Notes under the pieces: generated by a model
What the model saw: the letters and a program-made list of their open reading frames with translations, nothing else
Databases searched by the model: none
Told to the model about the DNA's origin: nothing
Program-made: the position numbers and the translations under genes
IMG/VR virus record: IMGVR_UViG_3300024323_000013
Coordinates: 1 to 37,590 of that record
From: a virus
Reading direction: 5' to 3' (one strand)
Length of the DNA: 37,590 nucleotides
In this document: piece after piece, positions 1 to 37,590 of the stretch
How the letters are laid out: each line of letters begins with the position of its first letter
How positions within the stretch are numbered: the stretch's first letter is position 1

Positions 1-78
1 ATCTGAGTGTGTGTTGGCGTAGATCGCCCAGGCCAAGGAGAGCGCCGCGATGACCCACGGAATAATCTCGTTCGTCAT
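1..78 (-). CDS. N-terminus of a small membrane protein, cut by window start
   Basis: The gene starts at an ATG that overlaps the stop of the preceding gene (ATGA) and runs off the window after 26 codons. The visible N-terminus begins MTNEIIP and continues into a hydrophobic stretch (WVIAALSLAWAIYA, about residues 8-21) that reads as one transmembrane helix. Its position just after the tail-tip and appendage genes would suit a holin or another lysis-associated membrane protein, but that is inference from location only. The overlap with a well-supported upstream gene makes it likely real. The rest of the protein is not visible. Confidence 0.6.
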   Translation of the reverse strand, partial: MTNEIIPWVIAALSLAWAIYANTHSD

Positions 79-530
79 GGCAGCGTCAACACGCGATAGA
101 GCACGGAGAACTTGATCGGGCTGTCTCCGAGCGTCGGATTGGCCACCGGCACGCAGACCACGATCGCCGCGTTGGCCACCGGCGTCAGCTCCGTCGTGAC
201 GCCGGCCACGGACGAGTACTTGGTGCCGGAGCTGAAGTTCAACGTGGCCGCGGCGATGTCGGCTGTCACCTTCGCGCCAGATCCGTTCGTGTAGCGGAAT
301 TCGAGGTTGTTCGATCCGGCATAGGCCGTCGTCGCAAACGTTGAACCGAAGGCAATGCCAATCGGGATGACAATCTTGCCGGCGCCAGGCGCGGCGACCA
401 GCGCAATCGGCGTGGTGAACAGCGCTTTGACCTGGGCGGCCGTCAGCGACACAGGCGCGGGCGCTACGATGTCGCATAGTCCCGCCGGGAATCGCAGGAT
501 GTCGAAGTTGCCGAGTTGTACGCTGCTCAT
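75..530 (-). CDS. Small beta-rich virion-type protein, unknown function
   Basis: A 151-residue protein starting MSSVQLGNFDILRF. It is rich in Ala, Val, Thr and Gly and alternates short hydrophobic and polar stretches, as all-beta tail-appendage proteins do. It has no signal peptide, cysteine cluster or catalytic motif that I recognise. It is the last complete gene of the tail module, downstream of the tail hub, where siphophages place tail-tip or fibre accessory proteins. The start ATG is six nt after the previous stop with only a weak ribosome site (AGGCACC). That junction resembles the one before the gene at 27232. Real gene likely; role inferred. Confidence 0.6.
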   Translation of the reverse strand: MSSVQLGNFDILRFPAGLCDIVAPAPVSLTAAQVKALFTTPIALVAAPGAGKIVIPIGIAFGSTFATTAYAGSNNLEFRYTNGSGAKVTADIAAATLNFSSGTKYSSVAGVTTELTPVANAAIVVCVPVANPTLGDSPIKFSVLYRVLTLP

Positions 531-536
531 AGGTGC

Positions 537-1064
537 CTAATTGTTGACGAAGCAGTCCCACGCGATCCGAGCGCACCAGACCTGAAAGGTGTCCGCGCTC
601 TTCGCGACCTGCACGATGTAGCGTTTCTTGCCGCTCGCCGGCGTGAAGCTGATCGTCTGTTTCTGATTCGTGCCGCTGAAGTCTGAGGCCGTCGCCGTGC
701 AGGCTGCCGCGCCGCTCTGCGTCGGGACGGAGCTGTCGGTGATGTTGAACACGCGCGGCGTCACCGAGATGCCCGCGTTCTCAACGCGGACCATCACGCG
801 CACCTGAATCACGACGTTGGCCGAACCAGAGATCTGGTTGCTGGTATTGTCGATCTCGAATTCGACCGAGTCGTAGGCCTGCAGTTGACCCGTACCCACG
901 CCGACACCGAAGCCGACGATCTCGCTACCACCGCCGTACTGATTGCGGCCGAAGCAGCCGAGGGCCAGCAGGTCAATGTCGTTCTTCAGCGGGTCGTAGT
1001 GTGTCGTCTTCCCGAAACTCGTCGGATCTGGCGACACCGGGAGCGTGACAATGGTTCGGCTCAT
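537..1064 (-). CDS. Beta-rich tail-module protein, unknown function
   Basis: A 175-residue protein beginning MSRTIVTLPVSPDP. The middle (about residues 60-115) has alternating hydrophobic strands (SVEFEIDN, VVIQVRVMVRVENAG) typical of a beta-sandwich. The C-terminal part ends in the aromatic segment VWCARIAWDCFVNN. The start overlaps the end of the tail hub gene by four nt (ATGA), so it is translated as part of the tail operon. I do not recognise a family. A virion surface or tail-tip accessory protein is the natural guess from position and composition. Confidence 0.6.
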   Translation of the reverse strand: MSRTIVTLPVSPDPTSFGKTTHYDPLKNDIDLLALGCFGRNQYGGGSEIVGFGVGVGTGQLQAYDSVEFEIDNTSNQISGSANVVIQVRVMVRVENAGISVTPRVFNITDSSVPTQSGAAACTATASDFSGTNQKQTISFTPASGKKRYIVQVAKSADTFQVWCARIAWDCFVNN

Positions 1065-4000
1065 ACACGAATCAGCGGTTCTGCGTTAGCGGTGTCGGTG
1101 ATCACGGGCTCGTTGGCGCCCACGTCTGTGATCGTGAATAAGCGAGTCAGGCCGTTCGTGAAGGCCGTCGCGATGAGCAACGCGTTCACGTCGAGCAAGG
1201 TGTACGTGACGATGCGCGTCGCAATGTTCAGACTGCGCCAGAGGATGATGAACGGCCGTTGCGAATAGCCGACCGCGCCAGTGCCCTCGATCGTCGTCAG
1301 CAGGATCCCTGTTCCGACGTCACGATCCAGGTAGCCGATCGGTCCGTCGATCTGAACTTGCTTCGCCCCGAACTGCAGACGCGTGAGCCGGCGCTGTAGC
1401 ACCCACGCGAACTGCGTCGGGTTACTCAGCATGGTCGTGTCCAGCGCCTCGCCCTGCTTGGTGTGCCCCTTGTATTTCTGAATGCCGGCCGGGCTCTGGT
1501 AGGTTACAGCTGGCGCGCGGAACCGGCTCGCGTCGGGATCCCAATCGAACGATCCGCTGACGACGTTCTCGCGCTCTTGTCCGGAGATGGACTGCACCTT
1601 CCCGAAGATGTCGACGACGTGATCGAGCGACGGCCAGTTCGTCGGATCGACGGTTTCATCGAGGCCCCAGATCACGATCTGGCCGTGGCCGTTCACCCCG
1701 AGGCGTGATTCGGTCGAGCGGTTCCAGAGCTTGTACCAGGCACCGAGCCCCTGCGTGGTATCGACATACCAATCGATCGTCAGGCCGCGTGGCGGCAGCG
1801 CGCCGGCGGTGAAGGCTTGCCGCGTCGCGAAGCTGGAGCTGCGCACCTTCGCGGTGCCGTCCTCCCATTGCGGGTAGGTGACGTTCGTCGCCCAGACCCC
1901 AGACGTCCAGTTCCCCAGGATCGGATTCTCCAGCCAGTGCTGCTGGCACGCGTGCGCGTCAACCAGCGGCAGGCCGGTGCCGTCGCCAACGTCCTCCACG
2001 CCGATCGCGTTGACCGCCATCGTGACGACGCCGTTCTTGTGATCGTCGGACAGCGGCCCACGCGCGTAGATCACGGTGAACCAGTAGGTCTTGCCATCCG
2101 CGCCGGTGTAGGCCCGGTACGTCGGGGTGAAGGGCCACGCGGCGAACCCCGGCACCAGAATGTCCGCGCGGGTGTTTGGATCGAGCTTCGTGCGATCGTG
2201 GCTGACGGCCGGATCGCCCCCGCCCAGGTCGCTGCCGTACACGCTGATGATGCGAAAGATCGGATGGCCGACGACGAGATAGGCGTCCCAGTCTTCGGTG
2301 ATTGTCACTGCGGTCGCCGTCGCCAGCGACGGGACCGGCGTCAACGCGCCGGTGTAGGGCGCGCCGTCCGTCCAGTCGTGAATCGCCACGTAGAAATCTT
2401 GGCCGGGGATGGCCTGGAACCCGTCGAACGTGACGTTGTCGTGCGTGAAGACGCGGCAGGTCCCGCCGTTGAGCCCATCGCCTGACAGCGGATTGAATCC
2501 AACCGCGGCGTCGTCGTTGACGCTGCTCCCGAAGATATAGATCCGATAGGAATCGACGCCGGGGACCTGTCCCCAGTTAACGCGAATGCCGTGCGGATCG
2601 CCGAAATCGCCGCGATCGAGATTGGAGCCTTCGGCGCCAAGCGGGCCTTCCACGCCGCCGCTCACACACGTTACGTAGCTGTGGAGCTTGGTCATGATCG
2701 TGCCTGGCGCGCCGGTCTGCCCCACGTCCATCACCGGAGGAATGCCCGCGCTCGTCGATCCGACCGGCGGCGTCGTCAGGATGACCGTGCGCGTGAGCTT
2801 CTCCTGTCCGAGCCAGTACAGCGGGCAGAGCCCTTTCGACACGACCGCTCCGGTCGTCGGATCCGTCGCGCCTTCGTCGCTCTTTTCCCCGTAGAGCCAC
2901 GGAATCGGCGTCGCCAACACATCGGCCGGCGTCGAGAATCCGACCAGCGGCGGCACGAGCGCCGGCCAGTTACGTCCTGGACCTGACGGCCCGAATTCCG
3001 CGAAGAGACTGTCCACCACCGTCAGGTCAGCTTCGAGCGGCGAATCGAGGACGGGCGTTTGGACGACACCGCGGCACGGCACACGTGGTGCTGAGCCAGC
3101 CAGGCGCGCCGGCGGCGAGGCGAGCTTGATGCGCACCTCGTCGTACTCGAGGTCCTGCGAGTCCGCCAGATTGCGAATGAAGCGATCAGTCTCGTCGCCG
3201 AACTTGATTGTGGTGTTCGCCGCGGCAAAGCCGCCCTGCTCGTTGCTCAGCCCATGATCGACCGAACCCACCGACAGCAGGCCGGCCGGCTTGCGCCCGC
3301 CCTCGTAGGTCGACAGATCGCCGAGCTCGACGAGCGAGCGCCGGTACGTCGTCTGCGTGCCGCTCGGATAGTCGGTGTGGATCAAATCCATCCAGACATC
3401 GATGTTCGTCTTGCCGGTCAGCAGCTCCCCGTCCACCGGATCGGCATGCGCCGGGACGGCGCCAAATGGACCGGGATAGCTGGACACGCGGCCGACGCCA
3501 CCAGGATTGCAGCCTGACTTCCCTTTGCCGCCGCCGCTGACTTGCGCCTGCGGAGCGCAGGGCGCTTGCGGCGCGAGGGGAACCGGCGGCAACAGCACGA
3601 AACTCGGCGGAGGCGGCAGCGCGCCAGACTTGCCGGCCCACGCCCACGCCATCGACACATTCGAGGCATTCGGCGTCCCCGTCGGCGTCGACTGCCACGT
3701 CCAGACGTCGGTGTCCACCAGCGCGAGGTTGTGGTTGGTGTCGCTGCCCGTGGTGGCCCCGCCGCTGATCGTGACGATCGGTGCGCTCGCTGGCGTCGCT
3801 CCGTTTTGCCGCGTCGCGATCTGCCAGCTCCCGCCGGGTGCCCCTGACACGACGACGATGAGCCCGATCAGCGTGGCCGACGACACGGGGCCGATCAGCG
3901 TCACGTCGAATGTTTCGGTTGCCGAATAGGCGGCTCCGCCATTGCCGTCACCGTTATTCGGCTGGATGTAGCGTACGGCCGTGTTCGAGGGAACCGAGAT

Positions 4001-4801
4001 GTTGCTGCTGCCGATCATCCACTGGTTACCGATCGTCGCCGTGAACTGCGCCCCCCAGGCAGTGATTGACCCCGATGGGCCGCCCGCATAGGTGATCTGC
4101 TGATACACGAGATCGCCAACCGCAAGATTCAGGGAGCCGGTCCAACTCCCAGATGTCGCGGTATCCGCGATCGTGACCGAGGCCGATGTCGGTGACCCGT
4201 TCTTGAAGACCGTGAAGGTAATCGACTTCCCGGTGCCTGGAGCCGCCGAGAGCGTGTGGTTGAGGCCGGTGAGTCGGCCGGCGATCGACACAACGTCAGA
4301 CGTCCCAGGAAGCTGTTGATACCCCGAGACCCCGCGCCACGTGTGCGGGCCAAAGACCGAGTTCGTGGCGCCGTCACCGACAGAGCTCGAACTGTCGTTG
4401 CCGCCGTAAATACTTTGGCCAGGAGATGTTGACGTGAATTCGATGGTGAAATAGACCTGCGTGCCCGCCGGGAAATTTCCGGAATGATCATGCAGGCTGA
4501 TGATGTCTCCCCGAGCGACCGTGACGCTGTGGGTCGTATCGCGGACATCGGTCGCGGCGTTCACGAACTGGCAGGTCAGCGCGGAATCGACACCGTTGAC
4601 GCGCAGGAAGAAATTCCGAAATCCGGTGCCTCCGCCGGGAGCCACGCTCAACTTGATTCGCAGGTTGTTGAACGTCCCCGCAGCAGGACACGGCATCGAA
4701 CCCTGCGCCTCGGAGGTCGCCGTGCAGATATTCCCAAACCCAATCGGGCAGAAATTGTCGATGCCGGTCGAGCCGTTATAGCTCCCAAAGATGATCTGCA
4801 T
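1061..4801 (-). CDS. Tail hub / tail-tip protein with N-terminal beta-domains
   Basis: A 1246-residue protein. The start is set at ATG 4801 (MQIIFGSYNG), which overlaps the stop of the preceding gene as ATGA. The frame stays open upstream to 5461, but that extension reads Arg/His-rich junk over the distal tail gene. Residues 1-390 look like two or three beta-sandwich repeats (for example GTGKSITFTVFKNGSP near 189-204 and GGSWQIATRQNGATP near 323-337). Residues about 394-420 are a proline-rich linker. The remaining 800 residues (PWLYGEKSDEG, YRIYIFGSS, WYVDTTQGLGAWYKLW) resemble the large tail-hub or baseplate proteins that follow the tape measure and distal tail genes in siphophages. It would sit at the tail tip and contact the host. 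The call rests on order, size and composition. Confidence 0.6.
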   Translation of the reverse strand: MQIIFGSYNGSTGIDNFCPIGFGNICTATSEAQGSMPCPAAGTFNNLRIKLSVAPGGGTGFRNFFLRVNGVDSALTCQFVNAATDVRDTTHSVTVARGDIISLHDHSGNFPAGTQVYFTIEFTSTSPGQSIYGGNDSSSSVGDGATNSVFGPHTWRGVSGYQQLPGTSDVVSIAGRLTGLNHTLSAAPGTGKSITFTVFKNGSPTSASVTIADTATSGSWTGSLNLAVGDLVYQQITYAGGPSGSITAWGAQFTATIGNQWMIGSSNISVPSNTAVRYIQPNNGDGNGGAAYSATETFDVTLIGPVSSATLIGLIVVVSGAPGGSWQIATRQNGATPASAPIVTISGGATTGSDTNHNLALVDTDVWTWQSTPTGTPNASNVSMAWAWAGKSGALPPPPSFVLLPPVPLAPQAPCAPQAQVSGGGKGKSGCNPGGVGRVSSYPGPFGAVPAHADPVDGELLTGKTNIDVWMDLIHTDYPSGTQTTYRRSLVELGDLSTYEGGRKPAGLLSVGSVDHGLSNEQGGFAAANTTIKFGDETDRFIRNLADSQDLEYDEVRIKLASPPARLAGSAPRVPCRGVVQTPVLDSPLEADLTVVDSLFAEFGPSGPGRNWPALVPPLVGFSTPADVLATPIPWLYGEKSDEGATDPTTGAVVSKGLCPLYWLGQEKLTRTVILTTPPVGSTSAGIPPVMDVGQTGAPGTIMTKLHSYVTCVSGGVEGPLGAEGSNLDRGDFGDPHGIRVNWGQVPGVDSYRIYIFGSSVNDDAAVGFNPLSGDGLNGGTCRVFTHDNVTFDGFQAIPGQDFYVAIHDWTDGAPYTGALTPVPSLATATAVTITEDWDAYLVVGHPIFRIISVYGSDLGGGDPAVSHDRTKLDPNTRADILVPGFAAWPFTPTYRAYTGADGKTYWFTVIYARGPLSDDHKNGVVTMAVNAIGVEDVGDGTGLPLVDAHACQQHWLENPILGNWTSGVWATNVTYPQWEDGTAKVRSSSFATRQAFTAGALPPRGLTIDWYVDTTQGLGAWYKLWNRSTESRLGVNGHGQIVIWGLDETVDPTNWPSLDHVVDIFGKVQSISGQERENVVSGSFDWDPDASRFRAPAVTYQSPAGIQKYKGHTKQGEALDTTMLSNPTQFAWVLQRRLTRLQFGAKQVQIDGPIGYLDRDVGTGILLTTIEGTGAVGYSQRPFIILWRSLNIATRIVTYTLLDVNALLIATAFTNGLTRLFTITDVGANEPVITDTANAEPLIRV

Positions 4802-5592
4802 CAGAGGGCCTGACCCTTCGGCCACTCGTCGAAGGTCAGCGAGATCGGCTTGTACGTCTCCATCTGCTGCAACACGTCGAACGTATTCGACCAACGGCCG
4901 AACAATCCGCTGGTGGTACTCGTCGGATCCGGCCAGAAGAGCGACGGACGCGCCCGGCCATGATTCGCGCGGAACCAGTCCCGGATCGCGGTCAGACCGG
5001 ACGGACTGCTCGCGCGCAGATCCACCGCGATCTTCCTGTTCACCGTGCCGTAGTCCTGCACATACGGCGTGCCGTATTCGTTCGCCACGTCGAGCACGTT
5101 GGGCGTTTCGGATTCGTGAAAGCCCCACGCGAAGTTGTCGCCCACGGCCTGACCGAGAAAACTGCGCTTCGGACCGTAGATGGCGATGCAGCCGCCGAAC
5201 GTCACGTTGACCGAATTCGACACGATCACCAGATTCCAGACCGTGGACGTGCGACTGCTGAAGCTCGTGAGATCCACCACGAGCGTCGGCGGAAAGCCAT
5301 CCGCCTGCACCGCCGGGATCGTGATCGCGTGCGAGAACCCTGCCCCGTTCGTCAGCGTGAGCACGCTGGCACCTGGATCGAGGTTGTGCATCGGGATGAC
5401 GAGGATGTCGCCCTGTGCTGACGAGATGGTGAACGTGATCGTGACCGTCTTCACGCTCCACCTAACGCGCGCAGCCGGGTTCAACGTGGCCAGCGTGGCA
5501 AGGCTGTAGGACGTGGACGGCGCGACAGTCGCCGTCGGCGTCACCCCGAGTAGGATGTTGTCGGTGTAGCGCTGAAAGATGGCGGACGCCAT
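4801..5592 (-). CDS. Distal tail-like protein
   Basis: A 263-residue protein (MASAIFQRYTDNILLG) encoded directly after the tape measure, sharing one base with its stop (TAATG). The N-terminal half is beta-rich. The C-terminal half has features seen in tail proteins at this position: AVDLRASSPSGLTAIRDWF followed by RPSLFWPDP and a closing GLFGRWSNTFDV segment. In siphophages the gene after the tape measure usually encodes the distal tail protein, which forms the ring joining tube to tip complex. I see no catalytic motif. Assignment is by synteny and general look rather than a diagnostic motif. Confidence 0.55.
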   Translation of the reverse strand: MASAIFQRYTDNILLGVTPTATVAPSTSYSLATLATLNPAARVRWSVKTVTITFTISSAQGDILVIPMHNLDPGASVLTLTNGAGFSHAITIPAVQADGFPPTLVVDLTSFSSRTSTVWNLVIVSNSVNVTFGGCIAIYGPKRSFLGQAVGDNFAWGFHESETPNVLDVANEYGTPYVQDYGTVNRKIAVDLRASSPSGLTAIRDWFRANHGRARPSLFWPDPTSTTSGLFGRWSNTFDVLQQMETYKPISLTFDEWPKGQAL

Positions 5593-8500
5593 TACGCAGG
5601 CACCCGGAGCGCGCGCCGCGCCTTCGTTCCAGCCCCGTCTCGATCCGTCGCAAAGTTCTGAATCACCGTACTCGTCACGACCTTGCCATCAAGCTCCAGC
5701 GTCACGTAGAGATCGCCACCGCCAGATCCCATCAGCGCAGACACGGCTTTCTGTTGACTGGCCGTGAGCACCATTTCACCGGGGGTCAACATCGCCGGAA
5801 CGGTGTCCGATCCGCTGCGGCGGAATGGCAGTACGCGACCACCACCCGCGAAGTGCTGGATGCCACGTGGCATCACGAGTCCGCCAGTCGCTGCGCCGGC
5901 TGTCGTATGCGCCCAATCAGAGGTATCACCCAAGAACGACGTATCAGCGAAGTCCTGTTTGATGTGGGTCGTGATCGTGATGTCCTTCGACGTTGGCAGT
6001 CCGTTGAGTGCATCGGCGAGACCGTTCTTGCCGGTCAGCGTGCGAATCAGTTCCTGCAGCGTATCGTTCAGCGTTTTCAGTCCGGTATCGAGCGGCGTGT
6101 CTTCGAAGCTCAGACCGGAGATGTCGTTGATCTTGTTGCCGTTCGCATCGAGCAGCTTGCCCGCGTCGATTAGGTTCTGGATCAACGGACGCATGTTGTC
6201 CGGGATCGCCGTGCCGAACTTCACTGAGTCCTGCACTAACTTCGAGATGGCCGTGGACATGCCACCGAGCACGCCACCGACATCCGCCCCGGCATCCGTC
6301 AACGCCGTGAAGTCGGCGTAGATTTTCTTCGCGCTGGCTTCCAGATTGGCCTGCTTGAACTTCGGCCCCAGATTCTCCAGCGTGATCCCATAGTTCGCGG
6401 CCAACTGCGTCAAAGCGACATAGTCTGGCGGCGGCACGTCCAGCAGACCCTGCAGCGCCTTCTTCTCGTCCTCCGTCAAGCCTTGCATCGTCAGGATTGA
6501 CTTGATCGTTTCCCGCATCTCGTCCGGGATCTTGCCGCCGAAGGCTTGGAAGGCACTGACAACGGCACTGACACCCGTGGCGGTGTCTTCGATCTTCTTC
6601 TGCTGCTCGTTCAGGGCGATGTTGATCTTGTCGATCGCGGCTTGTGTGGCTTCAGCCCCCAGCTTCTCGGCTGCGAAGAGGCTCTTGATGTCCTGATCGG
6701 CCTGCGCCGCTGATCGCCCGGTCGCGGCGTAGGCTGCGCCGATCGCTTTGGCCATCTGATCGAAGCCGCCAAAGGACTGCTCGAATGTCGCTTCAGTCTT
6801 ACGACCAGCAATCTCGGCTGCACTAGGTCCGCCAATGCCCTTCAGGACCGAGAAGAGCGCAGTCGCAGCACCAGCGATTAACTCAATGATCCCAGTGGCC
6901 TTACCCAGTGAACTCGACGTCGAAGACGTGAATGCATGGAAGCCTTTGTCCGCTGTATCGAGACCTCGAGCGACATCGGCCAGTTCACCAACGATGCTGC
7001 CGAAGGTTCCGCCGCTGACTTGCGCAAGATGCTCAAGAGAACTCGATAGCCCAGCGAGATCGTCTTTCCATTGAGTCGTCGCTTCACGTGCGCGGTTAAT
7101 CGCCTCAATGTTCTGCGCGGAAGGTATAGCAAGCCCACTGAATCCGAGTTGCGCAGTCGATTCGAGTGTCGGCTGACTCTCACCAGGCAGGGTTGTCGAG
7201 GGAACGAACCGGCCGCCGCGCTGCACATCGAACGCACCCGCGAACTGCCCGGCTCGCTGCATCTCCTCCACGATCTGTGTGACCGTCCCGCCGAAGACAT
7301 GCAACTGCCCGACTTGCTGCCTGAGAAACCCAGTGAACTTATCCGAGACGACGCCGAGCGAGTTGTAGCCGAAGATGAGGCCGAGCGCCGCCTTGCCTGC
7401 GGCAACCGTCTCCTCCTCGTTATCCTTCATCCGCTCGTTCTGCGCCTTCAACGAGTCGTTGAACTTCGTGATCGCAATGGATGAGAGGGCGGTCTTGATC
7501 GAGATGTCCTCGGTCGACAGACCCATTGCCTGCAACGTCAGTACGGTCTGTTGCTGGGAGAACGTCAGATTGCCGGTGTCCCGCGTTGCCTCGGAGATCT
7601 TTTCATTCACCGCATCGAGTTTCTGCCGATAGGTTTCCCACGACATCCCGAGCGCATCAGCAGCGGCTTCTTGTAGACGGAGCTGCGCCGTTGCCGCCGC
7701 AAGTAGCGCGGTATTTTCTGGTGACGGTCCAGAGATGAGTCCAGCCTGCGCCTGAAACGCTCCTCCCGTTAAGGTGCCAATGCCGACAGACGGCACACCG
7801 CCCAAGAGAGGCAAGTTTGGCGGTGGCGGAAGCGTCAGACCAGCTCGCTTCGCTGCCGCTTCTCGGCCTGCCTGGGTGGTGAGATCGTCATTCTCTTGCG
7901 GCGGAGCGCCGAGAAATAACCGGAGCTTAGACAGTTTGTTGTTCAGATCGATGAACGTAGCGAGGATGTTGCCTGCCGCGTTCACGGCATCGATCTTCAG
8001 GCGATCGAACCCGACGCTAAACTCGTGGAGCGCCCGCACCGATTCAGCGCTCATCGCAGTCATTGACGAGCCGAGTTCGTCAACCTTCGCCTTCAACGTG
8101 GGTAGGATCAGCGCGCCGCCGCGGCCGAACAGTTCGATCGCGATCAGCGCTTGCTGCGCGGGGTCATCGATCTGTTGCATCGCTTTTGCGATGGCGATGA
8201 ACTGGGCGTCTGGCGCGAGTTTTCGCAGATCTTCAAAGGACAATCCAAGCGAAGTAATAGCCTGCAACGCTTGCGGGTTGCCGCTCGCGATATTCTTCTG
8301 GAACTTGCTGACGGCGTTAGCCACTTCCTCAAGCGAATTTCCTGATGGAACCGCAATCGAGTTCAGACGCTGCAGCGCGACGATGCCGATCCCGGTCTGC
8401 TCGGACACCTTCACCAGCGAATCGGCGTACGTGACAGATTGACGAGCCGCCAGTCCGAACGCGGCACCGGCCGCCGCGAGCGTCGTCGGCAACGCCAGAG

Positions 8501-8963
8501 CGCCACCGACATCGCCGATCAACGATCCAAACGAGGTACCGCTGGTCGTCGCGCTCAGTTCCTTCAGCGCTTGCTGCTGCTGTTTCAGCGCCGCGAGCGC
8601 CTTCTGGACTTCGGCCGGCGCGGTTTGCCCGAGTGCGCGGAAGGCATCCACGCCCCGGCTGATGGCCCGGACCATGTCGTCGACTTGCGATGACGTGAGA
8701 CTCGTCACGCCGCCGAGTTGTTGAATCCCGCGTGAGGCATTCGCCGCTTCCGTCGCGATCCGTTGCTGTCCCACGCGGACCAGATCGAGGTTTGCCGACA
8801 TGCGCGTCAACGCTTGGTTCAGCCCTGACGTATCCGGGGCCTTGCCGATGCCAGCCACCGCCGTCTGGGCCGCCTTGGCATCCGTGCCAACCTTCGCGAG
8901 CGCCGTCGTGACGTCTTTCGCGTCGGCCCCGATCCGCACGATGAGACTACGGAGGTTCGCCAT
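5592..8963 (-). CDS. Tail tape measure protein
   Basis: At 1123 residues this is one of the two largest proteins here, placed between the tail chaperone genes and the tail-tip genes as tape measures are. It is mostly helical, Ala/Gln/Lys-rich and coiled-coil-like in the first 150 residues (starting MANLRSLIVRIGADAKDV). Hydrophobic segments suit membrane interaction during DNA entry (near LALPTTLAAAGAAFGLAA and IIELIAGAATALFSVL). Tape measures set tail length at roughly 1.5 angstrom per residue, which would give a tail of about 150-170 nm. It begins on a TAATG junction with the gp10-like gene. No lytic transglycosylase or peptidase motif was recognised. Confidence 0.9.
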   Translation of the reverse strand: MANLRSLIVRIGADAKDVTTALAKVGTDAKAAQTAVAGIGKAPDTSGLNQALTRMSANLDLVRVGQQRIATEAANASRGIQQLGGVTSLTSSQVDDMVRAISRGVDAFRALGQTAPAEVQKALAALKQQQQALKELSATTSGTSFGSLIGDVGGALALPTTLAAAGAAFGLAARQSVTYADSLVKVSEQTGIGIVALQRLNSIAVPSGNSLEEVANAVSKFQKNIASGNPQALQAITSLGLSFEDLRKLAPDAQFIAIAKAMQQIDDPAQQALIAIELFGRGGALILPTLKAKVDELGSSMTAMSAESVRALHEFSVGFDRLKIDAVNAAGNILATFIDLNNKLSKLRLFLGAPPQENDDLTTQAGREAAAKRAGLTLPPPPNLPLLGGVPSVGIGTLTGGAFQAQAGLISGPSPENTALLAAATAQLRLQEAAADALGMSWETYRQKLDAVNEKISEATRDTGNLTFSQQQTVLTLQAMGLSTEDISIKTALSSIAITKFNDSLKAQNERMKDNEEETVAAGKAALGLIFGYNSLGVVSDKFTGFLRQQVGQLHVFGGTVTQIVEEMQRAGQFAGAFDVQRGGRFVPSTTLPGESQPTLESTAQLGFSGLAIPSAQNIEAINRAREATTQWKDDLAGLSSSLEHLAQVSGGTFGSIVGELADVARGLDTADKGFHAFTSSTSSSLGKATGIIELIAGAATALFSVLKGIGGPSAAEIAGRKTEATFEQSFGGFDQMAKAIGAAYAATGRSAAQADQDIKSLFAAEKLGAEATQAAIDKINIALNEQQKKIEDTATGVSAVVSAFQAFGGKIPDEMRETIKSILTMQGLTEDEKKALQGLLDVPPPDYVALTQLAANYGITLENLGPKFKQANLEASAKKIYADFTALTDAGADVGGVLGGMSTAISKLVQDSVKFGTAIPDNMRPLIQNLIDAGKLLDANGNKINDISGLSFEDTPLDTGLKTLNDTLQELIRTLTGKNGLADALNGLPTSKDITITTHIKQDFADTSFLGDTSDWAHTTAGAATGGLVMPRGIQHFAGGGRVLPFRRSGSDTVPAMLTPGEMVLTASQQKAVSALMGSGGGDLYVTLELDGKVVTSTVIQNFATDRDGAGTKARRALRVPA

Positions 8964-9373
8964 TACGTCGGCACCGCCCCGTTCATCGCCTCAATCAACC
9001 GGTTCAGATGCGGTTCTTCTTCCGCGTCCCGCGCCGGACCCATGAACGCATGCGTACCGATGTTGCGCGTCTTGAATCCGAACTCGTACCAAACGCCATA
9101 CACGGACGGGTTCCGATGCGCGGTATTCTCTCCCCCGCGAGACGGCAGATCCTCATCAACCAACCCGACAAACCACGTCAGGCCGCTGCCCTGGACTTGG
9201 ATGGCCTCCACGAGATCGCCTTTGTCTCTCGGCGCGTTCGTGCGGGCGCGCTCCTGCACGCGCGTGGCCGTCACCTGATCGGCGTCGCTCACGCGTGCCA
9301 GCACGTCAGACCCGTACTGCTGCAGGTCCGCCGTCAAGCCTTCAATTCCATCTAAGCGAAACGTCGCCTGCAT
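8963..9373 (-). CDS. HK97 gp10-like tail/neck protein
   Basis: A 136-residue protein with the layout of the HK97 gp10 (tail completion/neck) family. A helical N-terminus includes VTATRVQERARTNAP, then DKGDLVEAIQVQ, a GLVDED segment, and YGVWYEFGFKTRNIGTHAFM, which matches the family's conserved 'Y...E.G......PF..PA' ending, followed here by GPARDAEEE. These proteins act at the head-tail interface or tail terminus during assembly. It lies between the chaperone frame (stop at 9376) and the tape measure. In many phages it lies before the major tail protein, so its placement here is slightly unusual. Confidence 0.75.
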   Translation of the reverse strand: MQATFRLDGIEGLTADLQQYGSDVLARVSDADQVTATRVQERARTNAPRDKGDLVEAIQVQGSGLTWFVGLVDEDLPSRGGENTAHRNPSVYGVWYEFGFKTRNIGTHAFMGPARDAEEEPHLNRLIEAMNGAVPT

Positions 9374-9375
9374 GA

Positions 9376-9669
9376 CTAGTCGTCGGTCTCCTTGCGCTTC
9401 GTCTTCTTCGAACGTCGCAGCAAATCTCTCACCCGTAGCGGCTTATTCGAGAACGGACTTAGTACCCAGCACGCCAGTTGCGCCACCATCTCCAACTGTC
9501 GATTGCGCTCATGCCACACGGCGTCGACAAACCAATCGATCTCGCGCGGCGTCATCGTCCGAAACGCCCGCGGACTGAGTCCGCACCGGATCGCGTGCGG
9601 CTGGATCTCCCCGATCCAACGGGCGATCGGCCCTAGGCGCTCTCCCGTGTCGTCGTCGTAGGGTCCACT
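9376..9669 (-). CDS. Probable -1 frameshift extension of tail assembly chaperone
   Basis: An open frame of 97 codons between a TGA (9672-9670) and a TAG (9378-9376), lying -1 relative to the chaperone gene and overlapping its last 12 codons. It reads GERLGPIARWIGEIQPHAI, then GLSPRAFRTMTPREIDWFVD, and a basic end (RRSKKTKRKETDD). The 'LSP..F..MTPREID' pattern is typical of the downstream domain of tail chaperones. No ATG, GTG or TTG precedes the conserved part; the first ATG lies inside it and lacks a ribosome site. A ribosomal -1 shift from the upstream gene is therefore the best explanation. The shift site is not certain: CCT read as CCC in the stretch GGACCCTACG is a candidate, and there is no classic slippery heptamer. 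Confidence 0.6.
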   Translation of the reverse strand, partial: SGPYDDDTGERLGPIARWIGEIQPHAIRCGLSPRAFRTMTPREIDWFVDAVWHERNRQLEMVAQLACWVLSPFSNKPLRVRDLLRRSKKTKRKETDD

Positions 9670-10028
9670 TCACCTTCTTCTGCATCGAGGGGCAGATCCC
9701 CGGTTTCATCGTCCCCATAGACTCCTGACACCCGCATCGCCTTCGCCAAGGCATCCGCGAGCGGCTTCACTTTCCCGCCGCGATCCAGATACCGCTGAAT
9801 CAACGTGGCGGATCGCTTCTCGGTGATCGCGGCGTCCTGATGCTGCAGGCCGAACGTCAACATGAGCACGAGCGCGCGCACGTTCTGCCCACGGGCGGCC
9901 AACACCCACGGCGCACACCCGGCCCGTTCTTCCAGACCTTGCGCTGCCAACACGCCGAAACGGAATTCCACGGGCGGCTTGCCTGTTTCCAGCTCGAAGA
10001 GGACGGGGGCGACTTTCTCGGTCGACAT
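9633..10028 (-). CDS. Tail assembly chaperone
   Basis: A 131-residue protein (MSTEKVAPVLFELETGKP) between the major tail protein and the tape measure, where siphophages encode the tail assembly chaperone that coats the tape measure before tube polymerisation. The middle is helical (VRALVLMLTFGLQHQD, ATLIQRYLDRGGKVKPL) and the C-terminal 30 residues are acidic and low-complexity (DAEEGEVDPTTTTRESA). That tail overlaps the downstream -1 frame, as expected of the G part of a G/GT pair. A ribosome site GAAGGAG precedes the ATG. Confidence 0.75.
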   Translation of the reverse strand: MSTEKVAPVLFELETGKPPVEFRFGVLAAQGLEERAGCAPWVLAARGQNVRALVLMLTFGLQHQDAAITEKRSATLIQRYLDRGGKVKPLADALAKAMRVSGVYGDDETGDLPLDAEEGEVDPTTTTRESA

Positions 10029-10041
10029 GAGCAGACTCCTT

Positions 10042-10071
10042 CAGAAAGGGCTGGGGCCACTCGGCCCCAGC
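10042..10071 (-). terminator. Hairpin after the major tail protein gene
   Basis: A perfect 9-bp inverted repeat (10050-10058 with 10063-10071, GGCCCCAGC arm) and a 4-nt loop lie between the major tail protein stop and the chaperone start. On the minus strand it is followed by CCTTTCT, a short U-run. This looks like a partial rho-independent terminator or an mRNA-stabilising hairpin. It would let the abundant major tail protein be made in excess over the chaperone and tape measure. The stem is certain; the termination role is inferred. Confidence 0.65.
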
Positions 10072-10086
10072 GCGATACACCATCAA

Positions 10087-10512
10087 CTAGGGATAGACGC
10101 CGCTGACGCGTGTGGTCACAGCGAGTTCCACATTGAACGTCGTGATGCCGGCGACGCTCGAGACCGGACCGCTATACGAGATGCAGTTGCAGAAGCCGGT
10201 GATCTTCGCCTTTCCGGCCGTAGTGCCTTCCGGGCCGTACTCGTATGGCAGGCCACTCAGACCTTCGATCGCGCTGAAGAACGTCTCTGCGGCGGCGGTC
10301 CACTTGCCCGTCAGCGCGAAGCCCTTGGTATCGAACCCAGGGATCTCGACTTTCAGGGGATGCGCGACACCCGGCTGGAAGGTCGTGCCGTCCAGTCGTT
10401 CCCCGCTGCTGCTGCCCCCGATGTTGTCGAGGTATGTCGACACATCCGTCAGTGTCGACGGTGAGCCACTGTTACCGACTTTGAAACTCGTCCCGATGCC
10501 TTTGATCGCCAT
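10087..10512 (-). CDS. Major tail (tube) protein
   Basis: A 141-residue protein starting MAIKGIGTSFKVG. An in-frame GTG lies one codon upstream, but ATG 10512 has the better spacing from AAGGAG. Features typical of small major tail proteins are visible: an early 'G....G' loop, LTDVSTYLDNIGGSS, HPLKVEIPGFDTKGFALTGK, and a beta-rich C-terminus ending VELAVTTRVSGVYP. It lies upstream of the chaperone and tape measure and is followed by a strong hairpin, both consistent with the abundant tube subunit. No Ig-like C-terminal extension is present. Confidence 0.75.
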   Translation of the reverse strand: MAIKGIGTSFKVGNSGSPSTLTDVSTYLDNIGGSSSGERLDGTTFQPGVAHPLKVEIPGFDTKGFALTGKWTAAAETFFSAIEGLSGLPYEYGPEGTTAGKAKITGFCNCISYSGPVSSVAGITTFNVELAVTTRVSGVYP

Positions 10513-10524
10513 CACGCTGCTCCT

Positions 10525-10593
10525 TCACACTGACAAGGGGCTGATCGCATCGTGGCAACGGCATCGAGCACAACGCTCGGCGCGGGAACCCAT
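10525..10593 (-). CDS. Possible 22-residue cysteine-rich micro-protein
   Basis: A short open frame from ATG 10593 to TGA 10525 in the gap before the major tail protein gene. It contains the cluster CARCRCHD (C-x2-C-x-C-H), which could bind a metal. A weak ribosome site (GGGAC) lies just upstream, and the stop falls directly before the next gene's AAGGAG. Nothing else supports it, and it may be untranslated leader. Confidence 0.25.
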   Translation of the reverse strand: MGSRAERCARCRCHDAISPLSV

Positions 10594-10612
10594 GCTGTCC
10601 CAGGTGGCCGAC

Positions 10613-10795
10613 TTACTCAGACGCGAGCTGATGCTCGGCCTGTTTTAACTGGCGTCGCCACCAGTTAATCCGACGAAATAATTCTTGCTGCGTCTCCGAC
10701 TTCTCCTGCGCTTGCAACCAGGTCTCTTCCACCGTCAACAACGCGCGCACATGGCGAATATCCTGCGCGATCCGATGAATCGTCTGCGGCGTCAC
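10613..10795 (-). CDS. Small helical protein in head-tail operon
   Basis: A 60-residue protein from GTG 10795 (MTPQTIHRIAQDIRHV by initiator rule). The start overlaps the preceding TGA and follows GAGG at good spacing. The whole chain is predicted helical and charged (EETWLQAQEKSETQQELF, WWRRQLKQAEHQLASE), so it probably forms a coiled coil. I do not recognise a family. It sits between the zinc-ribbon gene and the major tail protein gene. A structural or assembly-factor role is possible but not shown. Confidence 0.6.
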   Translation of the reverse strand: MTPQTIHRIAQDIRHVRALLTVEETWLQAQEKSETQQELFRRINWWRRQLKQAEHQLASE

Positions 10796-11007
10796 GCCGG
10801 CGCCTCGACACTTGCCCCACATGCGACGCAGTGCCAGTCCGGCGCCCCAAACGTGCCTTGGTTCTCGCGTTCGCCGGTATGGGCACAGCCACGCTGCACG
10901 GGCTCTGGCTTACCGAGCGTCAGTTCCAGCGTCGACAACTGCTCATCGAGCGCGGCGATGTTCGCCCGCATCGATCGCACGATCATCCGCGCTAGATCGA
11001 CATTCAC
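10792..11007 (-). CDS. Small protein with C-terminal zinc ribbon
   Basis: A 71-residue protein from GTG 11007, which overlaps the TGA of the tail-completion gene (GTGA). Residues about 2-35 form a helix (DLARMIVRSMRANIAALDEQ). The C-terminal half carries a likely metal site: CAHTGERENQGTFG followed by WHCVACGAS, giving Cys, His and a C-x2-C pair. Such small zinc-ribbon proteins are common in phage operons and often have no assigned function. A role in tail assembly is suggested only by its neighbours. Confidence 0.6.
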   Translation of the reverse strand: MNVDLARMIVRSMRANIAALDEQLSTLELTLGKPEPVQRGCAHTGERENQGTFGAPDWHCVACGASVEAPA

Positions 11008-11447
11008 TGATGCACCGTCACGTCGTACGTACTCACCCACTCCCGCGTCGTCACCCCGCTGACAAAGTCCTTGATCGGAACTAGGAACTCGTAACTGACA
11101 TCCACCGATCCATAGCCCGCGACAGCGAGTGTCTGCCCATCGAGCGCCTGTTTAATCAGTCCGGTGATCGTGTTCGCCTGCGCATCGCTCCGTGACTGAC
11201 TACCGACCCGGATCTGAATCGAACTGACGCTGCCCCACTTCAACGCATCAGGCGTTCCGCCCATCGTGTTGAAGGGCCGTTCCCCCGCAGTCTCGACCTG
11301 CACGTAGGGATAGGCCGGGATCTGCGGCGCGTCCCCGTTGTCATCGGGATAGATGCGGACGCCGACGTAGCCCGTCACCGCCACGCTCGTGCGCAGCTTC
11401 GACAGGATGGCGGTCATCGTTGGTCCCAGCGCCTGGGTACTCGGCAC
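11004..11447 (-). CDS. Tail completion/terminator protein, DUF3168-like
   Basis: A 147-residue protein starting at GTG 11447 directly after the TAG of the adaptor gene, with GGAGG eight nt upstream. The chain matches the DUF3168/tail-terminator look: helical N-terminus (GPTMTAILSKLRTSVAV), a GVRIYPDD strand, PAYPYVQVETAGERPF, the 'IQIRVGSQSRSDAQANTI' strand-helix pair, and a final YEFLVPIKDFVSGVT..STYDVTV strand set. Such proteins cap the tail tube and join it to the head. It follows connector and adaptor genes as in HK97-like phages. Confidence 0.75.
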   Translation of the reverse strand: MPSTQALGPTMTAILSKLRTSVAVTGYVGVRIYPDDNGDAPQIPAYPYVQVETAGERPFNTMGGTPDALKWGSVSSIQIRVGSQSRSDAQANTITGLIKQALDGQTLAVAGYGSVDVSYEFLVPIKDFVSGVTTREWVSTYDVTVHQ

Positions 11448-11771
11448 CTACTGAACCTCCACGCAATAGATCTGAAGCTGCTCGGCGTTCCCGTCGGGAT
11501 CGCCAAAGGACGAAATCTGGAGACTCCGTCCAGTCGATGGCTCGAACAGTCGCCAACTCGCCTGGAGATCCTCGCGATAGCGAATCGTCACCACGTAGCT
11601 CCCAGTGGCGTGCGGGGTTTCGAACCGCAACAGTTCGTTTCCACGCGCCGACATTTGTGCGCCCCAAATCGTGTCGATGTCGTCGTAGGACGACGGATCG
11701 AGCCCGGCCGATGGCTTCTGCAGCACGTACTCGTGATTGAGATCGCCCGCGTTGATCGCTACCACGGCCAA
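11448..11771 (-). CDS. Head-tail adaptor (head-tail joining) protein
   Basis: A 107-residue protein (MAVVAINAGDLNHEYVLQKP) of the phage head-tail joining family. The 'aGdLnHeV.lq.p' opening, DIDTIWGAQMSARGNELLRF, VVTIRYREDLQASWRLF and a final QIYCVEVQ strand are all family-like. These small beta-barrel proteins dock on the connector and form the neck with the tail terminator. The gene overlaps the connector gene by 13 nt and precedes the tail terminator gene. Confidence 0.8.
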   Translation of the reverse strand: MAVVAINAGDLNHEYVLQKPSAGLDPSSYDDIDTIWGAQMSARGNELLRFETPHATGSYVVTIRYREDLQASWRLFEPSTGRSLQISSFGDPDGNAEQLQIYCVEVQ

Positions 11772-12430
11772 TTCCAGGGCGTATGAAATGACGCACTCGA
11801 ACGCGTTAGCGAAATAGTTGGCAGCGCCGTGTATTTCAACGCGTCCATCACGGACTTTGCCCCGATCGGCAGTTGCAGAATGTTGGCGCGCGCCTCTGAG
11901 ACTTCCTCACCGTACTTGTGGAAATGCCCAACGAGCATCATCAGCGCGTAACGAATCAGTTCCGAGACATCGCCAATGGCATCGCCGTAGCCAGCGCGAT
12001 ACCGGATCCGCATCGGTCCAGTCGGCCAGGTGGCGCCTGAGACCAGCACGACACGCCCGCGACGCGCGTACGGACCACTCGGCGCGATGACCGTGTAGGC
12101 ACTCGCGTCAAAGGTCTGCTCGATCCCAGTCGCATCGTCAAAGACAATGCTCAGCACCGCCTGTAGCGGCGGATGCGGCAGTTCGATCACGCAGCCGCTC
12201 GGGCCGCAATCGAGCCGCGTTTCCCACGTCGCGGTCATAAGTTGTCGGCCGGTCTGCTCTTCAAAGAGCTGCCGCGCCGCAGGAATCCACAGATCGAACA
12301 AGGTATCCAGCGATGTCGCCGTCACCCGTCGCTGCTTCTTCACCTCCTCGAGATCCAACGGTTCGAGACGTGGCGGGATAATCAGCGAGTCCTCGCTGCG
12401 GATCTCGTTGTCCATGAGATCGCGTCTCAT
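11759..12430 (-). CDS. Head-tail connector protein, HK97 gp6-like
   Basis: A 223-residue protein starting at an ATG that overlaps the glycosyltransferase stop (ATGA). The middle carries family hallmarks: LFDLWIPAARQLFEEQTGR, 'ELPHPPLQAVLSIVFDD', YTVIAPSGPYARRGRVVL, 'MRIRYRAGYGDA', then a helix ELIRYALMMLVGHFHKYGE. This is the gp6-type adaptor that assembles on the portal. It should normally follow the capsid gene closely; here about 6 kb of sugar-enzyme genes separates it from portal and capsid. Confidence 0.8.
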   Translation of the reverse strand: MRRDLMDNEIRSEDSLIIPPRLEPLDLEEVKKQRRVTATSLDTLFDLWIPAARQLFEEQTGRQLMTATWETRLDCGPSGCVIELPHPPLQAVLSIVFDDATGIEQTFDASAYTVIAPSGPYARRGRVVLVSGATWPTGPMRIRYRAGYGDAIGDVSELIRYALMMLVGHFHKYGEEVSEARANILQLPIGAKSVMDALKYTALPTISLTRSSASFHTPWNWPW

Positions 12431-12960
12431 GCGTGCCCCCGACCGAGCTGCGTCAAAACTTCAGGACGCCACACGATCTCAGACGCGCCCCAGTGCATCG
12501 TCTGCAGGAAATGCAGATCCCCGCAGTCCTGCCGTTCGCCCCACGTCCCGAGCTTCGCGGGCTCATTTGGCATGAAGATCATCGGCGTGCCGACGTTGCC
12601 CCACCGGACCATCTGGTCCTGCCAGAGCATCGTCCCGTCCGGGAGCCGCATCCGAAAGATCGTGAGCCGATCCGGTGCCGCCTCGATCGCGGAAGCCATC
12701 AGCGCGCGATGGCCGGGCACGTACACATCGTCGTCATCGATGTGCGCGAGATACTGCCCACGCGAGAGCGGCGTCGCGATATTGCGTTCCGTACTGCCCC
12801 AGTCGTGCCCCGGCGGGCAGGCGACATACCGGATATGGCCGTCCGTCTGCGTCGGCACGTTGCCGATCACGATGATCTCGTCGCCGGGCCAGCACTCGAT
12901 CGACGCGAGTGTGTCGGCCAGCGACGGACGTCCGACGGTGGCGATGATGAAGCTGATCAT
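12427..12960 (-). CDS. GT-A (family 2-like) glycosyltransferase, short
   Basis: A 177-residue protein starting MISFIIATVGRPSLADTL, the usual GT2 beginning (beta-strand then 'T..R...L...L'). The nucleotide-sugar metal motif is likely HIDDDDVYVPGH (near residues 93-104). Near the C-terminus there is a Trp-rich segment (MHWGASEIVWRP). At 177 residues it is shorter than typical GT2 enzymes (about 220-300) and may be a minimal catalytic domain. It is the last gene of the sugar-enzyme cassette and overlaps both neighbours by four nt. Confidence 0.75.
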   Translation of the reverse strand: MISFIIATVGRPSLADTLASIECWPGDEIIVIGNVPTQTDGHIRYVACPPGHDWGSTERNIATPLSRGQYLAHIDDDDVYVPGHRALMASAIEAAPDRLTIFRMRLPDGTMLWQDQMVRWGNVGTPMIFMPNEPAKLGTWGERQDCGDLHFLQTMHWGASEIVWRPEVLTQLGRGHA

Positions 12961-13607
12961 GCGGCGATCCTCAGCTTGCTCACCGCATCCTGCACGGCCT
13001 GTGCATGCGTTCCGGTCCAGTACGTGGGATCGCGTCGATAGATGTCGTTCTGGCTCGTCTCGTCCCCCACCCAGTCGTGAACGATCTCGACTTGGGGCAG
13101 CATCACGCAGCGATCGAAAGCGGCCATCACGTCACGAAGGAAGATGTCGCCCCAAAAGATGCGGGGATCCCAGAGGAAGCCCAGACGTTCGACCACCGTC
13201 CGCGCCACACACGCGAACGGAAAGTGACTCGCGTTGTGCGTGGACACGCCAAGATCGAAGATCCCATCCTGGTAGCGATCGGCCGCGTCCAGGATCATCC
13301 GCGGCCAGCCAGAGGTCTTGAACACCATGTCATCGTTGCCACAGAGCAGCACGTCACCCTGCGCCACAGCCGCTAACTCGTTGAAAAACGTCGGCAGACT
13401 GATGTAGCCCTGCAGCCGTGGACCGACGACGACGCGATAGCCACGCCCGGCCAGGAACTTGAACGTCTCATGGTCATCGTCATCGACTCGGAACACGAGT
13501 TCCGCGCAGGGTGAATCACCACAGGTCAGCCAGTACGATGCGATCATCCGCTGCAGGCAATGCAGCCGCTGACGCGTGGGCACGAGGACAGAGACCTTCG
13601 TGAACAT
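12957..13607 (-). CDS. GT-A (family 2-like) glycosyltransferase
   Basis: A 216-residue protein beginning MFTKVSVLVPTRQRLHCLQ, a classic GT2 first strand and helix. FRVDDDDHETF (about residues 39-49) and LLCGNDDMVFKT (about 87-98) look like nucleotide-binding and DxD-type metal-binding loops. DPRIFWGDIFLRDVM and VEIVHDWVGDE near the C-terminus fit acceptor-site acidic residues. It probably transfers a sugar from a nucleotide donor in the cytoplasm. The two-nt gap to the radical SAM gene and the four-nt overlap with the next transferase place it firmly in the cassette. Confidence 0.8.
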   Translation of the reverse strand: MFTKVSVLVPTRQRLHCLQRMIASYWLTCGDSPCAELVFRVDDDDHETFKFLAGRGYRVVVGPRLQGYISLPTFFNELAAVAQGDVLLCGNDDMVFKTSGWPRMILDAADRYQDGIFDLGVSTHNASHFPFACVARTVVERLGFLWDPRIFWGDIFLRDVMAAFDRCVMLPQVEIVHDWVGDETSQNDIYRRDPTYWTGTHAQAVQDAVSKLRIAA

Positions 13608-13609
13608 GT

Positions 13610-15208
13610 TCAGTGTCCCGCGTAGCTCAGGCCACTCGCAGCCGTGATGGTGCCGTCCTTCTCTGCCTCGACTTGCTGCTGTCTAATCCGCACGTCTTCT
13701 TGCCACTCTTGCTTTGCCCACCCGTGATGCACGAGGAAATCGAACATTTCGCGCTTGATCTGGAACATCTCTTCAACCGTCGCGCCGTGCGGACGCACGA
13801 GGATCTCGTCGCGCGCAGAGAAGCCCACGATCCACTGGTTGTCGTAGTTGTAATCGAGGATGTCGAGTCCGCTTTCCTGCGGATGCGTCCACCACCGCGA
13901 CCCTGGATAGGGAATCCCCACCGCGAGGTTGCAGGAGTCCAGGTAGGGCTTGACGGACTCCAGCCAGCGCATCGTTTCGCGCGCCGTCTCTAGCGTTTCT
14001 CCGGCCAAACCTGCCACGAGGAACGCGATCGTGTAGAACCCGTGCTTTTTCGCGGTGATCAGCGCGTCGGTGTTCTGCTGAACTTTCGTGCCCTTCCAGT
14101 TCGCATCGAGGACACGCTGACTGCCGCTCTCGATGCCGAAACACGTCACCTTCGTGTTCATCAGCTTGAGCGACTCGGCGACGTGATCATCCATCGTGTT
14201 GACGCGCGTGTGGATACGGGCCGCGAAGCTATCCGCTCCGAAGGCATCGTGAACCGCCACCGCCAGTTCGCGGAGCTTCGTCTTGTGCAGCGTGTACGTG
14301 TCGTCCTGGAATTTGAACATCCGCACGCCTTTGTCCATCACCTGCGCCATCTCGGCGATGATGTTGTGGGGCGAGCGATAGCGCGGCTTCTGCCCGATCC
14401 ACGGCGTCGAACAGTACGTGCATTTGTACGGACAGCCACGCGTGCCGATGAGCGACATCACCGCACTGGACGAGTCGGGATAGGCGGCGTTCGGGAAGTA
14501 CTTCGTCTTCATCACCGCTACGCCGTCGTTGTAGATGTGGTCCTGCGGCAGTAGATCCCACGCCGGAAACGGAATGGCGTCGAGGTCCATCGCGTCCGCC
14601 TTGTCGCCGTAGTAGTAGGGCTGGAGTTTCCCCGCGTCCCAATCGCTGAGCATCTGCAACGTCGCGACTTCGCCCTCCATCACGATCACCGTATCGAATA
14701 GTTGCCGGCCATCCACCGCGCGATAGTCGCGTCGCTCACGCAGTGCGCCTTTGTAGTGGTAGGCGTCCTGTCGCCCGGCTTCCTTGACTTCTTTCGGCTC
14801 ATAGGACGGGTGCGGGCCACCTGCGACGACGAGCGCATCAGGGTTGCGATCCTTGATGTAGGCGGCCAGTTCCAGCGCTTCACCAAACTGCGGCGTGCAG
14901 AACCCAAACATGTGGACGTCGCTGTCCATCACCTCTTCGGGCAGGTGGATGTTCCCCTCGTAGCGCTTCTCGAGCATCGAGGTCACGACAATCTCGTGGC
15001 CCTGCGCTCGCAAGAGCCCCGCGATGTAGAGGACGCCCAGCGGGATGTTCGTTTTCGAATCAGCCAGCCATGGCGATGACGGCAGAATGCAGTGAATCTT
15101 GCGCGGACGAATCTTGCGGATCGGCAGTCCTGACGTCGGCACCGCGTCGCAGAGACTCGTGTCACTCATCTGGTAGCCGGATGTGGCCATCGTGAGCGGC
15201 TTACCCAT
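13610..15208 (-). CDS. Cobalamin-binding radical SAM enzyme (class B type)
   Basis: A 532-residue protein from ATG 15208; an alternative GTG lies three codons upstream. Residues about 35-140 form a Rossmann-like B12-binding domain (KIHCILPSSPW, PLGVLYIAGLLRAQGHEI, ALVVAGGPHPSYEP). It lacks a DxHxxG motif, as many class B enzymes do. The radical SAM core carries the 4Fe-4S site GCPYKCTYC (Cys259, 263, 266), then MFKFQDDTY, ARIHTRVNTMDD, CFGIESGSQRVL and AFLVAGLAGETLETA. The family includes methylases and other C-H-activating enzymes such as BchE-like cyclases; the substrate here is unknown. Being flanked by glycosyltransferases suggests a sugar, lipid carrier or protein acceptor that is methylated or rearranged. 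Confidence 0.9.
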   Translation of the reverse strand: MGKPLTMATSGYQMSDTSLCDAVPTSGLPIRKIRPRKIHCILPSSPWLADSKTNIPLGVLYIAGLLRAQGHEIVVTSMLEKRYEGNIHLPEEVMDSDVHMFGFCTPQFGEALELAAYIKDRNPDALVVAGGPHPSYEPKEVKEAGRQDAYHYKGALRERRDYRAVDGRQLFDTVIVMEGEVATLQMLSDWDAGKLQPYYYGDKADAMDLDAIPFPAWDLLPQDHIYNDGVAVMKTKYFPNAAYPDSSSAVMSLIGTRGCPYKCTYCSTPWIGQKPRYRSPHNIIAEMAQVMDKGVRMFKFQDDTYTLHKTKLRELAVAVHDAFGADSFAARIHTRVNTMDDHVAESLKLMNTKVTCFGIESGSQRVLDANWKGTKVQQNTDALITAKKHGFYTIAFLVAGLAGETLETARETMRWLESVKPYLDSCNLAVGIPYPGSRWWTHPQESGLDILDYNYDNQWIVGFSARDEILVRPHGATVEEMFQIKREMFDFLVHHGWAKQEWQEDVRIRQQQVEAEKDGTITAASGLSYAGH

Positions 15209-15983
15209 GAAAGACACCCTGCTCGTCGTAGTGCGGATGATCCGGCCCGTCGTACCGGTCCCAGAGTTCGGGTAGGCTCACGCCGATGTCCTTGAGTTGC
15301 TGATGGGCCACGGCGAGGTCTCTCGGCGCCACGTACTCATGTCTGGGGTGATAGAACAAAATCTCAGGCAACCGTACACACTCCACGCCAGCCCGCACGA
15401 TCTGGTACTGAAACAGGGTCTGCGCATGCCCATAGGCGGTGAGCCGTTCATCGAGTCCACCTACAAGATCAAATGACTGGCGGCTGGTGAACCACACGCC
15501 AGAATCGATCGCTGTGTGCGCGTATTCGCGGCCGAACGGGCGCAGCACCGATGGGCCACACCGCCGCCAGTCCGTCCGTTCGCACGCGTGAACGTCCGCA
15601 CGCAGGTCGTAATAACCGCCCACGACAAACGCGTCCGATGACGTCGAGGCGCTCACGAGCCGTTCAACCGCGTCAAACGACAGTAGATAGTCTGCCCGTG
15701 TGAAGAGCACCTGTGGCGAGGACGCGTGCGAAACCGCCACATTCGTCGACCAGGAATGCGTCTTCCGTGCGTCTTCGTGCTTGTAGGAGTGCAGATGCAC
15801 GGGCACAGGGAAATTCAGCGAACCAAAGCACGCCTGGATGTTCTCGATCGCGTCGTCGGTGTTGTTGTCGACGAGGACGATTTCGCTCACCTCTGCGAAG
15901 TTCTGCTGACGGATCGAGAACAGCGCGGCAGCAAGGTTCGCCAGCGTGAGACTCCGGTAATACGTGCAGCAGATCGAGATCAT
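15201..15983 (-). CDS. GT-A (family 2) glycosyltransferase
   Basis: A 260-residue protein with the full GT2 layout: MISICCTYYRSLTLANLAAA, then EIVLVDNNTDDAIENI (donor-binding loop), STNVAVSHASSPQVLFTRAD (metal loop with R-A-D instead of a full DxD), and a late LVGGLDERLTAYGHAQTLF, which matches the 'GG.DE....YG.' acceptor/catalytic motif of family 2. It overlaps the radical SAM gene by eight nt at its end and the next transferase by four at its start. The sugar and acceptor cannot be read from sequence. Confidence 0.85.
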   Translation of the reverse strand: MISICCTYYRSLTLANLAAALFSIRQQNFAEVSEIVLVDNNTDDAIENIQACFGSLNFPVPVHLHSYKHEDARKTHSWSTNVAVSHASSPQVLFTRADYLLSFDAVERLVSASTSSDAFVVGGYYDLRADVHACERTDWRRCGPSVLRPFGREYAHTAIDSGVWFTSRQSFDLVGGLDERLTAYGHAQTLFQYQIVRAGVECVRLPEILFYHPRHEYVAPRDLAVAHQQLKDIGVSLPELWDRYDGPDHPHYDEQGVFHG

Positions 15984-16600
15984 GCCAATGCCTCGACCAG
16001 CCCTGGATACGCTTCAAGCCGAAACACGAACGTGGTCTCATCGACGTGCTGCCACCGCACGCCACGCGCCATCAAGGCATTGATCAGCTCCCAGTCCCAG
16101 GAGAAGCAGCCCTGTGCCGGCAGGTTGTCGTTGAACTGGTCGCGCAAGACGGACCGCCTGAATAGCGGTTGGCCGAGATCGACACCTGCCCCAACTGGCG
16201 GGCAGTACCGCAGTTCTTTTCGGCCCGCATAGAGGCAGGAGCTGTAGACGAACCCAAGATCAGGATCGGCGTCGAGCGCGGCGACAAGAGGGCCGAAGTG
16301 ATTCGGCAAATAGGCGTTGTCATCGCTCAGGAAACAGACGTATTCGCCGACGCTGGTGCGCAGGCCAGCCATCGCCGGGGAGATCCCCCAGTCGTTGGTC
16401 CGTATGGGCAAGTCCAGATGCCGGACATGGGCGTCGGCGCAGACTTGCGCGATCTCTGAGATCACCGGCTGACCAGGCGCATCAGAGACGACGATCTGCT
16501 CAAGATCGCGATACTGCAGATGCTGCACGGAGCGCAGGCAGCGCCGGAGACAGTTCACACGATCGAAAACGGTAGTGACAATACTCACGCGCGGAGTCAT
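15980..16600 (-). CDS. GT-A (family 2) glycosyltransferase
   Basis: A 206-residue protein: MTPRVSIVTTVFDRVNCLRR is a textbook GT2 N-terminus, DLEQIVVSDAPGQP is the second strand, EYVCFLSDDNAYLPNHF carries the S-D-D-N metal loop, and CFSWDWELINALMARGVRW holds the likely catalytic acidic residues. It is somewhat short for the family. Several cassette transferases share this size, suggesting a set of related small enzymes that diverged after duplication or were recruited together. It overlaps both neighbours by four nt. Confidence 0.85.
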   Translation of the reverse strand: MTPRVSIVTTVFDRVNCLRRCLRSVQHLQYRDLEQIVVSDAPGQPVISEIAQVCADAHVRHLDLPIRTNDWGISPAMAGLRTSVGEYVCFLSDDNAYLPNHFGPLVAALDADPDLGFVYSSCLYAGRKELRYCPPVGAGVDLGQPLFRRSVLRDQFNDNLPAQGCFSWDWELINALMARGVRWQHVDETTFVFRLEAYPGLVEALA

Positions 16601-16800
16601 AGCTTTTTCTGCTCAGTCAACACGTACCGCTTCGCAATGGCCGGCAGTTTCTTCAGATCATCAGAGTCAGGATAAAACTCAACCTCTGCTGTCGCTACGG
16701 CATCGACAGAAAAGTGCAGGTCTAGCTTTTTGACGTTTTTCAACCCCAGCGCATCGCAGATTTCCTTCGCAAGCACTGACGATCCGAAAAGCACGCTCAT
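16597..16800 (-). CDS. 67-residue protein in sugar-enzyme cassette, unknown
   Basis: Starts at ATG 16800 (MSVLFGSSVLAKEICDAL), overlapping the TGA of the CgeB-like gene; the frame is open further upstream but only over that gene. The chain is an alpha helix (LAKEICDALGL), two strands (KKLDLHFSVDAVATAEVEFY) and a lysine-rich end (DDLKKLPAIAKRYVLTEQ). It has a general look of small phage proteins of unknown role, and I cannot name a family. Its insertion between two transferase genes could mean a regulatory or binding role in the modification pathway, or a leftover of the ancestral head operon. Confidence 0.65.
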   Translation of the reverse strand: MSVLFGSSVLAKEICDALGLKNVKKLDLHFSVDAVATAEVEFYPDSDDLKKLPAIAKRYVLTEQKKL

Positions 16801-17705
16801 GCGGCCACTTCCAATCCCACCGTGGCGAGCACCGACTGCAGACGCGACGCGTAGGTATGCCCCACGAGCCGCGCCGCGCACCGCTGCCGAATGTCTTCAC
16901 AGTCGACCGGATGCGAGAGGAAATACGCGATCAAGTCGACGCACTCAGCTTCGGTGCGAAACGTCGGCAGTTCCGGGACGATCGCATCCACCTCTGGACG
17001 CCATTCGCTGACCACCAACGCTCCGCACGCGAGCGCCTCGTATACGCGCGGGTTCAGCGCCGTCGCAGGAATCTGATGCCGGTTGAAGTGATGCACTTCG
17101 CGGAAGACGTTCAGGATGATCTTCGTCTGCCGATAGAGTCCGGCGGTCATGTCCGGCGTGATGTTGCCACTCAGACATCGCGCATTCACCGATGCATACG
17201 CCCACGATCCTCCGACCACGTAATCGAGCAGATCCGCGTCAGCCAACGCGGCGAGGTAGCGATCGCGCGTGGGATTGCCTCCCCCGATAAAGCCCACACG
17301 TCGCCAGCGCGGACTATCGTCGGCATAGTGAACGTGCGGGTCATAGCAGACCGGCAAATACGAGGCATGCGGATGACGTCCCAGCGTCGCCTGATCGTTG
17401 ACGAACACATGATGAAAGAGCTGCGAGCGTGTCGCCGTGTCGTCGACTTCGTAGGGTTCATCGAGCAACCAGACTGCCGTCCTCGCCGCGAACGCCGCAG
17501 GGCGATTCGTGTGGCAGAACTTGCGACCGTGAACGACGAAGAAGACGTCAGGCTTGAAGGCGTTGCACTGCTGAATCAGATCAGGCACCGACCAATCCGC
17601 GTGCGCATAGTCGATGCCGAGATCCTGCGCGGCGTGGAAGAGTCCTTGCGTGAAGACGTCTCCACAGGAAAGGAATTGGTAATCGCAACAGAATACGCGT
17701 GGCAT
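16797..17705 (-). CDS. CgeB-like (GT-B type) glycosyltransferase
   Basis: A 302-residue protein from ATG 17705 (MPRVFCCDYQFLSCGDVF), sharing one base with the previous stop (TGATG). It resembles the CgeB/DUF3880 group: an N-terminal Rossmann half with KPDVFFVVHG, then RRVGFIGGGNPTRDRYLAAL, then the C-terminal signature LNVFREVHHFNRHQIP..LNPRVYEALACGALVVSEW, in which 'N.R.YEA.ACGA' contacts the donor. It differs in fold from the other cassette transferases, so the pathway uses both GT-A and GT-B enzymes. Substrate unknown. Confidence 0.85.
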   Translation of the reverse strand: MPRVFCCDYQFLSCGDVFTQGLFHAAQDLGIDYAHADWSVPDLIQQCNAFKPDVFFVVHGRKFCHTNRPAAFAARTAVWLLDEPYEVDDTATRSQLFHHVFVNDQATLGRHPHASYLPVCYDPHVHYADDSPRWRRVGFIGGGNPTRDRYLAALADADLLDYVVGGSWAYASVNARCLSGNITPDMTAGLYRQTKIILNVFREVHHFNRHQIPATALNPRVYEALACGALVVSEWRPEVDAIVPELPTFRTEAECVDLIAYFLSHPVDCEDIRQRCAARLVGHTYASRLQSVLATVGLEVAA

Positions 17706-18322
17706 CACGCGGCACACTCCAGCCGGGCGAGTTCCGTCTTGAGCGGTGCGCAAGGAAACGCCGTCAGCGCGGTACGACGTGAGCAGTTGACGACAGACAC
17801 GCCAACAGACTTCAGCGGATCGACGAGCGTCTCGAACGCCGCGCACATCTGCGCGTAGGGCGAGATCCGATGCACCGGATGATCACCAAACCAGTGCGTC
17901 TGCGTGCCGTCATTGCCCATGTCGAACCCGAGCAGTAGGATGCTCGCGGCCCCGAGATGCACGGCCAGATTCAGCGCTTGATAGCCGCTATTCGATCCCG
18001 TCCGCAGTCCAGAGGGATCGAGTTCTAAGCCCTCAGGGCCGGTGTTTCGCAGGACGGTCCAGTCCGCGCGTGTCGTCGGATTGGCGGATTCGATCGAGTA
18101 CTTCATGCCGGCAAAGTCAGGCACACCCTGATGCCAGTCCTCGATCCATTGCCGATCAGCCGCATAGAGGACATCGGCCCACGGTGCCAACTTGTACGCG
18201 TCGTTGACAGCGATCACGCGGGTCTGGCCCCGCACGGCCTCGACGTCGGCGACCGTCAGCGACGGTCCCCCAGCGATCAACGTCACGGTCTGTCCTGGCC
18301 AGAGCTTCGGGACGGGTTTCAC
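17705..18322 (-). CDS. DUF115/MptE-like Rossmann protein
   Basis: A 205-residue protein from GTG 18322, which overlaps the collagen-like gene's TGA and has a strong GGGGAGGAA site upstream. It opens with WPGQTVTLIAGGPSLTVADV, the 'GGPSL' nucleotide-binding loop of the DUF115/6-hydroxymethylpterin pyrophosphokinase-like group. TRVIAVNDAYKLAPWADVLY and SILLLGFDMGNDGTQTHWF follow, both family-like. Relatives include motility-accessory (Maf) sialic acid transferases and small phage proteins found next to glycosyltransferases. It may be a sugar transferase or nucleotide-sugar enzyme. First gene of the cassette. Confidence 0.75.
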   Translation of the reverse strand: MKPVPKLWPGQTVTLIAGGPSLTVADVEAVRGQTRVIAVNDAYKLAPWADVLYAADRQWIEDWHQGVPDFAGMKYSIESANPTTRADWTVLRNTGPEGLELDPSGLRTGSNSGYQALNLAVHLGAASILLLGFDMGNDGTQTHWFGDHPVHRISPYAQMCAAFETLVDPLKSVGVSVVNCSRRTALTAFPCAPLKTELARLECAA

Positions 18323-19419
18323 GAGAAGTTCCTCCCCGCGTCGCCGCGCTCGCCCTTCATCCCGATCGGTCCCGGCGGACCAGGCTTGCCGTCTTTCCCG
18401 TCGCGGCCGCACTTCACCGCCAGCCGCCACTTGGTCACACCGACGCCTGGCTTCTCGCTCGTCGCGTCCTGCGCGATCCAGAACGAGCCGCCATACGTCG
18501 TGCCGTCGCCTTTCTCGTACATTCGGCCGGCCTGGTAGACGCCACGATCGAGCACGGTCGGAGACTTGAACATCCCAGAGAGCGCCGATCCGTCGGACCG
18601 CACGAGCCTCCAGGAGCGTTCGTCGACCTGTTCCAGGCTGGCCCCTTCCAGCGTCCCGTCGCGTCCAGGTGCGCCGTTGAGCCCCTTCTCACCGCGCTCG
18701 CCAGCCGCGCCGTCGCGTCCAGCCACACCGGGCACACCTGGCTGCCCATCCCGGCCGTCTTTGCCGTCAAGGCCATCCTTCGGCTTGGGCACGAGTTCTG
18801 CTGCTCTCAAAGCCAGGTCATCGACGTCTACAACCGGCGCGTCCTTACCGTCGATGCCGTCGCGCCCGTCCTTGGGGACTGGAATCAATGCGGCGGCGCG
18901 CACGGCGACGTCCTGGACATCGACCGCTGGCGCATCCTTGCCATCGAGTCCGTCACGCCCGTCGATCCCATCTCGCCCGTCTTTCGGGACGGGAATCAGC
19001 GCAGCGGCGCGCACGGCGACCTCGTCTACATCAACCTCAGGCGCATCTTTCCCGTCCACGCCGGCGCGACCGTCGATCCCGTCCTTGCCGTCCTTCGGCG
19101 TGGGAATCAGCGCAGCGACTTGTTGCACGATCGCGTCGACATCAACGGGCGGCGCATCCTTGCCGTCGAGACCGTTCCGACCATCGATACCGTCGACACC
19201 GTTCGCCCCGTCTGCCCCACGTTCACCGACAAGTCCAGGCTCTCCGCGTTCGCCGCGCTCGCCGACAGGTCCACGTTCACCGGCTGGTCCGGGAACGGGC
19301 GCACGCAGTTCAAGTTGAGCCACCTTGGCGATCAAGGCCGCGAGCTGCGCGTCGCGTGAGGCATTGGAGGCACGAACGGCCGCGACCACGACATCAGCGA
19401 TCTTCTCGGTCTCGGTCAT
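18319..19419 (-). CDS. Collagen-like virion fibre with carbohydrate-binding-like segment
   Basis: A 366-residue protein encoded immediately after the portal. Residues 5-40 are a helical, probably trimerising, segment. Gly-X-Y repeats follow at 44-88 (GPAGERGPVGERGERGEPG), in parts of 109-160, at 217-256 and at 338-363, rich in GDx, GxR and GxK. Residues 85-217 hold four copies of a 31-37-residue unit (DGKDAPxVDVxxVAVRAAAL). Residues about 290-335 (GVYQAGRMYEKGD, GGSFWIAQDAT, KPGVGVTKWRL) resemble a small CBM5/12-type carbohydrate-binding module. It could be a trimeric head or neck fibre that holds polysaccharide. Collagens are often glycosylated, and the sugar-enzyme cassette starts right behind this gene. 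Confidence 0.85.
   Translation of the reverse strand: MTETEKIADVVVAAVRASNASRDAQLAALIAKVAQLELRAPVPGPAGERGPVGERGERGEPGLVGERGADGANGVDGIDGRNGLDGKDAPPVDVDAIVQQVAALIPTPKDGKDGIDGRAGVDGKDAPEVDVDEVAVRAAALIPVPKDGRDGIDGRDGLDGKDAPAVDVQDVAVRAAALIPVPKDGRDGIDGKDAPVVDVDDLALRAAELVPKPKDGLDGKDGRDGQPGVPGVAGRDGAAGERGEKGLNGAPGRDGTLEGASLEQVDERSWRLVRSDGSALSGMFKSPTVLDRGVYQAGRMYEKGDGTTYGGSFWIAQDATSEKPGVGVTKWRLAVKCGRDGKDGKPGPPGPIGMKGERGDAGRNFS
18754..19167 (-). repeat. Four-copy 31-37-residue coding repeat in collagen-like gene
   Basis: Four imperfect tandem units code for residues 85-222. Each begins DGKDAP, continues VDV, then a short helix (AVRAAALIPVPKDG) and a few Gly-X-Y triplets. Units 2 and 3 are nearly identical over VAVRAAALIPVPKDGRDGI; unit 3 is six residues shorter. 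The repeat may expand or contract by recombination and so tune fibre length. Confidence 0.85.
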
Positions 19420-20828
19420 GCAGCGACCTGCAAGCCCTTAAGCACGAGCGACAACAGTTCGTCCTGATCGATCGCCTTGGCCGGCGGTGGCGCCGGCTTC
19501 GCGTCCGGCTTGGGGTCATTCACCGGCGCGGCGCTGCCAGGACCAGGCACAAACGGCGCCGGACCCTGCTTGTCGCGACGATCGAGCGCGGCCAGGCTGA
19601 AGTTCTGCTGCTGCAGGTACGGCGAATCCCCACCGGCGACAGGGGCCAGATTGAATTTCTTCCGCGCTTCATTCGGTGAATAGACGCCACCAATGACGCC
19701 TTTGGTCGCGGCCTCCATCTTCTGGACGCTGTCCATCCGATCGAGTTCTTCGACGCAGAACTCCACCTCGTACCCAGCGGAGTCGAGCTCGAGTCCTTCC
19801 GTGAGGCAGAGTTCCAGCGATTCGAAGTAGTACTGCAAACATTGCCCGTAGTACTGCTGCCCGAGCGCTTCGACGTTGTTGTAGGACGGGAGCGGGCCGA
19901 CGCTGACCATGTGCGGCGGGACGTGATGCACCGCGCAGATTTTTTCGTCGCCCCACTTCAACTGATCGATCAACTGCGAATCGACAGCCGTCATCACCGT
20001 CGGCTTTTCGAACTTCAGTCCGTCTCCGAGCACAGCGACCTTGCCGATGTTCTGCTCACCTGAGTAGTTCGCCGCCCAGTAATCCTCGAGACGTTTTGCT
20101 GTGTCGGCGCTGATCGTCCCCGGTGCCGTCAGCACTCCACCGATCTGCGATCCGTTGCGGAACAGCCGTGTCGCGTTCCCGACAATCGTCAGTCCCTGGA
20201 TCGCGGTATGCCCACATGCGTACACGGGAGAAAACCCACACAGCGGGTGATACGGCGCGAATCCGATGTCGTGAATGATTTCTCGCGCCGGAATCACGAT
20301 GGAGGCTTCGGTCAGGTCCGCGAGCAGATCCTGCTGGCACGCATAATAGACGTCGCCAGATGGTGAGACGAGCGGGCGCACGCGCAACGGATCGAGCACA
20401 TAGAGATCCGTGACGATGCCGCGGGCGTCACGCTGCTTCAGCGCGTAGGTATTGCCGCGCATCAACTTGGACAGCATCCACGAGGTGAGAAACTGGATCC
20501 GGTTCTGGTAGTGGTTCGGTCGATCGAGCACTGGCGCGTAGGGCGACTGACGCTCGACTTCGGTATCGACCCCGTCTTTTTCTTCAACGAGCTTCGGACG
20601 GATCTTTGCGATGTCTCCAGCGATCAACGTCACGCACGCCCAGTACGTCGGGTGCGTCATGACGTCTTCGACTGGTACGGCCACACCGCGCTGCCAGGCG
20701 CCGGCAAATGACTCGCGGATCACAGGCCACCAACCCGCATTCGACGCTGGGATGTGCGTGATCCCATCACCCAATGACGCGGACGCCGTCTTCGTATCGA
20801 TCAGCAACCGACCGATCTGAATCTTCAT
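19416..20828 (-). CDS. Portal protein, HK97 type
   Basis: A 470-residue protein (MKIQIGRLLIDTKTASAS) of HK97-family portal size. Recognisable parts are MTHPTYWACVTLIAGDIAKI, LDRPNHYQNRIQFLTSWML, GNTYALKQRDARGIVTDLYV, LSPSG-type turn VSPSGDVYYAC, IHDIGFAPYHPLCGFSPV, and FEKPTVMTAVDSQLIDQLKW followed by ICAVHHVPPHMV. The C-terminus after about residue 420 is Pro/Asp-rich and flexible. Twelve copies would form the vertex ring for DNA packaging with the terminase. Overlaps of four nt on both sides tie it to the small upstream gene and the collagen-like gene. Confidence 0.93.
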   Translation of the reverse strand: MKIQIGRLLIDTKTASASLGDGITHIPASNAGWWPVIRESFAGAWQRGVAVPVEDVMTHPTYWACVTLIAGDIAKIRPKLVEEKDGVDTEVERQSPYAPVLDRPNHYQNRIQFLTSWMLSKLMRGNTYALKQRDARGIVTDLYVLDPLRVRPLVSPSGDVYYACQQDLLADLTEASIVIPAREIIHDIGFAPYHPLCGFSPVYACGHTAIQGLTIVGNATRLFRNGSQIGGVLTAPGTISADTAKRLEDYWAANYSGEQNIGKVAVLGDGLKFEKPTVMTAVDSQLIDQLKWGDEKICAVHHVPPHMVSVGPLPSYNNVEALGQQYYGQCLQYYFESLELCLTEGLELDSAGYEVEFCVEELDRMDSVQKMEAATKGVIGGVYSPNEARKKFNLAPVAGGDSPYLQQQNFSLAALDRRDKQGPAPFVPGPGSAAPVNDPKPDAKPAPPPAKAIDQDELLSLVLKGLQVAA

Positions 20829-21028
20829 GGCTCCGCGCGGAGGTCTCGACGCTTGTAGTGGCCCTTAATCTTGGTGTCTGTCGGATCGTCGACGAGTTCG
20901 ACATCGCCGACCGAGACGAGTACGGCGGCGGCGTCTGACGTGAGATCGAAGACGTCGCCAGGTCGCTGGCCTTGCGGGCAGTCCTTGAGGGCGCGGACTT
21001 TCACGAGCGTGAAGTTGTCGAGTGGCAT
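20825..21028 (-). CDS. Small protein before portal, unknown
   Basis: A 67-residue protein (MPLDNFTLVKVRALKDCP) with an SH3-like pattern: LVKVRAL, GDVFDLTSDAAAVLVSVGDVEL, then a charged end KGHYKRRDLRAEP. Short proteins with this 'vkvral.....G.v..l....A..Lv..G.ve.v' pattern are common near portal genes in siphophages, often without a defined role. The stop overlaps the portal start by four nt. Possibly a minor head or neck component. Confidence 0.65.
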   Translation of the reverse strand: MPLDNFTLVKVRALKDCPQGQRPGDVFDLTSDAAAVLVSVGDVELVDDPTDTKIKGHYKRRDLRAEP

Positions 21029-21050
21029 CGGACTCCCTCAACGCAGGGCG

Positions 21051-21093
21051 AAAAGACGGGAAGGGCCAGCCAGACGCGGCCAGCACCTTCCCG
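21051..21093 (-). terminator. Terminator-like hairpin after capsid and proline-rich genes
   Basis: An 8-bp perfect inverted repeat (21057-21064 with 21086-21093) has a 21-nt GC-rich loop and is followed on the minus strand by TCTTTTCG. It lies 7 nt beyond the stop of the proline-rich gene and before the small gene upstream of portal. It may reduce transcription after the highly needed capsid gene. The long loop makes it weaker than the hairpin at 10042. Confidence 0.4.
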
Positions 21094-21099
21094 GTCGAA

Positions 21100-21279
21100 C
21101 TACGGATTGCCGGTCGTCTGACCAGGCTCGCCACTGGGCTTCTGCCCACCTGGCGTACTGTCAGGATGTGTCGTAGGCGTCGGCCCCGGCGGCGGCTCTC
21201 CTGGCTTGCTGACGTCCGGCTTCTTCGCCGGATCGTGATCGTTCGTTGACATCGCGCCCACCTGTGCGTTACTCGGCAT
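21100..21279 (-). CDS. 59-residue proline-rich disordered protein
   Basis: An open frame from ATG 21279 to TAG 21100, with GGAGG eight nt before the start. The chain begins MPSNAQVGAMSTNDHDPAKK, then is dominated by Pro, Gly, Thr and Ser (KPGEPPPGPTPTTHPD, GGQKPSGEPGQTTGNP), so it should be disordered. The strong ribosome site and place directly after the capsid gene suggest a real, well-translated peptide. A scaffold-like, decoration or linker role is conceivable but nothing shows it. Confidence 0.65.
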   Translation of the reverse strand: MPSNAQVGAMSTNDHDPAKKPDVSKPGEPPPGPTPTTHPDSTPGGQKPSGEPGQTTGNP

Positions 21280-21315
21280 GACTCACACCTCCATGCCAAC
21301 CATCGCTTGCAGGAA

Positions 21316-23283
21316 TTACGCCTTGTACGCCGAGTTGTAGATGTACCGCGCCGCGCCCGTGCGGCGGATCTTCCACGTGATCTCGCGCGTCGCCTTCAGG
21401 CCGACGAGTCCGTCCTGCCAGAAGCTCACAAGGCTCGCGCCCGTGCCCACGATGCCGGTCTGCGACGAGGAATCGACCATTTCGACCGACGCCTGATCGC
21501 TGGCATCCACCGTGACTACACCGTCATCGGCCAGGTACACCTCGCTCGCCTTCACTGCGACGATGATGTTCGAGACCGGCGATCCAATTGAGGTCAGCGC
21601 CGTGGTCGTGATCACCGGGAAGCCAAGCAGGTTGCCGCCAGCCATCGTCAGGCCGGGGAACACGGGATTGCCGAGCGACGTGATCATCAGCGAGATGTTC
21701 AGCGCGTCGGTCGTGTTCATGATCAGCACGATGTCTTCGGGCGACATGTTCGCCGCCGCGAAGGTCGCGATCAGTGTCGCCAGATCCGTGCGCAGCGTTG
21801 CCGCGGTAGTGCCTGTCGTCAGAATCGGCGTCGTCTGGTTCGTGATCGACGCCGGCGAGACGTTCGCCGACGCGTTCTTCGCGGGATCGATGAAGTCCTT
21901 GTCCAGCTTCGCGATCATGCAGCGCGCGATCTCGTCGCGGACCTTGGCTTCGGCGCTCGGATTGCTGAACCGGATTTCTTCCTTGGTCAGCACCGCGAGC
22001 GCCGCCACCTTCGCCCAGGTCAGCGACGTGGTGAAGCTGGTGGCCTTGCTGAGCAGGATCGGGAGACCTTCTCCCACCCAGTTGGCCGTCAGACCCGCCG
22101 AGAACCCCGAGACGCGGGTGTTGAAGGGAACCCGACGCAACGCGGGAATGCCGTTCGCGCCGAACTTGCCGACGATCGTGCCAGGACGGAGGAACTCGAT
22201 GAAGTCGTCCATCAGGGTGTACGGCACGAGTTCAGAGGCCCAGCCGGCCGTCTGCGTGTTCGCGCCACCGACCGCGCCCTTGGTCTGGAAGTCGATCATC
22301 TTCTCGAGGATGGGCGCGGTGCCGTCGCCGTAGTTGTCCTTGGCGAGCTGCTTGGCTTCGTACGGATTGCCGCGGGACATGCCCATGCACATCGCGTAGC
22401 GGGCGAACATGATGCCCTTGCCGAGCTGCTTGACTGGATCGGTGACGCTGATCGGCGTACCGGGGCGCACTTCGAGTCCACCATCAGGCCGCACCTGACG
22501 TGCCTCGGCCTTCTCGCGCGCTTCGGCCGCGCGGTACCGTTCGAGCTGCTTATCGATCTGGACGATCTGCGCAGCTAGCGTGTCGTGTTCTTCAGCTTCC
22601 GTCTCGTCGAGCGTCAGACCGGCGTCGCCGGATTTCGTGAGCAGGGCGTCGATCTTGTCGGTCTTCTCTTTCCGAGACGCGACGCAATCCGCGATCATGT
22701 CGGCGTAGCTTTTCTTCATGGGCTGTGTCCGTCGGGTCGAAACGACCCGCGATGAGCCCGAAACGCCGGGCGGAATGACTGACGCGCCTGACGCGGCGCT
22801 GATGTCGGTGTCCAGAGATTTCAGCGTGGCGATCGTGGCGTCTTGATGCGCAGGTATCACGACCATGCTGAGTTCGTGGACTTCGATGCTGGGATAGTGA
22901 AAACCTTGAGTTTCTTTGTTGAAGATCGGCTGTTCGAGCGGCATGAAGCCGATGGAGACGCCGCGAATAAGCGGGGGATTGGCGCTCAGCGAGTCGACGG
23001 CTTCATCGAGTCGATCCTTGACGATGCCCGGCCGATCGATCGATGAGATGAGCGCGCTAAATGGCGTGCCGTCTTTGGTGTACTTCGAGAACTTCACCTC
23101 GCCGACGGGCTTTTTTGAATCGTGATACAGCAGGAGCGGTAGCGGGTTCTTATATTTAATGCCAGCCGAATCGATCGTATCGCCGACGCGATCGGCGACG
23201 GGCGATGTGGCGATGCCAGAGAACGTCCGAAGTTTGGGGTCGAAACCCTTCACCTGGACAAGCGAATACGCCTTCTGAAGCAT
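21316..23283 (-). CDS. Fused prohead protease and HK97-fold major capsid protein
   Basis: A 655-residue protein joining two normally separate functions. Residues 1-155 match the HK97-type prohead protease: FSGIATSPVADRVGDTID, LLLYHDSKKPVGEV with the likely catalytic His54, IRGVSIGFMP with the likely nucleophile Ser110, then VHELSMVVIPAHQDA. Residues 190-265 are a helical delta/scaffold-like domain (KEKTDKIDALL, QIDKQLERYRAAEAREKAEA). From about 280 the HK97 capsid fold follows (GTAPILEKMIDFQTKGAVGG, LRRVPFNTRVSGFSAG, VLTKEEIRFSNPSAE, ending WKIRRTGAARYIYNSAY). The protease should process the assembled prohead from within. An internal ATG at residue 189 has no good ribosome site. The start codon sits in an inverted repeat. 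Confidence 0.92.
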   Translation of the reverse strand: MLQKAYSLVQVKGFDPKLRTFSGIATSPVADRVGDTIDSAGIKYKNPLPLLLYHDSKKPVGEVKFSKYTKDGTPFSALISSIDRPGIVKDRLDEAVDSLSANPPLIRGVSIGFMPLEQPIFNKETQGFHYPSIEVHELSMVVIPAHQDATIATLKSLDTDISAASGASVIPPGVSGSSRVVSTRRTQPMKKSYADMIADCVASRKEKTDKIDALLTKSGDAGLTLDETEAEEHDTLAAQIVQIDKQLERYRAAEAREKAEARQVRPDGGLEVRPGTPISVTDPVKQLGKGIMFARYAMCMGMSRGNPYEAKQLAKDNYGDGTAPILEKMIDFQTKGAVGGANTQTAGWASELVPYTLMDDFIEFLRPGTIVGKFGANGIPALRRVPFNTRVSGFSAGLTANWVGEGLPILLSKATSFTTSLTWAKVAALAVLTKEEIRFSNPSAEAKVRDEIARCMIAKLDKDFIDPAKNASANVSPASITNQTTPILTTGTTAATLRTDLATLIATFAAANMSPEDIVLIMNTTDALNISLMITSLGNPVFPGLTMAGGNLLGFPVITTTALTSIGSPVSNIIVAVKASEVYLADDGVVTVDASDQASVEMVDSSSQTGIVGTGASLVSFWQDGLVGLKATREITWKIRRTGAARYIYNSAYKA

Positions 23284-23300
23284 GGTTCGATGTCCATGCT
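23279..23300 (-). promoter_or_regulatory. Inverted repeat enclosing the protease-capsid start codon
   Basis: Arms AGCATGG and CCATGCT (7 bp, perfect) flank an 8-nt loop; the start ATG of the protease-capsid gene lies in one arm. In mRNA this would pair the start codon and could limit initiation, or it could be an operator for a dimeric protein. The upstream ribosome site is weak (GGA only), so initiation may depend on coupling or on opening this stem. Confidence 0.35.
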
Positions 23301-23355
23301 ACGGGCTTCGTGGAAAGTCTTATTTATTTAGTAGGATAAATAGGCGCTGGTATCG
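23284..23355 (-). other. AT-rich gap before the protease-capsid gene
   Basis: The 72-nt gap includes an AT-rich block (ACTAAATAAATAAGA on the minus strand) that stands out from the GC-rich surroundings. It could hold a promoter for the capsid gene, but I find no convincing -35/-10 pair with normal spacing. It is one of the few places in the window where genes do not overlap. Confidence 0.3.
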
Positions 23356-23577
23356 TCAGCGGAGGAAACAGAAGTCCCAGAATTGTTCCGCAGTGTCAAG
23401 ATAAGCGTTTCGAACATTCTCGTTCAGAATATGCAGGCTCTTATCTATCTCCAGATCGTTCAACATCACGCGCGTCTGGAGATCGTCGATCTCGGCAAGA
23501 CACAGGTCGTGTCTGAACGGACTGACCGCTGCCGTGAGCAATCCAGCCACTAAACCAAACAGACTTCTGCGCGTCAA
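23356..23577 (-). CDS. Small protein with twin-arginine-like N-terminus
   Basis: A 73-residue protein starting MTRRSLFGLVAGLLTAAVSP, which looks like a Tat signal (T-R-R-S-L-F then a hydrophobic stretch), though the residues after the arginines are only partly canonical. The remainder is helical and acidic (CLAEIDDLQTRVMLNDLEID, YLDTAEQFWDFCFLR). It overlaps the ribbon-helix-helix gene by four nt. A membrane-anchored or exported micro-protein between terminase and capsid is odd. It could be an accessory gene that acts during lysogeny or late infection. No family recognised. Confidence 0.55.
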   Translation of the reverse strand: MTRRSLFGLVAGLLTAAVSPFRHDLCLAEIDDLQTRVMLNDLEIDKSLHILNENVRNAYLDTAEQFWDFCFLR

Positions 23578-23801
23578 GATTTCACCTGAAAGATATTCAG
23601 AATTAACACATTCTGAATCAACACGTTCCTGACCACCTCCGAGACGGACATCTCCTGCGCGTTTGCCACCTGAATCAGCTTGTCATGCGCACTCGCCGGG
23701 ATCCACGTCGAGACCGTGGACATCTGCTCCGTTGCACGCGGACGGCCTCGGCCACGCGGCGTGCCAATCGCCACCGTTGGAGAAGAGTCTTTCGGCTTCA
23801 T
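23574..23801 (-). CDS. Ribbon-helix-helix DNA-binding protein with AT-hook
   Basis: A 75-residue protein (MKPKDSSPTVAIGT). Residues 15-23 contain GRGRPRA, an AT-hook-like core. Residues about 29-62 fit a ribbon-helix-helix fold: STVSTWIPASAHDKL forms the strand and first helix, EMSVSEVVRNVLIQNV the second. It would bind DNA as a dimer. It overlaps the terminase stop by four nt and lies before the AT-rich gap ahead of the capsid gene, so it may regulate late transcription or be tied to packaging. The first 15 nt are identical to those of the gene at 34008. Confidence 0.75.
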   Translation of the reverse strand: MKPKDSSPTVAIGTPRGRGRPRATEQMSTVSTWIPASAHDKLIQVANAQEMSVSEVVRNVLIQNVLILNIFQVKS

Positions 23802-25549
23802 GCCTTGCCACCGCCGAGCACCAGAATCTGGTACTTGGGTTCAGGCTTCTGCTGCGTCGCGAGCGCCGCCTGCCCCATGATGGTCGCCACCACGCCATCA
23901 ATGCGCTTCGATCGATTGCGCGGCTTCTTCGGACGAATGCGACCGGCGTCATCCGTCTTGATCGCGGCGTTCTCCCAGTTCCATCGCAGGACTCGATGCC
24001 CATCGTGGTGAAGCCGCTTGCCTTTGATCAGCGCTTCCACCACCTGCGATGGCTCGGAGATGCACTTGTAGTTCTGCAGCACCTCGATGATTTCCAGGCC
24101 GCCGACGTCGCGCAGCTTGGTAGATATGTCCGTGGCAAAGGCTGGGTCATAGGCGATCGTCCCCTGCTTCAACTTGGGATAACGTGGCACGATCTTGGTC
24201 GTGATGTCCTTGTAAATACGGCTGTAATCGATGATGTCCCCTTCAGTCGGAACGATTAGCCCCTGCTCAGCCCACAGGCCGTACTGGACGCCATCGTCCT
24301 TCTCATGCTGGCGCATCGTGTTCTCTGGAATCCAAAAGAACGGCCGCACGAGCAGTTCGTAATTCAGCTCGATCGTCTTCGTGACGATCTCGCCACTAAT
24401 CTCCTCCGTGACAACCGTGAGTTCGGATGAGTCCTTGAGCATCCGCTTGAAGGTGACGACAAATGCAGCCAGATCCCATTTCTGGGCCAGGTCTAATCCT
24501 GCCGCGCACTCGAGCGTGACGAGCTCGGCATCGTCCAACGGACCTGCACAGGCGTCGTACCATTCGATCGGGATCCAGGCCGTCGCTTGGCTCGTCCAGC
24601 GATTCAGGTGGTATCTGAGAAAGTCGTTGCGCTTCCTCGGCTCGTTCGCGGCTTGCAGCGCAAGCCCTTCGAGTTTGTCCGCTTCGATCGTCACGCCCAG
24701 CCCAGGATTGACGCGGCGCCAGAGTTCAGGGTCGCGCCATTCCTCTTTCGGGCCCGCCTCGAAAATGACAGGTAGGTGCCGCTCGTCCTGAATCGTGCCG
24801 CTCAGCACGCGCTTGGCGTAGTCGTATTCCTCATAGCAGATGGACTCGTCATCGTCTCCGGCTGTGGTGATTTCGAGAATCAACGGCTGGAGGCGCGCAA
24901 TCACGCCTCGAGTCAGAGTTTCGAACAGTTCTCGGTCCGGCTGCGCGTGGAGCTCGTCGATGATGAGACAGTGAATATTTGGGCCATGCTTCGTGGCCGC
25001 CTCAGCCGATAGCACCTGGAAGAATGCAGTCGGATCATCAGCGCGCACAATTGAGTTGCGATAAATGATCAGGCGCTTCCGCAGCTGGGGATGAGCCTCC
25101 ACCATCGCTTTCGCGGCGTTGAACAGAATCCGCGCTTGTTCGCGGTCCGCAGCCGCGACGTACACTTCGGCGCCGGCCTCGTTGTCAGCCAGCAACATGT
25201 AGAGCGCCAGCCCGGCAATCAGTTGCGTTTTTCCGTTCTTCTTGGGCAGTTCGATGTACGCCTTCTGGAACCGCCTGACGCCCCGCGCGTCGACCCACCC
25301 GAAAATCGGGCGCAGGATAAGCTCGATCTGATAGTCCAATGGCTCGAAGGCCCGACCAGCAAACAGCCCCTTGCTGTGGCTGCAGTACTTCGGGAAGAAC
25401 TGGCAAACCCGATCGGCCTTCTTAGTGTCAAAGTGGTACTTGCCGCCACAGTCATCAATGGCGATCGTGACGCCATGCCAGCGTTCATGTGGAGGCGGCC
25501 CGCCACCCCACCAGCCTGTCAACGCTGGCGTCTCAACGGCCAGCGACAC
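23798..25549 (-). CDS. terL: Terminase large subunit, HK97 type
   Basis: A 583-residue packaging ATPase/nuclease. The start is placed at GTG 25549, five nt after GGAGG and inside the last codons of the small subunit; the frame is open upstream only over that gene. Motifs: LDYQIELILRPIFGW, Walker A-like LPKKNGKT (about 101-108), Walker B CLIIDELHA (about 194-202), ILEITTAGDD (coupling region), then a nuclease domain with AAGLDLAQKWDLAAF and IAYDPAFATDIS carrying the metal-binding aspartates. It pumps DNA into the prohead through the portal. The neighbouring HNH gene and HK97-like set point to cos-type packaging. Confidence 0.93.
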   Translation of the reverse strand: MSLAVETPALTGWWGGGPPPHERWHGVTIAIDDCGGKYHFDTKKADRVCQFFPKYCSHSKGLFAGRAFEPLDYQIELILRPIFGWVDARGVRRFQKAYIELPKKNGKTQLIAGLALYMLLADNEAGAEVYVAAADREQARILFNAAKAMVEAHPQLRKRLIIYRNSIVRADDPTAFFQVLSAEAATKHGPNIHCLIIDELHAQPDRELFETLTRGVIARLQPLILEITTAGDDDESICYEEYDYAKRVLSGTIQDERHLPVIFEAGPKEEWRDPELWRRVNPGLGVTIEADKLEGLALQAANEPRKRNDFLRYHLNRWTSQATAWIPIEWYDACAGPLDDAELVTLECAAGLDLAQKWDLAAFVVTFKRMLKDSSELTVVTEEISGEIVTKTIELNYELLVRPFFWIPENTMRQHEKDDGVQYGLWAEQGLIVPTEGDIIDYSRIYKDITTKIVPRYPKLKQGTIAYDPAFATDISTKLRDVGGLEIIEVLQNYKCISEPSQVVEALIKGKRLHHDGHRVLRWNWENAAIKTDDAGRIRPKKPRNRSKRIDGVVATIMGQAALATQQKPEPKYQILVLGGGKA

Positions 25550-25979
25550 CAGATCCTCCGAAGAATGCGTCGTCCGAATCCGCTTCGACCGGCTTATCAA
25601 GCGTCGGCATGGCCCTCCCTGCCGGTACCAGCATGAACTGCAGTTCGAAGGCATTGACCTGTTTCAACAGGCCGCGATGATTCGCCCCGCCCACGCCTGA
25701 GCTCTTCGCCTCATTCCGCTCGAGCACGACGACCTTACAGTAGCGTTCGAAGGCCAGGGCCGAGGCCCGCGTCAGCGTCCTATTCGCAAAGGCGTGCGGC
25801 GCCTGCTTCAGCCAGATCGCCCGCTCATCCATTGCCAGGTCATCTGGCGCGTCAAACTCCTCCACCGGCGACGGTTCATTCGTGGTCGGCGGCGTCACGG
25901 CAGAGGGATGCTGCAACAGCTTGGCTGTTTTCGATTTAGGCTTCCGTCCTGCCCCGATCCGTCGTCCCCCGCGTCCCAT
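25533..25979 (-). CDS. terS: Terminase small subunit, P27-like
   Basis: A 148-residue protein (MGRGGRRIGAGRKPKSKTA) with the basic 'GRGGRR..GRKPK' opening common in the P27-type small terminases. EFDAPDDLAMDERAIWLKQA and LTRASALAFERYCKVVVLER form the helical DNA-binding/oligomerisation core. The C-terminal part reads VNAFELQFMLVPAGRAMPTL. It recognises the packaging site and activates the large subunit. A ribosome site (AAGGAAATC) lies 13 nt upstream of the ATG; the 17-nt overlap with the large subunit suggests coupling. Confidence 0.85.
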   Translation of the reverse strand: MGRGGRRIGAGRKPKSKTAKLLQHPSAVTPPTTNEPSPVEEFDAPDDLAMDERAIWLKQAPHAFANRTLTRASALAFERYCKVVVLERNEAKSSGVGGANHRGLLKQVNAFELQFMLVPAGRAMPTLDKPVEADSDDAFFGGSGVAGR

Positions 25980-26078
25980 AGCCTTTGATTTCCTTAAGAT
26001 TCAAACAAAATCAATCATGAACCCCAGATAGACTTTCAAACGCGATGCACTATTAGGCGGTCAATTTGGAGGTCTGAT
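25980..26078 (-). other. AT-rich gap between HNH and small terminase genes
   Basis: A 99-nt non-coding gap, richer in A+T than its surroundings. On the minus strand TTGAAA is followed 18 nt later by ATTGAT, a poor but possible promoter for the terminase genes, and a TTGACC also occurs. In cos phages the cohesive-end site often lies near HNH and terminase genes, so this gap is a reasonable place to look for it. I see no clear repeat set that would prove a cos site. Confidence 0.3.
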
Positions 26079-26504
26079 TCAGATACTTTGACACCCCCCC
26101 GCCTGTTGCTGACGGACGCTCTTGTCGTGGTGACAGCGTGGACCGCAGAGTAACTGGATACGCGTGGGATCACAGACCGCTCGCATGTCCTGACGTTCGG
26201 CCTCTGTCAACGGCGGCTCGTGGTCGAGGTGGAGCCGGTCTCCGTTGAGTAGCCCTTCCTGCTTACAGAGGCTGTCCTGCGTCTTCGGACCATCAGGTAA
26301 GGCCGCACCGCAGACCGGGACGATGTGGGCGTCGATGAGCAGGTTGATGAAGCGCTGCCTGAAGCGTCGCCACTCAGACCCATAACCACGCTCGGCTGAG
26401 TTCCCACGGCGCTGCTCGACTTTGCGCGCACAGAGCGGACAGCGGCCCGCACGGACGAGTGCGCCACACCCACCAGAACAGCGACGTAAGGCCGCACTAG
26501 GCAT
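26079..26504 (-). CDS. HNH endonuclease
   Basis: A 141-residue protein with an N-terminal zinc site (Cys9, Cys13, Cys22, Cys25 in CSGGC and CPLC) and an HNH core: LHLDHEPPL (about 91-99) supplies the D-H pair, and LLCGPRCHHDKS (about 119-129) the final Cys/His site. HNH proteins encoded next to terminase are part of the packaging machinery in HK97-like cos phages, where they nick DNA with the terminase. The order HNH-TerS-TerL matches that arrangement. The short gap to the zinc-ribbon gene suggests co-transcription. Confidence 0.9.
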   Translation of the reverse strand: MPSAALRRCSGGCGALVRAGRCPLCARKVEQRRGNSAERGYGSEWRRFRQRFINLLIDAHIVPVCGAALPDGPKTQDSLCKQEGLLNGDRLHLDHEPPLTEAERQDMRAVCDPTRIQLLCGPRCHHDKSVRQQQAGGCQSI

Positions 26505-26513
26505 CGTTAATCC

Positions 26514-26801
26514 TTATTTACCAAAGCCTTCCCAAGGGGCAGCGCGCTTTCGTGCCTCACTCTGTATAACTTCCCTAATGTCATGTCTTCGCTGGAGATT
26601 CGATTGCTGTTTCTCCCTAGCCGGTGCGGATTCAGCGCGTCTACGTGCGCGTCTTTGTGCTACGCGCTCTAAGAACTTGGTATTCTTCTTTGCGTTCTTG
26701 CATTTCTTGCAACTTAATTGGCCGGTTTTGTGCCTACTAAATTGCTGTTCGCCACACGATTGACACCTCCATAATTCTGGCGGCCTTTGACTCCACTTCA
26801 C
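26514..26801 (-). CDS. Small basic zinc-ribbon protein
   Basis: A 95-residue protein with WRCQSCGEQQ and LSCKKCKNAK (C-x2-C, spacer, C-x2-C), followed by a long Arg/Lys-rich helix (RVAQRRARRRAESAPAREKQ). The charge pattern fits nucleic-acid binding. The DNA here is visibly less GC-rich than adjacent genes, which may mean later acquisition. It lies between the fibre genes and the HNH gene, and its start overlaps the preceding stop by four nt. It may be a packaging accessory, a transcription factor or a remnant of a mobile nuclease; sequence alone does not decide. Confidence 0.65.
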   Translation of the reverse strand: MKWSQRPPELWRCQSCGEQQFSRHKTGQLSCKKCKNAKKNTKFLERVAQRRARRRAESAPAREKQQSNLQRRHDIREVIQSEARKRAAPWEGFGK

Positions 26802-27232
26802 AACGTCACACTCCGCAAGTTCACGACTTCAATCTCCACTTCGAAGTTCATGTCCCCTGTGGGCCAGACGAAGTGGAACTGCGCACGGTGCCGCTCGATC
26901 TGCCGTCGCTCCGTGACAATGGCGTTGTCAGCCGGATCGAGCAGCCATTCGAAGTTGTACGTGCTGCCGTCTGAGTCGGTCTGGGGATCGCGGTAGATCG
27001 AGACGCCGTTCTCTACCGCCGGGGATCCCGCTCCGAGAATGTCCTGATCGTCTCGATGGTTCAGGATGCCTGTCGATGGTGAGATGTTCGGGTTGTAGGT
27101 GTCCACGTCATACAACGTCAATCGCGCATCCGTCAGGCTGTTCCCAGGCACAACGCTGCCGTCACGGTCCTGGATCGTCCCGATGATGCGGGCGGACGTT
27201 TGTTCAGTAAAGCGGACGCGCGTGAGACTCAT
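26798..27232 (-). CDS. Phage structural-type protein, unknown
   Basis: A 144-residue protein (MSLTRVRFTEQTSARIIGTI) with a beta-sandwich look: ARIIGTIQDRDGSVVPG, DARLTLYDVDTY, then HFVWPTGDMNFEVEIEVVNL. The Asp/Gly-rich turns resemble the carboxypeptidase-regulatory or Ig-like folds used in phage fibres. It follows the repeat-rich fibre gene with TAA directly abutting ATG. Most likely a small virion appendage protein, inferred from its fibre-gene neighbours. Confidence 0.6.
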   Translation of the reverse strand: MSLTRVRFTEQTSARIIGTIQDRDGSVVPGNSLTDARLTLYDVDTYNPNISPSTGILNHRDDQDILGAGSPAVENGVSIYRDPQTDSDGSTYNFEWLLDPADNAIVTERRQIERHRAQFHFVWPTGDMNFEVEIEVVNLRSVTL

Positions 27233-28528
27233 TTAGGTGCCTTTGATGCCAACGAGTTCTGGTTCATCTGCTCTAATCGCGGCTGATCCGTCACGGCCAC
27301 GCACCGAGACGGCAGCCGTCGAAGCGCGCACATTCAGCGATCCTTCCGATCCGCGCACAGTGGTCGATCCAGAGCCACCGCGTGCGCCGGCCAGGACCAG
27401 CGGTTGATCGAACGGCGGATGAAGAACACCGACCGCGATCGTCCCAAGCGTCGATACGCTGCCTAAGCCACTGAGCGGCCTCGTGATCGCAACTCCCGAG
27501 GAACCTTGCCCACTCGCGCCAGATAGCCCCATGAGACTGCGCGAGAGTTGCGACGAGACAGATCCGAGCCCAGCGGTCGCCGCGACGCCCGTGAGCGCCG
27601 CGGTTTTATCGGCTCCAGCGGTGACGGTCCCGATCGCACCCGTCGCGGACACACCCGTGAGCGCTAAAGTGCCACCATGCGCTTGCGTCACGGTCCCGAT
27701 CGCGCCGGTACTACTCAGTCCGGTGAGGGCGATCGTCGTGACCGGTGCCACCGGGCCAACAGCTGATGTGCCTGCAGATCCCGTGATCGATCGCGTCGTC
27801 GAAGGCGTCACCGTGCCGGTGGAACTCGTACAGACAACACCGGACAGAATGGGGCTGACGAGAATCGAGCCGAGGCCGTTTGAACCGGAGACGCCAGTCA
27901 GGGAGACAGTGCCGCCGTGGGTTTCTGTGACGGTACCAAGTCCGGTCGTCCCAGCGACACCCGATAGCGCTGCCGTGACGTCGCCGCCAGCACTGACGCT
28001 GCCTTGCCCGCATGTGCCAACAAGGCCCGCCAACGCGACCGAGAGCGTCGGCGCGATGGTGCCGGGACTACCGGTCGCTGACACACCGGTCGCGGCCGGC
28101 GCGGAAATTATCGCGATCGTCCCGACACTACAGGTGGCCGCTTGGCCGGTCAGGACTTGAGCATGGCTCGCTAGGACACTCCCGACGGACGCCGTGCCGC
28201 TGACGCCGGTCAGCGCAACTGCGGTCGTGGGCGCGATGGTACCAGTCGCACCGGTCGCACTGACGCCGGTCAGCGCAACCGAACCGCCATGTGTTTGACT
28301 GACCGTGCCGACTGAGCCGGTGCTTGACACACCGGAGGCGGCAACCGTGGTGGTAGGAGCGACAGCACCCGCAGAAGCGGTTGAGGAAACGCCCGTGAGC
28401 GCAATCGTGATCGCGAGCGCGACCGTGCCGACCGCGCCAGACGCAGAAACATGCGTCAGGCTGGCAGTTTTGTTCGCACTGCCAGCCTCAAGAAGTTCTG
28501 GATCAAACCACCCGAGAAAACCTGACAT
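27233..28528 (-). CDS. Repeat-rich fibre-like protein
   Basis: A 431-residue protein. It opens MSGFLGWFDPELLEAGSANK, a segment often seen in phage structural genes. About 17 tandem units of 18-23 residues follow with the pattern 'ALTGVSxTGxxGTV' plus a variable Thr/Ser/Ala-rich half. The regular Gly spacing suggests a beta-solenoid or stacked beta-hairpin shaft. The last 60 residues carry a second short repeat (VRGSEGSLNVRA, VSVRGRDGSAAIRA). There is no catalytic motif. It could be a fibre shaft whose length varies by repeat number. It belongs to the appendage cluster upstream of terminase. Confidence 0.75.
   Translation of the reverse strand: MSGFLGWFDPELLEAGSANKTASLTHVSASGAVGTVALAITIALTGVSSTASAGAVAPTTTVAASGVSSTGSVGTVSQTHGGSVALTGVSATGATGTIAPTTAVALTGVSGTASVGSVLASHAQVLTGQAATCSVGTIAIISAPAATGVSATGSPGTIAPTLSVALAGLVGTCGQGSVSAGGDVTAALSGVAGTTGLGTVTETHGGTVSLTGVSGSNGLGSILVSPILSGVVCTSSTGTVTPSTTRSITGSAGTSAVGPVAPVTTIALTGLSSTGAIGTVTQAHGGTLALTGVSATGAIGTVTAGADKTAALTGVAATAGLGSVSSQLSRSLMGLSGASGQGSSGVAITRPLSGLGSVSTLGTIAVGVLHPPFDQPLVLAGARGGSGSTTVRGSEGSLNVRASTAAVSVRGRDGSAAIRADEPELVGIKGT
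27413..28462 (-). repeat. About 17 tandem 18-23-residue coding repeats
   Basis: Units share the core LTGVS-x-T-x3-GTV and alternate between about 20 residues (ending APTTT or similar) and about 22 residues (ending TQTHGG- or AGGD-like). Some adjacent units are nearly identical (LTGVSATGAIGTV and LTGVSATGATGTI), which suggests growth by recombination. Confidence 0.85.
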
Positions 28529-28534
28529 GAGTCG

Positions 28535-29056
28535 TTAGGCGATCCGGATGAGTCCGTTCGTCGCGTCATTGGTGGGCATCGTCAGCGTGAACGTGCCAGC
28601 CGTGACCGTCTGGCTGCCGAATGTGAACACCGCTACTTCGAGTGAACTAGTGGATGCGCTGTTGTAGAGCACCATGCAGTCAAAGGCGCCGCTCGAGGTC
28701 AGCGCCGCCCACGAGAGCGACGCGCTCGGTGTCCAAAAGGCCGTCGTGCCGCTCGTCGTTGGAGCGGTCGCATTCGTGACGGCAATGCCGCCTTGCGTGT
28801 AGTTGCCCGTGCCCGCAAGCTCTCCCGTCGTGTTGTAAACGGTGTCGCTCGCGCCCCGTGACGCGGACACGAGAAACAGCGCGGCCTTGAACGTGTCCTT
28901 CGTCGTCACGGTGCGCGTCCCGTTGGCGCCTTGCGCGCCAAACGCGTGACTCCCGTTCAGCAGCTCCTGCTTGAATGAGGTACACATCGCTTGCACGTTC
29001 GCCCACAGGTAACCATCGGGCGATTGCGTGAAGACTTGCAGTAATCGGCTCAGCAT
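28535..29056 (-). CDS. Fibre/appendage protein, unknown
   Basis: A 173-residue protein (MLSRLLQVFTQSPDGYLWAN) with a helical N-terminus and a beta-rich remainder (KAALFLVSASRGASDTVYN, GGIAVTNATAPTTSGTTAFW, VFTFGSQTVTAGTFTLTMP). The closing strands resemble capping domains of phage tail appendages. AGGAG lies 12 nt before the ATG. It lies between the repeat fibre gene and a small Cys/His gene, in the appendage cluster. No specific family recognised. Confidence 0.6.
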   Translation of the reverse strand: MLSRLLQVFTQSPDGYLWANVQAMCTSFKQELLNGSHAFGAQGANGTRTVTTKDTFKAALFLVSASRGASDTVYNTTGELAGTGNYTQGGIAVTNATAPTTSGTTAFWTPSASLSWAALTSSGAFDCMVLYNSASTSSLEVAVFTFGSQTVTAGTFTLTMPTNDATNGLIRIA

Positions 29057-29076
29057 GGAACTCGTCTCCTAGTCGG

Positions 29077-29310
29077 TTATTGAAGATCCGCGAGCACGGC
29101 GCCTAATCCGTCCGGCCATTTTTTTAACGTGACATGCACGGACCGATGCACATGCTGAGCACACGATTCGCCGTCCAGATGCGGACCTGCGCAGGCCAGC
29201 AGACAGTACTCGGTCCACGTCGTCGTTTCGTTCTCGTTGTCGATCACGCCCTCGCGCTTGACCAACTGGGCATCATCGAGATCGCCGCGCGTCGTCGTGA
29301 TGATCGCCAT
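29077..29310 (-). CDS. Small Cys/His-containing protein in fibre cluster
   Basis: A 77-residue protein (MAIITTTRGDLDDAQLVKRE) containing YCLLACAGPHLDGESCAQHV, a cluster of Cys and His that could bind metal, and ending VHVTLKKWPDGLGAVLADLQ. Similar small proteins follow glycine-rich fibre ends in other phages, but I cannot name a family. A GGAG site lies inside the end of the preceding glycine-rich frame, whose TAG abuts this ATG. Confidence 0.6.
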   Translation of the reverse strand: MAIITTTRGDLDDAQLVKREGVIDNENETTTWTEYCLLACAGPHLDGESCAQHVHRSVHVTLKKWPDGLGAVLADLQ

Positions 29311-29440
29311 CTATGCGTACTCCGTGATCATGATCGCGCCGTCCATCCCGGCTCCGCCCGCCTGTGCCGTCGTCAAGGTCGCCGCGCCGCCGCCGCCGGA
29401 TCCGATCGCTCCGGCCGCCGCGCATGTAGGGCGCGCTCAT
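29311..29440 (-). pseudogene. Glycine-rich fibre C-terminus-like frame lacking an in-frame start
   Basis: ATG 29440 abuts the TAA of the fibre gene and opens MSAPYM, but its own frame then becomes Arg/Asp-rich. The frame shifted by one base reads AAAGAIGSGGGGAATLTTAQ and ends GMDGAIMITEYA before TAG, the typical glycine-rich 'G.G..G.I.I.EY' ending of phage tail fibres. That TAG abuts the next gene's ATG, as real genes here do. A one-base insertion or deletion near TACATGCGCG would join the two parts into a protein of about 45-50 residues. This is a broken gene, a sequencing error or a programmed shift. Confidence 0.45.
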
Positions 29441-30589
29441 TTAGTCGTTGTTCCGCCCCCACACGGTGAGATAGGTGCCAGACGTAAAGGTTTGCGCGGA
29501 CAGCGCCACGGCCGTCAGCGTGTCGTACACGGACAACTGCGCACGTTGGAGCGGGAGGTTCGTGCCGAGGTCGGAGAAAAAACTGACGCCACGAAACAGG
29601 GTCGGAATAGACGCCACGGCTGGCGTGACGTTGCGACCGCTAATTTCGAGGGTCTTCACGCCGCCGGACACCCCGTCGACAAGGATGGTGCCGCCCCGCC
29701 CAATGGCGCTCAACGTCACGGCGAGCGGGCAGCCCGGAATCGCCGTCGCACCGGCGCCGGTGGTCGGCGCCGTGACGCCTTCTGACACCGAAAATGAATT
29801 CGTGAGCCCCGTCGTGGAAATCGACGCGCCGCCCAGGAGGATCCGGCCAACCGGCGTGCCGCCGTTGTAGCCCGCAATCCAGTACTTGATCATCAGTTGC
29901 TGGAAGGTGCCGCTCCAGACCACGGGCCCGACAGTCGTGGTGTTGCCCGTGGCCGTCCCGAGGAACTGCCAACCCTTCCCCGTAGCGTCTTCCATTGTGC
30001 GCGTGACGATGCCTGCGCCGATCGTGTGCGTATGATCAGAGCGGGCCGCAAATGCGTTGGTCCCCGTCGCGGCGGCGGCAGCGATCGCGACGGGCGAAAC
30101 GCCATCGAAGGCCTGCAGCGTCGCATCGCTCCGGATCGCCGTTTGCGCGGCCCCACCCGCGGCCGCAGATCCCAACACGATGGCCGGACTCGCGAACGGC
30201 GGCAGGCTGACGATCTTGAAGTTGCCGTTCGCGTCGTACGCGTGCCAACTCCCGCCATCCCCGCCATCGAGATAGATCAACGCTTCACCAGCCGCCAGCA
30301 CCGCCTGCACGATCGTGACGGCGGTGGTGCCGTCGGTATGCTTCACCGTCACCGTCTGCGACACGCTGGCGTCGATGTTCCGGAAGGAGAGCGTTTTGAC
30401 GTTGCGATGCACGCTGGAGGCGGGGGCCAGGACAACATCCGTGGTGGTCGCCGTGGTGATCGCTGTGTTCTTCCGACCTGGCGTCGTCGTCGATCCGTCG
30501 TAGTCGATGAACGACGCGTGCACATCGACGTCGGCGGCCGTCGCGGTGACGACCTGAACCTTGTCGCTCGTGCTCTCAAGGAGAATCAT
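29441..30589 (-). CDS. Tail fibre-type protein
   Basis: A 382-residue protein (MILLESTSDKVQVVTATAAD). The N-terminal 100 residues are a beta-rich module. Residues about 140-190 contain GSAAAGGAAQTAIRSDATLQ and AFAARSDHTHTIGAG, the 'RsDaTl..fd' and 'A..ADH.H' type motifs found in many tail fibres and tailspikes, where the His pair can bind metal at the shaft. The rest is a beta-rich head (KGWQFLGTATGNTTTVGPVV, GRILLGGASIST), ending TSGTYLTVWGRNND. It is likely a host-contact appendage. It overlaps the preceding gene by four nt. Confidence 0.7.
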   Translation of the reverse strand: MILLESTSDKVQVVTATAADVDVHASFIDYDGSTTTPGRKNTAITTATTTDVVLAPASSVHRNVKTLSFRNIDASVSQTVTVKHTDGTTAVTIVQAVLAAGEALIYLDGGDGGSWHAYDANGNFKIVSLPPFASPAIVLGSAAAGGAAQTAIRSDATLQAFDGVSPVAIAAAAATGTNAFAARSDHTHTIGAGIVTRTMEDATGKGWQFLGTATGNTTTVGPVVWSGTFQQLMIKYWIAGYNGGTPVGRILLGGASISTTGLTNSFSVSEGVTAPTTGAGATAIPGCPLAVTLSAIGRGGTILVDGVSGGVKTLEISGRNVTPAVASIPTLFRGVSFFSDLGTNLPLQRAQLSVYDTLTAVALSAQTFTSGTYLTVWGRNND

Positions 30590-31923
30590 CGGGCGACTCC
30601 TGGATCGAACCAGGCTTCAGGGCGCAGGTCGGGATCGAAGAGGCCGATCTGCGGCAAGCTCCTCAGGAATGTGAGCGCCTGCGAGAACTCCACCCACGGA
30701 TTGAAGAAAGTCAGCGTGGTATTGTCTTCCGGCAGGTCGGATCCGCTCCCATCTCCCGCCGTGGGGGATCGGTTGAAGGTCGAGTCGGTATCGGCGACGC
30801 GCCCACCAATCTCAATCACTAGCAGGTCGCCGGCTGCCGCCGTGCGGCTCGTCAGTGCGATAGCCGGATTGTCACTGGAGTCAAGCAGTTGGCGATTGGT
30901 GTTGTTCACCGACGGCCACACGGGCGGCGTGGAGCCAGATACGGAGGCGGCAGGCGTCGGTCCCACGAGGTGCTTCACGGTGCCGTAGTCGGCTCCGGTA
31001 CTGTCGACGAGGCGAATCGCCACCGCCAGCGTGGTCACCTGCCCGGCGTGATCGAGCGTCACCATCTGACCCTTGACCGTCCCGCTGATGGTTTGTGCAG
31101 CGAGTGGAACACTCACGAACTGTGCCCCGAGAGAAAAATTTGGGTTAGAACCTGATCCTTTGAACGCAACAGCCGCAGAGATCGTGCCTTGCTTCACGGA
31201 GCTGGTCATAAGCCGAACCGCAGCGGTCACATCCCACCCGGATCCAAAGATTGGCGATACCGTCGGTGAACCCGTTGAGGGCAGATAGAAGCGCGTCCCT
31301 GACGCGCCACTAGATGGGGCAATGGAGACGATTAATCCGTTGATCGCTCCGGCTGATGACTGCGTGACCTGCAGGCTCTGGCTGCCGGTACCGACGGTCC
31401 CGTTTGAATCACCAAAGAGTTGCGTGGATGCATCATCAACGCGATCGGTCGTGCCGGTTCCGGCTATGGCTGGACCTGGTGCCGCTCTCAGATACGCCGC
31501 CAGCCAACAACCGGACGCCACGACCGTCGTGGAGACCGTCAGACTGCTAGCGGAGGCATTGCTATTCGTATTCGAGGAATCAGGTAATCCGCTCTGTAGG
31601 ACGCCGGTATATGAGCTAGAGAGCGCCGCGATTAAGACACTGCCAGAGGCACTGACAAGGACCGTATTTGCACCTGTCGCTGGGGCGAGCAATCCAAAGA
31701 GATATTCATAGCGCGGAAACCCAGCGCCGTCACTCGGAGCGGTGATGAGTTTCGTCATCGCCACGCCGTTATAGGTCACGCCGCTAATCGCGTCCGTCGC
31801 CACGTCAGAAATAATTCCGACGAGCAACAGCCGATCGACGCCAGTGCAGGTATGCGACCACGAGAGCGACGTGCCGGGATTAACGATCCCGCCATTCGTC
31901 GCCGCATCAAAAGCGATGGCCAT
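30586..31923 (-). CDS. Beta-rich appendage protein with FDPD-type C-terminus
   Basis: A 445-residue protein. The first 200 residues resemble a jelly-roll module often seen in environmental phage fibres (NPGTSLSWSHTCTGVDRLLL, GVTYNGVAMTKL, ASGSVLIAALSSSYTGV). The middle is another beta-domain (SGWDVTAAVRLMTSSVKQGT). The C-terminus reads FLRSLPQIGLFDPDLRPEAW, close to the FDPEL segment at the start of the protein at 28528. The shared motif suggests the two genes exchange modules. Four-nt and one-nt overlaps with its neighbours. Confidence 0.65.
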   Translation of the reverse strand: MAIAFDAATNGGIVNPGTSLSWSHTCTGVDRLLLVGIISDVATDAISGVTYNGVAMTKLITAPSDGAGFPRYEYLFGLLAPATGANTVLVSASGSVLIAALSSSYTGVLQSGLPDSSNTNSNASASSLTVSTTVVASGCWLAAYLRAAPGPAIAGTGTTDRVDDASTQLFGDSNGTVGTGSQSLQVTQSSAGAINGLIVSIAPSSGASGTRFYLPSTGSPTVSPIFGSGWDVTAAVRLMTSSVKQGTISAAVAFKGSGSNPNFSLGAQFVSVPLAAQTISGTVKGQMVTLDHAGQVTTLAVAIRLVDSTGADYGTVKHLVGPTPAASVSGSTPPVWPSVNNTNRQLLDSSDNPAIALTSRTAAAGDLLVIEIGGRVADTDSTFNRSPTAGDGSGSDLPEDNTTLTFFNPWVEFSQALTFLRSLPQIGLFDPDLRPEAWFDPGVAR

Positions 31924-33368
31924 CAGAAGGCCATCGCGAACACATGGATGACCGGCCGCGCGGCGTACCCGTACGTGCCAGGATCGACGCCGCGCTGCGC
32001 CACGAAGAGCCGCTTCGTCGCCGGATCGTAGGCCGCGCCGCCGAGCGCATCGGCTTTACTCGGGGATCCAAACGGCAGCGGAATCGCCCAGATCGCGTAC
32101 GGCACGACGTCGTAGGCTTGTTTGGTGCCCGCGATCACAGCGGTGAAGTCGTTCGCGTCGTAGGCCCAGACTTGCCAGCGGTACGGATAGGCGTGTGTCC
32201 CCTTACTGCCGTCCGTGGGGTCATAGCAGATGATCGCGCCGTCCGCAGCCGTCTGCCCCGCGAGTAACGGATCGCTCGTCCCTTCGCCGTAGCAGGCCGA
32301 CCCCAGACCCGTCAGGCCGACAATCAAGAGCGATCGCGTGCCGTCCGGGAACACCGCACCCGTCCCCACGCTGACCATGCCGTACGTCGGAGTCTGCTGC
32401 TCCCACGTGCCCAACGTCGGATGATCACCGGGGTAGTAGACCAGCGGCGTGCCCGTCAGCACCGCGCCAGCCACGAGCTGCGCGCTCGGCCAGGCCACCG
32501 AGACGGGTCCGCGCGAGCCGCGCGAGATGATCGGCTGTCCGAACGCGCCCGCGATCAGGTCGCCGTGCAGGAACGCCTGCCACGCCGACGGGATCGGCGC
32601 GATGTAGCCGCTCACGAAGCCCTGCTGCGTCGCGTTCCACAGTTGCGAGAAGCCGACAAAGCTCGGCGTGGTGAGCGACATCGAGCGCTTGAACTGCGAG
32701 ACCCGTAGGTCATTGTTAGCGTCGTAGTAGATCCCGCCCGTGCCGTAGAGCGCCCCATTGAGCGAGGCCAAGCCTGTGAGCCCGGCTGGGATGGGCGATC
32801 CGCCCGTATTACTGCCGGTGAAATGCCCCTCGCTCGGATCGGTCAGCGATTGAACCACCGACGCGCACGGCAGCGCCGTCACGTTCGTCTGCACACTCGG
32901 CGCGGGCAGCGCGACTTCGCCCACGCGGTTGTTCATCGAGACGAACAGCGACAACCCGGCAGCACCGAGAGCGATCTGGCTCCCGCCGAAGGCGAAGTCA
33001 TCATCGTTGCCGGGACAGATCTTGAAGGCACCCTGATATGTCAACGACGTCGCCTGCACAAGCGGCAAGGTCGACGGACCGGCTGGCGCCGGTGTTGGTG
33101 ATGGCGTCGGTGTAGGAGTTGGCGTGGGGGTCGGCGTGGGGGTCGGCGTCGGACTCGGCAGGTTCGTCGGCGCCGCGGCGCACTGCGCGAGGATGTCGTT
33201 GCGCAGCTGCGCGTTCGTGCCCTTCAGTCCGGTGAAGTTCTTGGCGTCGGCACAGACCTTGGCCGACTGGGTCGCGGTCAGGTCGATCGTCTGCGCCAGC
33301 ACCCGCACGCCGGCGAGCAGGTACACGACCGTGAGCACGCACACGAGGCGAGAGCCGCAGTTAGACAT
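31923..33368 (-). CDS. Exported protein with Thr-Pro linker and propeller-like domain
   Basis: A 481-residue protein with a clear signal peptide (MSNCGSRLVCVLTVVYLLAG, cleavage likely after VLAQ or nearby). A small Cys-containing domain follows (SAKVCADAKNF, LRNDILAQCAA), then a (Thr-Pro)n linker at about residues 73-93, then a C-terminal region of about 375 residues. That region has repeated short strands and turns (LTYQGAFKICPGNDDDFAFG, LSLFVSMNNRVGEVALP, GALYGTGGIYYDANNDLRVS, GGAAYDPATKRLFVAQRG), resembling a beta-propeller. Signal peptides are rare among phage structural proteins. It may act at the host envelope (exclusion, receptor masking) or be a cargo gene. The ribosome site is weak, so expression may differ from neighbours. 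Confidence 0.75.
   Translation of the reverse strand: MSNCGSRLVCVLTVVYLLAGVRVLAQTIDLTATQSAKVCADAKNFTGLKGTNAQLRNDILAQCAAAPTNLPSPTPTPTPTPTPTPTPTPSPTPAPAGPSTLPLVQATSLTYQGAFKICPGNDDDFAFGGSQIALGAAGLSLFVSMNNRVGEVALPAPSVQTNVTALPCASVVQSLTDPSEGHFTGSNTGGSPIPAGLTGLASLNGALYGTGGIYYDANNDLRVSQFKRSMSLTTPSFVGFSQLWNATQQGFVSGYIAPIPSAWQAFLHGDLIAGAFGQPIISRGSRGPVSVAWPSAQLVAGAVLTGTPLVYYPGDHPTLGTWEQQTPTYGMVSVGTGAVFPDGTRSLLIVGLTGLGSACYGEGTSDPLLAGQTAADGAIICYDPTDGSKGTHAYPYRWQVWAYDANDFTAVIAGTKQAYDVVPYAIWAIPLPFGSPSKADALGGAAYDPATKRLFVAQRGVDPGTYGYAARPVIHVFAMAF
33091..33156 (-). repeat. Thr-Pro-coding short tandem repeat
   Basis: Six- and twelve-nt units such as GGCGTGGGGGTC (plus strand) code for the Thr-Pro linker of the exported protein. 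The cleanest copies are at 33121-33147. In-frame slippage would change linker length without breaking the gene. Confidence 0.8.
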
Positions 33369-33461
33369 CTAGGCTGAGGGATTGGGCCGTCGATGCTAAT
33401 GATGGGGCCGAATGGATCAGGCTGAACGCTGCGCGTCGTATGAAGTTGCGAGATGTTGTAT
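33369..33461 (-). other. 93-nt gap before the exported-protein gene
   Basis: One of the few non-overlapping junctions. It could hold a late promoter downstream of the HTH regulator, but I see no convincing -35/-10 pair and no strong ribosome site at the exported gene's ATG. No stable hairpin was noticed. Confidence 0.3.
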
Positions 33462-33692
33462 CTAATTCGGGACGATGAAGGCGTTCAGCGCAGACTCCGC
33501 GATGAGGTACGTGCCGCGCCGTGTCCCTCCCGGGAGCCGACGTGCCGGCAACAGACCGCGCCGAATGTACCGACGGATCGTCTCAGGGCATTTCTTGAGT
33601 CGCTTCGCCGCTGCTGCGACTTCGAGCAGGTGTTCGGTCGCGGCGATCTCAGTCTCAGCGTCTGATAGCGCTTTGTCGGGATTTGTGCTCAT
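33462..33692 (-). CDS. MerR/excisionase-type helix-turn-helix protein
   Basis: A 76-residue protein (MSTNPDKALSDAETEIAATE) with a compact winged HTH: LLEVAAAAKRLKKCPETIRR is the helix-turn-helix, YIRRGLLPARRLPGGTRRGT the wing, and YLIAESALNAFIVPN the closing helix. This is the HTH_17/excisionase-like fold used by Xis and phage regulators. Its place between early micro-genes and the late operon would suit control of late genes or excision. It overlaps the 25-residue gene before it (ATGA). No integrase is visible to confirm an excisionase role. Confidence 0.85.
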   Translation of the reverse strand: MSTNPDKALSDAETEIAATEHLLEVAAAAKRLKKCPETIRRYIRRGLLPARRLPGGTRRGTYLIAESALNAFIVPN

Positions 33693-33766
33693 TGGTCCTG
33701 GCGAGGCGTAGACGCCGCCACAAGTGAGCCCTCGAAATATGTCGTGCTGGTCTGACGGGCTTTCAT
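33689..33766 (-). CDS. 25-residue micro-protein
   Basis: ATG 33766 to TGA 33689. The start overlaps the stop of the previous gene (ATGA) and has AGGAG eight nt upstream. The stop overlaps the start of the HTH gene in the same way. The peptide starts MKARQTSTTYFEGSLVAAS and ends in a Pro/Gln segment (TPRQDQ) like other proteins in this cluster. It may mainly serve to couple translation to the HTH gene. No function can be read from it. Confidence 0.6.
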   Translation of the reverse strand: MKARQTSTTYFEGSLVAASTPRQDQ

Positions 33767-34008
33767 TCTGGCTGCTCCTGCAGGGCCGACCCAGGATCGG
33801 TGCTGTAAATTCGCTCCGTTCCGACCGGATCGATATGCGAGGTCACGTCGATATAGGAGACCTCGCCGCGCTTCATCCGCTCACGAAATGTGGCGATCTC
33901 GATGTCCCGGCTCGCGCGCCCTCGGTGCCATGTTTCAATCAGCAGCTCACCGCCTCGATTCGGAGGGGCGAACGCGCGGATCGTGTAATCAGCGTCTTTC
34001 GGCTTCAT
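33763..34008 (-). CDS. Early-region protein, unknown
   Basis: An 81-residue protein from ATG 34008, eight nt after AGGAG supplied by the end of the preceding gene. It reads MKPKDADYTIRAFAPPNRGG, ELLIETWHRGRASRDIEIAT, then RGEVSYIDVTSHIDP, a mixed alpha/beta chain with no motif I know. It ends LQEQPE. The frame is open further upstream over the previous gene but with no ribosome site there. Overlaps both neighbours by four nt. Confidence 0.65.
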   Translation of the reverse strand: MKPKDADYTIRAFAPPNRGGELLIETWHRGRASRDIEIATFRERMKRGEVSYIDVTSHIDPVGTERIYSTDPGSALQEQPE

Positions 34009-34502
34009 GATTTGTGCTCCTGCGGAGGCGCGCAGAGATGTTTCGCTCCGCACTGCTGGCACGTCACCCACTCGACTTGCTGAACACCAGACGGGAGCGG
34101 TTCCTGTGGGGGCGCGACCGCCTCAGAAAACGTGGCTGATCGTCCGATGTTGTGACCGTGATGCCGCAACAACGCGCTACGTCCGCTATTGAACTTCGCG
34201 TTGGCCCACGAGCGTGGCTGAATCTGAAAATCAATCGGCAGGCCGGTTAGCTTCTGGCCGAACGCGCTCCACGCGAGACACATTGCGACCCACTTCGGAT
34301 TGGACTGCTGCCGGTCAGGATCGCCGTAACCCTGCGCCGCATAGTCCTCGTCTTCCAGCAGCACGCGCACGTCTACATCGCGCCAGCCGTCCTTTTGGTT
34401 CATGGACGAGCCGACGTGATACGCGACGTTCTGGCCGAATGCCTGAAACACAAACTCCCCGAACTCTTGGAGCCACACCGTTTGTGGAAAACCGACGCTC
34501 AT
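34005..34502 (-). CDS. Nucleotidyltransferase-like protein with C-terminal Cys cluster
   Basis: A 165-residue protein from ATG 34502. It carries the pattern of the polymerase-beta/minimal nucleotidyltransferase fold: VGSSMNQKDGWRDVDVRVLL has the G-S (31-32) and D-x-D (42, 44), and GLPIDFQIQPR supplies the third Asp (91). Such enzymes transfer NMP groups to proteins, RNA or drugs; many phage copies are uncharacterised. After a proline-rich spacer (VAPPQEP) a short metal-like site follows (CQQCGAKHLC). The last residues APPQEHKS come from the shared junction sequence. Target unknown. Confidence 0.65.
   Translation of the reverse strand: MSVGFPQTVWLQEFGEFVFQAFGQNVAYHVGSSMNQKDGWRDVDVRVLLEDEDYAAQGYGDPDRQQSNPKWVAMCLAWSAFGQKLTGLPIDFQIQPRSWANAKFNSGRSALLRHHGHNIGRSATFSEAVAPPQEPLPSGVQQVEWVTCQQCGAKHLCAPPQEHKS
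34013..34032 (-). repeat. Junction element copy (tail plus ribosome site), variant
   Basis: Minus strand CGCGCCTCCGCAGGAGCACA: codes for APPQEH of the nucleotidyltransferase-like protein and supplies AGGAG eight nt before ATG 34008. Two differences from the common form. Confidence 0.75.
34103..34122 (-). repeat. Junction element copy inside a gene
   Basis: Minus strand GGCGGTCGCGCCCCCACAGG: codes for VAPPQ within the nucleotidyltransferase-like gene, where no gene boundary exists. The downstream AGGAG has become AGGAA. Confidence 0.75.
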
Positions 34503-34843
34503 GTGTGCTCCTGTGGGGGCGCGGGCGCCCATCGGCACAACGTGATTTCGTCCTCCTGTTGTCGTTCCTGTTCCGCCTCGTAGTCGTGAATCGGAGACGA
34601 GGCAGACGTATAGGTTATGCCCTCAATCGTTCTCACCCTAACGCCTGCATCGTTCGCGATGGCCTGTGCTTGGGCTGGTGTCAAGTCGTCGTCGGACGCC
34701 AGAATCTCCGATAGCCTGTTGGCCCAGAAGTCCGAGCTTTCACGTAGACCCCACACCACGGGATCGCCGTGAAGCGTCGGCGGATTACCGCAGGAGCGGC
34801 GCATCTCGTCCGCGAGCGCATGAAGTCGCTCTCTTATTTGCAT
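34499..34843 (-). CDS. Early-region helical protein, unknown
   Basis: A 114-residue protein from ATG 34843 (MQIRERLHALADEMRRSCG), preceded by GGAGG and overlapping the membrane micro-gene by ten nt. It is helical (WANRLSEILASDDDLTPAQA), with a short strand pair (GVRVRTIEGITYT), a charged stretch (YEAEQERQQEDEITL) and the shared tail APAPPQEHT. No family recognised. Its end provides AGGAG for the nucleotidyltransferase-like gene. Confidence 0.65.
   Translation of the reverse strand: MQIRERLHALADEMRRSCGNPPTLHGDPVVWGLRESSDFWANRLSEILASDDDLTPAQAQAIANDAGVRVRTIEGITYTSASSPIHDYEAEQERQQEDEITLCRWAPAPPQEHT
34504..34523 (-). repeat. Junction element copy
   Basis: Minus strand CGCGCCCCCACAGGAGCACA: end of the 34843 gene (APPQEHT) and AGGAG five nt before ATG 34502. 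Confidence 0.85.
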
Positions 34844-34941
34844 ATGCCTCCGCAGGTGATTCGCGCGTAGACGAGCCATCCACCAATGGCTAATTCAGCC
34901 GCGACAATAGCCCACAGAGTCCAAGTCACAAGTGCCTTCAT
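34834..34941 (-). CDS. 35-residue single-pass membrane micro-protein
   Basis: ATG 34941 abuts the preceding TAA, with GAGGAG eight nt upstream; TAA at 34834 lies inside the next gene. After MKALVTW comes a hydrophobic helix (LWAIVAAELAIGGWLVYA) and a short end with two cysteines (RITCGGICK). The strong ribosome site, neat packing and clean helix make it likely real. Such micro-proteins often modulate host membrane proteins or holins. Too short to be found by ordinary gene callers. Confidence 0.7.
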   Translation of the reverse strand: MKALVTWTLWAIVAAELAIGGWLVYARITCGGICK

Positions 34942-35142
34942 TTAGCTTTCTCCTCTTTTGTGCTCCTGTGGGGGCGCGACCGCCGCCGTATGTCTAACTA
35001 GATATTCTTCAAACGTCTCGTTCGGGTGCTCGATGCGCTCACGAGAGCGCAGACAGCGTGTGCAGTAGGTAAAGTCCCACCCCCATTCATCGCTCACGCC
35101 GTGATACCGATGACCGAGCCACCAGCAGATCAGGCGCTTCAC
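34942..35142 (-). CDS. Small Cys/His protein, DUF1660-like
   Basis: A 66-residue protein from GTG 35142, overlapping the previous TGA (GTGA) and eight nt after AGGAG. It reads MKRLICWWLGHRYHGVSDEW (initiator Met), WDFTYCTRCLRSRERIE. A Cys, His and C-x2-C set resembles the small phage DUF1660 'C..fGH......C.rC' zinc-binding proteins. The C-terminus is the shared tail VAPPQEHK plus RGES. Function of the family is unknown. Confidence 0.7.
   Translation of the reverse strand: MKRLICWWLGHRYHGVSDEWGWDFTYCTRCLRSRERIEHPNETFEEYLVRHTAAVAPPQEHKRGES
34959..34978 (-). repeat. Junction element copy
   Basis: Same 20 nt as at 34504; codes for APPQEHK of the DUF1660-like protein. A second GAGGAG follows and serves the membrane micro-gene at 34941. 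Confidence 0.85.
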
Positions 35143-35837
35143 TTCGTGTGCTCCTGTGGGGGCGGGGCGACCGCCCACAAGTGCTGAACGACTCGCCCTT
35201 CGCCTTTCAGGAACCACGCCTGAATGATCGACGCATCCTCAGCGCGAGCAAATCGCACAGCATTTTCGTGCTTCTCGCTCCACGGATAAAACGCCTGCGT
35301 GGAGGGACCGGGGCAGGCGTGGCCGTCGAAGTATTCCAAGATGCTGTGGTGATACCGCTCGATCACGTATCCGACTTCGCGCGTGTCCATCGAGTTTTCC
35401 TTTTGGGGCGCGGGCGGGGCGACAGACGCCTCCCCTGCTGGATCGGTGAATCGAATCGTGGTTTCGAACGGCGGATTGCAGCCGGGATAAATCATCTGGC
35501 CAAAATCCGACATCAGCGACCAGAGCTGCCAGCGTGACCAGCCGTCGTTCTCAGCTTCCTGCTGTTCGACTCGCTTCAGTTCGCCAAGCTCAATCCGAGA
35601 AGTTTTGCGCCACTCCACTTCGCGCGCACGCAGGAGATCCTTCCCAGGCTTCCGTAGCTTGACCCACACGTATTCGTTCAAATTAAATTCTGGCGGGGCG
35701 AGGGCGATCGCGCGGGCGGACGCCCCGACCGAGGGATGAAAGGTTGCCATCTCCAACGGTCCTTTGCACGCGAAGCACTTCATACTCTTCGCAAATCCCT
35801 GCGTTGCGTGGCAGTTCTGACAAATCCAAAAGCTCAT
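35139..35837 (-). CDS. Zinc-ribbon protein; apparent in-frame fusion of two genes
   Basis: A 232-residue protein from ATG 35837. Residues 1-46 are a zinc ribbon (WICQNCHATQG, MKCFACKGPLEM) identical at DNA level to the copy at the window end. Residues 47-148 are helical/beta of unknown type (EYVWVKLRKPGKDLLRAREV, GWSRWQLWSLMSDFGQMIYP). The linker GEASVAPPAPQKENS leads into MDTREVGYVIERYHHSILEY (residue 150 on). The linker DNA contains AAGGAAAAC just before that ATG (35390), so the last 83 codons look like a once separate gene, or are still started internally. The end VAPPPQEHTK is the shared tail. Confidence 0.7.
   Translation of the reverse strand: MSFWICQNCHATQGFAKSMKCFACKGPLEMATFHPSVGASARAIALAPPEFNLNEYVWVKLRKPGKDLLRAREVEWRKTSRIELGELKRVEQQEAENDGWSRWQLWSLMSDFGQMIYPGCNPPFETTIRFTDPAGEASVAPPAPQKENSMDTREVGYVIERYHHSILEYFDGHACPGPSTQAFYPWSEKHENAVRFARAEDASIIQAWFLKGEGRVVQHLWAVAPPPQEHTK
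35147..35164 (-). repeat. Junction element copy
   Basis: Minus strand CGCCCCCACAGGAGCACA: codes for PPPQEHT at the end of the fused zinc-ribbon gene and gives AGGAG eight nt before GTG 35142. Confidence 0.85.
35405..35436 (-). repeat. 32-bp linker repeat, copy 1
   Basis: Identical to 37018-37049. Codes for GEASVAPPAP in the fused zinc-ribbon gene, just before the internal AAGGAA...ATG. Confidence 0.85.
35688..35717 (-). repeat. 30-bp ARAIALAPPE-coding repeat, copy 1
   Basis: Identical to 37294-37323; part of the same sequence also occurs in the 127-bp repeat at 37464. Codes for the linker after the zinc ribbon. Confidence 0.85.
35702..35828 (-). repeat. 127-bp exact repeat, internal copy
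   Basis: Identical to 37464-37590 (offset 1762). It codes for the zinc-ribbon N-terminus of the gene at 35837. The match begins at GGGCGATCG and would continue or stop beyond the window edge in the other copy. Confidence 0.95.
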
Positions 35838-36082
35838 TTCGCCTCCTGCGGCGGGCAACCCGAATCAGACACCGACGAAGAAGCTTTAACCCGCCGCTTC
35901 TTCGGACCCACGCGCACGACGGAAGCTACAGCGTCGGCGTCGAGTCCTTGTCGAACGAAGTCGAGATTGATTTCAGCGGTCTGCTTGTCGCGAAACCTCA
36001 CGATTGGGCCTGAGCCTGCGATGTCGCCGTGACGAAGCCACCCTACGCCACGAGGAAACACCACGCGAATTACGTAGGGCAT
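35834..36082 (-). CDS. Early-region protein, unknown
   Basis: An 82-residue protein from ATG 36082 (MPYVIRVVFPRGVGWLRHGD); a GTG three codons upstream is the alternative. A weak AGGTG precedes the ATG. The chain has VRFRDKQTAEINLDFVRQGL and a basic segment (VGPKKRRVKASSS) and ends CPPQEAK, a degenerate form of the shared tail. It overlaps the next gene by four nt. No family recognised. Confidence 0.6.
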   Translation of the reverse strand: MPYVIRVVFPRGVGWLRHGDIAGSGPIVRFRDKQTAEINLDFVRQGLDADAVASVVRVGPKKRRVKASSSVSDSGCPPQEAK

Positions 36083-36159
36083 TTTGTTCACCTATCTCCG
36101 TCGCTTCGATGCGGTAGATCCCGTCACTCGAAGCGGCCACTGGCTGTCCACGCGCGTCT

Positions 36160-36372
36160 CTACTTGCTTTCGTTCTTCGTGTGGGTGTGCGGCGGGCCAC
36201 CCGAAGACGACACCCCGCCTTCAAAGGTTGTCAACGTCATTTGTATCGGCTGTTCCAACACGAAGCCGCGATGATCGATGACGATGAAATTACCTCGCGT
36301 ATCGCCGTAGCCCACAAACGCCGTGAGTGGCGTATGCGCGATCTCCAGAATCGTCGCCGCCGTGCCGCTCAT
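36160..36372 (-). CDS. Early-region protein, unknown
   Basis: A 70-residue protein (MSGTAATILEIAHTPLTAFV) with CAGGAG eight nt before the ATG and a four-nt overlap with the previous stop. It is beta-rich (NFIVIDHRGFVLEQPIQMTL) and ends in a Gly/Pro/His segment (GGPPHTHTKNESK). No known family. The 77-nt space between this gene and the next holds only a 19-codon frame of doubtful value. Confidence 0.6.
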   Translation of the reverse strand: MSGTAATILEIAHTPLTAFVGYGDTRGNFIVIDHRGFVLEQPIQMTLTTFEGGVSSSGGPPHTHTKNESK

Positions 36373-36575
36373 TTCGGTGTCTCCTGATGGGCGCCCGAGG
36401 CCGTCTTCTCGTCGGAAATGTGTTTACGAATCCACCACATAGCCCACTGAATTGCGCGCCAGTCGCCGCGATAAATCATGTCCGACTGACGCTCGGGGTG
36501 ATCGTGGAACGCATCGAAGAGCCGCGCGTGCAACTTGTCAAATCGGGCGAAGTCTTTCTTGTTAACGCGCTTCAC
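36369..36575 (-). CDS. Early-region helical protein, unknown
   Basis: A 68-residue protein from GTG 36575, five nt after AAGGAG and overlapping the previous TGA (GTGA). It reads MKRVNKKDFARFDKLHARLF (initiator Met), FHDHPERQSDMIYRGDWRAI and MWWIRKHISDEK: helical, basic and Trp-rich, ending GAHQETPK, a variant of the shared tail. It could be a small binding or anti-host protein, but nothing identifies a target. Confidence 0.6.
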   Translation of the reverse strand: MKRVNKKDFARFDKLHARLFDAFHDHPERQSDMIYRGDWRAIQWAMWWIRKHISDEKTASGAHQETPK

Positions 36576-37249
36576 GCATTCTCCTTCTTGGCTGCGCCCG
36601 AGGACGGTGGAGTCGATAATTTGCGACGTTCAATTTGCGCGTCGATCTTCAGCGTCCTACGGTGGTGATGGTTAATGCGGTCAATCGCATCGGTCAGCGC
36701 GTCCACATAACCACTAAGCTCCCACCAGCCGCCGGTCCCCGCTCTCCGTCCAGCCCCTCGCTCTGGTTCCTGAGCAGTCAAGGCGAAGCAGTCGCGCAGC
36801 TTCACGAGTTCTGCGTTCAACGCTTCAAACGTCATTGGGATTGGCGTACTTAGCGGCGCAGGGCCTGCGAGCGGAATGGGTGCCAGCGCAGCCTTCCACG
36901 CCTTCCGCAAGGCTTCGCAGATGATCGCTTCGGCCTGTGCGCCGCCTTCCTCGGATGTGTCGATTAGGAGTTCTTCACAAAGCTGCGACGCCCAATCGTC
37001 AAACGGCGGTTCGGTTGGGGGCGCGGGCGGGGCGACAGACGCCTCCCCTTCGACTTCCTGAAAATCTGCGAGCTTGTCGAATAGTAGATTTAGTAATGCA
37101 TCAGGCCAGTGTTCGCGCCTGTAATCCCACATCAAACCGCAATCGTTGCAGAGGTGATAGTCGTTACCTCCAGTTCGATTGTCGTGAGCGCCTTTTCGTC
37201 CACAGGCAATCATTCTGCGCAATTCGAGTACCGTCAGCCTATCGTTCAT
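36572..37249 (-). CDS. Early-region protein with Cys/His N-terminus, unknown
   Basis: A 225-residue protein from ATG 37249 (MNDRLTVLELRRMIACGRKG), with GAGG seven nt upstream and a four-nt overlap with the previous stop. YHLCNDCGLMW (about residues 31-41) with Cys16 and His22 could bind metal. A proline-rich linker (EGEASVAPPAPPTEPP) follows, matching the linker in the gene at 35139. A helical domain comes next (SQLCEELLIDTSEEGGAQAE), then a second Pro-rich spacer and a last helical part (FEALNAELVKLRDCFALTAQ). It seems built from modules joined by the repeated linkers. Confidence 0.65.
   Translation of the reverse strand: MNDRLTVLELRRMIACGRKGAHDNRTGGNDYHLCNDCGLMWDYRREHWPDALLNLLFDKLADFQEVEGEASVAPPAPPTEPPFDDWASQLCEELLIDTSEEGGAQAEAIICEALRKAWKAALAPIPLAGPAPLSTPIPMTFEALNAELVKLRDCFALTAQEPERGAGRRAGTGGWWELSGYVDALTDAIDRINHHHRRTLKIDAQIERRKLSTPPSSGAAKKENA
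37018..37049 (-). repeat. 32-bp linker repeat, copy 2
   Basis: Identical to 35405-35436. Codes for GEASVAPPAP between two domains of the 225-residue protein. Confidence 0.85.
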
Positions 37250-37590
37250 AATTCCTCGCTCTTGATACGAGGCCACTGTATTGGCTTCTCCTGTTCTGGC
37301 GGGGCGAGGGCGATCGCGCGGGCCTCCAATCGATTTGCTGCTGCGTGCATGGCATCGCTCGCATACGAGCATGTCATCGACAGGCCCATGTCGTTGTGCT
37401 TGTCGTAGCCATCCAGCACGTCAGCCGACGCACGAAGCTGCGCAATCAATAATTCGTCCTGCGGGGCGATCGCGCGGGCGGACGCCCCGACCGAGGGATG
37501 AAAGGTTGCCATCTCCAACGGTCCTTTGCACGCGAAGCACTTCATACTCTTCGCAAATCCCTGCGTTGCGTGGCAGTTCTGACAAATCCA
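37246..37590 (-). CDS. Zinc-ribbon protein, 5' end outside window
   Basis: The gene is open to the window edge. The visible part begins WICQNCHATQG, as in the gene at 35837, where three residues (MSF) precede it, so only the start codon and a few bases are probably missing. The zinc ribbon (C-x2-C twice) is followed by a helical region (DELLIAQLRASADVLDGYDK, ASDAMHAAANRLEARAIALA) and ends PPEQEKPIQWPRIKSEEL. The DNA for EQEKP again holds CAGGAGAAG, here followed by ATA rather than ATG. Confidence 0.65.
   Translation of the reverse strand, partial: WICQNCHATQGFAKSMKCFACKGPLEMATFHPSVGASARAIAPQDELLIAQLRASADVLDGYDKHNDMGLSMTCSYASDAMHAAANRLEARAIALAPPEQEKPIQWPRIKSEEL
37294..37323 (-). repeat. 30-bp ARAIALAPPE-coding repeat, copy 2
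   Basis: Identical to 35688-35717. Codes for the linker near the end of the partial zinc-ribbon gene. Confidence 0.85.
37464..37590 (-). repeat. 127-bp exact repeat, terminal copy
   Basis: Identical to 35702-35828 and ends exactly at the window end. It codes for the zinc-ribbon start of the partial gene. An end lying precisely at a 127-bp repeat is what a k=127 de Bruijn graph assembly would give. Confidence 0.95.

Follow-up and report, generated by a model that had tools for sequence, protein, structure and literature searches.

Gene organization of the cassette

The window analysed here is a stretch of viral DNA of 37,590 nt. Eight overlapping genes occupy positions 12427–18322 on its minus strand, with a portal/collagen gene pair on one side and a gene for a gp6-type adaptor on the other (Table 1). 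All eight had been listed in a preliminary description of the locus, and all were found where it had placed them. The genes are tightly packed: seven of the nine junctions from the collagen gene to the adaptor gene are 4-base ATGA/GTGA overlaps or start/stop overlaps of 1–7 bases. The genes for GTb and for the radical SAM enzyme (rSAM) overlap by 17 bases (8 with the conserved ATG at 15208 as start codon), and a gap of 2 bases separates rSAM and GTc. GC3 values of the seven enzyme genes (0.72–0.83) resemble those of the structural genes, the sole outlier being the 67-residue ORF with 0.59. Promoter- and terminator-like sites were no more frequent than expected by chance (1 found versus 1.6 expected, and 5 versus 5.5).

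Table 1. Genes of the cassette and its flanks, in the order of transcription
Feature	Position	Strand	Evidence and remarks
Portal protein (flank)	19416..20828	-	phrog_2271, E=2e-106
Collagen-like portal-adjacent protein	18319..19419	-	PF01391, 2e-19; 32% identity to PAJU2 ORF007, E=6e-20
MptE/DUF115-like protein (module 1)	17705..18322	-	GTG start; phrog_4603, 1e-43
CgeB-like GT-B glycosyltransferase (module 1)	16797..17711	-	PF13524, 3e-18
67-residue ORF	16597..16800	-	no family match
GTa, GT2-type glycosyltransferase (module 1)	15980..16600	-	PF00535, 5e-13
GTb, GT2-type glycosyltransferase (core)	15201..15983	-	PF00535, 2e-8
B12-binding-domain radical SAM enzyme, rSAM (core)	13610..15217	-	PF04055, 8e-18; PF02310, 5.6e-12; start probably ATG at 15208
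GTc, GT-A-type glycosyltransferase (core)	12957..13607	-	phrog_14945 (glycosyltransferase family), 3e-14
GTd, GT-A-type glycosyltransferase (core)	12427..12960	-	PF00535, 5e-4, under curated cut-off
gp6-type head-tail adaptor (flank)	11759..12430	-	phrog_442, 5e-25

The gene families named in the preliminary description hold above the cut-offs for rSAM, CgeB, GTa and GTb, and are weaker for GTc (PF00535 0.07, under the curated cut-off), GTd and the MptE-like gene (PF01973 8.5e-5, under the Pfam cut-off). Catalytic motifs of the phage-encoded glycosyltransferases GTb, GTc and GTd are intact: in GTb the residues D39N40, K68H69 and R96A97D98Y99 are conserved across 28 loci, and the GNDD motif of GTc and the DDDD at 75–78 of GTd are invariant. 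The MptE-like protein shares 36% identity with PAJU2 ORF010, and phrog_4603 carries the label alpha-2,3-sialyltransferase. Its AlphaFold model (pLDDT 80) gave no significant match in a fold search against the PDB, the most probable entry listed being thiamin pyrophosphokinase (3k94, E=0.02, TM 0.36). For the 67-residue ORF, previously listed as unknown, no relative was detected in Pfam, PHROG or NCBIfam, or by tblastn in the phages searched. The supposed collagen gene does encode collagen repeats, but is better described as coding for a portal-adjacent protein, whose conserved C-terminal domain also occurs without such repeats in PAJU2 ORF007.

Two modules and their distribution

A search for the same gene order in phage and metagenome contigs, as had been suggested, revealed that the order recurs and that the cassette is not unique to the window. 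The same core, consisting of GTb, usually a methyltransferase, rSAM, GTc and GTd, is present in about 31 other viral contigs and in one MAG contig; since the gene order recurs in many contigs, it is not due to chance. A first scan detected rSAM in 27 viral contigs (78–88% identity) and a second scan in 3 more, with 73–88% identity over both scans. On contigs that extend far enough past rSAM, this gene is adjoined by GTb, GTc and, in most cases, GTd; in the one exception (L046) GTb lies 2.3 kb away from rSAM and no GTc or GTd was found.

Phages whose capsids are unrelated carry the core, and it occupies no fewer than four slots: between collagen and adaptor genes (the window, L030, L031, L032, L037, L045, L049, L050), between Hc and Ne1 where the capsid is a different one (L008, L029, L033–L035, L038, L041, L042, L044, L159), after a Hc1-like gene (L043), and between TerL and capsid (L015). 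In nearly every readable case it lies inside the head/neck/tail operon. The claim of one late operon shared with virion genes is supported. Scattered genes, or a lipopolysaccharide locus as the context of the cassette, were also looked for and were never seen among the readable contigs. We conclude that the core is mobile and is exchanged between unrelated tailed phages. The cassette is carried by phages known only from metagenomes. A distant glycosyltransferase-rSAM pair (26–33% identity) was noted in L171, followed by a GDP-mannose-4,6-dehydratase-like gene (PF16363, 1e-50).

The cassette had been viewed as a single eight-gene system. Instead, it is composed of this mobile core, GTb-(methyltransferase)-rSAM-GTc-GTd, and of a separate module 1, MptE-CgeB-GTa, which relatives carry alone: L062–L064 and L073 have the three genes in the same slot without the core, and in other relatives of window-type phages the slot is empty. 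Module 1 belongs to collagen-bearing relatives of the window phage lineage. Among portal relatives, collagen tract and MptE co-occur (26/6/2/11, Fisher p=7e-5, in a test that ignores kinship). The collagen-like portal-adjacent protein may be considered a candidate glycan acceptor. It cannot be the general acceptor of the core, since 23 loci with a sibling core have no collagen tract, and the collagen link remains for module 1. That long portals are portal-collagen fusions was ruled out on L043, which lacks any similarity.

The radical SAM enzyme and its replacement

The three-cysteine iron-sulfur motif of rSAM (C262xxxC266xxC269) is intact and invariant in 14 sequences. Its N-terminal domain matches the cobalamin-binding family PF02310 above the cut-off of this family, and binding of cobalamin is predicted from this match. 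Inspection of the sequence showed no DxHxxG motif in the B12 domain, as is usual in this class. In diverged pairs, pN of rSAM was 0.08–0.15, versus 0.15–0.41 for most glycosyltransferases and about 0.5 for TerL, with pS of 0.5–0.8 in nearly all genes, and rSAM is the most constrained gene among those tested. Recent transfer as a cause of the high rSAM identity is ruled out by synonymous sites that are as diverged as in the neighbouring genes.

Of some 85,000 species genomes from bacteria and archaea, a single one had a close copy, on a contig bearing phage head and tail genes, and 4 of a further 299 bacterial genomes searched gave only weak, partial matches. Streptomyces phage SF3 was rejected as a cultured relative: the match has 25.6% identity over 41% of the rSAM query and lies near an integrase gene, beside genes for thymidylate kinase and NUDIX proteins. 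Beyond this partial match, no cultured phage with rSAM was found.

In ten contigs (including L144, L154, L155, L163–L165 and L168) a homologue of sugar 3-C-methyltransferases (MtmC, TcaB9) is found at the exact position of rSAM, between the methyltransferase and GTc. It has the domains PF08421, PF13489 and PF08484, matches D-mycarose 3-C-methyltransferase (4rv9, E=4e-38) and TcaB9 (E=5e-34), and the HEH stretch is conserved. It is a member of a different enzyme family from rSAM and is absent from the window itself. No locus carries both enzymes, and the GTc tree requires at least two independent changes between them. That sister cassettes have a sugar 3-C-methyltransferase homologue in precisely this position makes C-methylation of a sugar the most likely reaction of rSAM. 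Enzymes of the replacing family normally act on 4-keto sugars and B12-dependent rSAM methylases on unactivated carbons, so the products of the two may differ.

The scores of rSAM were under every curated NCBIfam cut-off, with HpnJ (99.9/577.6), PhpK (97.3/600) and BchE (91.9/481) being nearest; it is therefore not assigned to a methyltransferase subfamily and is only likely to work like a member of one. Given these scores, rSAM may also perform another radical reaction on a sugar, such as dehydration as by AprD4, ring contraction as by HpnJ, or epimerisation; the exchange would then introduce a different sugar change, and the virion may still be the target. The closest solved structure by sequence profile is indeed the diol-dehydratase AprD4 (6fd2, 7e-16; the AlphaFold model of rSAM itself is poor, pLDDT 57), and HpnJ likewise acts downstream of a glycosyltransferase. 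We nevertheless regard such a reaction as rather doubtful, as the substituting enzyme belongs to a sugar C-methyltransferase family and was exchanged at least twice independently, and as a B12-binding domain above the cut-off is expected for a cobalamin-dependent methylase. Our best reading of the sequence comparisons is that rSAM would C-methylate, or otherwise tailor, a sugar. Precedents are GenD1 and GenK of gentamicin synthesis, two cobalamin-dependent radical SAM methylases whose targets are carbon atoms of sugars (PMC4340712). Likened here by description, they share the radical SAM and B12 domains with the phage enzyme, but act in a natural-product pathway, and Cx4Cx2C is reported for GenD1 versus Cx3Cx2C in the phage enzyme.

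The putative glycan and its target

The preliminary description proposed multi-step sugar synthesis. Sugar-modifying enzymes are present, but no nucleotide-sugar synthesis genes were found, and the role of the cassette is therefore better put as transfer and tailoring of host-supplied sugars. With moderate confidence we view the locus as a two-module glycosylation cassette of the late virion operon, in which rSAM most likely C-methylates a sugar and a structural protein of the particle is the most likely carrier of the glycan. The cassette enzymes are soluble and probably made late. The glycosyltransferases among them would assemble a short glycan from nucleotide sugars of the host, and rSAM would C-methylate one sugar of it, either as nucleotide sugar or after transfer, in the way of GenD1 and GenK.

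Decoration of the virion rather than of the host surface, as originally suggested, is inferred as likely from the genomic context. The shared operon with virion genes, its recurring position, the lack of a lipopolysaccharide context, and the lack of transmembrane segments, flippase and polymerase make the virion the more likely target. The cassette proteins of the loci examined have no clear transmembrane segment (19-residue hydropathy mostly <1.6, maximum 1.9), and the cassette encodes no flippase, polymerase, membrane glycosyltransferase or acetyltransferase. Alternatively, the cassette could remodel O-antigen or capsule of the host late in infection and block superinfection or re-adsorption of progeny to debris, its genes merely riding in the structural operon. 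Most phage glycosyltransferases were first explained in this way, and lipid-linked sugars within the cell can serve as substrates for soluble glycosyltransferases. A pelagimyophage host-recognition cluster also combines phage glycosyltransferases with radical SAM genes and was read as modifying the host O-chain (PMC7029224), but it lies beside tail fibres in a hypervariable island, in contrast to the conserved head-neck slot of the window. The missing membrane functions, the structural-operon position that holds in unrelated phages, and the single close copy in prokaryotic genomes, next to phage genes, render such host remodelling unlikely. The membrane glycosyltransferase and flippase of lysogenic gtrABC-type O-antigen conversion were likewise not found among the cassette proteins of the loci examined. 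A gene of a structural operon may nonetheless have the host envelope as its target.

Phages also use glycosyltransferases for hypermodification of DNA with sugar-decorated bases (Pyle 2024, cited in PMC12619734). We consider this function very improbable for the cassette: its genes lie with structural and not with replication genes, and no thymidylate-synthase-like hydroxymethylase or base-modifying gene was found among the window proteins scanned, an absence of little weight in a fragment.

Small glycosyltransferase/methyltransferase sets in head operons are already known from cultured phages. PAJU2 (Detrevirus) has the same capsid-portal-ORF007 backbone as the window and carries the MptE homologue, ORF011 and a methyltransferase between Hc1 and Ne1; phiPsal1 has GT4-MTase-GT2 between capsid and a gp6-type neck protein, and S-CBS4 has GT4-GT-MTase between portal and protease. 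Unlike the window, these sets include no radical SAM enzyme and fewer glycosyltransferases. Virion glycosylation has also been reported for mycobacteriophages (Freeman et al. 2023, cited in both PMC11600133 and PMC12619734); according to PMC11600133, capsid and tail tube of cluster O phages are modified by three phage glycosyltransferases encoded beside an O-methyltransferase. Compared by description, these phages resemble the window in having several glycosyltransferases in tandem along with a methyltransferase; no B12-radical-SAM enzyme is reported there, and the glycan of the window is putative. The earlier statement that no phage system of this composition had been described consequently stands in the literature searched for the B12-radical-SAM part, but not for the glycosyltransferase/methyltransferase sets of PAJU2, phiPsal1 and S-CBS4. 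The radical step and the enzyme exchange were found undescribed in that literature.

Tentatively, we propose that a phage-restricted B12-dependent rSAM makes C-methylated branched sugars for a virion glycan, within a mobile cassette where a classical sugar C-methyltransferase may stand in for the radical step. If the proposal is right, phages coat their particles with branched sugars made by radical chemistry, using an enzyme whose protein sequence is more tightly constrained than that of the phage's own terminase or portal. This phage-specific radical SAM family would also bring a built-in control, as its replacement by a known family of sugar C-methyltransferases predicts the reaction ahead of any assay. 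The virus coat would then depend on host cobalamin, which would offer a handle on why phages glycosylate virions and would tie phage assembly to vitamin B12 supply.

Cassette within the late operon

The preliminary description had placed an eight-gene glycosyltransferase/radical SAM cassette inside the head operon of this IMG/VR virus record, a single piece of 37,590 bases; its coordinates proved exact, and all eight genes were confirmed. Nearly all cassette junctions are 4-base start/stop overlaps, no promoters or terminators above chance level were found in the cassette block, and its codon-position GC is the same as that of the structural genes. The cassette is therefore integral to the late operon.

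Late genes of the window and further features
Feature	Position	Strand	Remark
Terminase	25654-23798	-	
Capsid, protease-fused type	23283-21316	-	phrog_617
Portal	20828-19416	-	
Collagen-like	19419-18319	-	
Eight cassette genes	18322-12427	-	after collagen-like gene
Gp6-type adaptor, head closure, tail terminator, major tail protein, tape measure	downstream of cassette	-	in this order
Serine/threonine-rich protein	28535-29056	-	upstream of terminase; 27% S+T; phrog_644
Neighbour of 28535-29056	27233-28528		29% S+T
Truncated frame at window end	37414-37590	-	72% identical to part of the 35139-35858 (-) product

Recurrence, slots and modules

Scanning viral contigs with the B12-binding-domain radical SAM protein (rSAM) returned 27 loci with 78-88% identity; three more, one of them at 73%, came from a second scan. 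Among about 85,000 species genomes a close copy occurred in one, a Sulfuricaulis MAG contig that also encodes phage protease, decoration, capsid and tail genes; as these scans work through conserved peptides, more distant relatives in bacteria would escape them. The contigs include several near-copies (L005/L030, L013/L037, L033/L048, L039/L040), which makes independent lineages fewer than contigs.

When all loci were mapped against the window and cluster representatives, the core, composed of glycosyltransferase GTb, in many cassettes a methyltransferase (MTase), rSAM, GTc and GTd, was constant and occupied at least four slots. Group A, the window type, runs collagen-MptE-CgeB-GTa-core-adaptor. 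In group B, whose capsid is a different one (phrog_771/264), the order is protease-decoration-capsid-adaptor-head closure (Hc)-core-GTe-GT4-neck (Ne1)-terminator-tail protein-chaperones-tape measure. The core follows a head-closure-like gene in L043 and lies between terminase and capsid in L015. L046 is an exception, with an MTase-GTb pair 2.3 kb before rSAM and no structural genes recognised nearby.

The portal protein retrieved 80 relatives. L062, L063, L064, L066, L067, L073 and others have collagen followed by module 1 (MptE-CgeB-GTa), then the adaptor without the core where the contig extends that far. In L121, L126, L127, L129 and L131, portal, ORF007 (homologous to the collagen-like protein), adaptor (Ad1), Hc1, Ne1 and terminator are contiguous without insert. 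Thus, some relatives have nothing in the slot and others have module 1 there, whereas the window has the two modules together. Two relatives without the core (L057:2508-5278, L066:2309-7332) carry a different methyltransferase and glycosyltransferase-like gene set between terminase and capsid, ending with a GTd homologue (48-49%). In window-type relatives (L030:12156-12557, L032:15372-15746, L049:8967-9341 and others), another CgeB-like gene separates the tail terminator from the major tail protein; at this site the window has two short ORFs.

Constraint and putative role of the radical SAM enzyme

Pairwise counts for diverged pairs gave about 0.5-0.8 synonymous differences per site in nearly all genes. 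Nonsynonymous differences were fewer in rSAM (0.08-0.15) than in most glycosyltransferases (0.15-0.41) or in terminase (about 0.5); start-site or frame errors led to the exclusion of MTase for some pairs and of the L042/L044 rSAM comparison. Since synonymous sites have diverged and nonsynonymous changes are few, rSAM is old in the cassette and kept by selection, not newly spread. The L042 gene (9091-10701, +) has one in-frame TGA near the N-terminus, either a sequencing error or the mark of a broken gene; its remainder is conserved. In L050 (9986-12859, +) the homologue is a single 958-residue open frame with an intein-like insert (CFVQGTLID ... FFAHGIATHN; PF14890, 2.5e-5), positioned so that the residue directly following it (+1) is the third cysteine of CxxxCxxC.

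In the window rSAM the CxxxCxxC motif is complete and a B12-binding domain is present. No close characterised relative was found, as all NCBIfam scores were far under cut-off; the nearest models were HpnJ, PhpK and BchE, and the top solved structure by profile was AprD4. The strongest clue to its role is a natural replacement. A GTc scan revealed cassettes in which a 400-residue protein takes the place of rSAM between MTase and GTc. This protein has all three sugar C-methyltransferase family domains and matches D-mycarose 3-C-methyltransferase (phmmer E=4e-38) and TcaB9 (E=5e-34), HEH stretch included. A scan with it yielded 11 loci, 10 with the gene at this point of the cassette (contig ends truncate some) and one, L181, with it elsewhere; none of the loci compared had both rSAM and this homologue. 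In the GTc tree group A falls among group B rows, and at least two replacement events are required. In L171, a more remote relative, genes for a two-domain glycosyltransferase, a B12-rSAM (26%) and a GDP-mannose-4,6-dehydratase-like protein follow one another downstream of an SU10-type capsid gene. Because of the swap and this gene row, we read rSAM as a sugar-tailoring enzyme. Its substrate is quite probably a sugar of some kind, and methylation is a slightly favoured reaction. The enzyme would tailor the sugar, most likely by C-methylation, in the manner of GenD1 and GenK, which C-methylate sugars (PMC4340712).

Sets of phage glycosyltransferases are already known, and so is glycosylation of virions. 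The literature searched (many subscription papers and all preprints lay outside its scope) contained no B12-radical-SAM enzyme as conserved centre of such a set, no mobility of a radical SAM cassette among head-neck slots and no exchange of rSAM with a sugar C-methyltransferase.

Probable target of the proposed glycan

The cassette had been read as a multi-step sugar synthesis, more likely to decorate the virion than the host surface. Gene content and context make the virion the likely target, less than certain because all acceptors are candidates. Phages that are unrelated to one another have the cassette within their structural operon, its enzymes are soluble, it contains no recognised lipid-carrier machinery, and cultured phages carry small glycosyltransferase/methyltransferase sets in head operons. 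In mycobacteriophages, phage enzymes are reported to glycosylate capsid and tail-tube proteins (PMC11600133, PMC12619734). That the cassette alters the host envelope instead seems unlikely.

For module 1, co-occurrence makes the collagen-like protein a reasonable candidate acceptor; as acceptor for the core it was rejected. The two serine/threonine-rich products upstream of terminase are possible O-glycan acceptors. The 28535-29056 product has a 37% homologue whose gene separates portal from collagen in L037 and L069; in L070 and L071 it follows the portal.

The cultured P. aeruginosa phage PAJU2 (L055, AP009624.1) shares the backbone of the portal relatives. Between its Hc1 and Ne1 lie an MptE homologue, a gene without assignment and a methyltransferase gene. 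The MptE homologue, ORF010, is labelled 'structural protein' in the original record; its presence in the virion, if true, would bear on the glycosylation target.
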